From positions 1 through 64,000 of the forward strand of contig NZ_KI518214.1 in assembly GCF_000479045.1 (NCBI RefSeq): 64,000 nucleotides of DNA, read 5' to 3'. Within the stretch, counting starts at the first letter, position 1. Every line of letters starts with the position of its first letter. Position numbers and translations under genes: made by a program. Shown here one piece after another: positions 1-64,000 of the stretch. The DNA comes from Cetobacterium somerae ATCC BAA-474 (lineage in GTDB: Bacteria > Fusobacteriota > Fusobacteriia > Fusobacteriales > Fusobacteriaceae). The notes under the pieces are model-generated. The model did not search any database, was not told the origin of the DNA, and saw only the letters and a program-made list of their open reading frames with translations.

Positions 1-88
1 TGAAGGTTTACACAAATATTTAATTAGACCCAGTAGTTGGAATATATTTTAATTAATAATTATATATTATAACTTGTATAGAAATAAA

Positions 89-118
89 ATCCCAAGACAC
101 AAAGCTTGGGATTTTTTA
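89..118 (+). terminator. Rho-independent terminator
   Basis: A stem AATCCCAAG / CTTGGGATT encloses a 7-nt loop and is followed by a T-run. It would end transcription of a gene lying left of the window, just before the annealing-protein gene. Confidence 0.7.
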
Positions 119-142
119 ATTTTTTGAATGGAGGATATAACA

Positions 143-766
143 ATGAGTTTAAAAGAAAAATTAGAAAAACCATTTTCAGAGGATGAACTAGAATTTAGAG
201 TTGGTGCTACTAATTCAGATAAAACTAAAGGATTAGCACTAGCGTACATACAGGCAAGAGCTATTCAAAATAGACTAGATGAGGTTGTGGGTATAGAAAA
301 TTGGAAAGTTTCATATAAAGAGATTAATGGTGGCTTTATAGCTAAACTAGAACTTAAAATTAATAATGAATGGATTGCTAAAGAAGATGGATCAGGAGTT
401 ACTGACTATGAAGCAATAAAAGGTGGAATATCTTGTGCTTTTAAAAGAGTTGCTTCTGTATGGGGTATTGGAAGGTATCTTTATGAAGTTGAAGGACAAT
501 GGTTACCAATAGAGCAAAGAGGTAAAAGCTATATCTTTAAAGAGACCCCTAAATTAAATAAGCAACAGAAAGATAGTTCGGTTGAAGAATCAAAAAAAGA
601 TAGAGCTAAAAATATTGAGCTTACTTTTGGAAAATACAAAGGCAAAACTTTAGGAGAGATTTTCAAAGAGAATAAAGATTATTTAACATATTTAACTACA
701 AATAGCAAAGATACAAGAATTATAAACGCATGTAAATATTTATTAAATTTCAAGGAGGTTGCATAA
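143..766 (+). CDS. Rad52/DdrA-like single-strand annealing protein
   Basis: This 207-aa protein looks like a phage/plasmid Rad52-family single-strand annealing protein, which pairs complementary ssDNA in recombination. Residues about 30-120 carry the family pattern (GLALAYIQARAIQNRLDEV, WKVSY, GGISCAFKRVASVWGIGRYLYE). After a charged linker, residues about 160-200 (FGKYKGKTLGEI) resemble the small domain found at the C-terminus of exonuclease-X-like proteins. The ATG at 143 is chosen over the one at 128 because GGAGG at 130-134 sits 8 nt before it; the 128 ATG has no SD. It heads a run of phage-like genes, which suits a recombination role in a mobile element. The family call is from pattern recognition only. 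Confidence 0.8.
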   Translation: MSLKEKLEKPFSEDELEFRVGATNSDKTKGLALAYIQARAIQNRLDEVVGIENWKVSYKEINGGFIAKLELKINNEWIAKEDGSGVTDYEAIKGGISCAFKRVASVWGIGRYLYEVEGQWLPIEQRGKSYIFKETPKLNKQQKDSSVEESKKDRAKNIELTFGKYKGKTLGEIFKENKDYLTYLTTNSKDTRIINACKYLLNFKEVA

Positions 767-847
767 GTGTTGGAGTTAATTGGTGGAATTTTAATTGTTG
801 TAGGAACAGCTTTGGGTGCTTTAAGTGGTGTAATAAATAAAAAATAG
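767..847 (+). CDS. 26-aa hydrophobic small protein
   Basis: A GTG-started ORF begins directly after the stop of the annealing-protein gene, with a full AAGGAGG at 752-758 placed 8 nt upstream. The peptide is one glycine-rich hydrophobic segment (LIGGILIVVGTALGALSG) ending in NKK, so it would form a single transmembrane helix. A terminator follows at once, so the transcript seems to end with it. Its function is unknown. The strong SD and the tight placement between a gene and its terminator argue that it is translated; such small membrane peptides are usually missed by gene callers. Confidence 0.6.
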   Translation: MLELIGGILIVVGTALGALSGVINKK

Positions 848-852
848 AAAGC

Positions 853-884
853 AATCTCTGGACAGTGTTCCAGAGATTTTTATT
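853..884 (+). terminator. Rho-independent terminator
   Basis: A perfect 10-bp stem AATCTCTGGA / TCCAGAGATT with loop CAGTGT is followed by a T-rich tail. It closes the unit made of the annealing protein and the 26-aa peptide. Confidence 0.85.
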
Positions 885-901
885 TTAAGGAGGAAAAATT
901 A

Positions 902-1396
902 ATGAAGGCATATGAAATAATGAATGGGATGATAGATACTCTGGATATTTTTCTAGAGTCAGAGCAAAATGAAGGAGATAAAGAAAACTATGAGTTTGTA
1001 ATGGAATTCCTAAAAGAGGAGCTACAGAGTAAAAGTAGCAATATCATAAAATACATTAGGAATGTTTCTTTAGAAGTTGAAGTTTTATCACAAGAGGAAG
1101 ATAGACTTGAAAAACTTAGAAAACAAAAAGAGAAAAAGGTTAATAGCTTAAAGAAGTATCTTACAGATATACTTTTAAACTTAGATAAAAATAAGATTGA
1201 AACTGAACTAGGAAATCTAGGACTTAGAAAAAGTGTTTCAGTTGCAATAGATAATTTAGATCTTATACCTAAAAAATATATTCAAAAGAAGATTGAGTTA
1301 GTACCAGATAAAAGGTTGCTATCAGAGATATTAAAGCAAGGTAAAAATATAAAGGGAGTACATCTAGAAAATAAATATTCACTACAGATTAGGTAA
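902..1396 (+). CDS. Siphovirus Gp157-like protein
   Basis: This 164-aa, lysine- and glutamate-rich protein has a long coiled-coil middle (about residues 45-105). The end resembles the siphovirus Gp157 family (pattern NLGLRKSVSVAIDN, IPKKYI, IKGVHLENKYSLQI). Gp157 proteins are found next to phage recombination genes and have been linked to phage resistance in streptococci; the molecular role is not settled. AAGGAGG lies 6 nt before the ATG. Its position after an annealing protein is the usual Gp157 neighbourhood and supports a phage-derived module. Confidence 0.7.
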   Translation: MKAYEIMNGMIDTLDIFLESEQNEGDKENYEFVMEFLKEELQSKSSNIIKYIRNVSLEVEVLSQEEDRLEKLRKQKEKKVNSLKKYLTDILLNLDKNKIETELGNLGLRKSVSVAIDNLDLIPKKYIQKKIELVPDKRLLSEILKQGKNIKGVHLENKYSLQIR

Positions 1397-1408
1397 GAGG
1401 AGGGAATT

Positions 1409-1609
1409 TTGTATAACGTAAATACGTATAACGGAACATATCAATTAGAGTTTAGAGGATGTTTTCAAACATTTGATGAAGCGATGGAAGAGTTTCAAAA
1501 AGCAGAAAGTGAATATATGGAAAATTTTGAATATGAAATTGGAACTACAGAATATAACCAAGAGCTAGAGAATTTCATGTTTAATAGTAGAATAGATAAA
1601 ATCAACTAA
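1409..1609 (+). CDS. Hypothetical 66-aa protein
   Basis: I do not recognise this short, acidic, tyrosine-rich protein (begins MYNVNTYNGTYQLEF). It starts at TTG, with GAGGAGGG at 1397-1404 giving a good SD and no better start nearby. It follows the Gp157-like gene by 12 bp and is probably cotranscribed. No membrane segment or known motif is visible. Small acidic proteins like this are common in phage early regions. Confidence 0.6.
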   Translation: MYNVNTYNGTYQLEFRGCFQTFDEAMEEFQKAESEYMENFEYEIGTTEYNQELENFMFNSRIDKIN

Positions 1610-1632
1610 AAATGTATATTATCAATAATAAT

Positions 1633-1662
1633 GAGGGGTTGTCTTAAAAACAACCTCTTTTC
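1633..1662 (+). terminator. Likely terminator
   Basis: GGGTTGT (36-42 of the 1600s) pairs with ACAACCT (1650-1656), including one G-U pair, across a loop CTTAAAA. CTTTTC follows. It is weaker than the neighbouring terminators. Confidence 0.5.
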
Positions 1663-1677
1663 ATTTAGGAGGAAATT

Positions 1678-2133
1678 ATGAAATATTATTTACATAGAGC
1701 AGTAGCAATTAAACCCAAAGGTACTAAGAAATTCAAGATGTCAGAGTACACAATTCAAGAGTTCGATTCGTTTAAAAAAGCCTTAGAAGTGTATAAGAGG
1801 GATTTTTTACTTGAAGGAGATACAGAGCAAAGAGGATTTGCTATTGAAAAGAAAATAGCTATGAGAATAACTACAACTAAGAAAAAAATAAGAGCAAGAC
1901 TATACAAGCCACCTTTAAGAACATATGAGGTATTAGCATTAAATCCACCTACAAATAAGTATAGATGTTGCAGAGAATATTTAGAGACAGACCCAGAGTA
2001 TGGATTAGCACAAGAGATATTTTTAATACTCGAAACTAACTATCAAAAAGCTTGTGATGAGTTTTTGTATGAGATGAAAAAGTATGAAGATAAGAGAAAC
2101 TCTTTTTACATAGAGATTGAGGAGGACAAATAA
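1678..2133 (+). CDS. Hypothetical 151-aa protein
   Basis: No family is recognised. The protein is basic in the N-terminal half and middle and acidic at the end, with no signal peptide or membrane segment. It has a good SD (AGGAGG 6 nt upstream). The stop TAATG overlaps the start of the downstream methyltransferase, so the two are likely translationally coupled. This suggests a partner or accessory role to the methyltransferase (inference from context only). Confidence 0.6.
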   Translation: MKYYLHRAVAIKPKGTKKFKMSEYTIQEFDSFKKALEVYKRDFLLEGDTEQRGFAIEKKIAMRITTTKKKIRARLYKPPLRTYEVLALNPPTNKYRCCREYLETDPEYGLAQEIFLILETNYQKACDEFLYEMKKYEDKRNSFYIEIEEDK

Positions 2134-2883
2134 TGTTTGATAAGAATTTTTACCCAACGCCATATGATGTGGCACTAAAGATGATAGATGGATTAAATTT
2201 GAGAGGAATGAATATATTAGAGCCAAGTGCGGGAAAGGGAGACCTTTTAAGTGTAATAAAAGAGAAGTATACAAATATCTATTGTATTGAAAAGAATCTA
2301 GAGTTACAGAGCATTTTAAGGGAAAAGGAATACACAATATTAGGTGATGACTTTTTAAAGTATAAACCAGATCATTTGTTTGATTTGGTTTTAATGAATC
2401 CACCTTTTGATGAAGGAGTAAAGCACTTTCTTAAAGCATGGGAAATATCAGAAGAAAAAACACATATTAGATGTCTTTTAAATGCTGAGAGTATAAGAAA
2501 TCCTTGTACAAAAGAGCGAAAATTAATGGTGGATATATTAAATGCTAATGGAGCAGAAATCGAGTATCTTGGAGACTGCTTTAAAGATGCTGAAAGAAAA
2601 ACTAATGTAGAAGTTGTTTTAATTAAAGTTCAAAACAGATCTAAAAGAAAAAAGTTTCAATTTAATTTTGAAGAGTTCGGAAAAGAAGAGATTAACTTAG
2701 AGGATTTAAATATAAACCAATTAGCTAAAGTAGATATACTACAAAACTTAGAGGATAAGTACAATGCTGTAAAAGAGATTATTGGGGAGTATCTGACTTT
2801 AAAGAATAAATTAGAGTATTTTCTAGATGGAATTCTAGATAAATATGTAATAGAAAGTTTGTTAAAGAATAACTCTAGTATTC
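2133..2883 (+). CDS. DUF4942-type DNA adenine methyltransferase, exon 1 (gene split by group II intron)
   Basis: The N-terminal part of a class I SAM-dependent DNA methyltransferase. Residues 27-38 (NILEPSAGKGDL) are the SAM-binding motif I. NPPF at 89-92 is the catalytic motif of N6-adenine (or N4-cytosine) methyltransferases. The rest leads into a DUF4942-like helical region. Without splicing, the reading frame would enter the intron and stop at 2930. Cutting at 2883/2884 and joining to 5594 restores one frame across the junction (SI-QRREYEDVLEK) and gives a 462-aa protein. Such methyltransferases occur in phages and plasmids and probably protect element DNA or regulate it. Start: ATG overlapping the previous stop, SD GAGGAGG. 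Confidence 0.8.
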
Positions 2884-5593
2884 GTGCGAAACGTTTTGTA
2901 GTGAAAAGCTATAACACATTAGTTGCATAAACTAATGGAGAACTGTTAATCCGAGAAATCGAATGATAGGGTAACGCCTTGAAAGGTTTCCTCTGATACT
3001 CCGACATGCATCAAGATACTAACCTATCTTGAGGTATGAAGCTCGGTGAAGTCGGCTGAGAGCCACCCTACACATATCCCTAAAGGAATGTGATGGAAAT
3101 GTGAACTAGAGGTAGTCAAGTGGTGACAGGTCGGGAGTCAATATTATATGGTGAGAATTTCCCTAAAAACAAAAGGGAATGACAAAGTTGCGAATGTAAG
3201 GGTCTAGACGAGAACATACAGAAATGTATGTGCCGTAAAAAAGCGGTGTGACTGTGGATTAGTAAGAATCGGTGCTATGAAACTCCATATATCCTAACAG
3301 GGGATATCAAGGTTACAGGCTCATAGTAACCACCTAAGTAATATTAACGATAGGATTAACGGAACGTTGTAAGCAAGATACAACTAGCAGAAATTGGTTA
3401 GAACGGTTGGTGCATATAAGTATCCCGAGGATACGAAATTGCTTTAATCTTGTGAAAGTAGGGGCACAGTACCTATGAAACCATGATAATAAGTGGTGGA
3501 GGGATAGCCCCAAGTCAATAATAATATTAAAATCTAATTAACGAAATGATATTCGGTTGCGTGTAAGACTAAGAGAAGTAAGTACCCTAACCAGGAGGAA
3601 AACTGACGAATACTGCGGAAATACGAAAGAAACAGAACCTTAGAAATAATGAATATTACGATATGCAAAAAATCTTTGACAAACTTTACAAACAAAGTGT
3701 AAATGGCAAATCTTTTACGAAACTTATGGAAATTATCTCGAATGAAAATAACATAAAACTAGCCTACAGAAACATTAAAGCTAATGGTGGAAGCCGTACT
3801 GGTGGAACCAATGATAAGACCATAGTAGATATAATGGATATGAAAGCAGAGGATTATGTTAGATACATTCAAGCAAGGCTTAAAAACTATGAACCACACG
3901 AAGTAAGAAGGGTACATATTCCTAAAGGAGATACTGGAAAAACTAGACCGCTTGGCATACCTACCATTGAGGATAGATTACTACAACAATGTATAAAACA
4001 AGTAATAGAACCTATTTGTGAAGCCAAATTCTATAATCACAGTTATGGATTTAGACCAAATAGAGGTGCGAAACATGCAATATCTAGAATGTACTTCCTT
4101 GCTCAACGTAATAAATTGAACTATTGCGTAGACATAGACATAAAAGGATTTTTTGATAATGTACACCACCCTAAACTACTAAAACAAGTGTGGTCTATGG
4201 GAATAAAAGATAAAAACCTACTATGTGTAATCAAAAAGATGTTAAAAGCTCCCATAGAGAATGAAGGAATACCCAGTAAAGGAACACCACAAGGTGGGAT
4301 ATTAAGTCCACTCCTATCAAATATAGTTCTCAACGAATTAGACTGGTGGATATCTTCACAATGGGAAACCAAGACGTCGGTATATAAATACAAACTTGCA
4401 CGAAATAGACTACAAATGTTAAAACAAACCAAATTAAAGGAAATCTACATTGTGAGATATGCGGACGACTTTAAAATAATGTGTAGAAGTAAAAGAGATG
4501 CTAAAAGAATATTCATAGCTGTAAAACAATGGTTAAAAGAAAGACTGTATCTTGATATTAGCGAAGAAAAGTCAAAGATAGTATGCCTAAATAACGGATA
4601 TTCAGAGTTTCTAGGATTCAAAATCAAAACTAGAAAAAAGAACAACAAGAGAGTAGTAACATCACATATGAGTGATAAAGCTAAAGAGAAAACAATTAAA
4701 GACCTAAAAGAACAGGTAAAGAGAATAAAGAAAAATCCTACTGTTAAGAATATTAATAGGTGGAACGCAATGGTACTAGGGAAACAGAATTATTACAATT
4801 CCGCCACTCTTATAAGCCTTGATTTCTCAAAAATTGGATACTCACTCTCTAAATCTTTGCACAACCGACTAAAGAATTTATGCTCCTATCAAGGAACTAA
4901 ATCCGAAACATTTATGAGATACTATGGAGAATATAATTTCAAAACCCAATATATATCAGGTACAGCCCTATTTCCTATAGCAGGAATCAAAACTAGACCG
5001 CCAATGAACTTCTCACAAGATATTTGTGATTATACAATAGGTGGAAGGGCTAAAATCCATACGAACCTATTTACAGTAGATATAAGAATATTACGTAATT
5101 TATTAGCCAACCCCATACAAGGTCAAACCAATGAATACAACGATAATAGACTATCACTATACTCAGGACAAGGTGGATTATGTAGAATATCTCAAATACC
5201 TTTAAAACTTGGTTACATGGAAACTCACCACCTAACACCTAGATATCTAGGAGGTGGAGATGAATATAAGAACCTAGCTTTCATACATAGTTATGCACAC
5301 AAGGTTATCCACTGTACCAAGAAAGAGACATTCCTAAAGTATATAAAACTATTGGCAAAAGAAATAATATTTTACAACATAGATGATTCTAAAAGTGAAA
5401 AGATAAAGTCTGAGGAACTAATACTAAATCTAACGGAAAAAATAAAATACTATCGTATAAAAGCAGAAAATTTCGTTTTAAACTAAGATAAATAGATTAT
5501 TATTGATGGAACGCCGTATGAGGTGAAAGTCTCACGTACGGTGTGGAGCAGGGGAAAAAGCCGAGATAATATCAGAACTTTACCTATTGCTAT
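2884..5593 (+). mobile_element. Group II intron with LtrA-like maturase
   Basis: A complete group II intron of 2710 bp. The 5' end is GTGCG at 2884-2888, matching the GUGYG consensus. Domain V is the hairpin at about 5511-5544 (GCCGTATGAGGTGAAAG, then CTCACGTACGG). Domain VI follows, with a bulged A at 5586, seven nt before the 3' end AT at 5592-5593. The stretch 2889-3662 holds the structured domains I-IV, and the intron-encoded protein sits in domain IV. Boundaries are also fixed by the host frame, which rejoins without a stop. I could not assign EBS/IBS pairings with confidence. The HNH-bearing maturase suggests a DNA-invading, retrohoming-competent intron. Confidence 0.92.
3663..5486 (+). 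CDS. ltrA: Group II intron reverse transcriptase/maturase
   Basis: This 607-aa multifunctional intron-encoded protein helps the intron splice and copies it into DNA. The order is RT domain 0 and fingers (NIKANGGSRTGG, IPKGDTGKTRPLGIPTIEDR, about 37-105), palm (SYGFRPNRGAKHAI, GFFDNVHH, GTPQGGILSPLLSNIVLNEL), the catalytic YADD at 266-269, a maturase X/thumb domain (about 330-470), and a C-terminal HNH endonuclease (ETHHLTPRYLGGGDEYKN through HKVIHC, about 515-560). All catalytic motifs look intact, so the element may be active. The architecture fits bacterial chloroplast-like (IIB) maturases; the class assignment is inference. Confidence 0.93.
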   Translation: MQKIFDKLYKQSVNGKSFTKLMEIISNENNIKLAYRNIKANGGSRTGGTNDKTIVDIMDMKAEDYVRYIQARLKNYEPHEVRRVHIPKGDTGKTRPLGIPTIEDRLLQQCIKQVIEPICEAKFYNHSYGFRPNRGAKHAISRMYFLAQRNKLNYCVDIDIKGFFDNVHHPKLLKQVWSMGIKDKNLLCVIKKMLKAPIENEGIPSKGTPQGGILSPLLSNIVLNELDWWISSQWETKTSVYKYKLARNRLQMLKQTKLKEIYIVRYADDFKIMCRSKRDAKRIFIAVKQWLKERLYLDISEEKSKIVCLNNGYSEFLGFKIKTRKKNNKRVVTSHMSDKAKEKTIKDLKEQVKRIKKNPTVKNINRWNAMVLGKQNYYNSATLISLDFSKIGYSLSKSLHNRLKNLCSYQGTKSETFMRYYGEYNFKTQYISGTALFPIAGIKTRPPMNFSQDICDYTIGGRAKIHTNLFTVDIRILRNLLANPIQGQTNEYNDNRLSLYSGQGGLCRISQIPLKLGYMETHHLTPRYLGGGDEYKNLAFIHSYAHKVIHCTKKETFLKYIKLLAKEIIFYNIDDSKSEKIKSEELILNLTEKIKYYRIKAENFVLN

Positions 5594-6231
5594 AGAGAAG
5601 AGAGTATGAAGATGTGCTTGAAAAAATAAGAGTTGGATTCTGGCAGTTAGTTTTTAATAAGACTCAATTAGAAGAGCGAATGACTTCTAATGTTAAAAAA
5701 GACTTCTTTGATAGCAAGAAGGAATACAGTGTTATGCCATTTACTGTAGATAATGTTAATAAGCTGCTAGAAATTCTAATACAGAATTCTGCACAAATAT
5801 TCCAGAATTGTATTGAGGAGAGCTTTGATTACTTAACTATGTATTATCCTGATAATAGAGTTCATATAGAAGGGTGGAAGACAAATGAAAGGTGGTATGT
5901 TGGAAAGAAATTTATACTACCAGATATGCTAAATAGCTTTAGATTTGGTATACACAAGGATATAATAAGCGATTTAAGCTATATCAAAAGAGATAAGGTT
6001 AGAGACTTAGAAAAGGTGTTATGTAACCTAATAGGAAAGAATATCTCTAGAGTAGCTACAATTGATGAAGTAGTTAAAAAAGGTGTTGAATTTGGTAAAT
6101 GGAATGAATCGGAGTTCTTTAAATTTAAGATATTCAAGAAAGGAACTATTCATTTTGAATTTATAGATGAAAAAATATGGAATGAGTTTAATAGAAAAGC
6201 TTGTGAGGGCAAGAAATGGCTAGGGTATTAA
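5594..6231 (+). CDS. DUF4942-type DNA methyltransferase, exon 2
   Basis: The C-terminal exon of the split methyltransferase. Read from 5594 in the exon-1 frame it starts CAG-AGA-AGA (Q supplied jointly by both exons) and runs open to the TAA at 6229-6231. The segment after KIRVGFWQLVFNK matches the DUF4942 pattern (YFP-like core, FRFGIHKDI, DLEKVLCNL). A stand-alone start could be drawn near 5614, but no SD is placed for it and the fragment lacks the catalytic domain. It is therefore better read as an exon that needs splicing. Confidence 0.8.
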
Positions 6232-6262
6232 ACCCACAAGTGCTGTATAAAATGGAGGGATT

Positions 6263-6790
6263 ATGAAGAAAATACTAAGGTTTTTAAAGTGTAAAGATAT
6301 AGATGAAGTGGTAACAAAAATAAAGAGTTATGAGATAAGTGAAGAGCTAGAACAGTTCAAAGAATTAATGCTTACAATAAGCAAAGGAAATATAGGAAAG
6401 AAAGATCTCACAACAGTAAAGGGCAAAACAGAACTTCTTAATTATTTAAGAAGTGACATAGGTTTTAAAAGTACAGAGGAGTTCAAGGTTATATACCTTA
6501 GCTCCTCTAATCGTTTATTATGGGAGGAAACACTATTTAGAGGCACTGTAGATAGAAGTGTAGTCTATCCTAGATTGATTATCGAAAGAGCCTTAAAATA
6601 CCCAACTAAGGGCATTATATTCGCTCATAATCATCCAAGCGGTAGTTTAACACCAAGTAAGAAAGATATTGTATTAACACAAGAGTTAAAAGATCTATTG
6701 GATGTACTAGATATTAAGCTTTTAGATCACATTATATTAGGAGAAGGAGATCACTTTAGCTTCTATGAAAATGGACTTATTGAATACTAA
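6263..6790 (+). CDS. RadC-like JAB-domain protein
   Basis: A 175-aa protein with a C-terminal JAB/MPN+ metalloprotease-like domain: HNHPSG at 122-127 followed by the SLTPSKKD segment, matching the HxH-(x)n-S-x-x-D zinc motif. Chromosomal RadC is usually about 220 aa with an N-terminal HhH region. This shorter form, with a divergent N-terminus, is the mobile-element type often found beside methyltransferases and antirestriction genes. Its biochemical role is unresolved; it is probably a DNA-processing or antirestriction-like accessory. SD GGAGGG lies 7 nt before the ATG. Confidence 0.85.
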   Translation: MKKILRFLKCKDIDEVVTKIKSYEISEELEQFKELMLTISKGNIGKKDLTTVKGKTELLNYLRSDIGFKSTEEFKVIYLSSSNRLLWEETLFRGTVDRSVVYPRLIIERALKYPTKGIIFAHNHPSGSLTPSKKDIVLTQELKDLLDVLDIKLLDHIILGEGDHFSFYENGLIEY

Positions 6791-6804
6791 GAGGAGAGAA
6801 AATT

Positions 6805-7013
6805 ATGAATAAAGTTATATCAGCAGAAAGTATCACATGCCTTGGCACTAAAGATATCCAAGTAGACATTACGAGGGATGGATTTGTGGTAAATATTATA
6901 GCTTGGGGAGAAAAGAAGCTAAAGATATAAAGGAACTAGAAGAGCTACTAAATGAATTCAATGTACAGCAATACATAATAAATGAGATAAAGGAGAGGAT
7001 AGCCAATGCCTAA
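6805..7013 (+). pseudogene. Small protein gene, split by a one-base frameshift
   Basis: From the ATG at 6805 (SD GAGGAGAG) the frame stops at 6928-6930 after 41 codons. A second open stretch in another frame (EAKDIKELEELLNEF through IKERIANA) runs to a stop at 7011-7013, overlapping the next gene's ATG at 7006. Adding one A to the AAAA at 6911-6914 would fuse both into one protein of about 69 aa ending in an amphipathic helix. The stop/start overlap with the next gene suggests that the longer product was the original. It could be a real frameshift, a sequencing error, or slippage. Family unknown. Confidence 0.5.
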
Positions 7014-7638
7014 TTACTGTTTTAATAGAATAAAGCTAAATGTAACACAAGAGGAGTTAGAGAAAATAAAAGAGAGAGTTATGTCTAAAGATGAATTTGG
7101 AGATGGATATTTTGATTTCAATAAAGTTATGAAAAGACCTAAAAATATGCTCTTAAGAGCTTTTAAGGCTAATACTTTAGAAGCTTTCAGTAAATATTAT
7201 TATGAGAACCCAGATAAGCTAGAACAAAAGCTATTGGATAGCATTATTGGAAATGAGATTCTGAAAGTAAAAATTAAAGGAAAGCTAGTAAATATAGACC
7301 GTTATGTAGATGAAAAATATTCACATGAGGAACTAAGAAGCTATACAGGAGAAAAGTTAATACTATGGTATGACTGGTGTATAAATAACTGGGGAACTAA
7401 GTGGAACTCTTTATTTTCAGGAATAACAAAAGAGGAGTTATTATTTAATACTGCTTGGAGTCCAATATCGCTAAAGCTATTTGAAGGATTTATACATATT
7501 TGTAAAGAGATAATAGGAGAAAAAGCAAATGACATCTGGCTATACTATGAGGAGTGTGGATTTAATTTATATGGCAGATATTATATATTAGATGGAGAAG
7601 TAATTCATGACTATGATTACAAGAAAGAGGTAGCATAA
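7006..7638 (+). CDS. YubB/Api92-like (DUF1281) protein
   Basis: A 210-aa protein whose first residues (MPNYCFNRIKLNVTQEEL) match the MPNWCxNxxxI opening of the YubB ferredoxin-like / Api92 family seen on plasmids and phages. The matching end of the family (NTAWSPIS, WLYYEECGFNLYGRYYI) is also present. The biochemical role is unknown. The gene starts inside the tail of the previous frame (overlap) and is followed without a gap by a 46-aa ORF. Its presence supports a plasmid/phage origin for this block. Confidence 0.7.
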   Translation: MPNYCFNRIKLNVTQEELEKIKERVMSKDEFGDGYFDFNKVMKRPKNMLLRAFKANTLEAFSKYYYENPDKLEQKLLDSIIGNEILKVKIKGKLVNIDRYVDEKYSHEELRSYTGEKLILWYDWCINNWGTKWNSLFSGITKEELLFNTAWSPISLKLFEGFIHICKEIIGEKANDIWLYYEECGFNLYGRYYILDGEVIHDYDYKKEVA

Positions 7639-7779
7639 ATGTATGAAATTATAGTTACGATAAAAGGAGAAGAGTATAGTTTTGGAGAGTTCAATAGTAA
7701 AAAAAGAGCTGAAAGTTTCCTAGAAAATCTATATGAAACTAAAGAGATAGCTAGTGATGCAGAAGCATGGATAGAATAA
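7639..7779 (+). CDS. Small 46-aa protein
   Basis: The ATG at 7639 follows the previous stop with no gap (TAAATG), and AAGAGG lies just upstream. The acidic product (MYEIIVTIKGEEYSFGEF through DAEAWIE) looks like a folded mini-domain: two strands, then a helix. A terminator follows, making this the last gene of the transcript. No family is recognised. Confidence 0.55.
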   Translation: MYEIIVTIKGEEYSFGEFNSKKRAESFLENLYETKEIASDAEAWIE

Positions 7780-7792
7780 TCGTATATAAATC

Positions 7793-7829
7793 AATGGGTA
7801 GTGTTAAAGACTATCCATTTTTATTTTTT
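7793..7829 (+). terminator. Rho-independent terminator
   Basis: Stem AATGGGTAGT / ACTATCCATT (one G-U pair) with loop GTTAAAG, followed by a long T-rich tail. Confidence 0.75.
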
Positions 7830-7960
7830 AAAAGTAGAAATAAAAATACAAAAAAAGTTTCTATTTATATAACCAAATATAGAAAAATCATATGTATTTA
7901 AAAAGTTTAGATAACGTTATATAATAAAGGGATTTACAAAATACATTTGGGAGGTTGGAA

Positions 7961-8464
7961 TTGAAGAAAAAAATACGAGTACTAGTTCCAACTTTTATAT
8001 TGGAAACTTTGGAAAGAGATTGTGAATTCTTTGGAATTACAAAGGAAAAACTATGCAATGAGATATTTTTAAAATTCTCTTTAAAATTTAGATCAAGATA
8101 CCAAGACGACATGATGTTTGAAAATAAGGAGTATTTACAATTTACCTTGAATAAAGCGAATCAAAGATATTATACAGATTTGCTAAAAGAGTTACCTGAA
8201 GCGAATGACTCAGAGATAATAAGGGAGATATTTTCAACATACTCAGTCTTAGTAGCATTTTTAAGAGAGATTTATCTTTTTAGAGAAAAAATAATATTTT
8301 TATACTCATCTTTAAAAGAGTATAGGGTTTTAAAAATTGATACTCATCATGGAGTAATTGAAGGAAGGATAACTAAAATATATCGTTGCCAAGAAAACAA
8401 CTATCTAAAAATTGATATTGAAGAGCAAAGTTATTATGTAGGTCAAATAAGAGTTATATCTTAA
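7961..8464 (+). CDS. Putative ribbon-helix-helix-type DNA-binding protein
   Basis: A 167-aa protein starting at TTG (7961), chosen because TGGGAGG ends 6 nt upstream; the in-frame TTG at 7955 would overlap that SD. Residues 3-40 (KIRVLVPTFILETLERDC, then FFGITKEKLCNEIF) read as a beta strand and two helices, like a MetJ/Arc repressor. The C-terminal 45 residues look like a small beta-barrel. It begins a new transcript after a terminator and sits before the secreted cassette, so it may be that cassette's regulator (inference). The family is not certain. Confidence 0.5.
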   Translation: MKKKIRVLVPTFILETLERDCEFFGITKEKLCNEIFLKFSLKFRSRYQDDMMFENKEYLQFTLNKANQRYYTDLLKELPEANDSEIIREIFSTYSVLVAFLREIYLFREKIIFLYSSLKEYRVLKIDTHHGVIEGRITKIYRCQENNYLKIDIEEQSYYVGQIRVIS

Positions 8465-8485
8465 AAAAATATGGAGGGATTTAAA

Positions 8486-9019
8486 ATGAAAAAAATGTTA
8501 GTAGCATTAAGTATTTGTGTAGGTCTTTTAACAGGATGTACTGGAGGTTCAGATTCAGATTATATTGAAACTGTAAAACAACTATCTTTTGACAATGGTG
8601 TAATAGTAGAAAATATTGTGAGAGAAAAATTAACAGGAGCAGAGTTTCAAGGCTTAAATGGAGACAAAGTCCGAATTGATAAGGGGCTAGCAGTATTTGA
8701 TGGAACAGGAGCATATATTTTTCTATTAAAAGGTATGGAAGGAAAAATTCAAGAGTTAGCATCAAATGCAAGTGTTGTACCAGTAGTTATAGGAAGTAAT
8801 GATATAAAATGGGAAGTTGAAGGAGAGACAAAAAAAGGTAAGATAATTAAGGCTAAAACAGAAAAAGCAGTAGTTAAAATATCAACTGAGCAAGATGGAG
8901 ATTATATTAAGTTATATTCAGATAGTATAAAAACATTTAATGGGAAAACAGGAAAAGCAATATCAGATAAAGAGTTGAAAAATTACAATCAATTAAATAA
9001 TATGCTGATGGCTGAATAA
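8486..9019 (+). CDS. Secreted lipoprotein of unknown function
   Basis: A 177-aa protein whose start (MKKMLVALSICVGLLTGC) is a classic lipoprotein signal with lipobox LTGC, so the mature protein would be anchored by Cys18. The rest is beta-rich with no recognised domain (EGETKKGKIIKAKTEKAVVK). The ATG at 8486 has GGAGGG 8 nt upstream and gives a proper signal peptide, so it is preferred over a start at 8471. It is the first of four tightly spaced genes whose products are all exported or in the membrane. Confidence 0.7.
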   Translation: MKKMLVALSICVGLLTGCTGGSDSDYIETVKQLSFDNGVIVENIVREKLTGAEFQGLNGDKVRIDKGLAVFDGTGAYIFLLKGMEGKIQELASNASVVPVVIGSNDIKWEVEGETKKGKIIKAKTEKAVVKISTEQDGDYIKLYSDSIKTFNGKTGKAISDKELKNYNQLNNMLMAE

Positions 9020-9033
9020 GAGGAGGAGAAAAA

Positions 9034-9534
9034 ATGAGAAAAGCGATTGTACTATTATTAGTAATGCTATCTATGGCAATTTATGGAGAAGAGATTGAGT
9101 TTTCAACTTTGAAAGAAAGTAATGGAATCTATTATTCAAATGGACAAAAGTTTACAGGAAAAGCAGTAATAAAATCTCCAGATGGTAAAATAGTAAAAAT
9201 GGAAGAGTTTAAAAATGGTGAAAAAGATGGAATTATAAAAGTGTATTATACAAATGGTAATTTAAAATTTGAAATAGAGGTTAAGAAAAATAAACAAGAG
9301 GGAATAACTAAAACATACTATGAAAGTGGAAAATTAGAAGGTAAAATGCAATTTACAAATGGAGAATTAGATGGGGATGATATTTCATATTATGAAAATG
9401 GACAAGTTAAATCTAAAGCTAAATATGAAAACGGAAAACTTAATGGAAGAATGAAAATTTATAACCCCAAAGGAAAAATTATAAGTGAAGGTATTTTTGA
9501 AAATGGAGAGCTTATATCTGAGGTAAAATATTAG
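9034..9534 (+). CDS. Secreted MORN-repeat (YwqK-like) protein
   Basis: A 166-aa protein with an N-terminal signal peptide (MRKAIVLLLVMLSMAIYG) followed by about five tandem MORN_2-type repeats of 20-24 residues (FKNGEKDGIIKVYYTNGNLK, YENGQVKSKAKYENGKLNGR). The family is widespread in Fusobacteriaceae and includes the YwqK-type antitoxin-like proteins, whose repeats form a binding surface. It is 14 bp downstream of the lipoprotein gene with a strong SD. Possibly it binds or neutralises a partner encoded alongside (inference). Confidence 0.75.
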   Translation: MRKAIVLLLVMLSMAIYGEEIEFSTLKESNGIYYSNGQKFTGKAVIKSPDGKIVKMEEFKNGEKDGIIKVYYTNGNLKFEIEVKKNKQEGITKTYYESGKLEGKMQFTNGELDGDDISYYENGQVKSKAKYENGKLNGRMKIYNPKGKIISEGIFENGELISEVKY

Positions 9535-9549
9535 GAAGGAGACTAAATT

Positions 9550-10086
9550 ATGAAAAGAATAATAGTATGTGTTCTAGTTATAATATCCACACTATCTTAC
9601 AGTGAAGGACAAGCTAAAAAAAGAGTTGGTCTTTTGTCTGAAAAACAAATGGAAAGTTTGAAAGAAAAAATGAGTAACCTTTTTTCCAAAGAGGATAATT
9701 TAGATCAGATGATAACTAAACTAAAAAAAGGTGAATTAGGTTATAAAGCTATTTCAACAGAAGAGAATGAAAACTCTTTAAAAATGAAGTTTGTAGTAAA
9801 TGACAAAGTTTTACACTACGTTATTTATAAAAATAAAAAATCGTATGAAAAAGATTTAAATAGCTTTCTAAAAGACGATTTCTTTACGCATCTAAAAGAA
9901 GAGTCTTTTGATAAAAACTATAAATTAATAATGCTAGATCCAGTTATATCATCTCCTACATATGGAAAGTGGTATGCTATTGTAGGGCAAAATCAAATTA
10001 TAAAAGCATCTGGAGACGATTTTGATTCAGCTAAAACTAACATTGATGAATTTTACGATAGATTGAAAAAATTAGGAGGAAAATAA
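9550..10086 (+). CDS. Secreted protein of unknown function
   Basis: A 178-aa protein with a short signal peptide (MKRIIVCVLVIISTLSYSEG). It is lysine-rich and helical, with no recognised motif. It lies 15 bp after the MORN-repeat gene and one base before the next ATG, so the four-gene cassette is clearly an operon. It may be a periplasmic effector or partner of the MORN-repeat protein; there is no direct evidence. Confidence 0.6.
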   Translation: MKRIIVCVLVIISTLSYSEGQAKKRVGLLSEKQMESLKEKMSNLFSKEDNLDQMITKLKKGELGYKAISTEENENSLKMKFVVNDKVLHYVIYKNKKSYEKDLNSFLKDDFFTHLKEESFDKNYKLIMLDPVISSPTYGKWYAIVGQNQIIKASGDDFDSAKTNIDEFYDRLKKLGGK

Positions 10087-10087
10087 A

Positions 10088-10456
10088 ATGGGAATCTGGA
10101 TATTTGTATTATCTTTAATTGGTGCTGTTTTAGCTTTTGTACAAAACGATATTTCAACTACAGGGATGGCAATATATATAGCTATAACTATTTTATTAAT
10201 AAATGTAGCTATGGGAAACATAGCTGAAGTTATTAGGAGAACATGTTCACCAGATACAGTTTATTATAATAAAACATCTGAACTGATAAAAACGAAAATA
10301 TTTTGGAGTGTGGGAATTCATGCAGGAGCAGTGTTTTTGGGAACATTCTTTGGATTAGGAATACTTGTACGTTTTAATTGGTGGCAAATTTTAGTAGTAC
10401 TAATACTAGCAGTAGTAATAGCTTTAGTTTGTGGAGCGATGAATCAACAAGATTAA
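10088..10456 (+). CDS. Integral membrane protein, about 4 TM segments
   Basis: A 122-aa very hydrophobic protein with membrane segments near residues 3-20, 25-45, 73-92 and 96-116, and a short polar loop (RRTCSPDTVYYNKTSE). No family is recognised. It is the last gene of the secreted cassette, starting 1 nt after the previous stop, and is followed by a strong terminator. Confidence 0.6.
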   Translation: MGIWIFVLSLIGAVLAFVQNDISTTGMAIYIAITILLINVAMGNIAEVIRRTCSPDTVYYNKTSELIKTKIFWSVGIHAGAVFLGTFFGLGILVRFNWWQILVVLILAVVIALVCGAMNQQD

Positions 10457-10465
10457 TAAGAGTTT

Positions 10466-10498
10466 AAAAGAGAAGTCCTTAAAAACTTCTCTTTTTTG
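10466..10498 (+). terminator. Rho-independent terminator
   Basis: An 11-bp stem AAAAGAGAAGT / ACTTCTCTTTT is followed by TTTTG. It ends the secreted cassette operon. Confidence 0.85.
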
Positions 10499-10505
10499 TT
10501 TAAAT

Positions 10506-10578
10506 CCATTTAAAGTCTCTAGTTATGGTATATTCACTACATAATACTAGAACGTCGATTGTAGGGTACTTTAAATGG
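10506..10578. repeat. Nested inverted repeat just past the putative rep gene
   Basis: Outer arms CCATTTAAAGT (10506-10516) and ACTTTAAATGG (10568-10578) are perfect complements 51 nt apart. Inside them CTAGTTATG pairs with CATAATACTAG, apart from a 2-nt bulge. No T-run follows on either strand, so it is not a terminator. Its place beside the stop codon of the minus-strand putative replication gene suggests an origin, a nick site or an RNA structure. Confidence 0.5.
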
Positions 10579-10605
10579 CTTTATAGGGTATTTTAATAGT
10601 AGATT

Positions 10606-11628
10606 CTATTCAAACTTATAATATTCAACTAAGCTCTTTGCCATTTTAATAAATTCTTTGTCAGCATCAATATGACATCCATAAAACTCCATGTGTCGTT
10701 CTTTAACATACTCTTTTATTCTTTGAAAAGCTGTGTCATAAGAAGAAGATTTTGAATAAAATTTCTTGAGAGCTATTTTTAAGCTTTTTAAAGTAAATTT
10801 ACAATTATATTTTTCAGCTATTAATAATCTTTTATTTTTATAGTTCTTTAAATGTTTAAGCCATATTTTAGATTCATTTATTTGAATATCCGTCAATAAA
10901 TCACCAAACTCTAAATTTCCTCTTTCAGAAAGTTTAGCATCAAATAAATTTTTAAATAGGTAATTTAAATAATCATCCTTATATTCATTAAAAATATCAA
11001 AGTCAATAAATTCATCCAAAGTCATAGGGGCTCGTTTAATTCGCTTTGATACCTCTATTCTAATTCTTCTAGGTAAATCAGGGTGGTTTTTAAGTATAGA
11101 TTTATAGTTGTAGTTATGAGAATCCTTAAACCTCTTGTCTTGATTATAAATAACAATCTTGCTATTGCAATTTTTTAAAGTAGTAGAGTTAGCAAAAGTT
11201 AAAGTTTCTATTTTATCTTCTGTAAATTCATTAATAGATTTAACTAAAAAGCTCTCATTATTTTTAGCAAAAATTTGAGCCATTTTATAAAAAATATGCT
11301 TGTACCCTGAGAACTTCATATTTTTAGGCATATAATATGTGAATGGAATATCAACTCTTAAAATTCTAATTTCTAAATCCTCCTTTGGTCTAAGTTTGTT
11401 TAAAATTCTATAAATTTTATAATTGCACTCATGTGGAATGTTACTATCCATAACTAAGTAAGCATTACTGTCATCCATAAATTTAGGGTATGAAATTTTA
11501 AGGATAATAGCATTATCCGAATCCCTTTTAGCTCTAGTCACTTTTAAAAATTTATGTCGCTCAATTGATTTAATCTCCTTGTCTGTAAATTTTGCTTCTG
11601 ATTTAATTTTGATGCTTATTGTATCCAT
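10606..11628 (-). CDS. Putative phage/plasmid replication initiator (gene II/X-like)
   Basis: A 340-aa basic protein. Two short segments recall the filamentous phage gene II/X (Phage_CRI / Phage_X) rolling-circle initiators: LRILRVDIPFTYYM near 90-100 and LPRRIRIEVSKRIKR near 195-205. I cannot place the catalytic Tyr with confidence. It is the only minus-strand gene in the left island and is flanked on both sides by strong inverted repeats, as expected for a replicon. AGGAGG-like bases (TCGGAGG) precede the ATG. Alternatives are a plasmid Rep of another family or an uncharacterised phage protein. Confidence 0.4.
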   Translation of the reverse strand: MDTISIKIKSEAKFTDKEIKSIERHKFLKVTRAKRDSDNAIILKISYPKFMDDSNAYLVMDSNIPHECNYKIYRILNKLRPKEDLEIRILRVDIPFTYYMPKNMKFSGYKHIFYKMAQIFAKNNESFLVKSINEFTEDKIETLTFANSTTLKNCNSKIVIYNQDKRFKDSHNYNYKSILKNHPDLPRRIRIEVSKRIKRAPMTLDEFIDFDIFNEYKDDYLNYLFKNLFDAKLSERGNLEFGDLLTDIQINESKIWLKHLKNYKNKRLLIAEKYNCKFTLKSLKIALKKFYSKSSSYDTAFQRIKEYVKERHMEFYGCHIDADKEFIKMAKSLVEYYKFE

Positions 11629-11670
11629 AAAAACCTCCGATTATTTTGTATTCAAAGTATTGTTATGGTT

Positions 11671-11712
11671 TTTTAACAAAATAAAAAAACCGCTCATCAA
11701 GTGAGCAGTTTT
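11671..11712 (-). terminator. Minus-strand terminator in the leader of the rep-like gene
   Basis: On the minus strand a stem AAAC.GCTCA / TGAGC.GTTT is followed by TTTTTTTATTTTG. The T-run is on the minus strand only. It lies about 45 bp upstream of the start of the minus-strand gene, so leftward transcripts from 11.7-12.6 kb would stop here unless anti-terminated. Confidence 0.7.
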
Positions 11713-11883
11713 CAAAAATGGAATTTTGATATAAAATTAATAAACCTTGATAAACCCCTCTAAAACCTTGTATAACAGCCAAAGTGGTAAAAGTAAAAAA
11801 TATTTTTAAAAGTTTTAAAATCAACTCACTATAAATCAGTGTACATATAATTATAACTAAACATACAAATCATAGTTAATATT

Positions 11884-11983
11884 AATAATAATTATTGCTG
11901 ATACCTTAGTACAGCAATAAAGGAATTGCTAGAGACACGTAGTACTAAAACGCAGTGGCGATATAGCAATTACGATTATTATT
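11884..11983. ncRNA. Three-way-junction element, copy 1
   Basis: Outer stem AATAATAAT (11884-11892) / ATTATTATT (11975-11983) encloses two hairpins. Hairpin A is ATTGCTG / CAGCAAT with loop ATACCTTAGTA (11901-11911). Hairpin B is AATTGCTA (11924-11931) / TAGCAATT (11964-11971), with a large loop containing AGTACTAAAACG. The loops can pair: TTAGTAC of loop A is the perfect complement of GTACTAA in loop B. The strand of function is unknown; it could act as RNA or as ssDNA. See copy 2. Confidence 0.5.
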
Positions 11984-12041
11984 ATATATCTTAATAAACT
12001 AAATTAAAGTTCAAGATTTTTTAATTTGAGATAATTATATA

Positions 12042-12083
12042 TAATCTAGTGACAATTCCCGAAGGGGATTGGAACTAGTATTA
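12042..12083. repeat. Hairpin between the two junction elements
   Basis: CTAGT / ACTAG encloses CAATTCCC-GAA-GGGGATTG, an 8-bp stem with one T-G pair and a 3-nt loop. It is G/C-rich for this region. It has no clear T-run on either side. Confidence 0.5.
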
Positions 12084-12122
12084 ATATAATATATATAATA
12101 ATATAGATATAGTATATTTTAC

Positions 12123-12231
12123 TTATAATAATTATGTTAATACCTTAGTATTACATAATAGTGATTTACGTATAGTGTTATGGAGTACCAAACGTAATAA
12201 CACACTCTTTTAGTAAATCACGGTATTATAA
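12123..12231. ncRNA. Three-way-junction element, copy 2
   Basis: Same architecture as copy 1, with different stem sequences. The outer stem is TTATAATA (12123-12130) / TATTATAA (12224-12231). Hairpin A is ATTATGT / ACATAAT around the same loop core ATACCTTAGTA (12140-12150). Hairpin B is GTGATTTAC / GTAAATCAC (12161-12169, 12213-12221), with an inner stem GTGTTAT / ATAACAC and loop GGAGTACCAAACGTA. Stems differ while loops are kept, which is the signature of a selected structure. Confidence 0.5.
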
Positions 12232-12549
12232 TAAAATCTTAATGAAATAATACAAGAATAGAAAAACATTCAAATCTCTATTTAAAAGCCAAAAATAAGC
12301 ACCTATGGATATTTTACCAATAAAGTCCATGAAGTCGATTTAAACCCACTTTAAATCAATTCTAGAGGCATTATTTTAACAACTAGCCAGTATATTTAAA
12401 ATATAAAATTCAATTGAAAAAGCATTAGATTTTAACAACAACATTTTGTAATTAAGAAACACATTTAGAATTGTCAAATAAGAGAATAAGAAAAACCAAG
12501 ACTTCAAGATGTTATGATATATGTATAAATTATACTGTATCTTATTAAG

Positions 12550-12578
12550 TTATTACCTATACAAAGTATAGGTAATAA
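12550..12578. repeat. Perfect 13-bp inverted repeat with AAA loop
   Basis: TTATTACCTATAC / GTATAGGTAATAA, 13 bp without mismatch around AAA. It lies between the junction elements and the HU promoter. It may end rightward transcription weakly, bind a dimeric protein, or belong to the replication structures. The bases between 12232 and 12549 show nothing I can name. Confidence 0.6.
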
Positions 12579-12656
12579 AAATATATTTGTCAAGGTTAAA
12601 ATAATGAAAAGTATGTTATTTTATTTTTGATGGAAATTTATAATTTATAGAATCTC

Positions 12657-12685
12657 TTGAAAAAACTAAAGTTATGAACTATACT
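12657..12685 (+). promoter_or_regulatory. Sigma-70-type promoter of the HU gene
   Basis: TTGAAA at 12657-12662, a 17-bp spacer, and TATACT at 12680-12685. The ATG follows about 40 nt downstream of the -10 with SD AAAGGGGAG. Confidence 0.65.
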
Positions 12686-12726
12686 CTAGTAAAAATGTTA
12701 AACTAACTAATAAAGGGGAGATAACT

Positions 12727-13005
12727 ATGACTAAACAAGAGTTTATAGCTTTATATCAAGAGAAAATGGAAATAACAGGAAAGAAGGAAGCTGAGAGATT
12801 AGTAAATGGATTCTTTTCAACTATAGAAGAGGTTTTAGTAAAAGGTGACGATTTATCGGTATTAGGATTTGGAAAATTTGAAACTACAACTCAATCAGCA
12901 AGAACTTGTAGAAATCCACAAACAGGAGAAGAAATAAAAGTACCAGAGAAGAAAGTAGTTAAATTTAGAGTTGGGAAAAGTTTAGCTGAAAAAGTAGCAA
13001 AATAA
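12727..13005 (+). CDS. hup: HU-family DNA-binding protein
   Basis: A 92-aa nucleoid protein that bends and compacts DNA as a dimer. The family pattern is clear: N-terminal helices (TKQEFIALYQEKMEITGKKE), GFGKFE, the DNA-binding arm with the NPQTGEEIKVPEKK segment, and the C-terminal helix KFRVGKSLAEKV. Length is normal for HU. It has its own promoter and terminator, so it is a single-gene unit. HU often helps replication and transposition of mobile elements, so its place beside the rep-like locus may be functional (inference); it could also be a chromosomal paralogue. Confidence 0.93.
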   Translation: MTKQEFIALYQEKMEITGKKEAERLVNGFFSTIEEVLVKGDDLSVLGFGKFETTTQSARTCRNPQTGEEIKVPEKKVVKFRVGKSLAEKVAK

Positions 13006-13016
13006 TATATTTATAG

Positions 13017-13052
13017 AAATAGTTGGTATGTGATGTATCAACTATTTTTTTA
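13017..13052 (+). terminator. Rho-independent terminator of HU gene
   Basis: Stem AAATAGTTG / CAACTATTT followed by TTTTA. Confidence 0.8.
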
Positions 13053-13132
13053 TTGCAGATTTAATGAAAAATGAGTTAATATAAAGGACAATCTAATTTT
13101 ATATTCATTTGAATAACTAAATACTAAAAGAG

Positions 13133-13162
13133 TAACAGAGCTAGAACTCTGTTATTTTTTTA
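13133..13162 (+). terminator. Terminator-like hairpin before the lipase operon
   Basis: TAACAGAG / CTCTGTTA with a CTAGAA loop and a T7 tail, 28 bp before the first start codon of the next operon. No gene lies between it and the HU terminator, so it may be an attenuator in the leader of the lipase operon. Confidence 0.6.
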
Positions 13163-13189
13163 GTAATTAAAGAATTGAAAGGGGTATTT

Positions 13190-14071
13190 ATGACAAAGAA
13201 TAGAAAAATTTTGATAGGAATAATTGGAACTGCTCTTTTTGGAATAGTTTTTTCATTTATTCAAAAACCTCTCAATAATAGAAAAGTATTGAATGTAATA
13301 CGAAAAGAAATCCCAGATGATAACTTTTATTTTATTAGAGGATTAGATAGAGATAGAAGTTTAAGTACAAATATACGATATAGGGGTATTGTATATAGTG
13401 ATAAGTTAAAACAAGCTGAATCTTTTAGTGGTATTCAAGTTGCTTTGGAAGATATGGACGAACTGTGGAAATATAAAGAATCATTTAAAAGACAATATGA
13501 AGGAGCATTAGCTTATCCTTTAGCAACAGCTCCAATGAAGGAGAATGCTAAAAAAATATTTGGTAATGATATTATAGTCTATGTGGACTTTCCTATGATT
13601 TGGGATTTAAAAGCTCAAACAGAATTTGTAGAAAATAATATAGGAAAAGAAACAGATCAAATAGCCAATATGACAGGATATATAGATGTATTTGTTGATG
13701 ATATTACAAAAGTGGATATTGATGAATATAAAAAGAAACTTTTTGATCTTCATCAAACTTTATATAAAACTTATCATATTGACGCAATACTTTATATGAA
13801 TTTAAGAGATAGAAAATATTTAACTTATGAAAAAATAGACTCTAATATATTTTATATTTTTAGAAACGAACCTAAAGTAATAGAATTATTAAAAAAATAT
13901 AAGGAAAATGGGAATTTAAATGTCGTTGAAATTGGATATTTAACAAATTATTTTGTAGCTCCGTTTAGAAACTACACGCTTCCTAGAATAAAATTTGAAA
14001 TTACATACAAACGAAATGATTATAAAAAAGTTAATGTTATACTTCCAAAGGAGATGAAAAAAAATGATTAA
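13190..14071 (+). CDS. Membrane-anchored protein of unknown function, upstream of lipase
   Basis: A 293-aa protein with one N-terminal membrane segment (about residues 8-26, ILIGIIGTALFGIVFSF) and a large outer domain rich in Tyr, Lys and Asp, with no recognised motif. The ATG at 13190 (SD AAAGGGG) is preferred over a TTG at 13175. Its last 8 bases overlap the start of the lipase gene (ATGATTAA), so the two are translationally coupled. That coupling and the single membrane anchor fit an immunity or partner protein for the lipase, but this is inference. Confidence 0.6.
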   Translation: MTKNRKILIGIIGTALFGIVFSFIQKPLNNRKVLNVIRKEIPDDNFYFIRGLDRDRSLSTNIRYRGIVYSDKLKQAESFSGIQVALEDMDELWKYKESFKRQYEGALAYPLATAPMKENAKKIFGNDIIVYVDFPMIWDLKAQTEFVENNIGKETDQIANMTGYIDVFVDDITKVDIDEYKKKLFDLHQTLYKTYHIDAILYMNLRDRKYLTYEKIDSNIFYIFRNEPKVIELLKKYKENGNLNVVEIGYLTNYFVAPFRNYTLPRIKFEITYKRNDYKKVNVILPKEMKKND

Positions 14072-15863
14072 AGATATTGAATTTGCTTTCTTTTCACAAT
14101 TATCATATTTGAATTGGAATAATTTAAATAATATTGATTTCAAAACTATTGAATCTTACAAGGATAAAAAATTTATGAGTTTTTTAAATAGTGATGATAT
14201 TTGGAATGAAATAAAAATAAACAATTTAGAACCTATAAATTCTCCTAATGGGATTCCTATGTATCAAGAAGAAGACAAAAGACTTTTGGGAGTTTTTGGA
14301 ATAGAAACTGAGTCCGTTATAGATGAAAAAAATAAAAAGCAAACTAAAATAAAACCTTTATATAATTTTGATGGATGGCAATTTATATACAGTGCTGATA
14401 AAACAAAATTATACAAAGATAAATATAACTTAGATGATGTTGAGGATGATGGATTTTTTGCGTGTGCTTTTATGAAAGATGATGATATTGTTATTGCTTA
14501 TCGTGGTACAGAAATAACAATAAAAGATTTTTTAACTGATTTAGAAATTGGATTTTTAAATAATAATCACTCTCAATTAGTTAGCACACATCTTTTTTTA
14601 GAATATATAAAATCACTTTATCCAAATGTTGCAGATAATAATATACATTTAACAGGACATAGTTTAGGTGGATGTCTTGCTCAATATGCTTTTATTTCTA
14701 GTGATAAAAAACATAAAACGATTACATGGAATGCATTAGGAGTTGGAAAATACCGAAATATTTTTAAAATAACTGCATTAGAAGCAAATGAAAACACTAT
14801 GAGTTATTTAAAAAAATTATCGAATCATCTTCATATTACAGAAACTGCTCAAAAAATTGTAAGTGAATTTATTACAAAAGATGAGAATATTATGTTAAAA
14901 ACAGAAGAAGAGGATAAAATAAAATTATATAATATAATTAATAATGGAATTCAAAGAAATCCATTTTATGAAGTTGATTTAAACTCTAAAATTAAATCAA
15001 TTTCTTTAGACATTTATTGGTATTTTAAAAGTGTTTTCAAAATACAAAGTTCTCTAAATAAAGCTTCTGAAAATATAACAAATTATTTTAACGCTTTAGA
15101 TTGGACAGCTAATATTCAAACAAGAGAAGGACGTTGTATTGAGGTTTTAACGGGAACTGAAGCTTCAAATGAATCAACTAATGATACAATGAAAAGAGTA
15201 ATATCTGAAATGTGTAAACTAAATTTAGTTGATATTAAGTTTAATGGAATTAAATCTCCAGAGGTCAAAGTTTTTCCTTACCACGGTGTTAATGACTTCT
15301 TATTATATATGGATTCTAACGGTATGATTCAAGCAGGAAAATATAATATAATCTTTACTAAGAATTTAGTAAAAACTTTATATAACTATGTTAAAAAAAC
15401 CGATTCCAAAAGAAAAGGTACTGATAAATATTTGGATATATTTGTTAAAGGAACAAGCAATAAAACTGAACAAGTTAAACCCTTTGATAAGTTTCATATG
15501 ACTTGTAGTAGGGCGAAACTTTTTGGTCCTAAAATATCAATCATTAGTGAAGCAAACGTTAAATATGTAACATCAGCTATTGAATCTTTAAAACCATGTG
15601 TTGAAGAATATATTAATTATAGGGAATACTCAAAAGAAGAAAAAGAAAAAAATTTTCCAGAAATAGCGGTTTATACAATCGGTCATTTGTCAAATGTGGA
15701 TAATTTAGCAGGGATACAAGGTGGAGAACCTACACAACTTATAAAAATAGAGAAACCTGAACCAAAAGAAGAGGAGCCAGTTGCTAAAGTACAACCAAAA
15801 GAAGAAGATAAATATACAATTAAAGAGGGAAATGCAACTGTAACAATCCATCATTTATGCTAA
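14064..15863 (+). CDS. Lipase (class 3)-domain protein, possible toxin/effector
   Basis: A 599-aa protein with a class 3 lipase alpha/beta-hydrolase fold. AYRGTE at 145-150 forms the oxyanion-hole side, and GHSLGG at 198-203 is the nucleophile elbow (Ser200). A later His in FPYHGVNDF is a candidate catalytic His. No signal peptide is visible, so export would need a dedicated route or the enzyme acts inside. The C-terminus has a Pro/Glu/Lys linker (KPEPKEEEP, VQPKEED) and ends in TVTIHHLC. Uncoupled lipases of this type are often antibacterial or phospholipid-degrading effectors; the flanking uncharacterised genes are then candidate partners. Base composition matches its neighbours. Confidence 0.75.
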   Translation: MIKDIEFAFFSQLSYLNWNNLNNIDFKTIESYKDKKFMSFLNSDDIWNEIKINNLEPINSPNGIPMYQEEDKRLLGVFGIETESVIDEKNKKQTKIKPLYNFDGWQFIYSADKTKLYKDKYNLDDVEDDGFFACAFMKDDDIVIAYRGTEITIKDFLTDLEIGFLNNNHSQLVSTHLFLEYIKSLYPNVADNNIHLTGHSLGGCLAQYAFISSDKKHKTITWNALGVGKYRNIFKITALEANENTMSYLKKLSNHLHITETAQKIVSEFITKDENIMLKTEEEDKIKLYNIINNGIQRNPFYEVDLNSKIKSISLDIYWYFKSVFKIQSSLNKASENITNYFNALDWTANIQTREGRCIEVLTGTEASNESTNDTMKRVISEMCKLNLVDIKFNGIKSPEVKVFPYHGVNDFLLYMDSNGMIQAGKYNIIFTKNLVKTLYNYVKKTDSKRKGTDKYLDIFVKGTSNKTEQVKPFDKFHMTCSRAKLFGPKISIISEANVKYVTSAIESLKPCVEEYINYREYSKEEKEKNFPEIAVYTIGHLSNVDNLAGIQGGEPTQLIKIEKPEPKEEEPVAKVQPKEEDKYTIKEGNATVTIHHLC

Positions 15864-15883
15864 AATTAAGGAGATAACAGATT

Positions 15884-16495
15884 ATGAAAGCAAGATTATA
15901 TATTTTAAATGGAGATATTGGAGTAGAGTTAAAAGAGTTGTCAGCAATAGAAAAAGAAGATATACTAATATCTAGTGATGAAATTTCTTCATATACGATA
16001 AAATATGACCCTATAGATAGTAAAGCTGAATGTAATGTTCCAGTTAATGTATCATATATTATAAAAGGAAAAATTATATCAGAAGTAAAAGACACAGAAA
16101 AAAAGAATAGTGATTTTTTACTTGGTAACACAGAGTTTGATAGTTCTTGGAGTAAAATTCCACAAAATTATTATGACGATGTAAGGAAGTTAGTGACTAC
16201 TACATATTCTGGTTTAAATTTATCTCCAGAGACTTTAAACGATAACGTAACTAAATTGAATTCAAGAAATCTAATAAAATTAAAATATTGGATGGAAGCT
16301 TTCTTTAAAGTTCCAGAAAGAACAGCAATATTGGAACTTATTAAAAATGGTTATACAGAACTACATGTGTTAGAAAATGCCTATGCATATTTACTTGAAG
16401 AAAAAGGAACTACGGGTGATGGTAATGGGGAATTTAATTTAGTAATCAAACAAAAGAAAAGATTTGATAAAAAATATATTGTGAGTATATCATAA
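15884..16495 (+). CDS. Hypothetical 203-aa protein after the lipase
   Basis: A soluble protein with no signal or membrane segment and no recognised family. The N-terminal 70 residues look beta-rich (ARLYILNGDIGVELKEL, CNVPVNVSYIIKGKI); the C-terminal half is helical (KLKYWMEAFFKVPERTAIL). It follows the lipase stop by 20 bp with SD AAGGAGA. Candidate roles are a carrier, chaperone or immunity protein for the lipase. There is no direct evidence. Confidence 0.55.
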   Translation: MKARLYILNGDIGVELKELSAIEKEDILISSDEISSYTIKYDPIDSKAECNVPVNVSYIIKGKIISEVKDTEKKNSDFLLGNTEFDSSWSKIPQNYYDDVRKLVTTTYSGLNLSPETLNDNVTKLNSRNLIKLKYWMEAFFKVPERTAILELIKNGYTELHVLENAYAYLLEEKGTTGDGNGEFNLVIKQKKRFDKKYIVSIS

Positions 16496-16602
16496 AAGGA
16501 GTTGATCTAAATGATTAATATTAAGTAGAGTAAGTATTAACTAATTAAAAATAATTTGACTAGTCTTTAGATAAGAGTAGCAGATGTTAAGAAGGAGGAT
16601 TT

Positions 16603-17355
16603 ATGATTGATAAAGTTGGATTTGAATTACTCAAGAGAATGTTAGGACCGGGAGCAGATGCTTTTGGTGAAAATTTTGGTATAATGATAAAAGGACTGAC
16701 TATTGGAATGGCATTTTGGGGGGAAGGAAGAGTAGCAATTTATGAAGAAAAAATGAAGGAATTTTTAGAACAGACTAAAGTTAAGAAAAGTAAAATTAAC
16801 AAAAAAACTGATCCGGATATAAATATAGCAGGTCCAGTTTTTGATGCAAGTTTTTATTATTTTGATAAAAAGTATTATAGAGAGTTATTTTCAAATTTAC
16901 TTGCAAATGCATCGAATGAGGAAAAACAAAATATTATTCATCCATCCTTTGTGGATATAATCAAACAATTATCACCATTGGAGTCTAAAATATTAAATAC
17001 TTTTTCAAAATCTTTCATGAGTTGTTATCCTTTAGCTATATTTAAAGGATTTGATTCTAAAGGACGGGTAACTCCGTACTATACATATTTTATTGATTTT
17101 TTAGAAGAGAATTCAAAATTTGGAATTAACGATACAGAGAGATATCAAATTTCAATTGAAAATTTAGTAAGGTTAGGATTGTTACAAAAGAGGAGCGATA
17201 TAATACAAGCAAATTATGATTATAATAAATTTAAAAATAATTTAAGATATAAAGTGATTGAAGTAGAGAATCCTAATGAAATATTAAAATTAGAAAGGTA
17301 TAGAATAGAATTGACTTTACTAGGAAGAGATTTCGTAGAGTGTTGTTGTAAATAA
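16603..17355 (+). CDS. Abi-alpha (DUF4393) protein
   Basis: A 250-aa protein with the DUF4393/Abi-alpha pattern: INIAGPVFDASFYY, then YRELFSNLLANASNEEKQ, then HPSFVDIIKQLSPLESKIL (about 75-140). Family members have been linked to abortive infection, which stops phage spread by killing or arresting the infected cell. A short hydrophobic stretch lies near residues 30-40 (KGLTIGMAFWGEG). SD GAAGGAGG is strong. A tiny SD-preceded ORF (MINIK, 16511-16528) lies between it and the previous gene; it may be a leader or a remnant. It ends the lipase-to-Abi group at a terminator. Confidence 0.8.
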   Translation: MIDKVGFELLKRMLGPGADAFGENFGIMIKGLTIGMAFWGEGRVAIYEEKMKEFLEQTKVKKSKINKKTDPDINIAGPVFDASFYYFDKKYYRELFSNLLANASNEEKQNIIHPSFVDIIKQLSPLESKILNTFSKSFMSCYPLAIFKGFDSKGRVTPYYTYFIDFLEENSKFGINDTERYQISIENLVRLGLLQKRSDIIQANYDYNKFKNNLRYKVIEVENPNEILKLERYRIELTLLGRDFVECCCK

Positions 17356-17370
17356 TTAAAAAGTATTTAT

Positions 17371-17397
17371 GGGAGCTATTATAGCTCCTTTTATTTT
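17371..17397 (+). terminator. Rho-independent terminator
   Basis: GGAGCTA / TAGCTCC with a 3-nt loop, followed by TTTTATTTTT. Confidence 0.8.
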
Positions 17398-17454
17398 TAG
17401 TTAAAGTCATGGTATTATATAAAAAGAAAAATAAAAAATATGAGGATGGAAATT

Positions 17455-18276
17455 ATGGCAAGAAAGTTAAAGGTAAAAGTAGATAAGAATAAAAAGAAAA
17501 ATGTAGATGATTTATACACTTTTTATCTTAACTCTCTAGATGATTCAACTAGAAGAAAATTAGACAAAGAGATGTTAAGTAAAATATATAAAGGAGTTGA
17601 ACATTATAACGCAAGAAAATTTAGATATTTAGCCTTTGATTCGTTAGTTGTATCTATAACTAAGTTAGAGGAGTATTTAAAAGAGGATGTAGCCTTTCAT
17701 AAAGAGGTTGGATTTGAAAGATATTTAGAGCTATCAGAGAAACTAGCAAAAGAAATGGCATATGACTTTAATCATGAAGTTTTGAATAAAAATATATTAG
17801 AAGTAATGTCAGCTAATTTTTTTAGATGGGTAATTCAAAAGGAAATAGAAGTTGAATATGTAACTACGGATTTAACAGAAGATTATCCATATAAAGTAGA
17901 AGATACAAAAAACTTTATTAAAGAGATAATTGTAAAGAGTCAAGAGTTAGATATTGAATTTACAGATAATGAAAAGATGGTATTAGTCACACTAAAAAAT
18001 AGAGAGGATAACTCTTTAAAATATTTAGAAATAAGAAAAGTAGATTATGATTTTTTACAAAGTATAGCTAAAGTATTAAAAGTAATGAATCTGATATTGA
18101 AAACTATAGATGTAATGGAAGAAGAGAGTACATTTGTAGATAAATATAAGGAGTGTATATACAATCTTCAACGTATAACGGATTATATTTATTTTAAAGA
18201 GATTCTATCTATAAGTTATGATTATTCAATACCAAATAGTGTATTGAAGTGTCTTAAAAGTAAAAATGTAGCTTAA
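17455..18276 (+). CDS. Hypothetical 273-aa protein
   Basis: No family is recognised. The N-terminus is strongly basic (MARKLKVKVDKNKKKN), the rest helical and acidic, with no membrane segment. The ATG at 17455 with GAGGA 7 nt upstream is chosen over an in-frame ATG at 17440. It is followed 21 bp later by the DUF7662-like gene and probably cotranscribed. The basic start suggests nucleic-acid contact (inference). Confidence 0.55.
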   Translation: MARKLKVKVDKNKKKNVDDLYTFYLNSLDDSTRRKLDKEMLSKIYKGVEHYNARKFRYLAFDSLVVSITKLEEYLKEDVAFHKEVGFERYLELSEKLAKEMAYDFNHEVLNKNILEVMSANFFRWVIQKEIEVEYVTTDLTEDYPYKVEDTKNFIKEIIVKSQELDIEFTDNEKMVLVTLKNREDNSLKYLEIRKVDYDFLQSIAKVLKVMNLILKTIDVMEEESTFVDKYKECIYNLQRITDYIYFKEILSISYDYSIPNSVLKCLKSKNVA

Positions 18277-18297
18277 TTTATTTTGTAGGGGAAATAA

Positions 18298-18543
18298 ATG
18301 TCAAAATATAACTATAAAAGATTAATAGAATTTTTAAATAACCAAGTTGATGTTCTTGTAAAAATAACATATTCCCAACTGGAAGATTTATTGGAAAAAG
18401 AGTTACCTAAATCAGCATATAAGTATCAAGCATATTTTTCTAATAGTGCTTCACATGTAATCTCGGCTATTTGGCTTGAGTTAGGATATACCCAAATAGA
18501 GTTAGTGTTAGGTGAATATTTAGTTTTAAAAAAGTTGAAATAG
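18298..18543 (+). CDS. DUF7662-like small protein
   Basis: An 81-aa protein matching a known but uncharacterised pattern: KRLIEFLNNQ, then the ITYSQLEDLLEKELPKSAY segment, then IWLELGYTQIELVLGEYLVLKK. This resembles the DUF7662 family, small domains common in mobile regions, in which a Trp-rich strand segment follows the LPxSA motif. SD TAGGGGA. The role is unknown. Confidence 0.55.
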   Translation: MSKYNYKRLIEFLNNQVDVLVKITYSQLEDLLEKELPKSAYKYQAYFSNSASHVISAIWLELGYTQIELVLGEYLVLKKLK

Positions 18544-18609
18544 TAGTAGTGGAGGGGTTAGAGTGTCTAAAAAATTGATTATATAAATTATTAAGAAGAT
18601 ATAAGTTTG

Positions 18610-18638
18610 TTGACAAAGTAAAAGAAATAAAGTAGGAT
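18610..18638 (+). promoter_or_regulatory. Sigma-70-type promoter
   Basis: TTGACA at 18610-18615, a 17-bp spacer, and TAGGAT at 18633-18638, 40 bp before the RES-like gene. Confidence 0.55.
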
Positions 18639-18677
18639 TATTTATACAATTAAATAAATTAAAAACTAGGAGTTATA

Positions 18678-20171
18678 ATGAAATGTGTTTATTGTTTTTT
18701 TAGAGACTATAATCAATCTAAACTTAGAAAATTATCTCAAGTAACAAAAGATCGACACGAAGACATATTAAAATATTATAAAAATGTTTTTTTAAAAGGA
18801 TTCAAACAATCTTTAAACAAGGATATTTGTTCTGATCATGGATTGATAAATAAAGAAAAATTTTTAGAAGAAATGAAAAAAATACCATTAAATGAAATTG
18901 AAGATTTTTTTGATGAACTTATAGAAGTTTATATGGAATGGATAAAAGGAGTTCCATTTAAAGCAATAGATAAATTAGAAAGAATCTTACAAGAAAGTGA
19001 AATTTTAGATAGAGAAACAGAAATAAATAATTTATTATTTAGAGGAAGATGGGCAGTTGATAATCTTGGAAATGAAACAATTTATAATATAAAAGAAATG
19101 TTTCATATTCCATTTGATAAAAGATATTTAGTAGGAAATCAAAGATTTAGTATAAATGGATACCCATTATTATATTTGGGATGTTCAATTTATAATGTTT
19201 GTAAAGAATTACAATGTAAAGATGAGGACATTAAAAAAATTGCATTTTCATATTATTTTTATAATGAAAAAAATCCTCTTATGGTTTATGATTTAACAAA
19301 TCCATTTTATCAAGAAAAATATATTGGATTAGAAAAAAATCAAGAAAATAATAGTATAGAAATAACAGATAGCTTATTTCAAAATGAGATAAAAGCTAAA
19401 GATTTAAAAAGGGATATATATTTATTAATATTAGCATCATTTTGTGGGTTTGAAAAAAGAAAGCTTTATGAAAATCAAAAGAATATAAAATTTTATGAAG
19501 AATATATATTTCCTCAAATTTTAACTCAAATGCTAAAAAACAAAAAAAAACAGGGGATAATGTATACCTCAACAAGAATGAAAGAAATAGAAAGTTCAAA
19601 AATAATAGAAAGTAACTATAGAAATAATATTGTTTTATTTACAGAATATTCAAAAGAAAATGTAATAGATGAAATATTATTTAAAAAATTTACAATATCA
19701 AATCCATTAAGAATAGATCAAATTGATGAAATAAAATTAGAAACGACTAATGTTATTGTAACTATAAAAGAAGAAGTATATAATTATAAGGATTTAGCAA
19801 AAGGGTTTAATGTGCTTCGTACTATCGAGAAAATAGAGAACGAAAAAGAAGTATATCTTAAATTTAGAGGATATTCAGAAATTAATAAATTAGAAAAATC
19901 AAAGCAACCACAAAAAAATAATGAAAATTTTAAAGACGAAAAAGAAGTTAAAGAAGAGAAAGAAGAAAAGTTGCAAACAGGTTTGATATATAGTTTTTTA
20001 AAATATATTATTTTAGAGCTTGAATATTCTTCTAAAATAAAAGAGGGTGAAGATAAGGATAATGGAGAAAAGAAAAGCAAATTTAAAACCAAGTATACCA
20101 TCAGAACAGAAAAAACAAAACCAACAGGAAAAACTCTTAGAGCAAGTAGAAAAAAGAGAACTAAATATTAA
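18678..20171 (+). CDS. RES-domain-like protein (possible NAD+-targeting toxin)
   Basis: A 497-aa protein. Residues 120-180 hold a RES-like core: FRGR at 121-124, FHIPFDKRYLVGNQRFS, then INGYPLLYLGCSIYNVCKEL, with the Arg, Ser and Glu typical of RES NAD+ phosphorylase toxins (catalytic assignment is inference). The N-terminus has MKCVYC, a possible half zinc site. After a Lys/Glu-rich linker (about 415-440) the last 37 residues lie inside the next gene in another frame. Deleting one A at 20034-20037 would give an earlier stop (SSK, 20038-20040) and a normal gap, so the tail may be a frameshift run-on. This is longer than classic 150-250-aa RES toxins. Confidence 0.6.
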   Translation: MKCVYCFFRDYNQSKLRKLSQVTKDRHEDILKYYKNVFLKGFKQSLNKDICSDHGLINKEKFLEEMKKIPLNEIEDFFDELIEVYMEWIKGVPFKAIDKLERILQESEILDRETEINNLLFRGRWAVDNLGNETIYNIKEMFHIPFDKRYLVGNQRFSINGYPLLYLGCSIYNVCKELQCKDEDIKKIAFSYYFYNEKNPLMVYDLTNPFYQEKYIGLEKNQENNSIEITDSLFQNEIKAKDLKRDIYLLILASFCGFEKRKLYENQKNIKFYEEYIFPQILTQMLKNKKKQGIMYTSTRMKEIESSKIIESNYRNNIVLFTEYSKENVIDEILFKKFTISNPLRIDQIDEIKLETTNVIVTIKEEVYNYKDLAKGFNVLRTIEKIENEKEVYLKFRGYSEINKLEKSKQPQKNNENFKDEKEVKEEKEEKLQTGLIYSFLKYIILELEYSSKIKEGEDKDNGEKKSKFKTKYTIRTEKTKPTGKTLRASRKKRTKY

Positions 20172-20424
20172 GTTTATAAATCCTAATTTTGTAGAAACGA
20201 TTAAAGAAGAAGTAGAAAAAGGGAATAGGATAAAGATAGATTTAGAAAAGAAAGAAGATTTATCTTTTGAAGAATTAGTGAATAAAATAGTCCCATTATA
20301 TAAAGAACTAGGTAAGGATAAATTTTTACAAGTGGTAAAATTTATAAATCCAACAGAATCAGTTAAAGAAAAAATACTTTTTTTACTAAAAAGAGAAGCA
20401 TTTAGAGAAAAAATTGAAAAATAG
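20062..20424 (+). CDS. Hypothetical 121-aa protein, overlapping the RES-like gene
   Basis: A Lys/Glu-rich, mostly helical protein starting at the ATG at 20062 (AAGGATA just upstream; GTG at 20047 is another choice). Its first 110 bp overlap the end of the RES-like gene in a different frame. No family is recognised. If the upstream gene is an NAD+-attacking toxin, this small helical protein is a candidate antitoxin or partner (inference from position). Confidence 0.6.
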   Translation: MEKRKANLKPSIPSEQKKQNQQEKLLEQVEKRELNIKFINPNFVETIKEEVEKGNRIKIDLEKKEDLSFEELVNKIVPLYKELGKDKFLQVVKFINPTESVKEKILFLLKREAFREKIEK

Positions 20425-20439
20425 TGAAGGTGATAATAA

Positions 20440-20730
20440 ATGAAAAATGAATTATATATGTTAACATCAAAAGAATTTAAGCTTTCAGAAATAGTTTATA
20501 TCTTATCAAATCTTGAAATAACTAGATACATACCAATACTAGACGAAAATGTAATGTTTATGTCTAATGAACCAAATGTTACAACATTAGCAAATAATAT
20601 AATAGAAGAAGCAAAAAAAATTACCAAAAAAGAAGATATTTCACAATTTTTATTATTAAAAATTGGAGAAAATTATAATGGATGGTTTGATGAAAATTTG
20701 TGGAACTGGATTTCTAAAAATGATATTTAA
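20440..20730 (+). CDS. Hypothetical 96-aa protein
   Basis: A small acidic protein (MKNELYMLTSKEFKLSEI) with alternating strands and helices and a Trp-rich end (NGWFDENLWNWISKNDI). It lies 15 bp after the previous gene with SD AAGGTGA and is followed by a terminator. It resembles small immunity proteins in size and character, but no family is recognised. Confidence 0.55.
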   Translation: MKNELYMLTSKEFKLSEIVYILSNLEITRYIPILDENVMFMSNEPNVTTLANNIIEEAKKITKKEDISQFLLLKIGENYNGWFDENLWNWISKNDI

Positions 20731-20743
20731 TTAAAAATATAAC

Positions 20744-20784
20744 AAAAGCAAGCATTCTAAATTTTTTTAGAGTACTTGCTTTTT
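20744..20784 (+). terminator. Rho-independent terminator
   Basis: AAAAGCAAG / CTTGCTTTT extended by a second imperfect stem TCTAA / TTAGA. It ends the RES-like operon. Confidence 0.8.
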
Positions 20785-20824
20785 ATGATTTGTACTTTTA
20801 TGAGAATCCTCTCTTTTTTTGACA

Positions 20825-20845
20825 TAGCTAACAAGTAGCTAACAA
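20825..20845. repeat. Tandem 10-bp direct repeat TAGCTAACAA
   Basis: TAGCTAACAA occurs at 20825-20834 and again at 20836-20845, one helical turn apart. Such repeats resemble integrase arm-type sites or element borders. No integrase gene is present in the window. Confidence 0.45.
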
Positions 20846-20890
20846 TTAATAAAATAGACCATTGATAAGACTTGTAAATAAAAGGAAGTG

Positions 20891-20941
20891 TTAAAAAGAA
20901 AAATGACCGTCCATATCGTAGTGCATTATTAATTTTCTCAT
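20891..20941 (-). CDS. 16-aa minus-strand peptide
   Basis: On the minus strand an exact AAGGAGG precedes ATG, followed by MRKLIMHYDMDGHFSF and a stop. The SD is among the best in the window, and the peptide is His/Asp/Met-rich. It may be a leader peptide or the remnant start of a decayed gene. Confidence 0.4.
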   Translation of the reverse strand: MRKLIMHYDMDGHFSF

Positions 20942-21021
20942 ATTTCCTCCTTTTGATTAATTTACTTTAATATAATACCTTCTTTAGTTAAATTTATCAA
21001 TTATATTATTCTAAAAAATAA

Positions 21022-21060
21022 TAAGAACCTCTGGGGGGAAGAGGTTCTTATCTGGGGGGG
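21022..21060 (-). terminator. G-run hairpin; terminator on the minus strand
   Basis: TAAGAACCTCT / AGAGGTTCTTA, an 11-bp perfect stem with loop GGGGGGA, is followed on the plus strand by a second run, TCTGGGGGGG. Read on the minus strand, C-runs precede and sit in the loop and a T-rich tail (TTATTTTTT) follows, so it can terminate leftward transcription. No minus-strand gene ends here. G-runs are striking in such AT-rich DNA. Confidence 0.55.
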
Positions 21061-21187
21061 ATTAAATTATTTACTACTTTTTAACACTTATTTATAATAT
21101 TTAGACTGTGGATTTTATAAAAAAGTTTTAAAATCTATAAAATTTAAACTTTTAGTGAATTTTTGTTTCGAAATACTCTTTATTTCG

Positions 21188-21210
21188 TACTTTTTTTCTC
21201 AAAAAAAGTA
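21188..21210. repeat. Perfect hairpin TACTTTTTTT-CTC-AAAAAAAGTA
   Basis: A 10-bp inverted repeat with a 3-nt loop in the gene-free border region. It is almost entirely A/T and could be a weak structural signal or chance. Confidence 0.35.
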
Positions 21211-21280
21211 TATTGTTTTTTTTAGGCTTTTAGATTAAAATATAGTCTATTGCTTAATTAATTGATACTAATAAAAATAG

Positions 21281-21412
21281 AGTTGGATTTAGTTTGACTA
21301 TATCGCATGTGCATTTTTTATTTTTAAATATACTTGAATTAAGTGATTTATAATTTCAATATTAAGCATTAAAGAGAGTAAGTTGGGTTTAGTTTAACTA
21401 TATCGCATGTGT
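21281..21412 (+). ncRNA. Two copies of a 32-nt motif, 100 bp apart, each before a terminator-like tail
   Basis: Copies at 21281-21312 and 21381-21412 differ at only 3 of 32 positions (core ACTATATCGCATGTG identical). Each is followed by a plus-strand T-run. The second sits in the loop of AGAGAGTA / TACTCTCT plus TTTTTTA. The first has a weaker AAAAATA / TATTTTT stem. This looks like a duplicated small RNA with a conserved exposed loop. The remaining bases between 20945 and 21730 hold no gene that I can support. Confidence 0.5.
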
Positions 21413-21730
21413 ACTCTCTTTTTTATTTTAGAAATTTTTACTAAACTCCAAAAAGGTAAAACTATATATATTGATAGTTAAAATAAATACTATAATTCAA
21501 ATAGTTATGTAAAATAAGTACTAAAACTAAGAGTCATATTTTTAAGAACAAAAGTCTATAAAAATGACTTCCTAATTTTAAATTTAAGAGGTATCTTTAA
21601 AAATTACCTGATTAGTATATAGGTTGTTAAAAAATGCAATGTGAAGTGATATAATAAGAAATAAAGCCCTTGAAAATATTGTATTACAAAAGGGGTTATA
21701 ATATTAAAATAGTTAAAAAAGAGGTGGATT

Positions 21731-21961
21731 ATGAGGATTTTTATATCAATTTTGGTAAATATATTAATAGTTTTGTATCTTTTAAAAACTTCAGAAACAG
21801 GATATAACATATTAGAATTAATAAATGGAATAATTTTTACTTTTAGTTTTGGATTTGGAGTCCCAGTAGTTATAAGTGGAGTTTTAGCAGTTTTAATTTT
21901 ATTAACTCCAGGGATTGTAGTATACTTTTTATGGAACTATTTAAAGAAAATTACAAAATAA
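21731..21961 (+). CDS. Small membrane protein, 2 TM segments
   Basis: A 76-aa protein of two hydrophobic helices (about residues 3-20 and 32-65: ISILVNILIVLYLL; VVISGVLAVLILLTPGIVVYF) and a short KKITK tail. GAGGTGG lies 6 nt before the ATG. It is the first ORF before the ribonucleotide reductase genes, about 120 bp upstream of nrdH, and may share their transcript. No family is recognised. Confidence 0.6.
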   Translation: MRIFISILVNILIVLYLLKTSETGYNILELINGIIFTFSFGFGVPVVISGVLAVLILLTPGIVVYFLWNYLKKITK

Positions 21962-22080
21962 AAACTACACTATTTTTATATAAAAAAATCATTGAAAAAA
22001 TCTGTAAATTATGTAATAATACTAGATATAGTGAAAATAAAAGTAGAACTGCACAAGATGTTGTGTTTAGGAGGCATAGG

Positions 22081-22284
22081 ATGATAAAGGTATTTGGAAA
22101 AGAAGATTGTAGTAAATGTGAGACTTTAAAGAAAATTTTAGATGATAAAGGTCTTGAATATGAGTATACTCAGGATTTAAAAACACTTATGATCGTAGCA
22201 AGTAAGGCTAGAATTATGAGTGCACCTGTTGTTGAAAAAGATGGAAAATACTATTCTATGGAAAGCTTCTTAGAGGTTTTATAA
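22081..22284 (+). CDS. nrdH: NrdH-like glutaredoxin
   Basis: A 67-aa thioredoxin-fold electron donor to ribonucleotide reductase. MIKVFGKEDCSKCETLK carries the redox CxxC (C10-x-x-C13), and SAPVVEKDGKYY holds the cis-Pro. AGGAGG at 22069-22074 fixes the ATG at 22081; the long open stretch upstream in the same frame is not part of the gene. The next gene, nrdA, begins right after the stop (TAA-ATG), so they form an operon. Slightly shorter than typical NrdH (about 75 aa). Confidence 0.8.
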   Translation: MIKVFGKEDCSKCETLKKILDDKGLEYEYTQDLKTLMIVASKARIMSAPVVEKDGKYYSMESFLEVL

Positions 22285-24531
22285 ATGAGACAGGTTATAA
22301 ATAGAGCTGGAATAAGAGAAAATTTAGATATAACAAAAATAAGAGAGAAACTTTTAAGAGCTTGTGATAACTTAGAAGTTAATATGGTTGAGTTAGAAAG
22401 TCATATAGAATCAATATATGCAGAGAATATAACAACAAAAAAAATTCAGGAATCTCTAATAAATCAAGCTGTTTCTATGACAAGTTTTGAAGAAAGTGAC
22501 TGGACATATGTTGCAGGAAGACTTTTAATGATGGAAACAGAAAGAGAGGTTTTCCACAAAAGAGGATTCTCTTATGGTGAGTTTTATAAAAGTATAAAAA
22601 CTTTAGTAGAGATTGGAATTTATGATAATAGACTTTTAGATTATACTGCTGAAGAGGTTAAAGAGTTAGAGTCAGCTATGGATATCTCTAGAGATATGAT
22701 GTATGATTATGCTGGAGCAAATATGTTTGTAAATAGATATTTGTTGAAGTATGATGGAAAGATTTATGAGTTACCTCAAGAGGTATTTATGTGTATAGCT
22801 ATGCTTTTAGCTATAAATGAAAAAGATAAAGTTTCTGTGGCAAAAAGATTTTATGAAGCATTGTCACTTAAAAAGATATCTTTAGCTACTCCAATTTTAG
22901 CTAATTTAAGAGTACCAAATGGAAATCTGTCATCATGCTTTATAACAGCTATGGATGATAATATAGAATCTATTTTCTACAACGTGGATACAGTTGCAAA
23001 AATTAGTAAAAATGGTGGTGGAGTAGGATTAAATATCTCTAGAATAAGAGCGAAGAACTCTATGGTAAATGGATATTATAACGCTAGTGGTGGAGTTGTT
23101 CCTTGGGTAAAAATTATAAATGATACAGCAGTAGCTGTAAATCAACAAGGAAGAAGAGCTGGAGCGGTAACAGTGGCTTTAGATTCATGGCACCTAGATA
23201 TTGAAACATTTTTAGAACTTCAAACAGAAAATGGAGATCAAAGAGGAAAAGCATATGATATCTATCCTCAAGTTGTTCTTTCAGATCTTTTTATGAAAAG
23301 AGTGGAAGAGGATTTACCGTGGACTTTAGTTGACCCTTATGAAATTAGAAAAAAATATGGTGTTGAACTATGTGAAGTTTATGGAGAAAAATTTGAAGAG
23401 TTATACTTAACTATAGAAAAGGATGAAAACTTACAGTTAAGAAAAGTTATAAAGGCTAGAGAGTTATTTAAAGAGATTATGAAAGTTCAAATAGAAACAG
23501 GAATGCCGTATATATTCTTTAAAGATAGAGCAAATCTAATGAATCACAATAGTCATGTGGGAATGATAGGAAATGGAAATCTATGTATGGAAAGTTTTTC
23601 TAACTTCTCACCAAGTGTAAACTTTAAAGAGGATACTGTTGGAGAAAATGGAGTTAGAACAACAAAATTAGGTGAAGTTCACACTTGTAACTTAGTTTCT
23701 ATGAATTTAGCTGAGTTAGAAAGAGATGAGTTAGAAAATATTGTAGATATATCTGTTAGAATCCTTGATAACACAATTGATTTAACAAGAACTCCTATAA
23801 AAGAGTCAGATAAGCATAACTTAGCTTATAGAACAATTGGTGTTGGAGCTATGGGACTTGCAGACTATTTAGCAAGAGAGTTTATGATATATGATGAGTC
23901 ATTAGAAGAGATAGATGAACTTTTCCAAGAGATAGCTATGTATAGTATAAAATCTTCAGCTCTTTTAGCAAAAGAGAGAGGAACTTATCCAATGTTTAAA
24001 GGTTCTTTATGGGATGAAGGAATATTTTTCCAAAAAAATAAAGATTGGTATATGGAAAATTCAAAGTTTGGAAAAGAGTGGGAAGAGGTATTTAATTTAG
24101 TTAAGATGTATGGATTAAGAAACGGTGAGTTAACAGCAGTTGCACCAAATACATCAACATCTTTACTTATGGGATCAACAGCATCTGTAAACCCTACGTT
24201 CTCTAGATTCTATATAGAGAAGAATCAAAAGGGTGCTGTTCCAAGAGTTGTTAAACATCTAAAAGATAGAGCTTGGTTCTATCCAGAGTTTAAAAATGTA
24301 AATCCTCAAACATATGTAAAAATAATGAGTAGAATAGGAAAATGGATAACTCAGGGAGTTTCTATGGAGCTTATTTTTGATTTAAATAAAGATATTAAAG
24401 CTAAAGATATATATGATACTTTCATGACAGCATGGAAAGAGGGATGTAAATCAGTTTATTATATAAGAACAATTCAAAAAAATACAAATATAATAAATGA
24501 AAAAGAGGAGTGTGAAAGCTGCAGTGGATAG
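22285..24531 (+). CDS. nrdA: Ribonucleoside-diphosphate reductase, alpha subunit
   Basis: A 748-aa class I catalytic subunit that reduces ribonucleotides to deoxyribonucleotides. The N-terminal ~90 residues form an ATP-cone (allosteric site). The barrel shows LATPILANLRVPNGNLSSCF (first redox Cys), SKNGGGVGLN, GNLCMES (radical-site region), NLVSMNL, and AVAPNTSTSLLMGST. The end CESCSG gives the shuttle CxxC. All expected cysteines are present. It lies between nrdH and nrdB with no gap or a short overlap; the encoded set makes deoxyribonucleotides under oxygen-tolerant conditions, since class I needs O2 to build its radical. Confidence 0.95.
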   Translation: MRQVINRAGIRENLDITKIREKLLRACDNLEVNMVELESHIESIYAENITTKKIQESLINQAVSMTSFEESDWTYVAGRLLMMETEREVFHKRGFSYGEFYKSIKTLVEIGIYDNRLLDYTAEEVKELESAMDISRDMMYDYAGANMFVNRYLLKYDGKIYELPQEVFMCIAMLLAINEKDKVSVAKRFYEALSLKKISLATPILANLRVPNGNLSSCFITAMDDNIESIFYNVDTVAKISKNGGGVGLNISRIRAKNSMVNGYYNASGGVVPWVKIINDTAVAVNQQGRRAGAVTVALDSWHLDIETFLELQTENGDQRGKAYDIYPQVVLSDLFMKRVEEDLPWTLVDPYEIRKKYGVELCEVYGEKFEELYLTIEKDENLQLRKVIKARELFKEIMKVQIETGMPYIFFKDRANLMNHNSHVGMIGNGNLCMESFSNFSPSVNFKEDTVGENGVRTTKLGEVHTCNLVSMNLAELERDELENIVDISVRILDNTIDLTRTPIKESDKHNLAYRTIGVGAMGLADYLAREFMIYDESLEEIDELFQEIAMYSIKSSALLAKERGTYPMFKGSLWDEGIFFQKNKDWYMENSKFGKEWEEVFNLVKMYGLRNGELTAVAPNTSTSLLMGSTASVNPTFSRFYIEKNQKGAVPRVVKHLKDRAWFYPEFKNVNPQTYVKIMSRIGKWITQGVSMELIFDLNKDIKAKDIYDTFMTAWKEGCKSVYYIRTIQKNTNIINEKEECESCSG

Positions 24532-25558
24532 AAAAAAACTTTTTAATCCTCTAGGAGATGATTCTTTATCAGAAAGAAAAGTGATAAAGGGAGATAGTAC
24601 AAATATATTTAATTTGAATAATGTTAAATATCAATGGGCAAATCATCTTTATAGAACAATGATGGGAAACTTTTGGATTCCAGAAAAAATAGATTTAACT
24701 CAAGATAAAAACGATTATAAAAATTTAACTGATGAAGAGAAAGAGGCTTATGATGGAATACTTTCATTTCTAATATTTTTAGATAGTATTCAAACAAATA
24801 ATATTCCAAATGTTTCAGATTATATAACTGCTCCAGAGATAAATTTGATTCTATCAATACAGACTTTCCAAGAAGCTATTCACTCTCAATCATATCAATA
24901 TATAATTGAATCTATTCTACCAAAGGAGATTAGAAACTCAATATATGATAAATGGAGAGAGGATAAAGTTCTATTTGAAAGAAATAGTTACATAGCAAAA
25001 ATATATCAAAGTTTCTTAGAAAATCCTAGTGATGAAAACTTTGCAAGAGTTATAATAGCTGACTATCTTTTAGAAGCTATATATTTCTACAATGGATTTA
25101 ACTTCTTCTATCTTTTAGCAAGTAGAAATAGAATGATGGGAACTTCTGATATAATAAAACTTATCAATAGGGATGAGCTATCACATGTAGTTATATTCCA
25201 ACAGTTAATAAGAGAGATTAAAAATGAAAATAAAGATTTCTTTAATGATGAATTAATATATGATATGTTTAAAAAAGCTGTGCAGCAAGAGATTAGCTGG
25301 ACAAATCATATAATAGGAAATGGAATACTAGGTATAACAGAGGATACAACAGAGAGATATACAAAGTGGTTAGCTAATGAGAGATTAAAAGCTATAGGAT
25401 TAAATCCAATTTATGAAGGATATGAAAAGAATCCTTATAGACATTTAGAAAAGTTTGCTGATACAGAGGGAGAAGGAAACGTAAAAGCTAACTTCTTCGA
25501 GGGAACAGTTACTAGTTATAACATGAGTTCATCTGTAGAGGGATGGGACGAATTTTAA
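24524..25558 (+). CDS. nrdB: Ribonucleoside-diphosphate reductase, beta subunit
   Basis: The radical-generating small subunit, a ferritin-like di-metal protein. Ligands visible: Asp in FLDSIQTNN, Glu and His in TFQEAIHSQSY (the Tyr four residues after His is the radical site), Glu in LLEAIYFYNGF, and Glu/His in NRDELSHVVIF. The start is a judgement: GTG at 24524 (MDRKKLFNPLGDD), overlapping the nrdA stop by 8 nt, gives the family N-terminus. GTG 24512 and ATG 24497 are in frame but worse placed to the AGAGGAG at 24504-24510. A terminator follows. Confidence 0.93.
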   Translation: MDRKKLFNPLGDDSLSERKVIKGDSTNIFNLNNVKYQWANHLYRTMMGNFWIPEKIDLTQDKNDYKNLTDEEKEAYDGILSFLIFLDSIQTNNIPNVSDYITAPEINLILSIQTFQEAIHSQSYQYIIESILPKEIRNSIYDKWREDKVLFERNSYIAKIYQSFLENPSDENFARVIIADYLLEAIYFYNGFNFFYLLASRNRMMGTSDIIKLINRDELSHVVIFQQLIREIKNENKDFFNDELIYDMFKKAVQQEISWTNHIIGNGILGITEDTTERYTKWLANERLKAIGLNPIYEGYEKNPYRHLEKFADTEGEGNVKANFFEGTVTSYNMSSSVEGWDEF

Positions 25559-25572
25559 AAGTAATACAAATA

Positions 25573-25612
25573 AAAAATGGTAGAAAATTATTTTTTCTAC
25601 CATTTTTCTTTA
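25573..25612 (+). terminator. Bidirectional terminator
   Basis: A 15-bp stem AAAAATGGTAGAAAA / TTTTCTACCATTTTT with A- and T-runs on both sides, between the converging nrdB and malH genes. Confidence 0.85.
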
Positions 25613-25634
25613 TTTTTTAGTTAAAATTAATTTA

Positions 25635-28597
<2,963 letters not shown>

Positions 28598-28640
28598 CTT
28601 GTTACCTCCCAATTTTTTTCTAGGATCCTCTGTTAATCGA

Positions 28641-28669
28641 AGTATACAATGAAAAAAGTTCTAAATCAA
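28641..28669 (-). promoter_or_regulatory. Promoter of malB-malH
   Basis: On the minus strand, TTGATT (28664-28669) and TATACT (28641-28646) are separated by 17 bp. The -35 lies in a perfect inverted repeat, AAGTTCTAAA / TTTAGAACTT (28656-28665 and 28673-28682), a possible second operator. Confidence 0.6.
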
Positions 28670-28696
28670 TACTTTAGAACTTAAAAACACACATTA

Positions 28697-28724
28697 CTCT
28701 AAACGTAACATGTTACGTTCAGAG
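28697..28724. promoter_or_regulatory. Operator palindrome for the LacI-family regulator
   Basis: The core AACGTAACATGTTACGTT is perfectly palindromic. Flanking CTCT and AGAG extend it to 28 bp with a single mismatched pair. It lies between the divergent malB and malR promoters, where the divergently transcribed LacI-type regulator is expected to bind (inference). Confidence 0.75.
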
Positions 28725-28743
28725 AGAAAAAATAGAAAATGTT

Positions 28744-28771
28744 TTGTAAATATAGAGAATTTAGATATAAT
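28744..28771 (+). promoter_or_regulatory. Promoter of the LacI-type regulator
   Basis: TTGTAA, a 16-bp spacer, TATAAT; about 35 bp before the GTG start. Confidence 0.6.
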
Positions 28772-28806
28772 GTAAAAAATAAAAGAATAAGAGAGAGGAA
28801 AAAACT

Positions 28807-29778
28807 GTGAAGATAACAATAAAAGAGATTGCAGAGGATGCAGGGGTTTCTGTATCTACAGTTTCAAGAGTAATATCTAATAATCCCAAGATAAGTGAAG
28901 CTACAAAACTAAGAGTAAGAGAGGTTATTGAAAGGTTAAATTATAAACCAAATATAATGGCAAGAGGATTAGTTAAAAGAAGAACAGGGATTTTAGGTGT
29001 AATAATGCCAAAGGAAACAACAACACTTTTTACTAGTCCATTTTTTATAGAGGTTATGCAAGGTATTAGCTTAAAAGGAAAAGAAAGAGATTATTATATC
29101 ATGTATGATTTTTGCAAAAATGAGAAAGAGGAGTATGAAGGAACAAGAAAACTAGCGGAAAGTGGATTAGTTGATGGAATATGTCTTATGTCAACACGTA
29201 AAAATGATAAGAGCATTCAATATTTAAAAGAAACAAATTTTCCTTTTGTTATAATTGGTGAACCTGAAGAAAAAGATGGCGTTTTATGGGTAGATAATAA
29301 TAACTTAAAAGCAACATATGATATGGTGAAAAAAATTATTCATGAAAATTCTAAAAAAATAGTTTTTGTAGGTGGAGATAAAAATTTAACAGTTACAATA
29401 AATAGAGTTGCTGGATTTGAAAAAGCATGTAAAGAGCTGAAATTAGATTACTCTATATATCTAGGAAAAGACTTCTCTAGAGGAGAAGGATATAGATTAG
29501 CAGAAAAAATATTTTCAGAACAAAAATGTGAGAATTTTATAATTTCAGACGACAATCTTTTAAAAGGATTTTTAGAATATTTAGAAAAAAGTAATATAGA
29601 AAATGTAAATATAGGAAGTTTTAACAAAGCAAATATAAAAAAGGTTTGGAAAAATAAAATTTTTCTATTAGATATAAAACCTGAAAAATTAGGAATGGAA
29701 GCAGTGGATCTTTTAGCCAATTGCATTCAAGATAAATTAGAAAGTTGTAACAAAATAGTAGATATAGAATTAAATTAA
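28807..29778 (+). CDS. malR: LacI-family regulator of maltose genes
   Basis: A 323-aa repressor. The N-terminal helix-turn-helix (IKEIAEDAGVSVSTVSRVIS) and hinge (LNYKPNIMARGL) are typical LacI, followed by a periplasmic-binding-like sugar domain. It starts at GTG with SD AGAGAGG. Divergent from malB-malH with a large palindrome between, so it most likely controls those genes and itself. It may also act on the next operon, but that operon's operator has a different sequence. A hairpin terminator follows directly. Confidence 0.85.
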   Translation: MKITIKEIAEDAGVSVSTVSRVISNNPKISEATKLRVREVIERLNYKPNIMARGLVKRRTGILGVIMPKETTTLFTSPFFIEVMQGISLKGKERDYYIMYDFCKNEKEEYEGTRKLAESGLVDGICLMSTRKNDKSIQYLKETNFPFVIIGEPEEKDGVLWVDNNNLKATYDMVKKIIHENSKKIVFVGGDKNLTVTINRVAGFEKACKELKLDYSIYLGKDFSRGEGYRLAEKIFSEQKCENFIISDDNLLKGFLEYLEKSNIENVNIGSFNKANIKKVWKNKIFLLDIKPEKLGMEAVDLLANCIQDKLESCNKIVDIELN

Positions 29779-29822
29779 AAGTTGTAAAAAAGGTTGTAGT
29801 AACTTTTTTACAACTTTTTTGT
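29777..29822 (+). terminator. Rho-independent terminator
   Basis: A long stem AAAAGTTGTAAAAAAG / CTTTTTTACAACTTTT with a T-run, immediately after malR. Confidence 0.85.
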
Positions 29823-29830
29823 ATTATATA

Positions 29831-29859
29831 TAGACAAATTTGGAATTAGATGTTACAAT
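29831..29859 (+). promoter_or_regulatory. Promoter of the GH13-PTS-EEP operon
   Basis: TAGACA, a 17-bp spacer and TACAAT at 29854-29859. Confidence 0.6.
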
Positions 29860-29871
29860 ACACAAAAAAGA

Positions 29872-29883
29872 GCAAACGTTTGC
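29872..29883. promoter_or_regulatory. Operator GCAAACGTTTGC
   Basis: A perfect 12-bp palindrome, centred at about +12 of the predicted start of transcription, so a bound repressor would block it. It is close to a cre or LacI/GalR-type site and differs from the operator at 28697-28724, so another LacI-family protein or CcpA-like regulator is likely. Confidence 0.7.
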
Positions 29884-29934
29884 ACAAAATGCAAAAAGTT
29901 TACAATTCTAAAGATATATTAAGGAGAGATTAAA

Positions 29935-31584
29935 ATGTGGTGGAAAGAGTTAGTAGGATATCAGATTTATCCGAGAAGTTTTAAAGATTCCAATGGAGAT
30001 GGAATAGGGGACTTAAAAGGAATAATAGAAAAATTAGATTATTTAAAAGATTTAGGGATAGATCTTATTTGGGTTTCACCATTTTTTAAAAGTCCAAATG
30101 ATGATAATGGTTATGATATAAGTGACTATAGAGATATATTAGAAGAGTTTGGAACTATGGAAGATTTTGACAATCTTTTATTAGAAACTCACAAAAGAGG
30201 TATGAAATTAATAATAGATCTTGTAATAAATCATACAAGTGATGAACATCCGTGGTTTATTGAAGCGAGAGAGTCAAAAGATAGTCCTAAGAGAGATTGG
30301 TATATTTGGAGAGAGGGAAAAGATAACGAAGAACCAAATAACTGGGAAAGTATTTTCAAAGGATCAGCTTGGGAAAAATGTGAAAAAACAGATGAATACT
30401 ACTTACATCTTTTTTCTAAAAAACAACCTGATTTAAATTGGGAAAATGAAGAGATGAGAAAAGAGATTTATAATATGATGAACTGGTGGTTAGATAAAGG
30501 AATTGATGGGTTTAGAGTTGATGCTATAAGCCATATCAAAAAAGTTGATGGATTCCCTGACATGCCAAATCCTGATGGGAAAAAATATGTAGATTCTTTT
30601 GATATGCACATGAATATAGATGGAATTCAAAAGTATTTAAAAGAATTAAAAGAAGAAACTTTTGCAAAATATGATATAGTAACTGTTGGAGAAGCTAATG
30701 GAGTAGATGCTGAAAACTCTGATGAATGGGTTGGTAGCGAAAATGGAAAATTTAATATGATATTTCAATTTGAACATCTAAAGTTATGGGATTATGAAGG
30801 AGATACAGAGTTTTGTCCAAAAGCTTATAAAGATGTTTTAAATAAATGGCAAGTAGCTTTAGAGAACAAAGGATGGAATGCTCTTTTTATTGAAAATCAT
30901 GATATTCCAAGAAGTACATCAACATGGGGAAATGATGGAGAGTACTGGTTAGAATCAGCAAAATCTTTTGCAACAACATATTTTTTACAAAAAGGAACTC
31001 CATTCATCTATCAAGGACAAGAGATTGGAATGACAAATACAGTTTTTAATTCTCTTTCAGAGTTTCAAGATGTAAAAAGTGTGAATGAGGGAAAAGAAAA
31101 ATTAGAAGCTGGAATGTGTGAAAAAACAGTTTTAGAAATTTTATCAAATACATCTAGAGATAATGCTAGAACTCCTATGCAGTGGGATGATAGTTTAAAT
31201 GCTGGATTTACAACAGGGAAACCGTGGTTAAAAGTAAATAGTAATTATAAAAATATAAATGTTCAAAGTCAAATAAAAGATGAAAACTCAATATATAATC
31301 ACTATAAAAAATTGATATCATTAAAGAAAAATAGTAAAACTTTAACTCATGGAGAGTTTAAATTAGTTTTAGAAGATGATAAACATGTATTTGCTTATTT
31401 AAGAGAACTAGATAATGAAAGATACCTTATATTATCAAACCTAAGTGAAAATGAAAAAAAATTAAACCTATCAGAATTTAATATAAAAAATGAGGATATA
31501 GTGCTATCAAATTATAAAATTATAGAAAAAGATTTAAAAGAGTTTATAGTTAGACCGTTTGAAAGTGTAGTATATAAAATTTAA
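29935..31584 (+). CDS. GH13 alpha-glucosidase
   Basis: A 549-aa alpha-amylase-superfamily enzyme acting on short alpha-glucosides inside the cell. The catalytic barrel runs through GYQIYPRSFKDSNGDGIGD, DLVINHTS, GFRVDAISHIKK (nucleophile Asp), VGEANG (acid/base Glu) and ENHDIPR (transition-state Asp). The residue after the nucleophile is Ala, as in alpha-1,4-specific enzymes; alpha-1,6 enzymes such as oligo-1,6-glucosidase usually have Val there (family knowledge). TreC is less likely for the same reason. First gene of an operon with a PTS permease 22 bp downstream. Confidence 0.88.
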   Translation: MWWKELVGYQIYPRSFKDSNGDGIGDLKGIIEKLDYLKDLGIDLIWVSPFFKSPNDDNGYDISDYRDILEEFGTMEDFDNLLLETHKRGMKLIIDLVINHTSDEHPWFIEARESKDSPKRDWYIWREGKDNEEPNNWESIFKGSAWEKCEKTDEYYLHLFSKKQPDLNWENEEMRKEIYNMMNWWLDKGIDGFRVDAISHIKKVDGFPDMPNPDGKKYVDSFDMHMNIDGIQKYLKELKEETFAKYDIVTVGEANGVDAENSDEWVGSENGKFNMIFQFEHLKLWDYEGDTEFCPKAYKDVLNKWQVALENKGWNALFIENHDIPRSTSTWGNDGEYWLESAKSFATTYFLQKGTPFIYQGQEIGMTNTVFNSLSEFQDVKSVNEGKEKLEAGMCEKTVLEILSNTSRDNARTPMQWDDSLNAGFTTGKPWLKVNSNYKNINVQSQIKDENSIYNHYKKLISLKKNSKTLTHGEFKLVLEDDKHVFAYLRELDNERYLILSNLSENEKKLNLSEFNIKNEDIVLSNYKIIEKDLKEFIVRPFESVVYKI

Positions 31585-31606
31585 TATATATAGGGGAGAC
31601 GTTAAA

Positions 31607-33244
31607 ATGAAAAAGAAAAGTTTAATATCATTTGATTTTTGGCAAAAATTAGGAAAAGCTTTAATTGTTGTAATAGCAGTAATGCCTGCAGCAGGACTTA
31701 TGGTTTCTATTGGTAAACTTCTTGGAACAAGTGGATTATCTATGATTGGAAGAATTATAGAGGATATGGGATGGGGAGTAATTGTAAATCTAAATATACT
31801 TTTTGCAGCGGCAATTGGTGGTTCGTGGGCAAAAGAAAAAGCTGGTGGAGCTTTTGCAGGAGTGATAGCTTTTATACTAACAAATAGAATAACGGGGGCT
31901 ATATTTGGAATAAATGGAGGGATGTTAAATAATCCAGAAGCGGTTATTACATCGTTAACAGGACAAGAACTATTAGTAAAAAATTATTTTACAATGGTTA
32001 TGGGAGCTCCAGCTTTAAATATGGGAGTTTTCGTGGGAATACTTTCAGGATTTTTAGGAGCGGTACTATTTAATAAGTATCAAACCTTTGATAAACTACC
32101 AAAATCTTTAGCATTTTTTAATGGAAAAAGATTTGTACCATTTGTAGTAATATTTGGATCATTTGTTATGGCTACTGTTTTATCTTTAATCTGGCCTTTT
32201 GTTCAGTGGGGACTGAATAGCTTTGGTGAGTGGATTGCAACTTCTAGAAATACAGCACCAGTAATAGCACCATTTATATACGGAGCTTTAGAGAGATTGT
32301 TATTACCATTTGGATTACATCATATGTTGACAATTCCTATGAATTATACAGAACTAGGTGGAACATATCAAGTTTTAACAGGAACTGCAGTGGGAAGTAC
32401 AATTGCTGGTCAAGATCCAATCTGGTTAGCCTGGATAACTGATTTAAATAACTTGAAAGCAGCAGGAGATATAACAGGATATAAAAATCTTTTAGATACA
32501 GTTGTTCCAGCTAGATTTAAAGCTGGTCAAGTGGTATTATCGACAGCTTCACTTTTAGGAATTGGATTAGCTATGTTAAATAATGTTGATAGCGATAAAA
32601 AAACACAATATAAAACAATATTTATATCTTCAATGCTAGCTGTATTTTTAACAGGAGTAACAGAACCAATTGAATTTATGTTTATGTTTGTGGCACCAGT
32701 TTTATATGTAGCTTACGCAATTTTAACAGGACTTGCTTTTGCTCTAGTAGATATAATCTCTTTAAGAGTTCATTCTTTTGGATTCTTAGAACTACTTTCT
32801 CGTATACCTTTAATGATGAAAGCAGGATTATATAAAGATTTAATAAACTTTGTAATAGTAAGTGGAGGATTTTTCTTTGCAAACTACTGGTTATTCAATG
32901 TAATTATAAAAAAATATGATTTACCAACTCCTGGAAGAAGAGGAAATTATATTGATGAAGAGGAAGATAGTAGTGATGAAAAAGTAAAAACAACAGGTAA
33001 TCAAGAGGAGATTCCAGTTAGAATAATAGAGCTTCTTGGTGGAAGTGAAAATATAGTTGATGTAGATGCATGTATGACAAGACTTAGAGTTACTGTAAAA
33101 GATGCAGATGTAGTAGGGGATAAAAATATGTGGAAAAAAACAGGTTCTATAGGATTAATAATAAAAGATTGTGGAGTTCAGGCCATATATGGACCAAAAG
33201 CAGATATACTAAAATGTAAAATAATTGATATATTAGGGAGATAA
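31607..33244 (+). CDS. PTS EIICB, glucose/maltose-type
   Basis: A 545-aa permease: about ten membrane segments in the EIIC part (VIAVMPAAGLMVSIGKLLG; GLHHMLTIPMNY is the substrate loop), then a C-terminal EIIB with VDACMTRLRVTVKD (phospho-Cys). No EIIA. It is a second alpha-glucoside system beside malB, with low visible identity to it. Operon placement after a GH13 glucosidase suggests an alpha-linked disaccharide; the exact sugar cannot be told from sequence. Confidence 0.85.
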   Translation: MKKKSLISFDFWQKLGKALIVVIAVMPAAGLMVSIGKLLGTSGLSMIGRIIEDMGWGVIVNLNILFAAAIGGSWAKEKAGGAFAGVIAFILTNRITGAIFGINGGMLNNPEAVITSLTGQELLVKNYFTMVMGAPALNMGVFVGILSGFLGAVLFNKYQTFDKLPKSLAFFNGKRFVPFVVIFGSFVMATVLSLIWPFVQWGLNSFGEWIATSRNTAPVIAPFIYGALERLLLPFGLHHMLTIPMNYTELGGTYQVLTGTAVGSTIAGQDPIWLAWITDLNNLKAAGDITGYKNLLDTVVPARFKAGQVVLSTASLLGIGLAMLNNVDSDKKTQYKTIFISSMLAVFLTGVTEPIEFMFMFVAPVLYVAYAILTGLAFALVDIISLRVHSFGFLELLSRIPLMMKAGLYKDLINFVIVSGGFFFANYWLFNVIIKKYDLPTPGRRGNYIDEEEDSSDEKVKTTGNQEEIPVRIIELLGGSENIVDVDACMTRLRVTVKDADVVGDKNMWKKTGSIGLIIKDCGVQAIYGPKADILKCKIIDILGR

Positions 33245-33251
33245 ATTTTAA

Positions 33252-34040
33252 ATGAAACTATTAACACTAAACTGTCACTCTTGGCAAGAGAAAAATCAAC
33301 TAGAAAAAATGAGATATCTAGCTAAGGTAATATTTGAAGAGAATTATGAGGTAGTTGCTTTGCAAGAGGTAAATCAATTGATAGAAGACAAGATTTTATA
33401 TGATGATATAAGAGAGGGAAACTTTATAGATATTTTGTGTAAGGAGCTAAAAAAATTAGGGGTTGAGTATAGCTACCGTTGGGATTATCATCATGTAGGA
33501 TACGATGTTTTTCATGAAGGAACTGGAATTCTTTTTAAAGGGGAGTTAAAAGAAAGTTTAGGGGAGTTTATAGGAAAAACTAAAGATACAAATTTTTGGA
33601 AAACAAGAAAATTTACAATGATATCTAAATTAGTTGGAGATATTGTAATAGATTTTTATAGCTGTCATATGGGATGGTGGAAAGATAGTGAAAATCCTTT
33701 TGAAGAACAATTAGATGAATTAATAGATTTTGCCAATAAAAGAGGAAATATATATTTTCTAATGGGAGATTTTAATAATGATGCTAATATTAGAGGAGAG
33801 GGATACGACTATTTATTAACAAAAGGAATTAAAGATACATATTTAGAAGCCATTAAAAAAGATGATGGAATAACTGTCCCAGGTGTTATTGCTGGTTGGG
33901 AGGGGAAATGCAGTAATCCTAAAAGAATAGATTTTATTTTTACAAATAGTGAGAGTACAATAAAATCTAGTGAGGTTATTTTTAATGGAAAGAATAAAGA
34001 GATTATATCAGATCACTTTGGGGTAACTATAGAGATATAA
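33252..34040 (+). CDS. Endonuclease/exonuclease/phosphatase (EEP)-family protein
   Basis: A 262-aa metal-dependent phosphoesterase-fold enzyme: LTLNCHSW, VVALQEVNQ (metal Glu), FYSCHMGWW, MGDFNND, and the final SDHFGV motif. All EEP motifs are present. Members occur as the last gene of PTS/glucosidase operons in Gram-positive bacteria; the substrate is unknown, perhaps a sugar phosphate rather than DNA (inference). Starts 8 bp after the PTS stop. Confidence 0.8.
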   Translation: MKLLTLNCHSWQEKNQLEKMRYLAKVIFEENYEVVALQEVNQLIEDKILYDDIREGNFIDILCKELKKLGVEYSYRWDYHHVGYDVFHEGTGILFKGELKESLGEFIGKTKDTNFWKTRKFTMISKLVGDIVIDFYSCHMGWWKDSENPFEEQLDELIDFANKRGNIYFLMGDFNNDANIRGEGYDYLLTKGIKDTYLEAIKKDDGITVPGVIAGWEGKCSNPKRIDFIFTNSESTIKSSEVIFNGKNKEIISDHFGVTIEI

Positions 34041-34044
34041 AAAT

Positions 34045-34082
34045 AAAAGGATTGAGCTAAAGAGTAGTTCAATCCTTTTTCT
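34045..34082 (+). terminator. Bidirectional terminator
   Basis: AAAAGGATTGA / TCAATCCTTTT between the convergent EEP and TDT genes. Confidence 0.85.
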
Positions 34083-34092
34083 ATTTGTTTTT

Positions 34093-35034
34093 TTATTTAG
34101 CTGAAGGCTTAACTTTTTTTAGGAAGTTATAGAAAACAAATACTATGATTCCTGTTGTAACATAAAGTTGAATACCGGCAATATTTCTAACAACATTAGC
34201 ATATTCAGGTAGGTTTACACTAGCTAAGTAAGCGCTCATTCTAAAAGAAGCTACAGTTCCAACAGCCATAGGGAAGGTAGTTCCTGCAAAACCAGGATGG
34301 AAATTAAAGCTAAAGAATTTAGGAATACTCAGAAGTATTGAAATAAGTGTTACAAAGACAATTCCATATAGGAAAAATGCAATATACATGTTAGGCTCTT
34401 TAACTACATTTAAATAACCAATAGCACAAAGACTTGATGGTGCTAATAGTATAGCTTTTGTATGATAAACCATATCAGGTAAAGGTTTTATAATTAATCT
34501 TCTAATCATAAATGGAATTATTGTAAAAAATACAAGTACTCCGTAAATTAAAACCCATTTAGAAATAACAGGTTCATCCATAGCTCCACCTACAACAATA
34601 GAAACCATAATTCCGTTATAAGTTACAAACCAACTTGGAACAAAAGTCTCAATGTTAAAGTTTTTAATAACATTTCTATAAGTAAAAATGCAAATAGCAA
34701 AAGCGTGGAAAAATACACCGAAAAGCCAAAGATTTTTTCCTAAAAAAGGACTGTATGGAAGCAAAAATGCTCCAATAATCATAGCTAACATAGAGTATGT
34801 ACCATATAAACTAGCAGGAATTGTATTGCTATACTCAGCTAGAAAGGCCTCTTTGTGTCTGAAAATTTTTATAGTTGCTAAAATAAATACTACAATACCA
34901 ATAATCATGAAGATATTTCTAAGGTAAGTAAAATTTAGTAATAAAAAGGCATTGGCAAGAGTGCACGCCCCAACAGTTGTAGCAATAGCCCCAACAGGGA
35001 AACGCTCTAACCTATCAATTGTCTCTTTAATCAT
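34093..35034 (-). CDS. TDT-family (TehA/SLAC1-like) anion transporter
   Basis: A 313-aa protein with about ten membrane helices and the TDT/SLAC1 pattern (LERFPVGAIATTVGACTLAN at the start, FHPGFAGTTFPMAVGTVA late). Family members move C4-dicarboxylates, sulfite, chloride or nitrate, or confer tellurite resistance. It is the last gene of the nitrate-reductase-like operon, 17 bp after the FAD gene, so nitrate or nitrite is a sensible substrate (inference). SD AAGGAGA. Confidence 0.75.
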   Translation of the reverse strand: MIKETIDRLERFPVGAIATTVGACTLANAFLLLNFTYLRNIFMIIGIVVFILATIKIFRHKEAFLAEYSNTIPASLYGTYSMLAMIIGAFLLPYSPFLGKNLWLFGVFFHAFAICIFTYRNVIKNFNIETFVPSWFVTYNGIMVSIVVGGAMDEPVISKWVLIYGVLVFFTIIPFMIRRLIIKPLPDMVYHTKAILLAPSSLCAIGYLNVVKEPNMYIAFFLYGIVFVTLISILLSIPKFFSFNFHPGFAGTTFPMAVGTVASFRMSAYLASVNLPEYANVVRNIAGIQLYVTTGIIVFVFYNFLKKVKPSAK

Positions 35035-35051
35035 TATAATCTCCTTATATT

Positions 35052-36314
35052 TTATTTTTTATACTCAAATTCTAGTTCAGAATTTATATTGAAGAAATCA
35101 GAGTAATCAATTTTAAAAATTGATTTTTTAATTTTTGAGATATCAATATTAAGTCTGATTAGTTGTGTTAAAACACCTGTGTATGAAAGGTCTCCCTGAA
35201 TAATAGCTCCATGAATTTTTCCATTTTTATGAGCAATTTTTTTGTAGACACCATCTCTTTCTCTAAGAGAATCAATAATCATTCCCTCTGTTTTTTCATA
35301 AATATGTAAGCAACCTAAAGATAAAGTTGGAATATCAAAGAAGTTCATAGTTGACTTGGCAAAGAAAAAGTCATCCATAACTCTAGTTTTTCCTGCCATA
35401 TTTGAAGTAGCAGCTATTCCCTCTTTTACTGCAACAGACCAAATAGTACCATTACCACTAACATCTCCAGCTCCATATACATCTTTAACATTAGTTTCAC
35501 CTTTTTCGTTAAAAAGAAGACCGATTTTATTGTATTCTATTGATGTATTTTCTAAAAACTCTACATTTGGTTTTACTCCAGCGCAAACAATAACTAGATC
35601 AGCTAGTAATTCAACATCTCTACCATCATCTAATAAACTTAAAGAGTTAATTAGATTAGGATTTTTTGGATTTACATTTAGTTTTGTAACTTTTGAATCA
35701 AAGAATAGCTTAACGCCATGCTCAACTAATTTTTTTTCATAAGTTATAGATGCTTCTTTATCAAGTTGTAATGGTAGTAATCTATCAGACATCTCAATTA
35801 AAGATAGATTAGCATGGACATTCTTATTATGAATAAGTCCACTAATTGCATCCATACCAATTAAACCTGCACCAATAACAACAATGTTTTTTGCTCTTGC
35901 AGCAATATCTATAATTTTATTACAGTCATCTAAAGACTTTAATCCTACAACATTTTCTTTACCATTTATATTCTCAATAGGTGGGAAAAATGGTCTAGAT
36001 CCAGAAGCGATTAAAACCTTATCATATGAAATAACTTCATTATTATCTAGGGTAATAGTTTTTTCATTTTCATTTAAAGAGATAACCTCTCTTCCTTTAA
36101 GCCAGTTGATATTGTTTTTTTCGAAGAAATCTTTATCTACGAAATTAATTCCATCGATATCTCTCATTCCTCCAATATAGTGATGAAGAATACATCTTGA
36201 ATAGATATTAGTATCTTTAGAAATTAGTGTAATATCTGCATTTTTATCTAAAGATCTTAAGTTTTCTGCTCCATTAATTCCAGCTGCAGAAGCTCCAATT
36301 ATAACATATTTCAT
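35052..36314 (-). CDS. FAD-dependent NAD(P)H oxidoreductase
   Basis: A 420-aa two-dinucleotide-binding flavoprotein: N-terminal GASAAGINGAENLR (FAD), second Rossmann IVVIGAGLIGMDAI (NADH), and VYGAGDV near 280. The C-terminal domain has HIYEKTEGMIIDSL. It resembles nitrite-reductase-type and rubredoxin/NADH oxidoreductases. Its start overlaps the FeS-protein stop (TAATG). In clostridia the same trio (molybdoenzyme, FeS protein, flavoprotein) forms nitrate reductase, with the flavoprotein feeding electrons from NADH. Confidence 0.8.
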   Translation of the reverse strand: MKYVIIGASAAGINGAENLRSLDKNADITLISKDTNIYSRCILHHYIGGMRDIDGINFVDKDFFEKNNINWLKGREVISLNENEKTITLDNNEVISYDKVLIASGSRPFFPPIENINGKENVVGLKSLDDCNKIIDIAARAKNIVVIGAGLIGMDAISGLIHNKNVHANLSLIEMSDRLLPLQLDKEASITYEKKLVEHGVKLFFDSKVTKLNVNPKNPNLINSLSLLDDGRDVELLADLVIVCAGVKPNVEFLENTSIEYNKIGLLFNEKGETNVKDVYGAGDVSGNGTIWSVAVKEGIAATSNMAGKTRVMDDFFFAKSTMNFFDIPTLSLGCLHIYEKTEGMIIDSLRERDGVYKKIAHKNGKIHGAIIQGDLSYTGVLTQLIRLNIDISKIKKSIFKIDYSDFFNINSELEFEYKK

Positions 36315-36721
36315 TATTTTACCTCCTCAAGAGTAATTGCAGCCATAGGACATTTAGCAACACATTGCGGTCCGTTAGGATCATGACTACACATATTACA
36401 TTTCATAATCTCTTTTTTAGTTGCTTTATCCTCTTTTAAAGTTCCATATGGGCATGCCATTATGCACATATAACAACTAGCACATTTATTTTTATCATAA
36501 GTAACATATCCAGTTTCAGAATCTTTTCTCATAGCTCCACTCATACAAGTATAAACACACTCAGGAAGGTCACAATTTCTACAAAAGATTGGAGAAAATT
36601 TAAAATCACTACTTAAAACAACTCTATTTCTAGAGTCAGCAGAATCGTGAGAAACTAAGCAGGCACTAACACAAGTTAAGCAACCGATACATTTACTTCT
36701 ATCTATTTTTATTCTTTTCAA
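36314..36721 (-). CDS. 4Fe-4S ferredoxin-type electron-transfer protein
   Basis: A 135-aa NarH/DmsB-like protein with four cysteine clusters: CIGCLTCVSAC, CRNCDLPEC, CASCYMCIMACPYG and CNMCSHDPNG through CPMAA, enough for up to four clusters. Starts at TTG (36721) with AAGGAGAG 6 nt upstream; the longer frame reaching back into the molybdoenzyme gene is not used. It passes electrons between the flavoprotein and the molybdoenzyme. The gap from the molybdoenzyme stop is 19 bp. Confidence 0.85.
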   Translation of the reverse strand: MKRIKIDRSKCIGCLTCVSACLVSHDSADSRNRVVLSSDFKFSPIFCRNCDLPECVYTCMSGAMRKDSETGYVTYDKNKCASCYMCIMACPYGTLKEDKATKKEIMKCNMCSHDPNGPQCVAKCPMAAITLEEVK

Positions 36722-36740
36722 TTTAATCTCTCCTTTACTT

Positions 36741-38810
36741 TTAGATTTTTTCAATAGAAACTGGAGCATATTTGTATGAAGGCTCCTTAGAGTATGGATC
36801 ATATATAGAAAGTGTTAAATTGTTTGTTTCTATATAATGAATAGGTGCGTATAAAACATCATGAGGTAAATTATCAGTAGTCAACGCTAAGAACTTACTA
36901 CTTCTACCATTTATAGATTTAACTAAAACTTCATCTTGTGATTCAATACCTAACTCTTCACCAAGAGTTTTAGAGATATAGATATATGAATTATCTGAAG
37001 TTGAGTCATTAACATATGTAATCTCTTTTGTTCTAGTTTGAGTATGCCACTGTCCAACAGTTCCTCTTCCTGTATTTAAAACGTAAGGGTAAGTTTCATT
37101 TGTAGGAACAGGATTTTCTGCTACATCTTCAAATACAAATTTAACTTTTTTATTAGGTGTATAGTACTCTCCATTTTCAAATAATCTTCTTTCGTTGTCA
37201 ACTAAAGTTTCTCCCTCTTTAAATGGCCATTGAACACCATATCCATTTTCTAGAAGTTTATAGCTAACTCCAGTCATATCACAAGGAGTATCTTTTGTAA
37301 CTTTAACCATTTTATTGAAAACTGCTTCAGGAGTTTCCCATCCATCTAAAAGTGTTCCCATACCTAAAGCTTTTCCAACATTATATATAACTTCAAAATC
37401 ACTAAAAGATCCTTCAGGTTTAGGAATAACAGGATTCAATTTAGATATTCTTCTTTCTGTGTTAATAAGTGTTCCCTCTTTTTCTATTCCAGAAACTACT
37501 GGTAAGAAAAGGTCTGCAAGTTCAGAACTATCAGTATTTGGATATAAATCTTGTACAACAAAAAGGTCCAACTTTTCAATTGCTTCTGCAAATTGAGTAT
37601 TGTTAGTCCAAGAGTGTCTAGGGTTTGTACAAAGAATCCATAGAGCTTTTATCTCTCCAGTAATTATTTTTTCAATAATAACATTATAAGGAAGTGTTGG
37701 TTTTGTTGGGAAAATAGCTGGATCTAATCCTAAAGCATCTCCAACAATCTTTCTCTTAGCTTCATCAGTGTACTCTCCACCACCATATAATCCAGTTGTA
37801 TTACTGAAAAGACGAGATCCCATAGCATTACATTGTCCGGTAATAGAGTTAGCTCCAGTTCCTGGTCTACCCATATTTCCAGTCATAACAGCTAAGTTAA
37901 TTATGCTTTGAGCAGTTCTAACAGCTTGATAACTTTGGTTGATTCCCATAGTCCACCAGAAAGATACAGCAACTCCTTCATGAATAAGTTTAGCTAAAGT
38001 TAAAAATTCATCTTTAGTTATTCCAACTTTTTCCTCAATATCATCAATAGAGAATTTTGAAACATGCTCTTTAAATGCATCAAAATTTTCTGAATATTTT
38101 TCAATATAGTTATTATCAATCCAGTTATTTTCAATTAAATAGTTGGCAATAGTATAGTATAAAACAATGTCACTCTTAGGTTTTATGCAGAAGAAATAAT
38201 CAGCATTTTTAGCTGTTTCGCTGCATCTAACATCTATAACAATAACTTTCTTATTTTTATTTTTACGCACTCTATCCCAAATGATAGGGTGAGCAACAAC
38301 AGGATTAGCTCCAGTAAAAATAATAGTATCAGAAAGTTCTAAATCATTTAATGTATAAGGAGGAGCATCAAATCCAAAACTTTGTTTATGTGCAACAACA
38401 GATGTAGCCATACAAAGTCTAGTATTTCCATCAAGTTGTCCACCTACAAAGTTTCTAAAAACATGACCAACTAAAGCCATCTCTTCTAAAGCTAGTTGAC
38501 CAGTACTTATACAAGCTACACTTTCTTTTCCATGTTTCTCAACAATTGCTTTTAGTTTATCACTAAAAAAACTATAAGCTCTCTCCCAAGAAATCTCCTC
38601 TCTTCCATTTTCAGTTTTTAATAGTGGATTTTTAGGAAAATCACCTGATGTAAGTTGTTTATCTAGATTTAAACCTTTGATACAACTAAATCCTTTGTTT
38701 ACAGGGTATTTTTCAGTGGGAATAACTTTTTTTATTTTATTGTCTTCAACGTAGAAATCCATGTTACATGCTAATGAACAGTAGTTGCAAGTTGTTTGAA
38801 TTTTATTCAT
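36741..38810 (-). CDS. Molybdopterin oxidoreductase, nitrate-reductase-like
   Basis: A 689-aa DMSO-reductase-family enzyme. N-terminal TCNYCSLACNMDF plus GFSCIKG form the FeS cysteine cluster; RLCMATSVVAHKQSFG carries the Cys molybdenum ligand, and DAPPYTLNDLELSD and GANPVVAHPI are the Nap/Nas type. This pattern fits a catalytic Cys nitrate reductase better than a formate dehydrogenase (no Sec/TGA at the ligand). No Tat signal is visible, so it is cytoplasmic. The start at 38810 has GGAGGAGAG; upstream codons are rejected. First gene of the operon. An inverted repeat at 38832-38858 lies just upstream. Confidence 0.75.
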   Translation of the reverse strand: MNKIQTTCNYCSLACNMDFYVEDNKIKKVIPTEKYPVNKGFSCIKGLNLDKQLTSGDFPKNPLLKTENGREEISWERAYSFFSDKLKAIVEKHGKESVACISTGQLALEEMALVGHVFRNFVGGQLDGNTRLCMATSVVAHKQSFGFDAPPYTLNDLELSDTIIFTGANPVVAHPIIWDRVRKNKNKKVIVIDVRCSETAKNADYFFCIKPKSDIVLYYTIANYLIENNWIDNNYIEKYSENFDAFKEHVSKFSIDDIEEKVGITKDEFLTLAKLIHEGVAVSFWWTMGINQSYQAVRTAQSIINLAVMTGNMGRPGTGANSITGQCNAMGSRLFSNTTGLYGGGEYTDEAKRKIVGDALGLDPAIFPTKPTLPYNVIIEKIITGEIKALWILCTNPRHSWTNNTQFAEAIEKLDLFVVQDLYPNTDSSELADLFLPVVSGIEKEGTLINTERRISKLNPVIPKPEGSFSDFEVIYNVGKALGMGTLLDGWETPEAVFNKMVKVTKDTPCDMTGVSYKLLENGYGVQWPFKEGETLVDNERRLFENGEYYTPNKKVKFVFEDVAENPVPTNETYPYVLNTGRGTVGQWHTQTRTKEITYVNDSTSDNSYIYISKTLGEELGIESQDEVLVKSINGRSSKFLALTTDNLPHDVLYAPIHYIETNNLTLSIYDPYSKEPSYKYAPVSIEKI

Positions 38811-38831
38811 ATTCTCTCCTCCTTGGTATAC

Positions 38832-38858
38832 AAGTATTATATACATATTATAATACTT
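38832..38858. promoter_or_regulatory. Inverted repeat in the molybdoenzyme promoter
   Basis: AAGTATTATA / TATAATACTT with a 7-nt spacer, containing a TATAAT-like box. It could be a dimeric regulator site controlling the nitrate-reductase-like operon. The AT content makes chance palindromes common here. Confidence 0.4.
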
Positions 38859-38864
38859 ATTAAT

Positions 38865-38899
38865 AAAAAATAGTAGTGTGACTTTAGTCACACTACTAT
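38865..38899 (-). terminator. Terminator of the ribose operon
   Basis: On the minus strand a perfect 14-bp stem ATAGTAGTGTGACT / AGTCACACTACTAT with a 2-nt loop, then TTTTTTATT. It lies downstream of rbsB. Confidence 0.9.
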
Positions 38900-38936
38900 A
38901 AAAAAGGTTAAAATTAATTCTAAAAATGTTTAAAAA

Positions 38937-39815
38937 TTATTGAGTAATAAGTTCTAGCTCAACAGGAATAAACTGTGGAACTGTTTCCTTTTTTACAATT
39001 TTATCAGCTGCTTCAATTCCTTTAGCACCAATCTCTGCTGGTTTTTGAGCAACAGTTGCAGCAAGTTTACCCTCTTTAACAGCTTTCACTGCATCTTCAG
39101 TGGCATCAAAACCAACGATTATAACATCAGTTTTTCCAGATGCTTCAATAGCTTTTAGAGCTCCAAGGGCCATCTCATCATTATGAGCAAAAACAGCATT
39201 AACTTCAGGTTGTGCTTGTAAAATATTTTCCATAACATTAAGTCCTTTAGTTCTGTCAAAGTCAGCAGCTTGTTTTGCAACTATATCTAATTTATTCTGA
39301 GCAGCCTTGTTAAATCCTTCTCCTCTATCACGAGCAGCAGTTGTACCAGGGATTCCTTCTAACTCTACAACTTTATTATTTTTTCCATTTAATTTTTCAA
39401 CTATAAAGTTTCCAGCTAATTCTCCACCAGCAACGTTATCAGAAGCGATGTGAGTAACTACTTTTCCACCATTAGATGCTCTATCTAAAGTTATTACTGG
39501 AACTTTATTACGGTTAGCAGCTTTAACAGCTGATACAACAGCGTCAGAGTCAGTTGGATTTATTAAAAGAACATCAATACCTTTAATAAGTAAATCTTCA
39601 ACATTTCCTAACTCTTTAGAAGGATCATTTTGAGAATCTAAAACAACAATCTCATGTCCCATCTCTTTTGCTTTAGAAACAGCTCCCTCTTTTAAAGTAA
39701 CAAAGAAAGGGTTGTCCTGTGTAGAAACAACTAATCCTACTTTAGCAGCTTCAGCAATTGTCCCCATACCTAAAGCAAGAACCATAAGTCCTAAAAATCT
39801 TAATTTGTTTTTCAT
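38937..39815 (-). CDS. rbsB: Ribose ABC transporter, substrate-binding protein
   Basis: A 292-aa periplasmic sugar-binding protein with a signal peptide ([18 protein letters not shown], cleavage after AEA). The mature part starts [15 protein letters not shown], the typical RbsB opening, with the NPTDSDAV and [11 protein letters not shown] motifs. Last gene of rbsKDACB. ATG 39815 is preferred; a longer start at 39833 has no better SD. Confidence 0.93.
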
Positions 39816-39838
39816 AATTATTACACCACCCATAAAAT

Positions 39839-40765
39839 TTATTTAGAAGATTTTTTATCAATTAAAACAGCAATAAGAATTACTAAAGCTTTAACCATCA
39901 TCTGATAGTAAGATGATACATTTAAAAGATTTAAAGCATTTCCTAGAACACCAATAATAATTGCTCCAAGAGCAGTTCCAGCAATAGTTCCAACTCCACC
40001 AGCAAGAGATGTTCCACCTAAAACAACTGCAGCAATAGCATCAAGTTCATATCCAGATCCAGCAGTAGGTTGAGCTGAACCAAGTCTAGAAGTTACAATA
40101 ACTCCAGCTAAAGCTGAAAGAGCTCCACAAACACCATAAACTAAAGTTTTATATTTAGATGTATTTACTCCTGAAAGTTTAGTAGCCTCTTCATTTCCAC
40201 CAATAGCATAGATATATCTACCAAATTTAATATTATTTAGTATATAGTATCCAGCAATGAAAAGAGCAATCATAATATATATTGGAATAGGAATGTCAAA
40301 GAAGTAACCTCCACCAATATTATCAAAGAAATCTCCACCGTCTCTTACAGGGATTGGCTTACCATCAGTGAAAACTAAAGTGGCTCCCCTTAAAAGAGTC
40401 ATAGTAACTAAAGTAACTATAAATGGTTGAAGTTTAGCATATGATATAAGTAAACCGTTAAAGATTCCAAAAAGTCCACCAATAACAATAGCAATAACAA
40501 TAGCTAAAACTGGATTTACACCATTAGCTATTAAACTTGCTCCAAAAGCTCCAGTTAAAGCTAAAATAGAACCAACAGAAAGATCAATTCCACCTGTTAA
40601 AATAACTAAAGTCATTCCAATAGCAATAACTGAATTTATAGACGTTTGTCTTAAAACGTTTAAGATATTATTAACAGATAAAAACCTTGGGTTTAAAAAA
40701 GAAACTATTATAGAGAAAACAATTAAACCAATTAGAGGCTTATTGTTATATATTTTTTTTAACAT
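39839..40765 (-). CDS. rbsC: Ribose ABC transporter permease
   Basis: A 308-aa permease of about ten membrane helices with the BPD_transp_2 pattern ([30 protein letters not shown]). Between rbsA and rbsB, with a 3-bp gap to rbsA. Confidence 0.93.
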
Positions 40766-40768
40766 TAT

Positions 40769-42259
40769 TTATTCAACTCCTACTGCATATCTCATTATTT
40801 TTTCTTGAGTGAACTCATCTTTAGATAGAGTTCCACTTATTTTGTGTTCATGGATAACCATAATTCTATCACTTAGTCCCATTACTTCTGGCATTTCAGA
40901 AGATATCATAATAATACTAAGACCTTTTTTCTTAAGCTCGTTAATAACATCGTAAATCTCTTTTTTAGCTCCAACGTCTACTCCTCTAGTTGGTTCATCT
41001 AAAATTAAAATTTTAGGATTAGTTAAAAGAGCTTTTGCAATAGCTACTTTTTGTTGGTTTCCACCACTTAAGTTTTTAATAATTTGATTAGGTGAAGGAG
41101 TTTTTACTCCAAATTTTTCAATATATTCATCAACAGATTTGTTTTCAGCATTTTTATTTAAACCTAATCTACTTGAGAAGAATTTTAAAGATGAAAGAGT
41201 CATATTTTCTTTAACACTTAATCCTAATACAAGTCCATCTCCTTTTCTATCTTCTGAAACGTAGGCGATTCCATGGTTTACACCAGATTCAGGAGAATCA
41301 ATAGAAACCTCCTGTCCCTCTATAAAAACTTTTCCAGAGGACTTTTTATAATATCCATAAATAGTTTTTACAAGTTCACTTCTTCCAGCTCCCATAAGAC
41401 CAGCAATACCTAAAATCTCTCCCTTTTTTAAAGTGAAAGAGGCATCTTTAACATACTTACCACAAAGATTTTCAACTTTTAAAACCTCAGCTCCAGGAGT
41501 TACAGAAACATTTGGGAACTGCTCACTTAAAGTTCTTCCAACCATTTTTTCAATAATATAGTTTTCGTCAATATCTTTAACTTCAGCTTCAGAGATAAAC
41601 TTACCATCTCTTAAAACAGTTATATCATCACAAATAGCAGGAATCTCTTTTAATCTATGAGATATGTAAATAATACTTTTTCCTTCTGATGTAAGCTCTT
41701 TAATAACCTTGAAAAGACTTTCAGTTTCCTTATCAGTTAATGCATCTGTAGGCTCATCCATAACAATAAGCTTAGCATTTTGTGAAAGAGCTTTTGCAAT
41801 TTCAACCATTTGCATCTTACCTATTGTTAAATCTTTTATTAAAGTTTTTTCACTGTCTTCAATATTAAGAAGATCTAAAATAGATCTAGCTTCTCTATGC
41901 ATAAGAGTCCAATCTATTTTTCCAAAACTGTTTGTAAGTTCTCTTCCTAAAAATATATTCTCAGTTATACTCATATGTTGAATTAAATTCAACTCCTGAT
42001 GAATAATAGCAATACCAGCTTCTTGAGAATCTTTAGTTCCTTTAAAAGTAACTTCATGTCCATGGTAGAAAACAGTTCCTGAATCTTTACTATAGATACC
42101 AGTCATTATTTTCATAAGTGTTGATTTTCCAGCACCATTTTCTCCCATTAAAGCCATAACTCTTCCTTTATAAGCATTTAAACAAGCACCATCTAGGGCT
42201 TTTACACCTGGGAAAGATTTACAGATATCTTTTATTTGTAAAACAATCTCTTTATTCAT
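40769..42259 (-). CDS. rbsA: Ribose ABC transporter ATPase (two ABC domains)
   Basis: A 496-aa fused double ATPase that powers ribose import. First half: Walker [25 protein letters not shown] signature, Walker B IVMDEPT. Second half: the degenerate P-loop [34 protein letters not shown]. Second-half degeneracy is normal for this family. The start abuts the rbsD stop. Confidence 0.95.
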
Positions 42260-42667
42260 TTAGAAAACTACTCCTGACTTTAAAATAATATTTGCATATG
42301 GAGTACATTCTCCAGTTCTAACAATCGCTTCACTTTCTCTTGTAATCTCTTTAAACTCTGTATGAGAAACCTCAACAATTTTAGGGTTCATTCCATTTTT
42401 TTGGAAAGTTTCTAAAATTTCGTTGTAAACTTTAGGATTAATAGTTTTAATTTCAGAAGCTAAAACAATCTCTTCAACCATCATTTCACTTAAAATTGTA
42501 TCTAAAGTTTTTATAAAGCTAGGATATCCAGCTTCAATAGCTAAATCTATTCTTTTTACACCTTTTGGAAATGGAAGTCCAGCATCACAAAGTGTAATAT
42601 GAGATGTATGACCTATTTTAGCAATCTCATAAGAAAGTTCACTATTTAAAAGTTTTCCTTTTTTCAT
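42260..42667 (-). CDS. rbsD: D-ribose pyranase
   Basis: A 135-aa enzyme interconverting ribose pyranose and furanose forms. GHTSHITLCDAGLPFP holds the catalytic His, and VRTGECTPYANIILKSGVVF is the conserved end. Length is normal. Between rbsK and rbsA. Confidence 0.93.
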   Translation of the reverse strand: MKKGKLLNSELSYEIAKIGHTSHITLCDAGLPFPKGVKRIDLAIEAGYPSFIKTLDTILSEMMVEEIVLASEIKTINPKVYNEILETFQKNGMNPKIVEVSHTEFKEITRESEAIVRTGECTPYANIILKSGVVF

Positions 42668-42670
42668 AAT

Positions 42671-43582
42671 CTATTCTCCTTTAAAATTTAATACTTCTTC
42701 AAGAGTTGGTATCGACGTTTGAGCACCAATTCTAGTAACAGATATAGCAGCAACTTTAGTTCCTCTATCAATAGCTTCTTCAAAAGTTAGACCAGAAGCA
42801 AGTCCGTTTACAAAACCACCAATGAAACTATCTCCAGCAGCAGTTGTATCAATAGCTTTAACTTTGTAAGCTGGGAATGATCTTTTCTCTGTTTTACTTA
42901 TAAACATACATCCTTTACTTCCTAAAGTAACGATAAGTCCTTTAACACCTTTGTCTAAAAGGATGTTAGCAGCATTTATTACGCTTTCTTCATCAGTAAC
43001 AGGTATTCCAGATAAAATCTCTAACTCTGTTTCATTAGGAATTATGTAATCAGAATTTGAGATAATCTCTTCATCTAATTTATTAGCAGGAGCTGGATTT
43101 AAAATAGTTGTTTTTCCAAACTCTTTAGCTTTTTTTAATGAATATTTAACTGTTTCCATTGGGATTTCAAGTTGAGTAACAAGAATATCACAATTTTTAA
43201 TAGTATCTAAATGTCTATCTATATATGAGTTATCTACTTCGTAGTTAGCACCTGGAACAACAATAATTCTATTTTGTCCGTTGTCTTCTACTATGATTTT
43301 AGCAATACCAGTAGCTTCATCACAATATTCTATATTAGAAACATCCACTCCATCCTTTTTCATAGAATCTAGAAGAATATTTCCCATACCCTCTTTTCCT
43401 ATTTTTCCTAGCATAGAAACTGGAGATTTCATCTTCCCCATAGCAACAGCTTGGTTAGCTCCTTTTCCACCAGGGATTTGCATGAACTTTTTACCTAAAA
43501 GAGTTTCACCACCACGAGGTGCTCTTTCACAAATTGTAACTAAATCCATGTTAATGCTTCCAACAACAACAATTTTTTTCAT
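42671..43582 (-). CDS. rbsK: Ribokinase
   Basis: A 303-aa PfkB-family kinase making ribose-5-phosphate. GSINMDLV, GGKGANQA (substrate loop) and TTAAGDSFIGGF (anion hole and catalytic Asp) are intact. First gene of the rbs operon. The SD (AAGGAGA) is 7 nt upstream. No rbsR-like regulator gene is next to the operon. Confidence 0.94.
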   Translation of the reverse strand: MKKIVVVGSINMDLVTICERAPRGGETLLGKKFMQIPGGKGANQAVAMGKMKSPVSMLGKIGKEGMGNILLDSMKKDGVDVSNIEYCDEATGIAKIIVEDNGQNRIIVVPGANYEVDNSYIDRHLDTIKNCDILVTQLEIPMETVKYSLKKAKEFGKTTILNPAPANKLDEEIISNSDYIIPNETELEILSGIPVTDEESVINAANILLDKGVKGLIVTLGSKGCMFISKTEKRSFPAYKVKAIDTTAAGDSFIGGFVNGLASGLTFEEAIDRGTKVAAISVTRIGAQTSIPTLEEVLNFKGE

Positions 43583-43618
43583 GTTAAAATCTCCTTAAAA
43601 AATAATTAATGTGATTAA

Positions 43619-43632
43619 ATAGTGTACACAAT
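43619..43632. promoter_or_regulatory. Palindrome GTGTACAC in the rbs leader
   Basis: ATAGTGTACACAAT is palindromic apart from one pair. It lies about 25 bp inside the predicted rbs transcript, where a repressor could block it. Confidence 0.4.
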
Positions 43633-43658
43633 AAGTTTAAAAAATACTCGATACCTTT

Positions 43659-43687
43659 AATTTAGCACACTAAAAAAGTAATGTCAA
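43659..43687 (-). promoter_or_regulatory. Promoter of rbsKDACB
   Basis: TTGACA (43682-43687, minus strand), 17 bp, TAAATT (43659-43664). Confidence 0.6.
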
Positions 43688-43722
43688 TAAAATAAAAACT
43701 GAAACTTTGTGAAAAGTTTCAG
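43686..43722 (-). terminator. Terminator of the FMN-binding protein gene
   Basis: CTGAAACTTT / AAAGTTTCAG with a 4-nt loop and a TTTTTATTTTATT tail on the minus strand. It runs into the rbs promoter region. Confidence 0.8.
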
Positions 43723-43734
43723 CAATTTTTAGTA

Positions 43735-44466
43735 TTATTTAGTTGGAATAGCCACCTCAACACGATTTTCATATGCATTTTTTAGTGCACCTAAAATATC
43801 ACCATGACTGTCTCTAAGGCTCATTGTAGCTCCAGCAGTTATGTCAGCAACCTCTTTTTTCTCAGCTTCAGTAAGTTTATTATATTTCTCTTTATCTTTA
43901 TCATTTCTACTATTTTCTTTTAAAGGTCTTCCGTTAACATCTGAATATAGCTTTGTGAAAATAATTTCTAACTCATCAACTGTTTTACCCTTAAATTTAT
44001 CTTGAAAAAAGTCCATTTGTTCATCCCATTCATTTTTAGGATTCATTCCATAGCTAGCTCCACGCTCTCTTTTAGTTTTCCAGTTATCAACTTCATTAGC
44101 TATATTAGCGGGAGTATTTTCAGTTTTTCCAATAACTTTTTTAGTTTTATGATCAGCTAAATTATGTCCTTCAGTTCCAGGCCACCCTGAAAAGTGAGGC
44201 ATACTTTCACCATCATAATTTGGAGAACTAACTTCTAAAGCATCAACTACAGCATTTATAATTTTTCCATCAGCATCGAAAAGCACTGCAGCATCTACAT
44301 AGTTAAAACTATAAACCTGTTGTCCTTCGCTATCTTTACCAGGACCAACTCTAAAGTTTGTAGAATGTCCTAAACCTTGGTACACTTTAGTTTCAGCTGC
44401 TAAAGATGTAATTGATCCACAAAGTAAAAGAGCAGAAAGCGATAGAGGTAACCATTTTTTTATCAT
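43735..44466 (-). CDS. Secreted FMN-binding-domain protein
   Basis: A 243-aa exported protein: signal peptide MIKKWLPLSLSALLLCGSIT with cleavage after a SLA-like site. The end carries ITAGATMSLRDSHGDILGAL, the pattern for covalent FMN attachment to Thr (SGAT-S/T) in flavin-transfer and electron-transfer proteins. The middle shows a GHSTNFRVGPGKDSEGQ segment. Such proteins can take part in electron transfer outside the membrane. ATG 44466 has AAGGAG; it is a single-gene unit ending in its own terminator. Confidence 0.65.
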   Translation of the reverse strand: MIKKWLPLSLSALLLCGSITSLAAETKVYQGLGHSTNFRVGPGKDSEGQQVYSFNYVDAAVLFDADGKIINAVVDALEVSSPNYDGESMPHFSGWPGTEGHNLADHKTKKVIGKTENTPANIANEVDNWKTKRERGASYGMNPKNEWDEQMDFFQDKFKGKTVDELEIIFTKLYSDVNGRPLKENSRNDKDKEKYNKLTEAEKKEVADITAGATMSLRDSHGDILGALKNAYENRVEVAIPTK

Positions 44467-44620
44467 TAAAATCACTCCTTTTGAAAATAGATTAGTTGCT
44501 AAGTAGTACGTATATACCTTATTTTTTTTGAAAAAACAAGAAAAAATTTTTTTCTAAAGGATTTATTAAAAAAAAAGAGAATAATGTAGCATAAAAATAA
44601 TTAAATACAGGAGGAGTATT

Positions 44621-44677
44621 ATGTTACATAGAGCAAAAGTTTATGAGGAGAAGGAGGTTTCCAAATGGATGATTTAA
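44621..44677 (+). CDS. 18-aa leader peptide before the APC permease
   Basis: AGGAGGAG precedes an ATG whose ORF encodes MLHRAKVYEEKEVSKWMI. Its stop lies inside the permease gene, whose ATG at 44665 is in a different frame. Both have strong SDs, so the two are probably translationally coupled, with this peptide controlling permease output. Confidence 0.5.
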   Translation: MLHRAKVYEEKEVSKWMI

Positions 44678-45957
44678 AGAGTAATAAACTTGGGTTTTGG
44701 AGCATTTTCTTTTTAGGGATAAATTCAATAATTGGGTCAGGAATTTTTCTTTTACCAAATAAAGCGTACGCTGATGTAGGGTTAGCCAGTTTAATCGTAA
44801 TTTTAATAAATGCTGTTTTAGCATTATTTTTAGCACTATGTTTTGCTGAAACAGCAAGTATATTTGATAAAAATGGTTCATCCTTTGTATATGCAAAAGA
44901 GGCATATGGAAACTTTGTAGGATTTGAGATTGGAATTTTTGCTTGGTTTATAGGTATAGTTAGTTGGTCAGCAGAGATTCAAGGCTTTTTAACGGCACTT
45001 GGTGGAATATACCCAATAGCTATTGATCCCTATTATAATAAACTTTTTGTTATAGCTATAGGAATTTTTTTAGGAGTATTAAACTACTTAGGAGTTAAAT
45101 TCTCAAAAATACTTAATAATCTTATAACGGTAAGTAAATTATTACCTTTAATATTATTTGTTCTTGTAGGGATATTTTTTATAAAAGGATCAGACTTTTT
45201 CCCATTAATTCCTAAAATAGAGTTTGGTCTTTCAACTGGAAATTTAGGAGTTGCAACGTTAGTTATATTTTACGCATTTACTGGATTCGATTTACTAGCA
45301 GTAGCAGCAGAGGATATGCAAAATCCAACAAAAAATCTACCAAAAGCCATAATATGGGTTATGATATTTTGTTCTATTTTTTATCTGATGGTTATGGTAG
45401 TTTGTATAGGTTTATTAGGGCCTAAATTAGGAACAACTTCAGTTCCAATAGCTTCGGCAACAGCAGCAATATTTGGAAGTTCTGGATTTTTATTTATAAC
45501 AATAGCTACATTAGTTTCAATTGGAGGAATAACAATAGCTTTATCATTTATTGCACCAAGATCAATTCAAGCTTTAGCAGATAGTAAATATGTGCCAGAG
45601 GTTTTTAATAAAAAAGGTAGATTTGGAACAGCAGGATTTGCAATTTTATTAACAACAGCAATAACTGTTAGTTTAGCTCTTTATGGAAATTTTATTTTTT
45701 TAGCAAGTCTTACAGTTATAGCTCGTTTAATTGAGTTTATATCTACAGCAGGTTCTGTATTAGTTTTCAGAAAAAGAAAGTTAAAAGCACAATATAAAAT
45801 TCCTTTAGGACCAATTATTCCAGTAATAGCTATAATATTATCAATATGGTTATTAAGCCAATCATCTCATGAAAACCTACTATTTATTATAATAGGATTT
45901 ATAATAGGAGCAATACTTTATGTAACTTATGCTAAAAAGCAGATGGAAAGACAATAA
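44665..45957 (+). CDS. APC-family amino acid/polyamine permease
   Basis: A 430-aa transporter of about twelve membrane helices. The N-terminal GINSIIGSGIFLLPNKAYA is the APC substrate motif, and FYAFTGFDLLAVAAEDMQNP is the second signature. The nearby agmatine-degrading enzymes (converging on the other strand) suggest an agmatine or putrescine carrier, but the substrate cannot be proven from sequence. Starts at ATG 44665 with SD AAGGAGG. Confidence 0.8.
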   Translation: MDDLKSNKLGFWSIFFLGINSIIGSGIFLLPNKAYADVGLASLIVILINAVLALFLALCFAETASIFDKNGSSFVYAKEAYGNFVGFEIGIFAWFIGIVSWSAEIQGFLTALGGIYPIAIDPYYNKLFVIAIGIFLGVLNYLGVKFSKILNNLITVSKLLPLILFVLVGIFFIKGSDFFPLIPKIEFGLSTGNLGVATLVIFYAFTGFDLLAVAAEDMQNPTKNLPKAIIWVMIFCSIFYLMVMVVCIGLLGPKLGTTSVPIASATAAIFGSSGFLFITIATLVSIGGITIALSFIAPRSIQALADSKYVPEVFNKKGRFGTAGFAILLTTAITVSLALYGNFIFLASLTVIARLIEFISTAGSVLVFRKRKLKAQYKIPLGPIIPVIAIILSIWLLSQSSHENLLFIIIGFIIGAILYVTYAKKQMERQ

Positions 45958-45995
45958 AAAAGAGGAGGATGCATTTGCACCCTCCCTATTTTTTT
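45957..45995 (+). terminator. Bidirectional terminator
   Basis: GGAGGATGC / GCACCCTCC, one mismatch, then TATTTTTTT; between converging permease and aguB genes. Confidence 0.75.
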
Positions 45996-45997
45996 AT

Positions 45998-46879
45998 CTA
46001 TTTAAATTTTGTTTCTCCATCAAGAGTTAAAATTGCTCCATATAAATCTGGTCTTCTATCTCTAAATAATCCCCAGAAAGCTCTATAATCATCAATAGCT
46101 GCTAAATCTAATTCAGCTATAGCAAAACCTTCAGAGTCTCTATCCATTTCAGATATTTTAGCACCAGTATGATCAGCTATAAAAGATGACCCATAGAATT
46201 TAACACCAATTTCATCAACATGTTCTTGTCCAGTTCTGTTAGCACAAACTAATGGAGTTAAGTTAGCACCAGCATGTCCTTGCATAACTCTTTGCCAATG
46301 ATCTTTTGTATCCATAGTGGGGTCACTAGGTTCTGATCCAATAGCTGTAGGATAGAATAAAATTTCAGCACCCATTAAAGCCATACATCTTGCTGATTCT
46401 GGAAACCATTGATCCCAACATATAGCAACACCAATTTTAGCATATTTAGTTTCCCAAACTTTAAAACCAGTATCTCCTATATTAAAATAGAATTTTTCTT
46501 GATATCCACTTACATCATGAGGTATGTGACTTTTTCTATAAATTCCTAAAATTTCTCCATCAGCATCGATAATAGCTATTGAGTTGTATCTTGCACCATG
46601 TTTTCTTTCATAAAAACTTATTGGAAGAACAACTTGTAATTCTTTTGCAACCTTTTTAAAGTGATTAACAGCTGTATCAAGTTCTAACTCTGTGGCAAAT
46701 TGCATATATTCAGCTTTTTCTTTAGCACAGAAATAAACTCTTTCAAATAACTCAGAAAGTAAGATTATTTGAGCTCCTTCAGCTGCTGCTGCTCTAACTT
46801 GTTTTTCAGCTTTTCTTATATTTTCATCAACATCCCAACCTAGAGACATTTGAACTGCTGCTACTTTAACTTTTCTCAT
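45998..46879 (-). CDS. aguB: N-carbamoylputrescine amidase
   Basis: A 293-aa nitrilase-family enzyme turning N-carbamoylputrescine into putrescine, CO2 and ammonia. The Glu-Lys-Cys triad is visible in LLSELFE, YRKSHIP and ICWDQWFPE. Downstream of aguA by 19 bp in one operon, so the pair degrades agmatine to putrescine. Confidence 0.93.
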   Translation of the reverse strand: MRKVKVAAVQMSLGWDVDENIRKAEKQVRAAAAEGAQIILLSELFERVYFCAKEKAEYMQFATELELDTAVNHFKKVAKELQVVLPISFYERKHGARYNSIAIIDADGEILGIYRKSHIPHDVSGYQEKFYFNIGDTGFKVWETKYAKIGVAICWDQWFPESARCMALMGAEILFYPTAIGSEPSDPTMDTKDHWQRVMQGHAGANLTPLVCANRTGQEHVDEIGVKFYGSSFIADHTGAKISEMDRDSEGFAIAELDLAAIDDYRAFWGLFRDRRPDLYGAILTLDGETKFK

Positions 46880-46898
46880 AATAAATCTCCTCCTTTAA

Positions 46899-47966
46899 TT
46901 AAAAACTTTTTCCATAAGGCATTTGTTGAGTTATACAGTGAACACATCCACCACCTATAATGATAGGCATTCCATCTATAGGAACTACTTTTCTATCAGG
47001 ATAAGCTTTTTGGATAGCTTCTAATGCTTTTTTATCAGTTTCTTCAGCATCTCCTCCAAATGTAGGAACAATAACTGCACCAGTAACTGGTAAATAGTTT
47101 ATATAACTTAATGTTAGAAGTTGACCATCATAATATCTAATAGGAGGTTTTTCAATTTCAATAATTTCAAAAGGTAGTCCACTTGATCTATCTTTAAATT
47201 CTTTTAATATTTTCATATTTTCTTGGAAAATCTCGTAGTCAGGATCTTTTTCATCGTAACAAGCTTGAATTATAATAACTCCTGGTCTAACAAAACAAGC
47301 TGTGTTGTCAACGTGTCCATCAGTTAAATCTCCATATAAACCTGATTTTAACCAGATAACTTGTTCTCCACCTAAATATTCTTCTAATAAATTAGTAACT
47401 TCTTCTTTTGTGAATCTAGAATTTCTAGAACCAGTAAGTAAAGCAGATTCTGTTGTTAAAATAGTTCCTTGTCCATCTGAGTGAATTCCTCCACCTTCTA
47501 ATGCTAGTGGTGAAGTAAATACAGGAACATCATAAAATATACCTAAATGATAAGGAACTTTTCCATCATTATAGTGTGTTTGATATTTTTCACCATAAGA
47601 AGTAAATCTCCATTTAACTGCTGCAACTTCTTGATCGTCATTTAGTAAAAAAGTGGGACCATTATCTCTAACCCACGAATCGTCTATTGGTAGACATAAT
47701 ACTTCTACTTTTTCTCCACACATCTCTTTAACTTCATGCAGAAGTTCTGGAGGAGCAATCATAACTAATTCCTCAAATTCAGCAATAGCTTTTGCTACAT
47801 TAGCATATCCTTTTCTAGCTGCTTCAATTCCATCAGGCCAAAGTGGAGTTCTGCTATTTTTTCCATCTCTAACAGGCCATTGCATGAAAGTACGTCTTCT
47901 TTTCTCCCACTCTCCAGGCATTCTGTAACCAAGCTCTCTAGGTGTTTTACCACAAGTTCCAAACAT
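46899..47966 (-). CDS. aguA: Agmatine deiminase
   Basis: A 355-aa amidinotransferase-fold enzyme that releases ammonia from agmatine. Motifs: SWVRDNGPTF, LTDGHVDNTACF, and the catalytic Cys in IGGGCVHCITQQMP. Length is standard. First gene of aguA-aguB. The ammonia raises internal pH, a known acid-survival route. SD AAGGAGG. Confidence 0.94.
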   Translation of the reverse strand: MFGTCGKTPRELGYRMPGEWEKRRRTFMQWPVRDGKNSRTPLWPDGIEAARKGYANVAKAIAEFEELVMIAPPELLHEVKEMCGEKVEVLCLPIDDSWVRDNGPTFLLNDDQEVAAVKWRFTSYGEKYQTHYNDGKVPYHLGIFYDVPVFTSPLALEGGGIHSDGQGTILTTESALLTGSRNSRFTKEEVTNLLEEYLGGEQVIWLKSGLYGDLTDGHVDNTACFVRPGVIIIQACYDEKDPDYEIFQENMKILKEFKDRSSGLPFEIIEIEKPPIRYYDGQLLTLSYINYLPVTGAVIVPTFGGDAEETDKKALEAIQKAYPDRKVVPIDGMPIIIGGGCVHCITQQMPYGKSF

Positions 47967-48167
47967 AATACTTACCTCCTTGATAACGATATTGATTTAA
48001 AAATAAATTCAATTATCATAAATCATCTCAATTATTCATTTTATTTTTAGGATTTCTTTTTTATTTTGTAAAAAAAATTGTACAAAAATTTAAAAAGATA
48101 CAAAATTACAAGGAAAATGAATAGGAAACCTGAATATTTAAATAAATAATAATTGGGAGAGATATAT

Positions 48168-48956
48168 ATGGATAATCTTAGGGAGGATTTAACAGTCATC
48201 AATGAAAATGACATTTTATATCTAGCAAGTTATGTAGGGAAATTGATACTAGAATCTGGTGGAGAAACCTATAGAGCAGAGGATATGGTAGATAAAATAT
48301 GTAATCACTATGGCCTTGAATCAAATTCATTTGCAGTTCTGTCTAGTATTTTAACAACAATAAGAGGAAGAGAAAGAAGATTTTTTACGAATATAGAAAA
48401 AATAAGAATGCGAACTATAAATGTAGAAAAAATTTCTAAACTTAGTTCACTAGTAAGAGATATAGATAGCTATACTTTTAAAGAATTTTTAGAAAAAGTA
48501 AAAGAGATTGATGATGAGCAAGCATATGGATTTTTATATGTACTGTTGGGAAATTGTATTGCAGCTGGAGCTTTTGCTTATTATTTTGGTGGAAATAGAG
48601 GTAGCTGCATCGCTTCAGTTATTGGAGCTATTTCAATATCATTTTTAGGATATTTTGCTGCAAAGTTAATGATAAATAAATTCTTCTTAAATTTAGTTGG
48701 AGGAATGGTTTGTTCCTTCTCAGCATATATATGTTTTTTATTTGGAATAATTCCAGAAATCTCAGTAACTATAATTTCAACGTTAATGTTATTGGTTCCT
48801 GGAATAGCTTTTACAAATTCAATTAGAGATTTAATAACAGGAGATTTAGTTTCAGGAATTGCAAGAGGAGTAGAGGCTTTTATGGTAGGAACCGCTTTAG
48901 CTATAGGATCAGGAATAACGTTATCCATTATAAAAACATTAGGAGGGCTGCTATGA
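48168..48956 (+). CDS. Threonine/serine exporter ThrE, N-terminal-type subunit
   Basis: A 262-aa membrane protein of the ThrE family, N-terminal half: ESGGETYRAEDMV and HYG near the start, then about five membrane helices (from residue 120). The ATG at 48168 (GGGAGA upstream) is preferred over a TTG at 48153. Its stop overlaps the next gene's ATG (ATGA type), so the two halves of the exporter are separate chains that are coupled. Confidence 0.8.
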   Translation: MDNLREDLTVINENDILYLASYVGKLILESGGETYRAEDMVDKICNHYGLESNSFAVLSSILTTIRGRERRFFTNIEKIRMRTINVEKISKLSSLVRDIDSYTFKEFLEKVKEIDDEQAYGFLYVLLGNCIAAGAFAYYFGGNRGSCIASVIGAISISFLGYFAAKLMINKFFLNLVGGMVCSFSAYICFLFGIIPEISVTIISTLMLLVPGIAFTNSIRDLITGDLVSGIARGVEAFMVGTALAIGSGITLSIIKTLGGLL

Positions 48957-49408
48957 GGGTAATAATAATTCAGGTTATATCATCAATTGTTGCAACCTAT
49001 GGTTTTGGGATAATATTTAATGTAAGAGGTATGAAAAATTTATATGGAAGTTTTGGAGCGGGAATTGGATGGTTGGTCTATAGTTTATTAAGTGAAAAGG
49101 GATTTACATATTTTATAGCCTATACAGCAGCATCTTCAACGATAACAATATATTCTGAGATTTTATCGAGAAGATTAAAGGTACCAACAGTTTCATTTTT
49201 ATATCCATGTATGATTCCTTTAGTTCCTGGTGGTGGAATATATTACACCATGTATTACATAGTACAAGATAGTATATCTAAAGCAGTAGAAAAAGGAATA
49301 GAAACATTTATAATTTCAGGATCAATTGCTATTGGGATCTTAACAGTTTCAACATTTTCACAAATTTATTACTATATAGTAAAGAAAAAAGCAAAAGAAA
49401 ATTTATAA
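48953..49408 (+). CDS. Threonine/serine exporter ThrE, C-terminal-type subunit
   Basis: A 151-aa, four-helix membrane protein of the DUF3815/ThrE C-terminal type (GAGIGWLVYSLL; MIPLVPGGGIYYTMYYI is the family signature). It complements the preceding gene; together they make one ThrE-like exporter of amino acids, here of uncertain substrate. Confidence 0.8.
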   Translation: MRVIIIQVISSIVATYGFGIIFNVRGMKNLYGSFGAGIGWLVYSLLSEKGFTYFIAYTAASSTITIYSEILSRRLKVPTVSFLYPCMIPLVPGGGIYYTMYYIVQDSISKAVEKGIETFIISGSIAIGILTVSTFSQIYYYIVKKKAKENL

Positions 49409-49420
49409 AAGGAGTTACTT

Positions 49421-50932
49421 ATGGGGATTTTAAAAGTTTATATATTAGCTATTTTAACGGGATTTGTAACAGGTCTTATAACAATACCCTATAGATGGAT
49501 GATAGAAAAATCAGCTTATATAAGGGATATGATTTTTAATTTGAACAATCCATTATACTATTTAATTTTAGGTTTTATTGGAATATATGTTATAGGTATT
49601 TTAATAAGTAAGATGGTAGAAGATAGTCCGTTGATTACAGGAAGTGGTATTCCTCAAGCAAGGGCACAAATATATGGAAGAATAAAAGTAAAAAATCCAA
49701 TAAAAAATTTAGTTTTTAAATTCTTAGGTGGTGTTTCTGGAATTTCAGCAGGATACTCTCTTGGAAGAGAGGGCCCTTCTGTACAGATGGGAGCTTTAAT
49801 TGGAGAAACAATATCACAAGTATTTAAAGTGGATAGAGTTGAAAGAAAATATTTAATAATGAGCGGAGCTGGTGCAGGACTATCGTCTGCTTTTACAGCA
49901 CCTCTTGCTTCTGCAATTTTTATAGCTGAAGAGTTACAGAAATATTTTAATTCAAGATTAACAATTTTTTCTTTTTTAGGTTCTATAGTTTCTGGATATA
50001 TGGCAGCTAAATTTTTTGTAAAAAATGATTATTTAGATATAGTTGTGAATTATCCACAAAATTTAAATTATTTTGAATATTTCTATATTTGTATAGCTTT
50101 TGCAATTTTTATAAGCTTAGTTGGAAAGAGTTTTTCTTTTCTTTTAATTTATTTTCAGAAGTTAAATAGGAAAATTAAAATATCAAAGTATATAAAAGTA
50201 TTTTTCTATACTTTAATGGTTATTGTAATTGGAATTTTTTATAAAGATTTAACTGCTGGTGGAGAAAGTTTTTTAATAAGAGAGGGAATGGTTAATGATC
50301 TTTCAATTGGAGCTTTAATCTTTTTTATAATTTTAAAACTTTTATTTACTACATTATCTTATTCAACTGGATTTCCTGGAGGAATATTTTTACCTCTTTT
50401 AGTTATTGGAGGTTTATCAGGAAAGCTTTTTGGTTTAATTCTATTGTATTTTAATTTGATTGATATTAATAATCTAGGTGTATTCATATTTTTAGGAATG
50501 GCTTCAGCTTTTGTTGTTGTTGTTAGATCCCCAGCCACTGGAATTATTCTAATATTAGAGATGACATGGGATTTTACGCTACTTCCTAGTATGGTTATTG
50601 TAGCTGGATTAGCATATACAGTTAGTAACTTATTAAAAGTTGAACCAATATATGATTTATTATATAAACCATTAATTGAAAATGATGATAATGATGAAGT
50701 TGTAGAATTAGTTTTTGAAGTAGGAAGTGAATCCTATTTAATAGGAGAGGAGATTGGAAAATTAGAATTACCAGGAGATCTTAAAATAAAATCTATTGAG
50801 AGAAAAGGTGAATTTATAAAAACTAATGATACAACTGAAATTGAAAAAAATGACATTATAGGAATTCCCACTAAAAAAAGAGATATAGAAAAATTCTATG
50901 ATTCTTTGAGATCTTTAGCTCAAGAAAATTAA
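49421..50932 (+). CDS. ClC-family chloride channel/antiporter with TrkA-C domain
   Basis: A 503-aa ClC protein: GSGIPQAR (Cl- site Ser), GREGPSVQMG (gating Glu), STGFPGGIFLP and a conserved Tyr in the last helices. The C-terminal 70 residues (LVFEVGSESYLIGEEIG) form a TrkA-C regulatory domain. Bacterial ClC antiporters export protons in acid shock. It lies between the exporter and the GadC-like antiporter, matching an acid-resistance setting. Confidence 0.9.
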   Translation: MGILKVYILAILTGFVTGLITIPYRWMIEKSAYIRDMIFNLNNPLYYLILGFIGIYVIGILISKMVEDSPLITGSGIPQARAQIYGRIKVKNPIKNLVFKFLGGVSGISAGYSLGREGPSVQMGALIGETISQVFKVDRVERKYLIMSGAGAGLSSAFTAPLASAIFIAEELQKYFNSRLTIFSFLGSIVSGYMAAKFFVKNDYLDIVVNYPQNLNYFEYFYICIAFAIFISLVGKSFSFLLIYFQKLNRKIKISKYIKVFFYTLMVIVIGIFYKDLTAGGESFLIREGMVNDLSIGALIFFIILKLLFTTLSYSTGFPGGIFLPLLVIGGLSGKLFGLILLYFNLIDINNLGVFIFLGMASAFVVVVRSPATGIILILEMTWDFTLLPSMVIVAGLAYTVSNLLKVEPIYDLLYKPLIENDDNDEVVELVFEVGSESYLIGEEIGKLELPGDLKIKSIERKGEFIKTNDTTEIEKNDIIGIPTKKRDIEKFYDSLRSLAQEN

Positions 50933-51037
50933 AAAAAATAAAAATAAAAAAGATATTACTTTTTTAGAAGGAAATGTTCTACCAAAAGTGAACAATAGAG
51001 TGACAATAATAAAAAATATTTTATAGGAGGGTTATTT

Positions 51038-52642
51038 ATGGCTACTAACACTAGTACAACTAACAAACAGTTGACACTATTTGGATTTTTCACAATAACA
51101 GCCTCAATGGTTATGGCTGTTTATGAATATCCGAGTTTTGCAACTTCAGGATTTTCATTACTTTTCTTTTTACTGTTTGGAGGACTATTTTGGTTTATTC
51201 CAGTAGCACTTTGTGCGGCTGAAATGGCAACAATTCCAGGATGGGAAACAGGAGGAGTTTTCACTTGGGTTTCTGAATCTTTAGGTGAACGTTGGGGATT
51301 TGCGGCAATATTCTATCAGTTTTTTGAAATAACAGTTGGTTATATCCCAATGCTTTACTTTATTAATGGTTCATTATCATACTTATTTGATTGGCCAGGA
51401 TTAAATGTAAATCCACATTTAAAACTTGTTTCAATTTTAATCGTATTTTGGATTTTAACATTCTCTCAATTAGGTGGTACTAAGTACACAGCTAAAATAG
51501 CAAGAATTGGATTTATCTTTGGTATTGTAATACCAGCAATAATTTTAATTGGTCTTGCAGGAGCTTATGTTGTAGCTGGAAATCCAGTACATATGGAAGT
51601 TAGTTGGAATTCATTCTTCCCAGACTTCACTAATGTAAACTCATTAGTTATATTAGTATCATTTATCTTAAGTTATATGGGAGTAGAAGCATCAGCTTCT
51701 CATGCTAATGAAATGGCTAATCCTAAAAAACAATATCCAATAGCTGTATTTATGTTAGTTATTATAGCTATTGTTATAAGTTCTGCAGGAGGATTATCAA
51801 TAGCTACAGTTATTCCAGTAAATGAGATAAACTTAAGTGCAGGAGTTAACCAAACTTTTGCTACACTAATTAATCACTATGGAAGTCACTTAGATTGGAT
51901 TGTTAGAATTATAGCAGCATTTATCGGTCTTGGAGTTTTAGCTGAAGTAAGTGCATGGATAGTTGGACCATCAAGAGCTATGTATGTAGCAGCACAAAAA
52001 GGTATTTTACCTCCAGTGTTTAAAAAAGTTAATAAAAACGATGTTCCAGTTCCTTTAGTAATGTTCCAAGGAGTTATCGTAACTATTTGGGCAATTGTTT
52101 TAACATTAGGTGGTGGAGGAAACAATATGTCCTTCATGACAGCAATGTCTTTAACAGTTGTTATCTACTTAATGACATATTTCCTATTATTTATAGGTTA
52201 TTTAACATTAGTTTTAAAAAGAAAAACAACAGATGCTCAAGCAGGATACCAAATTCCAGGTGGAGTTGTATTTAAATGTATAGTTGGTGCAGTAGGATTC
52301 TTAACATCACTGTTTGCATTTATTATATCATTCTTCCCACCAGATAATATTCCAGGTGGAAACACAGGAGAGTATGAAACTATATTAACTATAGGATTTG
52401 TAGTTGTACTAGTTCTTCCATTTATAATTTATGAATTTAGAGATAAAAAAAATGCAGTAGCAATAGATCCAACAAGAATTACTACAGAAAATGCTCCTGA
52501 ACATCACTTCTTTGGACATCCTAAAGCTAGAGGAGAGTTCCATATTACTCCACATCCAGATGATGTTATGCAACAAGATGAAGATCCAAAAAAAGAGATT
52601 GAAACAAAACCAGAATCTAATGAAGAAAAAGAACAAAAATAA
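51038..52642 (+). CDS. gadC: GadC-like glutamate/GABA antiporter
   Basis: A 534-aa APC-superfamily antiporter of about twelve helices (SMVMAVYEYPSFATSGFS; GVEASASHANEMANP). The C-terminal tail contains HFFGHPKARGEFHIT and PHPDDV, resembling the C-plug of E. coli GadC that shuts the pore at neutral pH. It probably exchanges glutamate or glutamine for GABA. No glutamate decarboxylase is nearby; the next gene is glutaminase, as in the E. coli glutamine-dependent acid resistance (Gln to Glu plus NH3). Confidence 0.8.
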   Translation: MATNTSTTNKQLTLFGFFTITASMVMAVYEYPSFATSGFSLLFFLLFGGLFWFIPVALCAAEMATIPGWETGGVFTWVSESLGERWGFAAIFYQFFEITVGYIPMLYFINGSLSYLFDWPGLNVNPHLKLVSILIVFWILTFSQLGGTKYTAKIARIGFIFGIVIPAIILIGLAGAYVVAGNPVHMEVSWNSFFPDFTNVNSLVILVSFILSYMGVEASASHANEMANPKKQYPIAVFMLVIIAIVISSAGGLSIATVIPVNEINLSAGVNQTFATLINHYGSHLDWIVRIIAAFIGLGVLAEVSAWIVGPSRAMYVAAQKGILPPVFKKVNKNDVPVPLVMFQGVIVTIWAIVLTLGGGGNNMSFMTAMSLTVVIYLMTYFLLFIGYLTLVLKRKTTDAQAGYQIPGGVVFKCIVGAVGFLTSLFAFIISFFPPDNIPGGNTGEYETILTIGFVVVLVLPFIIYEFRDKKNAVAIDPTRITTENAPEHHFFGHPKARGEFHITPHPDDVMQQDEDPKKEIETKPESNEEKEQK

Positions 52643-52668
52643 AAGTTCTTAGACATGGAGGCAAAAAA

Positions 52669-53589
52669 ATGAATCAAGATGTATTAAGTAAAATAGTGGA
52701 AAACAATAAAGGTTTAATATCTCAAGGTGCTGTAGCAACATATATTCCTGAATTGGCTAAAGTAAGTAAAGATTACTTAGGTGCAGTTATTGCATTTCCA
52801 GATGGAACTATGTTATCAGCAGGAGATACAAAAGTTAGATTTGCTATAGAAAGTATATCTAAAACAGTTGTTTTAGCTTTAGCTCTATTAGACAATGGAG
52901 AGGAAGAAGTATTTAAACATGTTCATAAAGAGCCTTCAGGAGATGCTTTTAACTCAATAAAAAAATTAGAAACAGAACCTGATCACTTACCAAGAAATCC
53001 CTTTATAAATGCAGGAGCTATTATGACAGCTTCTTTAATAAAAGGAAAAGATCCAGAAGATAAATTTAATAGAATTCTAGAATTCATGAAAAAAATAAGT
53101 GAAGATGACTCTTTAGAGTTAGCTACAGATATCTATTTAAGTGAAAAAGCTACTGGAGATACAAATAGAGGTTTAGCTTACTATATGAAAGGACAAGGAG
53201 TTTTAAGTGGAAATGTAGAAGATATTCTAGATGTATACTTTAAACAATGTTCAATATATGTAACTACAGAGAGTTTAGCTAAAATTGCAAGATTCTTTGC
53301 AAATGGTGGAGTTTTATCAACTGGAGAGAGAGTTATTCCTAAAAAGTATGCACAAATAGTTAGTGGATTAATAGCTACTTGTGGAATGTATGATCAAAGT
53401 GGAGAGTACCTTGATAATATTGGAATTCCAGGAAAATCTGGAGTAGGTGGAGGTATAATTTCACCAGTATCAAGTAAAAAAATAGGTGTTGCAGTATTTG
53501 GACCAGCTTTAGATGCTGAAGGAAATAGTGTTGCAGGTATGGGAATAATGAAAGATATCTCAAAAGAGATGGAACTAGACATGTTTTAA
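52669..53589 (+). CDS. glsA: Glutaminase A
   Basis: A 306-aa serine-dependent beta-lactamase-like enzyme that hydrolyses glutamine to glutamate and ammonia. SISK (S-x-x-K) lies near residue 62-65, with family segments NPFINAGAI and SGVGGGIISPVS. Starts 26 bp after gadC with SD ATGGAGGC. Ammonia made here consumes protons. Confidence 0.94.
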   Translation: MNQDVLSKIVENNKGLISQGAVATYIPELAKVSKDYLGAVIAFPDGTMLSAGDTKVRFAIESISKTVVLALALLDNGEEEVFKHVHKEPSGDAFNSIKKLETEPDHLPRNPFINAGAIMTASLIKGKDPEDKFNRILEFMKKISEDDSLELATDIYLSEKATGDTNRGLAYYMKGQGVLSGNVEDILDVYFKQCSIYVTTESLAKIARFFANGGVLSTGERVIPKKYAQIVSGLIATCGMYDQSGEYLDNIGIPGKSGVGGGIISPVSSKKIGVAVFGPALDAEGNSVAGMGIMKDISKEMELDMF

Positions 53590-53596
53590 AAAACTA

Positions 53597-53629
53597 AAAA
53601 AGGTCTCTTATTTAAGAGACCTTTTTAAA
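53597..53629 (+). terminator. Rho-independent terminator
   Basis: A perfect 14-bp stem AAAAAGGTCTCTTA / TAAGAGACCTTTTT with a 2-nt loop, directly before the ammonium-channel SD. It suggests partial read-through or attenuation before amtB. Confidence 0.85.
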
Positions 53630-53645
53630 ATAGGAGGTATACTAT

Positions 53646-54854
53646 ATGTTTCAAGGCGTAGTACATGGAAATGTAGCTTTTATGGTAATAGCAACAGTAT
53701 TAGTATTTTTTATGACTCCAGGACTAGCATTTTTTTATGGTGGGTTAGTTGAAAAGAAACACTCATTAACTTTAATGTTACAAATTTTTATCTCAATAGG
53801 TGTTGTAACTTTAATGTGGATATTTGGAGGATTTAGTTTAGTATTTGGAAATACAATTGGTGGAATAATTGGAGATCCATTTCAATATATGAACTTTAAA
53901 GATATAGTTTTTCAAGTGAATACAACTTATGGATTAACAATTCCATTTTTAATGTTTTTCATGTATCAATTGATGTTCGCAATAATAACTTTACCACTGA
54001 TGACAGGTTCAATAGTTAACAGAATAACAATGGGAGCTTGGATAAAGTATCTTGTTATTTGGATGATATTAGTTTATTTCCCTGTGGCTCATTGGGTATG
54101 GGGAGAAGGATTTTTAGCTAAAATGGGATTTGTTGATTTTGCTGGTGGAACAGTTATTCACGTTTCAGCTGCTTTTTCTGGATTGGGAGCTCTTTGGGTT
54201 CTTGGAAAAAGAAAAGTTATAACTGGAAAAGGACCATTTAATATGGGGCTTGTAGCAGTTGGAGCTGGAATACTTATGTTTGGATGGTTTGGTTTTAATG
54301 CAGGAGGAACTTTAGCTGCTGCCGGAACAACAGCGATTGTATTTACAAATACAGGAGTAGCTGGTGCAAGTGGTATGATTGTATGGGCTATAATGTCATA
54401 CTTAGAAAAGAAAAAGTTCTCATTTTTAGATCCTTTAGTTGGAGCAGTTGCAGGACTTGCAACAATAACACCAGCTTCAGGTTATGTAACACCACCATCT
54501 GCACTATTAATTGGAGCATTAGCAGGAATTGTATGTTTTTATGCAATTAAAATACCAAGAAAAATGCAATGGGATGACGCTTTAGATGTATGGGGTGTTC
54601 ATGGTGTTGGAGGATTTATGGGAACTGTATTAATAGGTCTTTTAGCAAATGGAATGGTAAATAAAGTTTCAGCTAGTTCTCATCAGCTATGGGTTCAACT
54701 ATTTGGAGCAGCATTAGTAGGAGTATACTCTATAGTAGTTTCATACTTAATAATGAAATTTTTAGATAAAACTTCTAATATTAGAGTAACAAAAGAAGAA
54801 ATTGAAAAAGGTTTAGATGAAAGTTTATTAAATGAAAAATATAGTGATGATTAA
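53646..54854 (+). CDS. amtB: Ammonium transporter
   Basis: A 402-aa Amt channel of eleven helices: the twin-His region (GGTVIHVSAAFSG; VWGVHGVGGFMG) and GFNAGGTLAA are intact. No GlnK gene follows, so regulation differs from the usual amtB-glnK pair. The location after glutaminase suggests it handles the ammonia produced. SD TAGGAGG. Confidence 0.93.
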   Translation: MFQGVVHGNVAFMVIATVLVFFMTPGLAFFYGGLVEKKHSLTLMLQIFISIGVVTLMWIFGGFSLVFGNTIGGIIGDPFQYMNFKDIVFQVNTTYGLTIPFLMFFMYQLMFAIITLPLMTGSIVNRITMGAWIKYLVIWMILVYFPVAHWVWGEGFLAKMGFVDFAGGTVIHVSAAFSGLGALWVLGKRKVITGKGPFNMGLVAVGAGILMFGWFGFNAGGTLAAAGTTAIVFTNTGVAGASGMIVWAIMSYLEKKKFSFLDPLVGAVAGLATITPASGYVTPPSALLIGALAGIVCFYAIKIPRKMQWDDALDVWGVHGVGGFMGTVLIGLLANGMVNKVSASSHQLWVQLFGAALVGVYSIVVSYLIMKFLDKTSNIRVTKEEIEKGLDESLLNEKYSDD

Positions 54855-54855
54855 G

Positions 54856-54893
54856 AAAAGCTCTAAGCGTTTATTCCGCTTAGAGCTTTTTTC
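54856..54893 (+). terminator. Bidirectional terminator
   Basis: A 14-bp stem AAAAGCTCTAAGCG / CGCTTAGAGCTTTT with loop and T-runs, between amtB and the convergent DUF1622 gene. Confidence 0.9.
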
Positions 54894-54898
54894 TTCTT

Positions 54899-55225
54899 TT
54901 ATTTATGTTTTTCTATTTCCCAACTCATAATAGTTCTAATAATAACTATTAGAAGAACGAGTACAATGTTTTGCAAATCTCTCAAAATAATAGTATCAAC
55001 AATATCTGCAATAATTAGAAATTGAAGACCTACTAAAATATACTTATCAAAAGTTTCTCTCATTATTTTATTGAAACTAAGACCCTCTTTATTTGTAAAT
55101 AGAATTTTAACACTTTTTAAAAATCCAAAGCAAATAACTCCTATAGACAAAGCTGTAAAAAAGAAAGCTAACCAGTGTAATAAAAGTTTAAAAGAATCCA
55201 TAATATAGTGTTCAAAAGTAAGCAT
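54899..55225 (-). CDS. DUF1622 membrane protein
   Basis: A 108-aa protein with three membrane helices and the DUF1622 pattern (GLQFLIIADIVDTIIL; IRTIMSWEIEKH). The start at 55225 has AAGGGGTGG; the GTG at 55234 would overlap it. It follows the SDR gene by 21 bp. Function of the family is unknown. Confidence 0.75.
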   Translation of the reverse strand: MLTFEHYIMDSFKLLLHWLAFFFTALSIGVICFGFLKSVKILFTNKEGLSFNKIMRETFDKYILVGLQFLIIADIVDTIILRDLQNIVLVLLIVIIRTIMSWEIEKHK

Positions 55226-55246
55226 AAAATCCACCCCTTAATAAAA

Positions 55247-56026
55247 TTATCCTTCTAAATCTTGCTCTCCTCCACCATTGACAGGAAGAATTTGCCCTGT
55301 TATCCATTTAGATAATGGAGATGCTAAGAAAAATACGGCCATAGCTATATCGTCAGCTTCTCCTAAAACCTTCATAGGTGTTTTCTTAAGCATAATTTCT
55401 TCTAACTCAGGAGTTAAAACTGTAGCTAAAGCATGAGTTTTAATTGCACCTGGTGCAATGGCATTTACTCTAATAATTGGACCTAAATCAACAGCCATAT
55501 ATTTAGTAAGTTGATTAACAGCAGCTTTAGAGCTTCCATAAACACTCATATTATGACTTTGCATTATACTAGACATTGAACTAATATTAACGATTGATCC
55601 ATATTCACTTGCAATCATATGAGGAGCACAAAGTCTAGAAAGATTGAAGATACTAAAAACATTAAGATTATAGATTTTTTGAAGATATTCAGGAGTTAAT
55701 TCTAAAAATTTTTCTCTTCCACCTCCGCCACCACCAGCATTATTAACTAAAATATTGATTTTACCAAACTCTTTAATAGTAGCTTTAACAACTTCTTCTA
55801 AATCTTGAATAGATGTAACATCACATTTTACTCCAATAGCTTTGACACCTTCACCTCTAGCTTCAATAGCTGTATTATCAGCATCAACTTTATTTAAATC
55901 AGCACATACAATATTAGCACCAGCTCTAGCTAACATTAAAGCAGAAGCTTTACCAATTCCAGCACCAGCACCAGTTATAATAGCAACCATACCTTTTAAA
56001 TTATAGTGATTTTCAATTTTAAACAT
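55247..56026 (-). CDS. hdhA: 7-alpha-hydroxysteroid dehydrogenase-like SDR
   Basis: A 259-aa classical short-chain dehydrogenase: TGAGAGIGKA cofactor motif, NNAGGGGGG, Ser in NISSMSS and YGSSKAA (Tyr/Lys). The start MFKIENHYNLKGM, the N-N-A-G-G-G-G core, APGAIKTHAL and the end NGGGEQDL closely follow E. coli 7-alpha-HSDH (HdhA), which oxidises the 7-alpha hydroxyl of bile acids. Activity on bile acids is inference. First of two genes with DUF1622. Confidence 0.75.
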   Translation of the reverse strand: MFKIENHYNLKGMVAIITGAGAGIGKASALMLARAGANIVCADLNKVDADNTAIEARGEGVKAIGVKCDVTSIQDLEEVVKATIKEFGKINILVNNAGGGGGGREKFLELTPEYLQKIYNLNVFSIFNLSRLCAPHMIASEYGSIVNISSMSSIMQSHNMSVYGSSKAAVNQLTKYMAVDLGPIIRVNAIAPGAIKTHALATVLTPELEEIMLKKTPMKVLGEADDIAMAVFFLASPLSKWITGQILPVNGGGEQDLEG

Positions 56027-56152
56027 AATAAAACACCTCCTAACCTAATTTTCTAATAAAAGGTAGAAAATCCTTTTATTATTAAAAATTAAAAGGATTT
56101 AAAAAAACTATTTCGAAAAAAGTATTAAGAATATTGAATAAAGGAGGAGTAT

Positions 56153-56761
56153 ATGAACATAGGAATATTAGGAAATGGAGTTGTAGCAAATGCTTTAGCA
56201 GAGGTTTTTCATAAATTAGGACACCCAGTTCAAATAGGAGTAAGGGATTTAAAAGAGGAGATTGAAAAAAAACATTTTATAGAGTATGTTGATGGAAAAG
56301 ATATAGCAGAAGATAATGAAATTATAATAATAGCTGTACCTGGAAATAAAGTTGAAAAAGCTGTAACAAATATAAAAAATCCTGAAGGGAAAATCTTTAT
56401 TGATTTAACAAATCCAATTGGAGAAGATTATATTTTAACTCGTGGGAGATACACTTCTAATGGAGAAGTGATACAAGAGATTTTAAAAGATTCTCATATA
56501 GTAAAAACTTTAAATACTTTAGGAGTAGAAAAATTAATTAATCCTTGTGTAAATGAAAAAAAACTTACAATGTTATTAGCTGGGAATAACAAAATAGCTA
56601 ATAAAAAAGTTGAAGAGTTACTTTTTGAAATGGGATTTGACCCAATGCTAATAGGAGATATACATTTTTCTAGATATTTAGAACCTCTTGCGATGATTTG
56701 GATAGAGATGGTAAGAAAGCAAGGAAAATCTTTTGAAAATGGATTGATTTGGATAAGATAA
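56153..56761 (+). CDS. NAD(P)-binding F420-reductase-like protein
   Basis: A 202-aa Rossmann-fold protein opening GILGNGVVANALAEVFHKLG, followed by IIIIAVPGNKVEKAV. It resembles the NADPH-dependent F420 reductase / ProC-like superfamily seen in bacteria with no F420; the real substrate is unknown. It is divergent from the SDR gene, so the two may share control. SD AGGAGG. Confidence 0.65.
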   Translation: MNIGILGNGVVANALAEVFHKLGHPVQIGVRDLKEEIEKKHFIEYVDGKDIAEDNEIIIIAVPGNKVEKAVTNIKNPEGKIFIDLTNPIGEDYILTRGRYTSNGEVIQEILKDSHIVKTLNTLGVEKLINPCVNEKKLTMLLAGNNKIANKKVEELLFEMGFDPMLIGDIHFSRYLEPLAMIWIEMVRKQGKSFENGLIWIR

Positions 56762-56763
56762 AA

Positions 56764-56800
56764 TAAAAAAATCTGAGCTTTGTTTAAGCTCAGATTTTTA
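56764..56800 (+). terminator. Bidirectional terminator
   Basis: AAAAATCTGAGCT / AGCTCAGATTTTT-type stem between two converging genes. Confidence 0.85.
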
Positions 56801-56805
56801 TTTGT

Positions 56806-57219
56806 TTATTTTTTAACAGGTTCAACCATATCTTTGTAAGGCCAAGTACTCATACCTTCTTTTGAGTTATAAACATTTTTAAATCCATTTTTCTTTAAAA
56901 TTTCAGCAGCTTTTTTAGAACGATTTCCACTAACACAGAAAGTTATATATGTCTCATCTTTATTAAGCTCAGGTAAACGTTTTTCTAGCTCAGGAAGAGG
57001 GATATGTTTGGCTCCTTTAACTAAACCAGTTTTTTCAACTTCATCATTGTTTCGGACATCTAAAAGAGTACCTTTGTTTTTATTTAGAATATCCATAACT
57101 TCAGAAAGAGAAACTGTTTCGTAATAGCCTTCAACATCATTATAAGATGGAGTATTAGCAAAGGAAGTAGTGCCTAGCCCCAAAAGTAATAAAAGCATAG
57201 ATAAAATTATTTTTTTCAT
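56806..57219 (-). CDS. Secreted rhodanese-like protein
   Basis: A 137-aa exported protein: signal peptide MKKIILSMLLLLLGLGTTSFA, then a single rhodanese domain (LLDVRNNDEVEKTG) with active-site Cys in CVSGNRS. It may take part in sulfur or redox work in the periplasm. It follows mprF by 19 bp and is probably in one transcript with it. Confidence 0.85.
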   Translation of the reverse strand: MKKIILSMLLLLLGLGTTSFANTPSYNDVEGYYETVSLSEVMDILNKNKGTLLDVRNNDEVEKTGLVKGAKHIPLPELEKRLPELNKDETYITFCVSGNRSKKAAEILKKNGFKNVYNSKEGMSTWPYKDMVEPVKK

Positions 57220-57238
57220 AAAGCCTCCTTAAATTATT

Positions 57239-59785
57239 TTATTTTTTAGAAATAAGTCCTCGAATACCACCAGATATTAAAAGAGTAACATCCGTTAATA
57301 TATTTGGCAAGTTAAAAGGTCCTGAATAAGCTATGTATCTTGGTTCCCACTGAGGATTAAATTTATCTTTAAAACTACGAAGTCCTTTAAAGTTATAAAA
57401 ATGCTCTCCATGAGAAAAAATAGCACGCTCAATTTTATTCCAAAAGGAAGCTGTATTATCCTCAATACCAGCTAAAGGAGCCATTCCTAAATTAAATTTT
57501 TTAAATCCATTCTCTTTTCCGTAATTTATAACAGAGATAAAAAAGTAATCCATAGTTCCATGAACAGCTTCGTTTCTATATCTCATTAAATCAAGAGAGA
57601 TCTCTTCTTTGTTATTTGTTTCTAAAATATTTCCAAAAGCTAAAATTTTATTGTCTTTTTTTATAACGCCTACAGGAAAATTTAAAAGATATTCTTTTGT
57701 AAATTTTCCAAGAGAAAACCCTTTTTCTTTTGCATTTTTATCTTGTAACCATTCATTAGAGATGCTCTCTAAATCATCTAAAATTTCAGGAACTTTTTCA
57801 ACTGGAATAACTTCAAAAGTATATCCCTCTTTTTCAACTCTATTAAAAGCATGTCTAAGAGGTTTAGCATCACTTCCATCGAGAGTAAAATTTTCTAAAT
57901 GAACTTGAGCAAACTCACCAATTTTTAAAAAACTAAGTCCAACATCTAAGTAATAATTTAGATAATTTTTATTGATTTCATAGAAAACAGTCTCTTTTTT
58001 ATTAGCTTTACAGTGATTATAAAATTTCCAAATACAGCTTCCAAAAGTTTTTTCATCTCCAACGGGATCTCCCATAGCCACAAATGAGTGACCACTTTTT
58101 CCAAACATAATAAAAGAGTTTTTACTATCATCAAAGATTATCTCTTTATCACCTAAAAGAGATAGATATGCATCAGTTGTACTAGAAAGACTGATACAAT
58201 TTCTTAAATCTTTATCTGTTGGAGAGTTTTCTTCTGGGAGAGTTTCAGTATTTTTTTCTTCAACAGAAGATTTTCTCTTTTCACTAATAACATTTAAGAT
58301 GATTAATATAGCAAATGCAAAGAAAATTCCTAAAAGTGTATTTGAGAAACTCCAAGATATTTTTGAAAAAAATTCAGTTTCTTTATATGAAAAAATTCCA
58401 AGGTACACTCCAATTAAAATAACTAGTATTATAGTAGAAAGTTTTTTAAAAGATGGTTTTTCAGAGAAAAAAGTATTTTTTCTATAAAAATAATCTTTAG
58501 TAGGAATTGTTCCTATGAAACTTAAAGTTAAAAAAATTGTAAAAAATAGATGAAACTCTTTTACAATAGATAGAACAATAGAACATCCTAAAAAAAATAG
58601 AGATACAAAATAAGCAAGTTCAAATCGTTTTTCAATATAGTAAGCTAAAAATAACAGAGTAGTTCCTATAGCTGCTCCAATAAAATGAGAAGTTTCTAAA
58701 TTTAAAAATGGAAATACAACTTCAATTTTTGTTATTAAGCTAGAGGGGAACGGAAAAAATCCAGAAAAAATAAGTATAATTCCAGATAAAGTTATGATTA
58801 TACTTAAAAAATTAGGAAATTGTGAAAAAATAATTTTTTCCATCTCTGTAATTTTAGTATTATCTTTTCTAATAAAAAGATGATAAATTGTGAAAATAGT
58901 AAAAGCTACAAGTAGCGGTATAAAAAAATAAGCTATTCTATATACTAAAAGAGCTCCAATGATTTTGTCTGATGAGTAAGCTCCTCCTAATAACGTTAGG
59001 AAAATCAGATCGAAAACTCCAATTCCTCCAGGGACATTGCTTAAAAAACCTAAGATTTGTGCAATGATAAAAATAGCTAAAAAATGAAAGAAATCAATTC
59101 TATTATGTGGAGGTAGTGCAAAATACAATACAAAACTTAAAGAAACCCAATCAGCAAGAGCTATTAAAATTCTATTTATTAAAATTGTATTGGTATTTTT
59201 GTGCTTTTTTATAATTACTCCTGTAAAAACAGTAGCTCCAATTAAAAGTATTACTCCAATGGGAACTGTTGTATCTATAGGTAGTTTTATAGGTAACTTT
59301 ATTTGCACTAAAGATATAGGAAGAAGTGTTAAAAAAACACCACCAATCCAAAGTAAACCCAGCCAGAAGGTTGTATAGCAAAAGATAACTACATTCATAA
59401 TTGTTTTATATGGAACTCCTAGAAGGGAGTACAGGTTTAATCTAAGTCCAGATGCAGTTAGACCAGAAAGACCAATAGAGTTAGCAAAAGCAAAACTAAT
59501 AAAAGAAACAAAACTTATATTTTTTCTAGGAAGACTGTAGTTTTCATTTTTAAATGCTAAGACATCAAAACAAGTTAGAATAAGATAATCTAAACAAACA
59601 AAAAAAATAATTAAAGTTATTGCCCAAAATGGTATAGCTTCAATTGAAGATTTTAAATCATGAAGATTATATTTTTTTAGCTCCTTGTGTATAAAAAATA
59701 TAGCAACTAAAAAAATGGTTAATTCAGCTGCAATTTTAAAATATTCAATAATTTTTTTCCTATTAAATTTTGAAACATTTTCCAT
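57239..59785 (-). CDS. mprF: Bifunctional phosphatidylglycerol lysyltransferase/flippase
   Basis: An 848-aa protein adding lysine from Lys-tRNA to phosphatidylglycerol, making the membrane more positive and resistant to cationic peptides. The N-terminal half has about eight flippase helices (LSNVPGGIGVFDLIFLTLLG). More helices follow, and then a C-terminal GNAT-like synthase domain from residue about 530 (FGKSGHSFVAMGDPVGDEK, LMRYRNEAVHGTMDYFF, FNLGMAPLAG). Length fits the family. Exact aminoacyl donor (Lys or Ala) cannot be told. Confidence 0.92.
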   Translation of the reverse strand: MENVSKFNRKKIIEYFKIAAELTIFLVAIFFIHKELKKYNLHDLKSSIEAIPFWAITLIIFFVCLDYLILTCFDVLAFKNENYSLPRKNISFVSFISFAFANSIGLSGLTASGLRLNLYSLLGVPYKTIMNVVIFCYTTFWLGLLWIGGVFLTLLPISLVQIKLPIKLPIDTTVPIGVILLIGATVFTGVIIKKHKNTNTILINRILIALADWVSLSFVLYFALPPHNRIDFFHFLAIFIIAQILGFLSNVPGGIGVFDLIFLTLLGGAYSSDKIIGALLVYRIAYFFIPLLVAFTIFTIYHLFIRKDNTKITEMEKIIFSQFPNFLSIIITLSGIILIFSGFFPFPSSLITKIEVVFPFLNLETSHFIGAAIGTTLLFLAYYIEKRFELAYFVSLFFLGCSIVLSIVKEFHLFFTIFLTLSFIGTIPTKDYFYRKNTFFSEKPSFKKLSTIILVILIGVYLGIFSYKETEFFSKISWSFSNTLLGIFFAFAILIILNVISEKRKSSVEEKNTETLPEENSPTDKDLRNCISLSSTTDAYLSLLGDKEIIFDDSKNSFIMFGKSGHSFVAMGDPVGDEKTFGSCIWKFYNHCKANKKETVFYEINKNYLNYYLDVGLSFLKIGEFAQVHLENFTLDGSDAKPLRHAFNRVEKEGYTFEVIPVEKVPEILDDLESISNEWLQDKNAKEKGFSLGKFTKEYLLNFPVGVIKKDNKILAFGNILETNNKEEISLDLMRYRNEAVHGTMDYFFISVINYGKENGFKKFNLGMAPLAGIEDNTASFWNKIERAIFSHGEHFYNFKGLRSFKDKFNPQWEPRYIAYSGPFNLPNILTDVTLLISGGIRGLISKK

Positions 59786-59926
59786 AGTAACCCCACCTCA
59801 TTAATTAAATATAACTATAATAGATTTACAAAAAAAACTACAGAATCCTCTATTAAATAAAAATAAAAAAAAGAATACTTAATTTACCTAAGTTAAATAA
59901 GTGAGATAATATATAAATAAAAAATC

Positions 59927-59955
59927 TTGTAAAAATGTTCTAAATACAATATAAT
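59927..59955 (+). promoter_or_regulatory. Promoter of the alpha-galactoside operon
   Basis: TTGTAA, 17 bp, TATAAT. A candidate LacI-type operator AAACACGCGTTCAT with ACGCGT core at about 59972-59987 lies just downstream, so the regulator may control itself. Confidence 0.6.
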
Positions 59956-60007
59956 CGTTTTATAAATATAATAAACACGCGTTCATAAAACAAGAAGGAG
60001 AAAAAAT

Positions 60008-61033
60008 GTGAAGATAAATAGCACGAAGGTAGCCCAAATAGCTGGAGTTTCAAGAAGCACAGTTTCAAGAGTTATAAATAACTACTCAAATGTTCCTTCA
60101 GAAACAAGAGAAAAAATTTTAAAGATTATAGATGAGTTGGGATATATTCCAAATACAAGTGCTCAGGTTTTAGCTGGAAAAAAGAGCAGAACAATTGGAC
60201 TTTTTATTTATGGTGATAATAATGATAAAAGTAAAATATTAGATAATGGATTATCTTTTGGTTATTACTTAGATTTTATAAATAGAGTTTTAAAAGAGGC
60301 ATTAAAATTGGATTATCAATTACTAGTTGATGTAATAAATGATAATAACTTTTCTAAAGTGGAGTCTTTATATGTAAATAGAGATATTATTGGAGGAATA
60401 TTTATAGGATTTAAAGAGGGGGATGAAAATATTCAAAAGATAATAAAACAACACTCACCAATAGTATTAGTTGATTATCTTTCAAATCCAAATTGTGAAA
60501 ATAAGGAAGTTTATTATATAAATACAGAAGATTTTAATGGAGCTAAAGAAGCTACTGAACATCTTATAAATTTAGGTAAAAAAAGAGTGATTCACATTTC
60601 AGGAGATAGATGTAAACTTTCTGGAAAAGAAAGAGAAAAAGGCTACATAGAAGCTATGAAAAAATTTGGAATGACTCCAATGATTTATAACGGTAACTAT
60701 TCTGATGAAAAAGCTACAGAGATAATTATGAATCTATTGGAAAAAAATATAGAGTTTGATGGAGTATTTTGTGCCAATGATAATATGAGTTACTGTGTAA
60801 ATAATGTTTTAAAAGAAAATGGAAAAGAGAATATTCCAATTATAGGGTTTGATAATTTAAGAAATACAATTCCTTTAGGACTTATGTCAGTAGCTCCAGA
60901 TATAAATAATTTAGCTAAAACAGCAGTGGAACTATTTCAAAATGATAAAGGAGAAAAACAAAAAGTTACTTTTATAAAAACAACTTTGATAAAAGGACTA
61001 AAAGAGTATATAAAAGAGAGCTATTTAGACTAA
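60008..61033 (+). CDS. LacI/GalR-family regulator
   Basis: A 341-aa repressor: HTH STKVAQIAGVSRSTVSRVIN, hinge LGYIPNTSAQVLAG, then a sugar-binding domain with IIGFDNLRNT. GTG start with AAGGAG-like SD. First gene of an operon with alpha-galactosidase (12 bp) and a MelB-like carrier, so its ligand is probably an alpha-galactoside. Confidence 0.85.
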   Translation: MKINSTKVAQIAGVSRSTVSRVINNYSNVPSETREKILKIIDELGYIPNTSAQVLAGKKSRTIGLFIYGDNNDKSKILDNGLSFGYYLDFINRVLKEALKLDYQLLVDVINDNNFSKVESLYVNRDIIGGIFIGFKEGDENIQKIIKQHSPIVLVDYLSNPNCENKEVYYINTEDFNGAKEATEHLINLGKKRVIHISGDRCKLSGKEREKGYIEAMKKFGMTPMIYNGNYSDEKATEIIMNLLEKNIEFDGVFCANDNMSYCVNNVLKENGKENIPIIGFDNLRNTIPLGLMSVAPDINNLAKTAVELFQNDKGEKQKVTFIKTTLIKGLKEYIKESYLD

Positions 61034-61045
61034 CTAGGAGGAAAG

Positions 61046-63241
61046 ATGATATATATAAACGAGGAGAAAAAGGAGTTTCATTTACAAAGTTTAAATATGA
61101 GTTATATATTTAATGTCATGAAAAATGGACAGTTAGGTAATTTATACTTTGGTAAAAAAATAAAACATAGAGAAAGTTTTTCTCATTTTTTCAATCAACC
61201 AGAAGTAGGTATAGGAATAATAGCTCATCATGAAGAGGATCCTGGATTTTCACTAGAGTATTATAAACAAGAGTATCCATCATATGGAACGACAGATTTT
61301 AGAAAACCAGCTTTTCAAATAGAGAGCAATGATGGTAGTAGAGTAACGGAGTTTGTATATAAAGCTTATAGAATATATAAAGGAAAAGAAAAATTAAAAG
61401 GATTACCCTCAACTTATATGGAAAGTGAGGAGGAGGGAGAAACTTTAGAGATAGAGTTAGTAGATGCTATTTTAAATTGTAAACTATTTTTAACATATAC
61501 GATTTATAAAAATAGAGATGTGATAACTAGAAATGCAAGATTTGAAAATTGTGGAAAAGAGAGTGTAAATATCCATAGGGCCATGAGTTTTGCACTAGAT
61601 CTTCCAGATTATAATTACGAGATGATACATCTTTCAGGAGCTTGGGCAAGAGAAAGATTTATAAAAAATAGAAAGCTTGAAGTTGGATGTCAGTATATTG
61701 ACAGTACAAGAGGAGCGAGCAGCGCTCACCAAAATCCATTTATAATTTTAAAAAGACCTGAAACAACTGAAAATATGGGGGAAAGTATAGGATTTGCTTT
61801 AGTTTATTCAGGAAACTTCTTAGCACATGTAGAAGTTGACCATTTTGATGCAACAAGAGTTACAATGGGGATTAATCCATTTGATTTTAAATGGGAATTG
61901 AATGGAGGAGATAGCTTTCAAACTCCAGAAGCAATAATTGTTTATAGTGATAAAGGTATGAATGATTTAAGCCAAACTTTCCATAAACTTTTCCGTGAGA
62001 GAGTTGCAAGAGGGGAGTGGAGAGATAAAGAAAGACCAATTTTAGTTAATAACTGGGAAGCGACATATTTTGACTTTAATGAGGAAAAAATTGTAGCTAT
62101 GGCAGGAAAAGCAAAAGAGTTAGGATTTGAACTTTTTGTTTTAGATGACGGTTGGTTTGGAAAAAGAAATGATGATAAAACATCTTTAGGAGATTGGTTT
62201 CCAAATTTAGAAAAACTGCCAAATGGAGTAAAAGGATTAGGAGAAAAAGTAGTAAAAGAGGGGATTAAATTTGGACTTTGGTTTGAGCCAGAGATGATTA
62301 GTAAAAATAGTAGGTTATATGAGGAGCATCCAGATTGGATTTTAGGAGTTAAAAATAGAAGATTATCAATGGGAAGAAATCAATATATATTAGACCTTTC
62401 AAAAGAGGAGGTTAGAGATTATATAGTAAATATTTTATCTGAAAGATTTTCAGAAGCACCAATAAGTTATGTAAAATGGGATATGAATAGAAATATGACA
62501 GAGATAACATATCAAGATTTACCGCATAAGTACATACTTGGATTATATGAAATCTTAGAGACATTAACAACTAAGTTTCCACATATACTATTTGAATCAT
62601 GTGCATCAGGAGGGGGAAGATTTGATGCAGGAATGTTACACTATATGCCACAAGTTTGGACTAGTGATGATACAGATGCAATAGTAAGACTTAATATTCA
62701 ACATGGAACATCGTTAGCTTATCCTTTAATATCAATGGGAGCTCATGTATCAGATATACCAAATCATCAAACAGCGAGAAAGACTAGTTTAAAAACAAGA
62801 AATGATGTAGCGACTTTTGGAAACTTTGGATATGAATTGAATCTTTTAGACTTTGATACTAAAATGGGGGAAGAGGTAAAGCAGTATTTGAATTTTTATA
62901 AAAGTAATAGAAAACTTATACAATTTGGAGATTTTTATAGATTAGAAAGTCCTTTTGAAGGAAATACAGCAGCTTGGATGGTTGTAAATAAAGAAAAAGA
63001 TGAGGTTTTAGTTGGACATTTTACAATTTTAGCTGAACCAAATCCAGGATATAATAAAAAAGTGATACTAAAAGGTTTAGATTCTGAGAAAAAATATTTA
63101 GTAAATGATGCATTTGAAGCTTATGGAGATGAACTTATGAGTGTTGGAATTGTATTTCCACAACCAGAGAGATATTTTTCAAAAGATTCAGAAACTCAAG
63201 ATTTTAAAAGCAAAATTTTTAAATTAAAAGAGATTAAATAA
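61046..63241 (+). CDS. Alpha-galactosidase (GH36)
   Basis: A 731-aa enzyme releasing galactose from melibiose, raffinose and similar sugars. N-terminal beta-sandwich (about 1-320), then the catalytic barrel: FVLDDGWFGKR, LWFEPEMIS, YVKWDMNR (nucleophile Asp) and TSDDTDA (acid/base Asp), plus ESCASGGGRFD. No signal peptide, so cytoplasmic. SD TAGGAGG. Confidence 0.93.
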   Translation: MIYINEEKKEFHLQSLNMSYIFNVMKNGQLGNLYFGKKIKHRESFSHFFNQPEVGIGIIAHHEEDPGFSLEYYKQEYPSYGTTDFRKPAFQIESNDGSRVTEFVYKAYRIYKGKEKLKGLPSTYMESEEEGETLEIELVDAILNCKLFLTYTIYKNRDVITRNARFENCGKESVNIHRAMSFALDLPDYNYEMIHLSGAWARERFIKNRKLEVGCQYIDSTRGASSAHQNPFIILKRPETTENMGESIGFALVYSGNFLAHVEVDHFDATRVTMGINPFDFKWELNGGDSFQTPEAIIVYSDKGMNDLSQTFHKLFRERVARGEWRDKERPILVNNWEATYFDFNEEKIVAMAGKAKELGFELFVLDDGWFGKRNDDKTSLGDWFPNLEKLPNGVKGLGEKVVKEGIKFGLWFEPEMISKNSRLYEEHPDWILGVKNRRLSMGRNQYILDLSKEEVRDYIVNILSERFSEAPISYVKWDMNRNMTEITYQDLPHKYILGLYEILETLTTKFPHILFESCASGGGRFDAGMLHYMPQVWTSDDTDAIVRLNIQHGTSLAYPLISMGAHVSDIPNHQTARKTSLKTRNDVATFGNFGYELNLLDFDTKMGEEVKQYLNFYKSNRKLIQFGDFYRLESPFEGNTAAWMVVNKEKDEVLVGHFTILAEPNPGYNKKVILKGLDSEKKYLVNDAFEAYGDELMSVGIVFPQPERYFSKDSETQDFKSKIFKLKEIK

Positions 63242-63261
63242 AAACTCACGGGAGGAGTATA

Positions 63262-64000
63262 ATGGTTAGTTTAAAAACAAAATTATCATACGGTTTAGGT
63301 GCTTTAGGAAAAGATTATGCTTGTGCAATAGTTTATATATTTTTAATGTATTACTTTACAGATGTTTTAGGTTTAGCGCCGGCATTTGTAGGAACACTAT
63401 TTTTAGTAGCTAGAATGTGGGATGCAATAAATGACCCAGCTATGGGGATGATTGTAGATAATACTAGAAGTAAGTGGGGGAAATTTAGACCTTGGATTTT
63501 AATTGGAACTCTTTTAAATGCTATTACAGTAGTTGGAATGTTTACTAAACCAGAGGCATTTAGTGGAAAAAGTTTATATATTTATATATCTATTATGTAT
63601 ATTTTGTGGGGGATGACTTATACAGTTATGGATATACCATTTTGGTCTATGATACCAGCTCTTTCTGATGATAAAAAAGAAAGAGAGGAGATAGCAGTAG
63701 TACCTAGAATATTTGCAAGTTTAGCTTGGTTATCACTTGGAAGTTTAGGTTTACCACTAATAGCATTTTTAGGAAAAGGAAATGAGGGAAGGGGATTCTC
63801 ATTACTATCACTTGGAATTGCAGGAGTATTTATTTTAACAACTTTACTAATGGTAACAAATGTAAAAGAGCAAATAAAAACTAAGAAAAATAGTGAAAAG
63901 ATAAATTTAAAAGAAGCTTTTAGATTAATTTTGAAAAATGATCAACTAGTAGCATTAATAGGAACAGTTTTAATGTATAACTTAATGGCTCAAATTTCAG
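63262..64000 (+). CDS. MelB-like GPH sugar/cation symporter (partial)
   Basis: The start of a sugar carrier cut off by the window edge (246 codons seen). SD GGGAGGAG, ATG 63262. The MFS/GPH pattern is clear: KLSYGLGALGKDYACAIVY, FLVARMWDAINDPAMG (cation and sugar site Asp), SKWGKFRPWI and DIPFWSMIPAL. It imports alpha-galactosides for the preceding enzyme. Confidence 0.88.
   Translation, partial: MVSLKTKLSYGLGALGKDYACAIVYIFLMYYFTDVLGLAPAFVGTLFLVARMWDAINDPAMGMIVDNTRSKWGKFRPWILIGTLLNAITVVGMFTKPEAFSGKSLYIYISIMYILWGMTYTVMDIPFWSMIPALSDDKKEREEIAVVPRIFASLAWLSLGSLGLPLIAFLGKGNEGRGFSLLSLGIAGVFILTTLLMVTNVKEQIKTKKNSEKINLKEAFRLILKNDQLVALIGTVLMYNLMAQIS

Follow-up and report, generated by a model that had tools for sequence, protein, structure and literature searches.

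Two tandem three-way-junction copies upstream of a predicted rolling-circle initiator gene in Cetobacterium somerae as a possible DNA-level accessory origin

Single-strand origins (sso) are large folded single strands of flexible position, about 160 nt in the case of ssoA, and a dso is often found upstream of rep (PMC5703833). Here we describe a structured locus in Cetobacterium somerae, within a 64-kb stretch of DNA that was analyzed as a whole and is called the window below. Two copies of a folded element lie directly upstream of a leftward gene for a predicted initiator (10606–11628), in the noncoding gap between that gene and a rightward HU gene (12727–13005). No open reading frame of at least 50 aa overlaps either copy, in agreement with an earlier note on this DNA that had placed nothing coding over them. 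A three-way-junction fold and the same loops are common to both copies, whose starts are ~239 bp apart, and the layout is the same in each: an outer stem, hairpin A directly on the outer stem, and a longer hairpin B.

11883–11984, + strand: copy 1 of the three-way junction (sequence, folding, strict scan, covariance model)
11884–11892/11975–11983, + strand: outer stem of copy 1, with an extra pair 11883/11984
11893–11919, + strand: hairpin A of copy 1, with a bulged A at 11901 and the loop CTTA at 11905–11908
11924–11971, + strand: hairpin B of copy 1, with stem 11924–11931/11964–11971 and AGTACTAAA at 11941–11949
11988–11998, + strand: ATCTTAATAAA, 3′ flank of copy 1, common to copy 2 and resembling the loop A motif (sequence)
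12123–12231, + strand: copy 2 of the three-way junction (sequence, folding, strict scan, covariance model)
12123–12130/12224–12231, + strand: outer stem of copy 2
12131–12159, + strand: hairpin A of copy 2, with a bulged T at 12138 and the loop CTTA at 12144–12147
12161–12221, + strand: hairpin B of copy 2, with stem 12161–12169/12213–12221
12175–12203, + strand: inner 7-bp hairpin inside hairpin B of copy 2, with AGTACCAAA at 12184–12192
12236–12246, + strand: ATCTTAATGAA, 3′ flank of copy 2 (sequence)

The folding energy of copy 1 lies beyond that of dinucleotide shuffles on both strands (z −4.6/−3.7), as does that of copy 2 (z −2.8/−3.2). With DNA energy parameters the stems of the outer arm, hairpin A and hairpin B persist and the interior of B alters. 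Under strict criteria (three stems of 7 or more contiguous Watson-Crick pairs, linkers of at most 5 nt and a first inner arm of at most 45 nt), a scan matched only the two copies in the 64-kb window (Markov controls, 0.03 per window); when the intergenic region was shuffled 2000 times, 11 shuffles contained one match and none contained two. Under a looser inner-arm limit, chance alone yields roughly one match per 100 kb in AT-rich DNA. The proposal of two copies with one three-way fold is thereby borne out. The copies are a diverged duplication, still ~85% identical on the 5′ side (by eye), and the loop-A-like flank ATCTTAATRAA common to both (11988–11998 and 12236–12246) implies that the duplication extends beyond the folded part.

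The AGTACYAAA assigned to hairpin B is present as a fixed loop in both copies, and copy 1 does contain the reported ATTGCT repeat. For hairpin A, the core ATACCTTAGTA is common to both copies as claimed, but it is mostly stem rather than a free 11-nt loop: in the fold, CTTA forms a tetraloop closed by an apical stem of 3–5 bp, TAC/GTA in copy 1 and AATAC/GTATT in copy 2, which stands above the one-base bulge. A kissing contact between the loops had also been suggested. The TTAGTAC/GTACTAA complement is real in copy 1, because loop B contains the TTAGTAC of loop A in inverted orientation, but it is not a conserved feature; the copy 2 version has one wobble and one mismatch, and the match competes with the apical stem of hairpin A. 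The inverted TTAGTAC of copy 1, together with a similar TCTTAATA in the 3′ flank, related to it and found 3′ of both copies, could mark duplex protein-binding sites, operator- or iteron-like, for Rep, a recombinase or another regulator, with the foldback incidental. We consider this very improbable, as such sites do not account for the stems outside the motif, which stay complementary.

A covariance model built from copy 2 alone found copy 1 at 40.9 bits (E ~1e-6), versus 11.7 bits (E 0.017) when the same sequence was modeled without pairs, a gain of ~29 bits from structure. Among 32 aligned pairs, 13 are the same, 3 are broken and the other 16 show two-sided changes; there are no one-sided changes. 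These counts come from an alignment fitted to structure and hence biased in favor of kept pairing. A shift of register lies behind some AT-only changes in the outer stem and the base of hairpin A, but at least 7 two-sided changes swap G-C and A-T and cannot be accounted for in that way (alignment columns 15/31 in hairpin A; 41/102, 45/98, 46/97 and 47/96 in hairpin B; 61/82 and 63/80 in the inner hairpin). All of the covariation comes from the two copies of a single genome.

The earlier note took these stems to be under selection for pairing. Pairing is indeed kept despite changed letters, but selection is not the sole reading, because perfect palindrome arms can also result from template switching, a mechanism documented for hairpins (PMC8794818). 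The copies would then be an old quasi-palindrome duplication of no selected function, its arms kept perfect by template-switch correction and its loops left alone. Two-sided changes lacking a one-sided or G-U step are the expected product of that process, and no relative has kept the element. However, the same three-stem layout, the near-identical loops and the common 3′ flank suggest constraint beyond arm correction, and the gap's other spacers have diverged; we judge this explanation unlikely.

All 64 pairs across both copies are Watson-Crick, with no G-U, and the two strands fold about equally, as expected of DNA. The following features surround the copies.

11685–11713, − strand: intrinsic-terminator-like hairpin in the rep leader, a possible attenuator (terminator scan)
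12043–12083, no strand assigned: CTAGTGACAATTCCCGAAGGGGATTGGAACTAG, a strong hairpin separate from both copies and lying between them (z −4.6; equalled by 0 of 200 shuffles)
12550–12578, no strand assigned: palindrome TTATTACCTATAC AAA GTATAGGTAATAA (sequence scan)
12565–12593, − strand: promoter-like TTGACA-17-TATACT, leftward through both copies (11/12 consensus matches)
12727–13005, + strand: gene for an HU-type DNA-binding protein, which also adjoins the rep family in loci L010 and L021

A leftward transcript from 12593–12565 could include the two copies, within a structured leader or as a separate RNA, to control rep, and would end at, or be attenuated by, the terminator at 11713–11685 before rep, like pT181 repC. 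Leader attenuation does control pT181-type rep (PMC5703833), the leftward promoter-like site matches at 11 of 12 positions, the rep leader contains a good intrinsic terminator (2 terminator-like sites in the region against 0.2 expected), and the three-way junctions persist when the whole leftward transcript is folded. However, with a second promoter-like site, at 11879–11850, the start of rep would lie downstream of copy 1, and promoter-like sites in the region are, in total, no commoner than in shuffles. The stems devoid of G-U also speak against RNA, and the match to ctRNA_pT181 is weak (24 bits, gathering 56), at chance level and on the rep strand rather than the countertranscript strand. 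Overall, an RNA role appears somewhat unlikely.

The gene next to the copies was characterized by structure prediction and alignment.

10606–11628, − strand: gene for a 340-aa protein with a predicted rolling-circle initiator (Rep_trans/pT181-type) fold and Y161 invariant in its family (predicted structure, alignment)

Its predicted structure (pLDDT 81) displays the two TBP-like sheets of the RepDE/RepSTK1 fold. The closest chains were 4cwe (Z 10.3), 4cwc (9.9) and 4cij (8.4), over ~185 residues, with the next unrelated chain at 6.2, in a comparison that re-aligned and re-ranked Foldseek's own candidates, Foldseek alone giving nothing at E 0.001 or better. TBP chains rank after the RepDE-type initiators, and the RepDE authors likewise saw a resemblance to TBP. 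The PF02486 profile matched neither the protein nor 12 relatives, so we do not file it as a Rep_trans sequence member; an hhalign comparison of its family profile with one true Rep_trans protein was negative, and the family has no Pfam or NCBIfam family and no convincing PHROG match. About 14 relatives occur in the same family of genomes, mostly 24–30% identical over their length. The motifs RVDIPFT, IYNQ and RRxRIExS are conserved in 13 aligned sequences, where Y161, a candidate for the catalytic tyrosine that would nick DNA, is invariant within YNQ; the motif in Rep_trans proteins is YxK. These proteins constitute a sequence-orphan family in Fusobacteriaceae with a predicted RepDE-like fold, and a shared fold by itself shows no function for the 340-aa protein. 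One 51-kb contig (L074, ~7000–15000) carries two initiator-like genes, one intact and the other broken by stop codons.

Eight sister rep genes (loci L007, L008, L009, L012, L013, L015, L017 and L021) have, 30–90 nt upstream, a hairpin whose ATTTCAGTGAG-like foot is fixed and whose interior varies, the foot variant in L017 being TTTTCAGTAAG; a ninth locus, L014, is a near-duplicate of L012 and was not counted. G-T pairs are very few in these hairpins. The ATTTCAGTGAG-foot hairpin, which was not found in the window or in L010, L018 and L019, is the likely origin hairpin, serving as nick or binding site, of the initiator-like family. Its presence at eight sister genes indicates that DNA hairpins are usual upstream of rep in this family. 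Neither the covariance model nor a folding scan found the three-way junctions at any sister rep locus, and in the folding scan three-way junctions were no commoner than in reversed sequence. L080 and L021 have different hairpins at the place of the 12550–12578 palindrome. From rep to the hairpin on the HU side the window is ~660 bp longer than L021 and L080, and the three-way junctions are located within this extra DNA. Together with the missing junctions at sister loci, the extra ~660 bp means that the copies may be an unrelated insertion.

Searches for homologues covered RNA families, the host genome, other Fusobacteriota and viral sequences. Rfam covariance models gave nothing at gathering score in the region and, over the copies, nothing even at E 10, consistent with the earlier statement that no described family has this shape. 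The host genome yielded only these two copies when further ones were sought as for a REP/MITE-like dispersed repeat, and the loop pair was not found in 97 other Fusobacteriota genomes. A covariance-model search of 98 Fusobacteriota genomes recovered copy 2 only; it missed the known copy 1, so its negatives are weak and diverged relatives could escape. Pattern searches returned 6 GTDB and 12 IMG/VR matches, none with the same fold. One of them, L095 in a Spirochaetia MAG, has both loop motifs, an 8-bp outer stem and a model score of 20.2 bits; we attribute it to chance, since it had been selected on the exact pattern, its hairpin A is preceded by a 7-nt gap and a proper hairpin B is missing. 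The remaining 5 matches in genomes and all 12 in viruses fold differently and were likewise set aside. Of 94 IMG/VR matches to a pattern of loop A and 3′ flank, 80 were scanned with the model, the best (16.9 bits, E 2.3) being at chance level, and further IMG/VR patterns gave nothing. An absence of homologues with covarying stems had been named as evidence against the element. The outcome is divided: a third copy was found nowhere searched, while the two copies themselves covary.

Mobile-element-type genes in the window's first 18 kb encode Rad52-like, Gp157, DUF4942 and RadC proteins, alongside a group II intron. This intron and its maturase (2938–5593) lie between a methyltransferase-like ORF and the DUF4942 ORF, and a C. 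somerae plasmid has a stretch 84% identical to the region. An Abi_alpha protein at 16603–17355 has a second match, to PDC-S47, a candidate defence family in PADLOC. Intergenic segments at 20780–21710 belong to a dispersed repeat family, partly hairpin-forming, that recurs at 71–96% identity on both strands and in many places, both elsewhere in the host genome and across almost every genome of the genus. Several described identities for the copies were set aside. A filamentous-phage origin was dropped because phage genes of that kind were not seen in the neighborhood. Integron attC sites were dropped because an integrase was not seen and because it is the loops, rather than the stems, that keep a fixed sequence. 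A retron or type III toxin-antitoxin RNA lacks a partner gene here: the group II intron (3663–5486) supplies the sole reverse transcriptase that was seen.

Our preferred reading is that the copies are DNA-level accessory origin sites, single-strand-origin-like, of a rolling-circle-type mobile element. We give it a probability of about 0.35, no higher because two copies, in one genome, do not discriminate between it and the leader-RNA and template-switching readings. The predicted initiator would nick the element and one strand would be peeled off, whereupon each copy, presumably single-stranded at that stage, would fold into its three-armed shape. The two fixed loops (CTTA capped by TAC/GTA, and AGTACYAAA) would thus be presented to a reader protein, and the most likely role would be to start second-strand synthesis, perhaps by priming, or to hold the initiator. 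In favor of an accessory origin are the predicted initiator fold and conserved motifs of the neighboring protein, the position of the copies directly upstream of its gene, the hairpins usual at sister loci, and stems that are Watson-Crick throughout and fold about equally on both strands. Against it, the sister loci lack the junctions and the window lacks their ATTTCAGTGAG foot, the neighbor's sequence has no match to PF02486 or another family, and no known sso motif was recognized in the copies. TAGCG, the conserved ssoA loop motif, is present in neither (read from sequence). In an sso, RNA polymerase recognizes the folded single strand and primes the second strand from it. More broadly, the three-way junction, two fixed loops and tandem use might define a class of folded ssDNA element, which would be a landing site, in replication or priming, for divergent sequence-orphan rolling-circle initiators, although we regard such a class as quite improbable.

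If the copies are an origin module, they link an undescribed Fusobacteriota group with the Rep_trans fold to structured DNA and offer a testable origin for replicons of a phylum with few genetic tools. The copies also provide a clean test case for the source of two-sided stem changes, be it selection or template switching.

Four described systems bear comparison. The Frpo/ssi ssDNA promoters of conjugative plasmids are folded ssDNA, as proposed for the present copies, and can be multi-copy (PMC11541004), but here there is no clear −35/−10 in a stem of both copies and no conjugation genes were seen nearby. The countertranscript/attenuator leader of pT181 similarly places a terminator hairpin in the leader of a gene for a Rep_trans-fold protein, whereas these copies are upstream of a likely rep promoter and the Rfam ctRNA match is far below threshold. 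The single-strand origins ssoA, ssoU, ssoT and ssoW are likewise noncoding, fold as single strands, measure ~100–160 nt and are flexible in position (PMC5703833), although no sso signature is recognized here and the present element consists of two tandem copies with fixed loops. Finally, the dso of pT181-type (Rep_trans) plasmids, whose initiator binds and nicks a cruciform hairpin there, pairs DNA hairpins or a cruciform with an initiator of the same predicted fold; in contrast to that dso, which lies inside rep and is built of simple inverted repeats, this locus has two three-way junctions ~250–600 bp upstream of rep.
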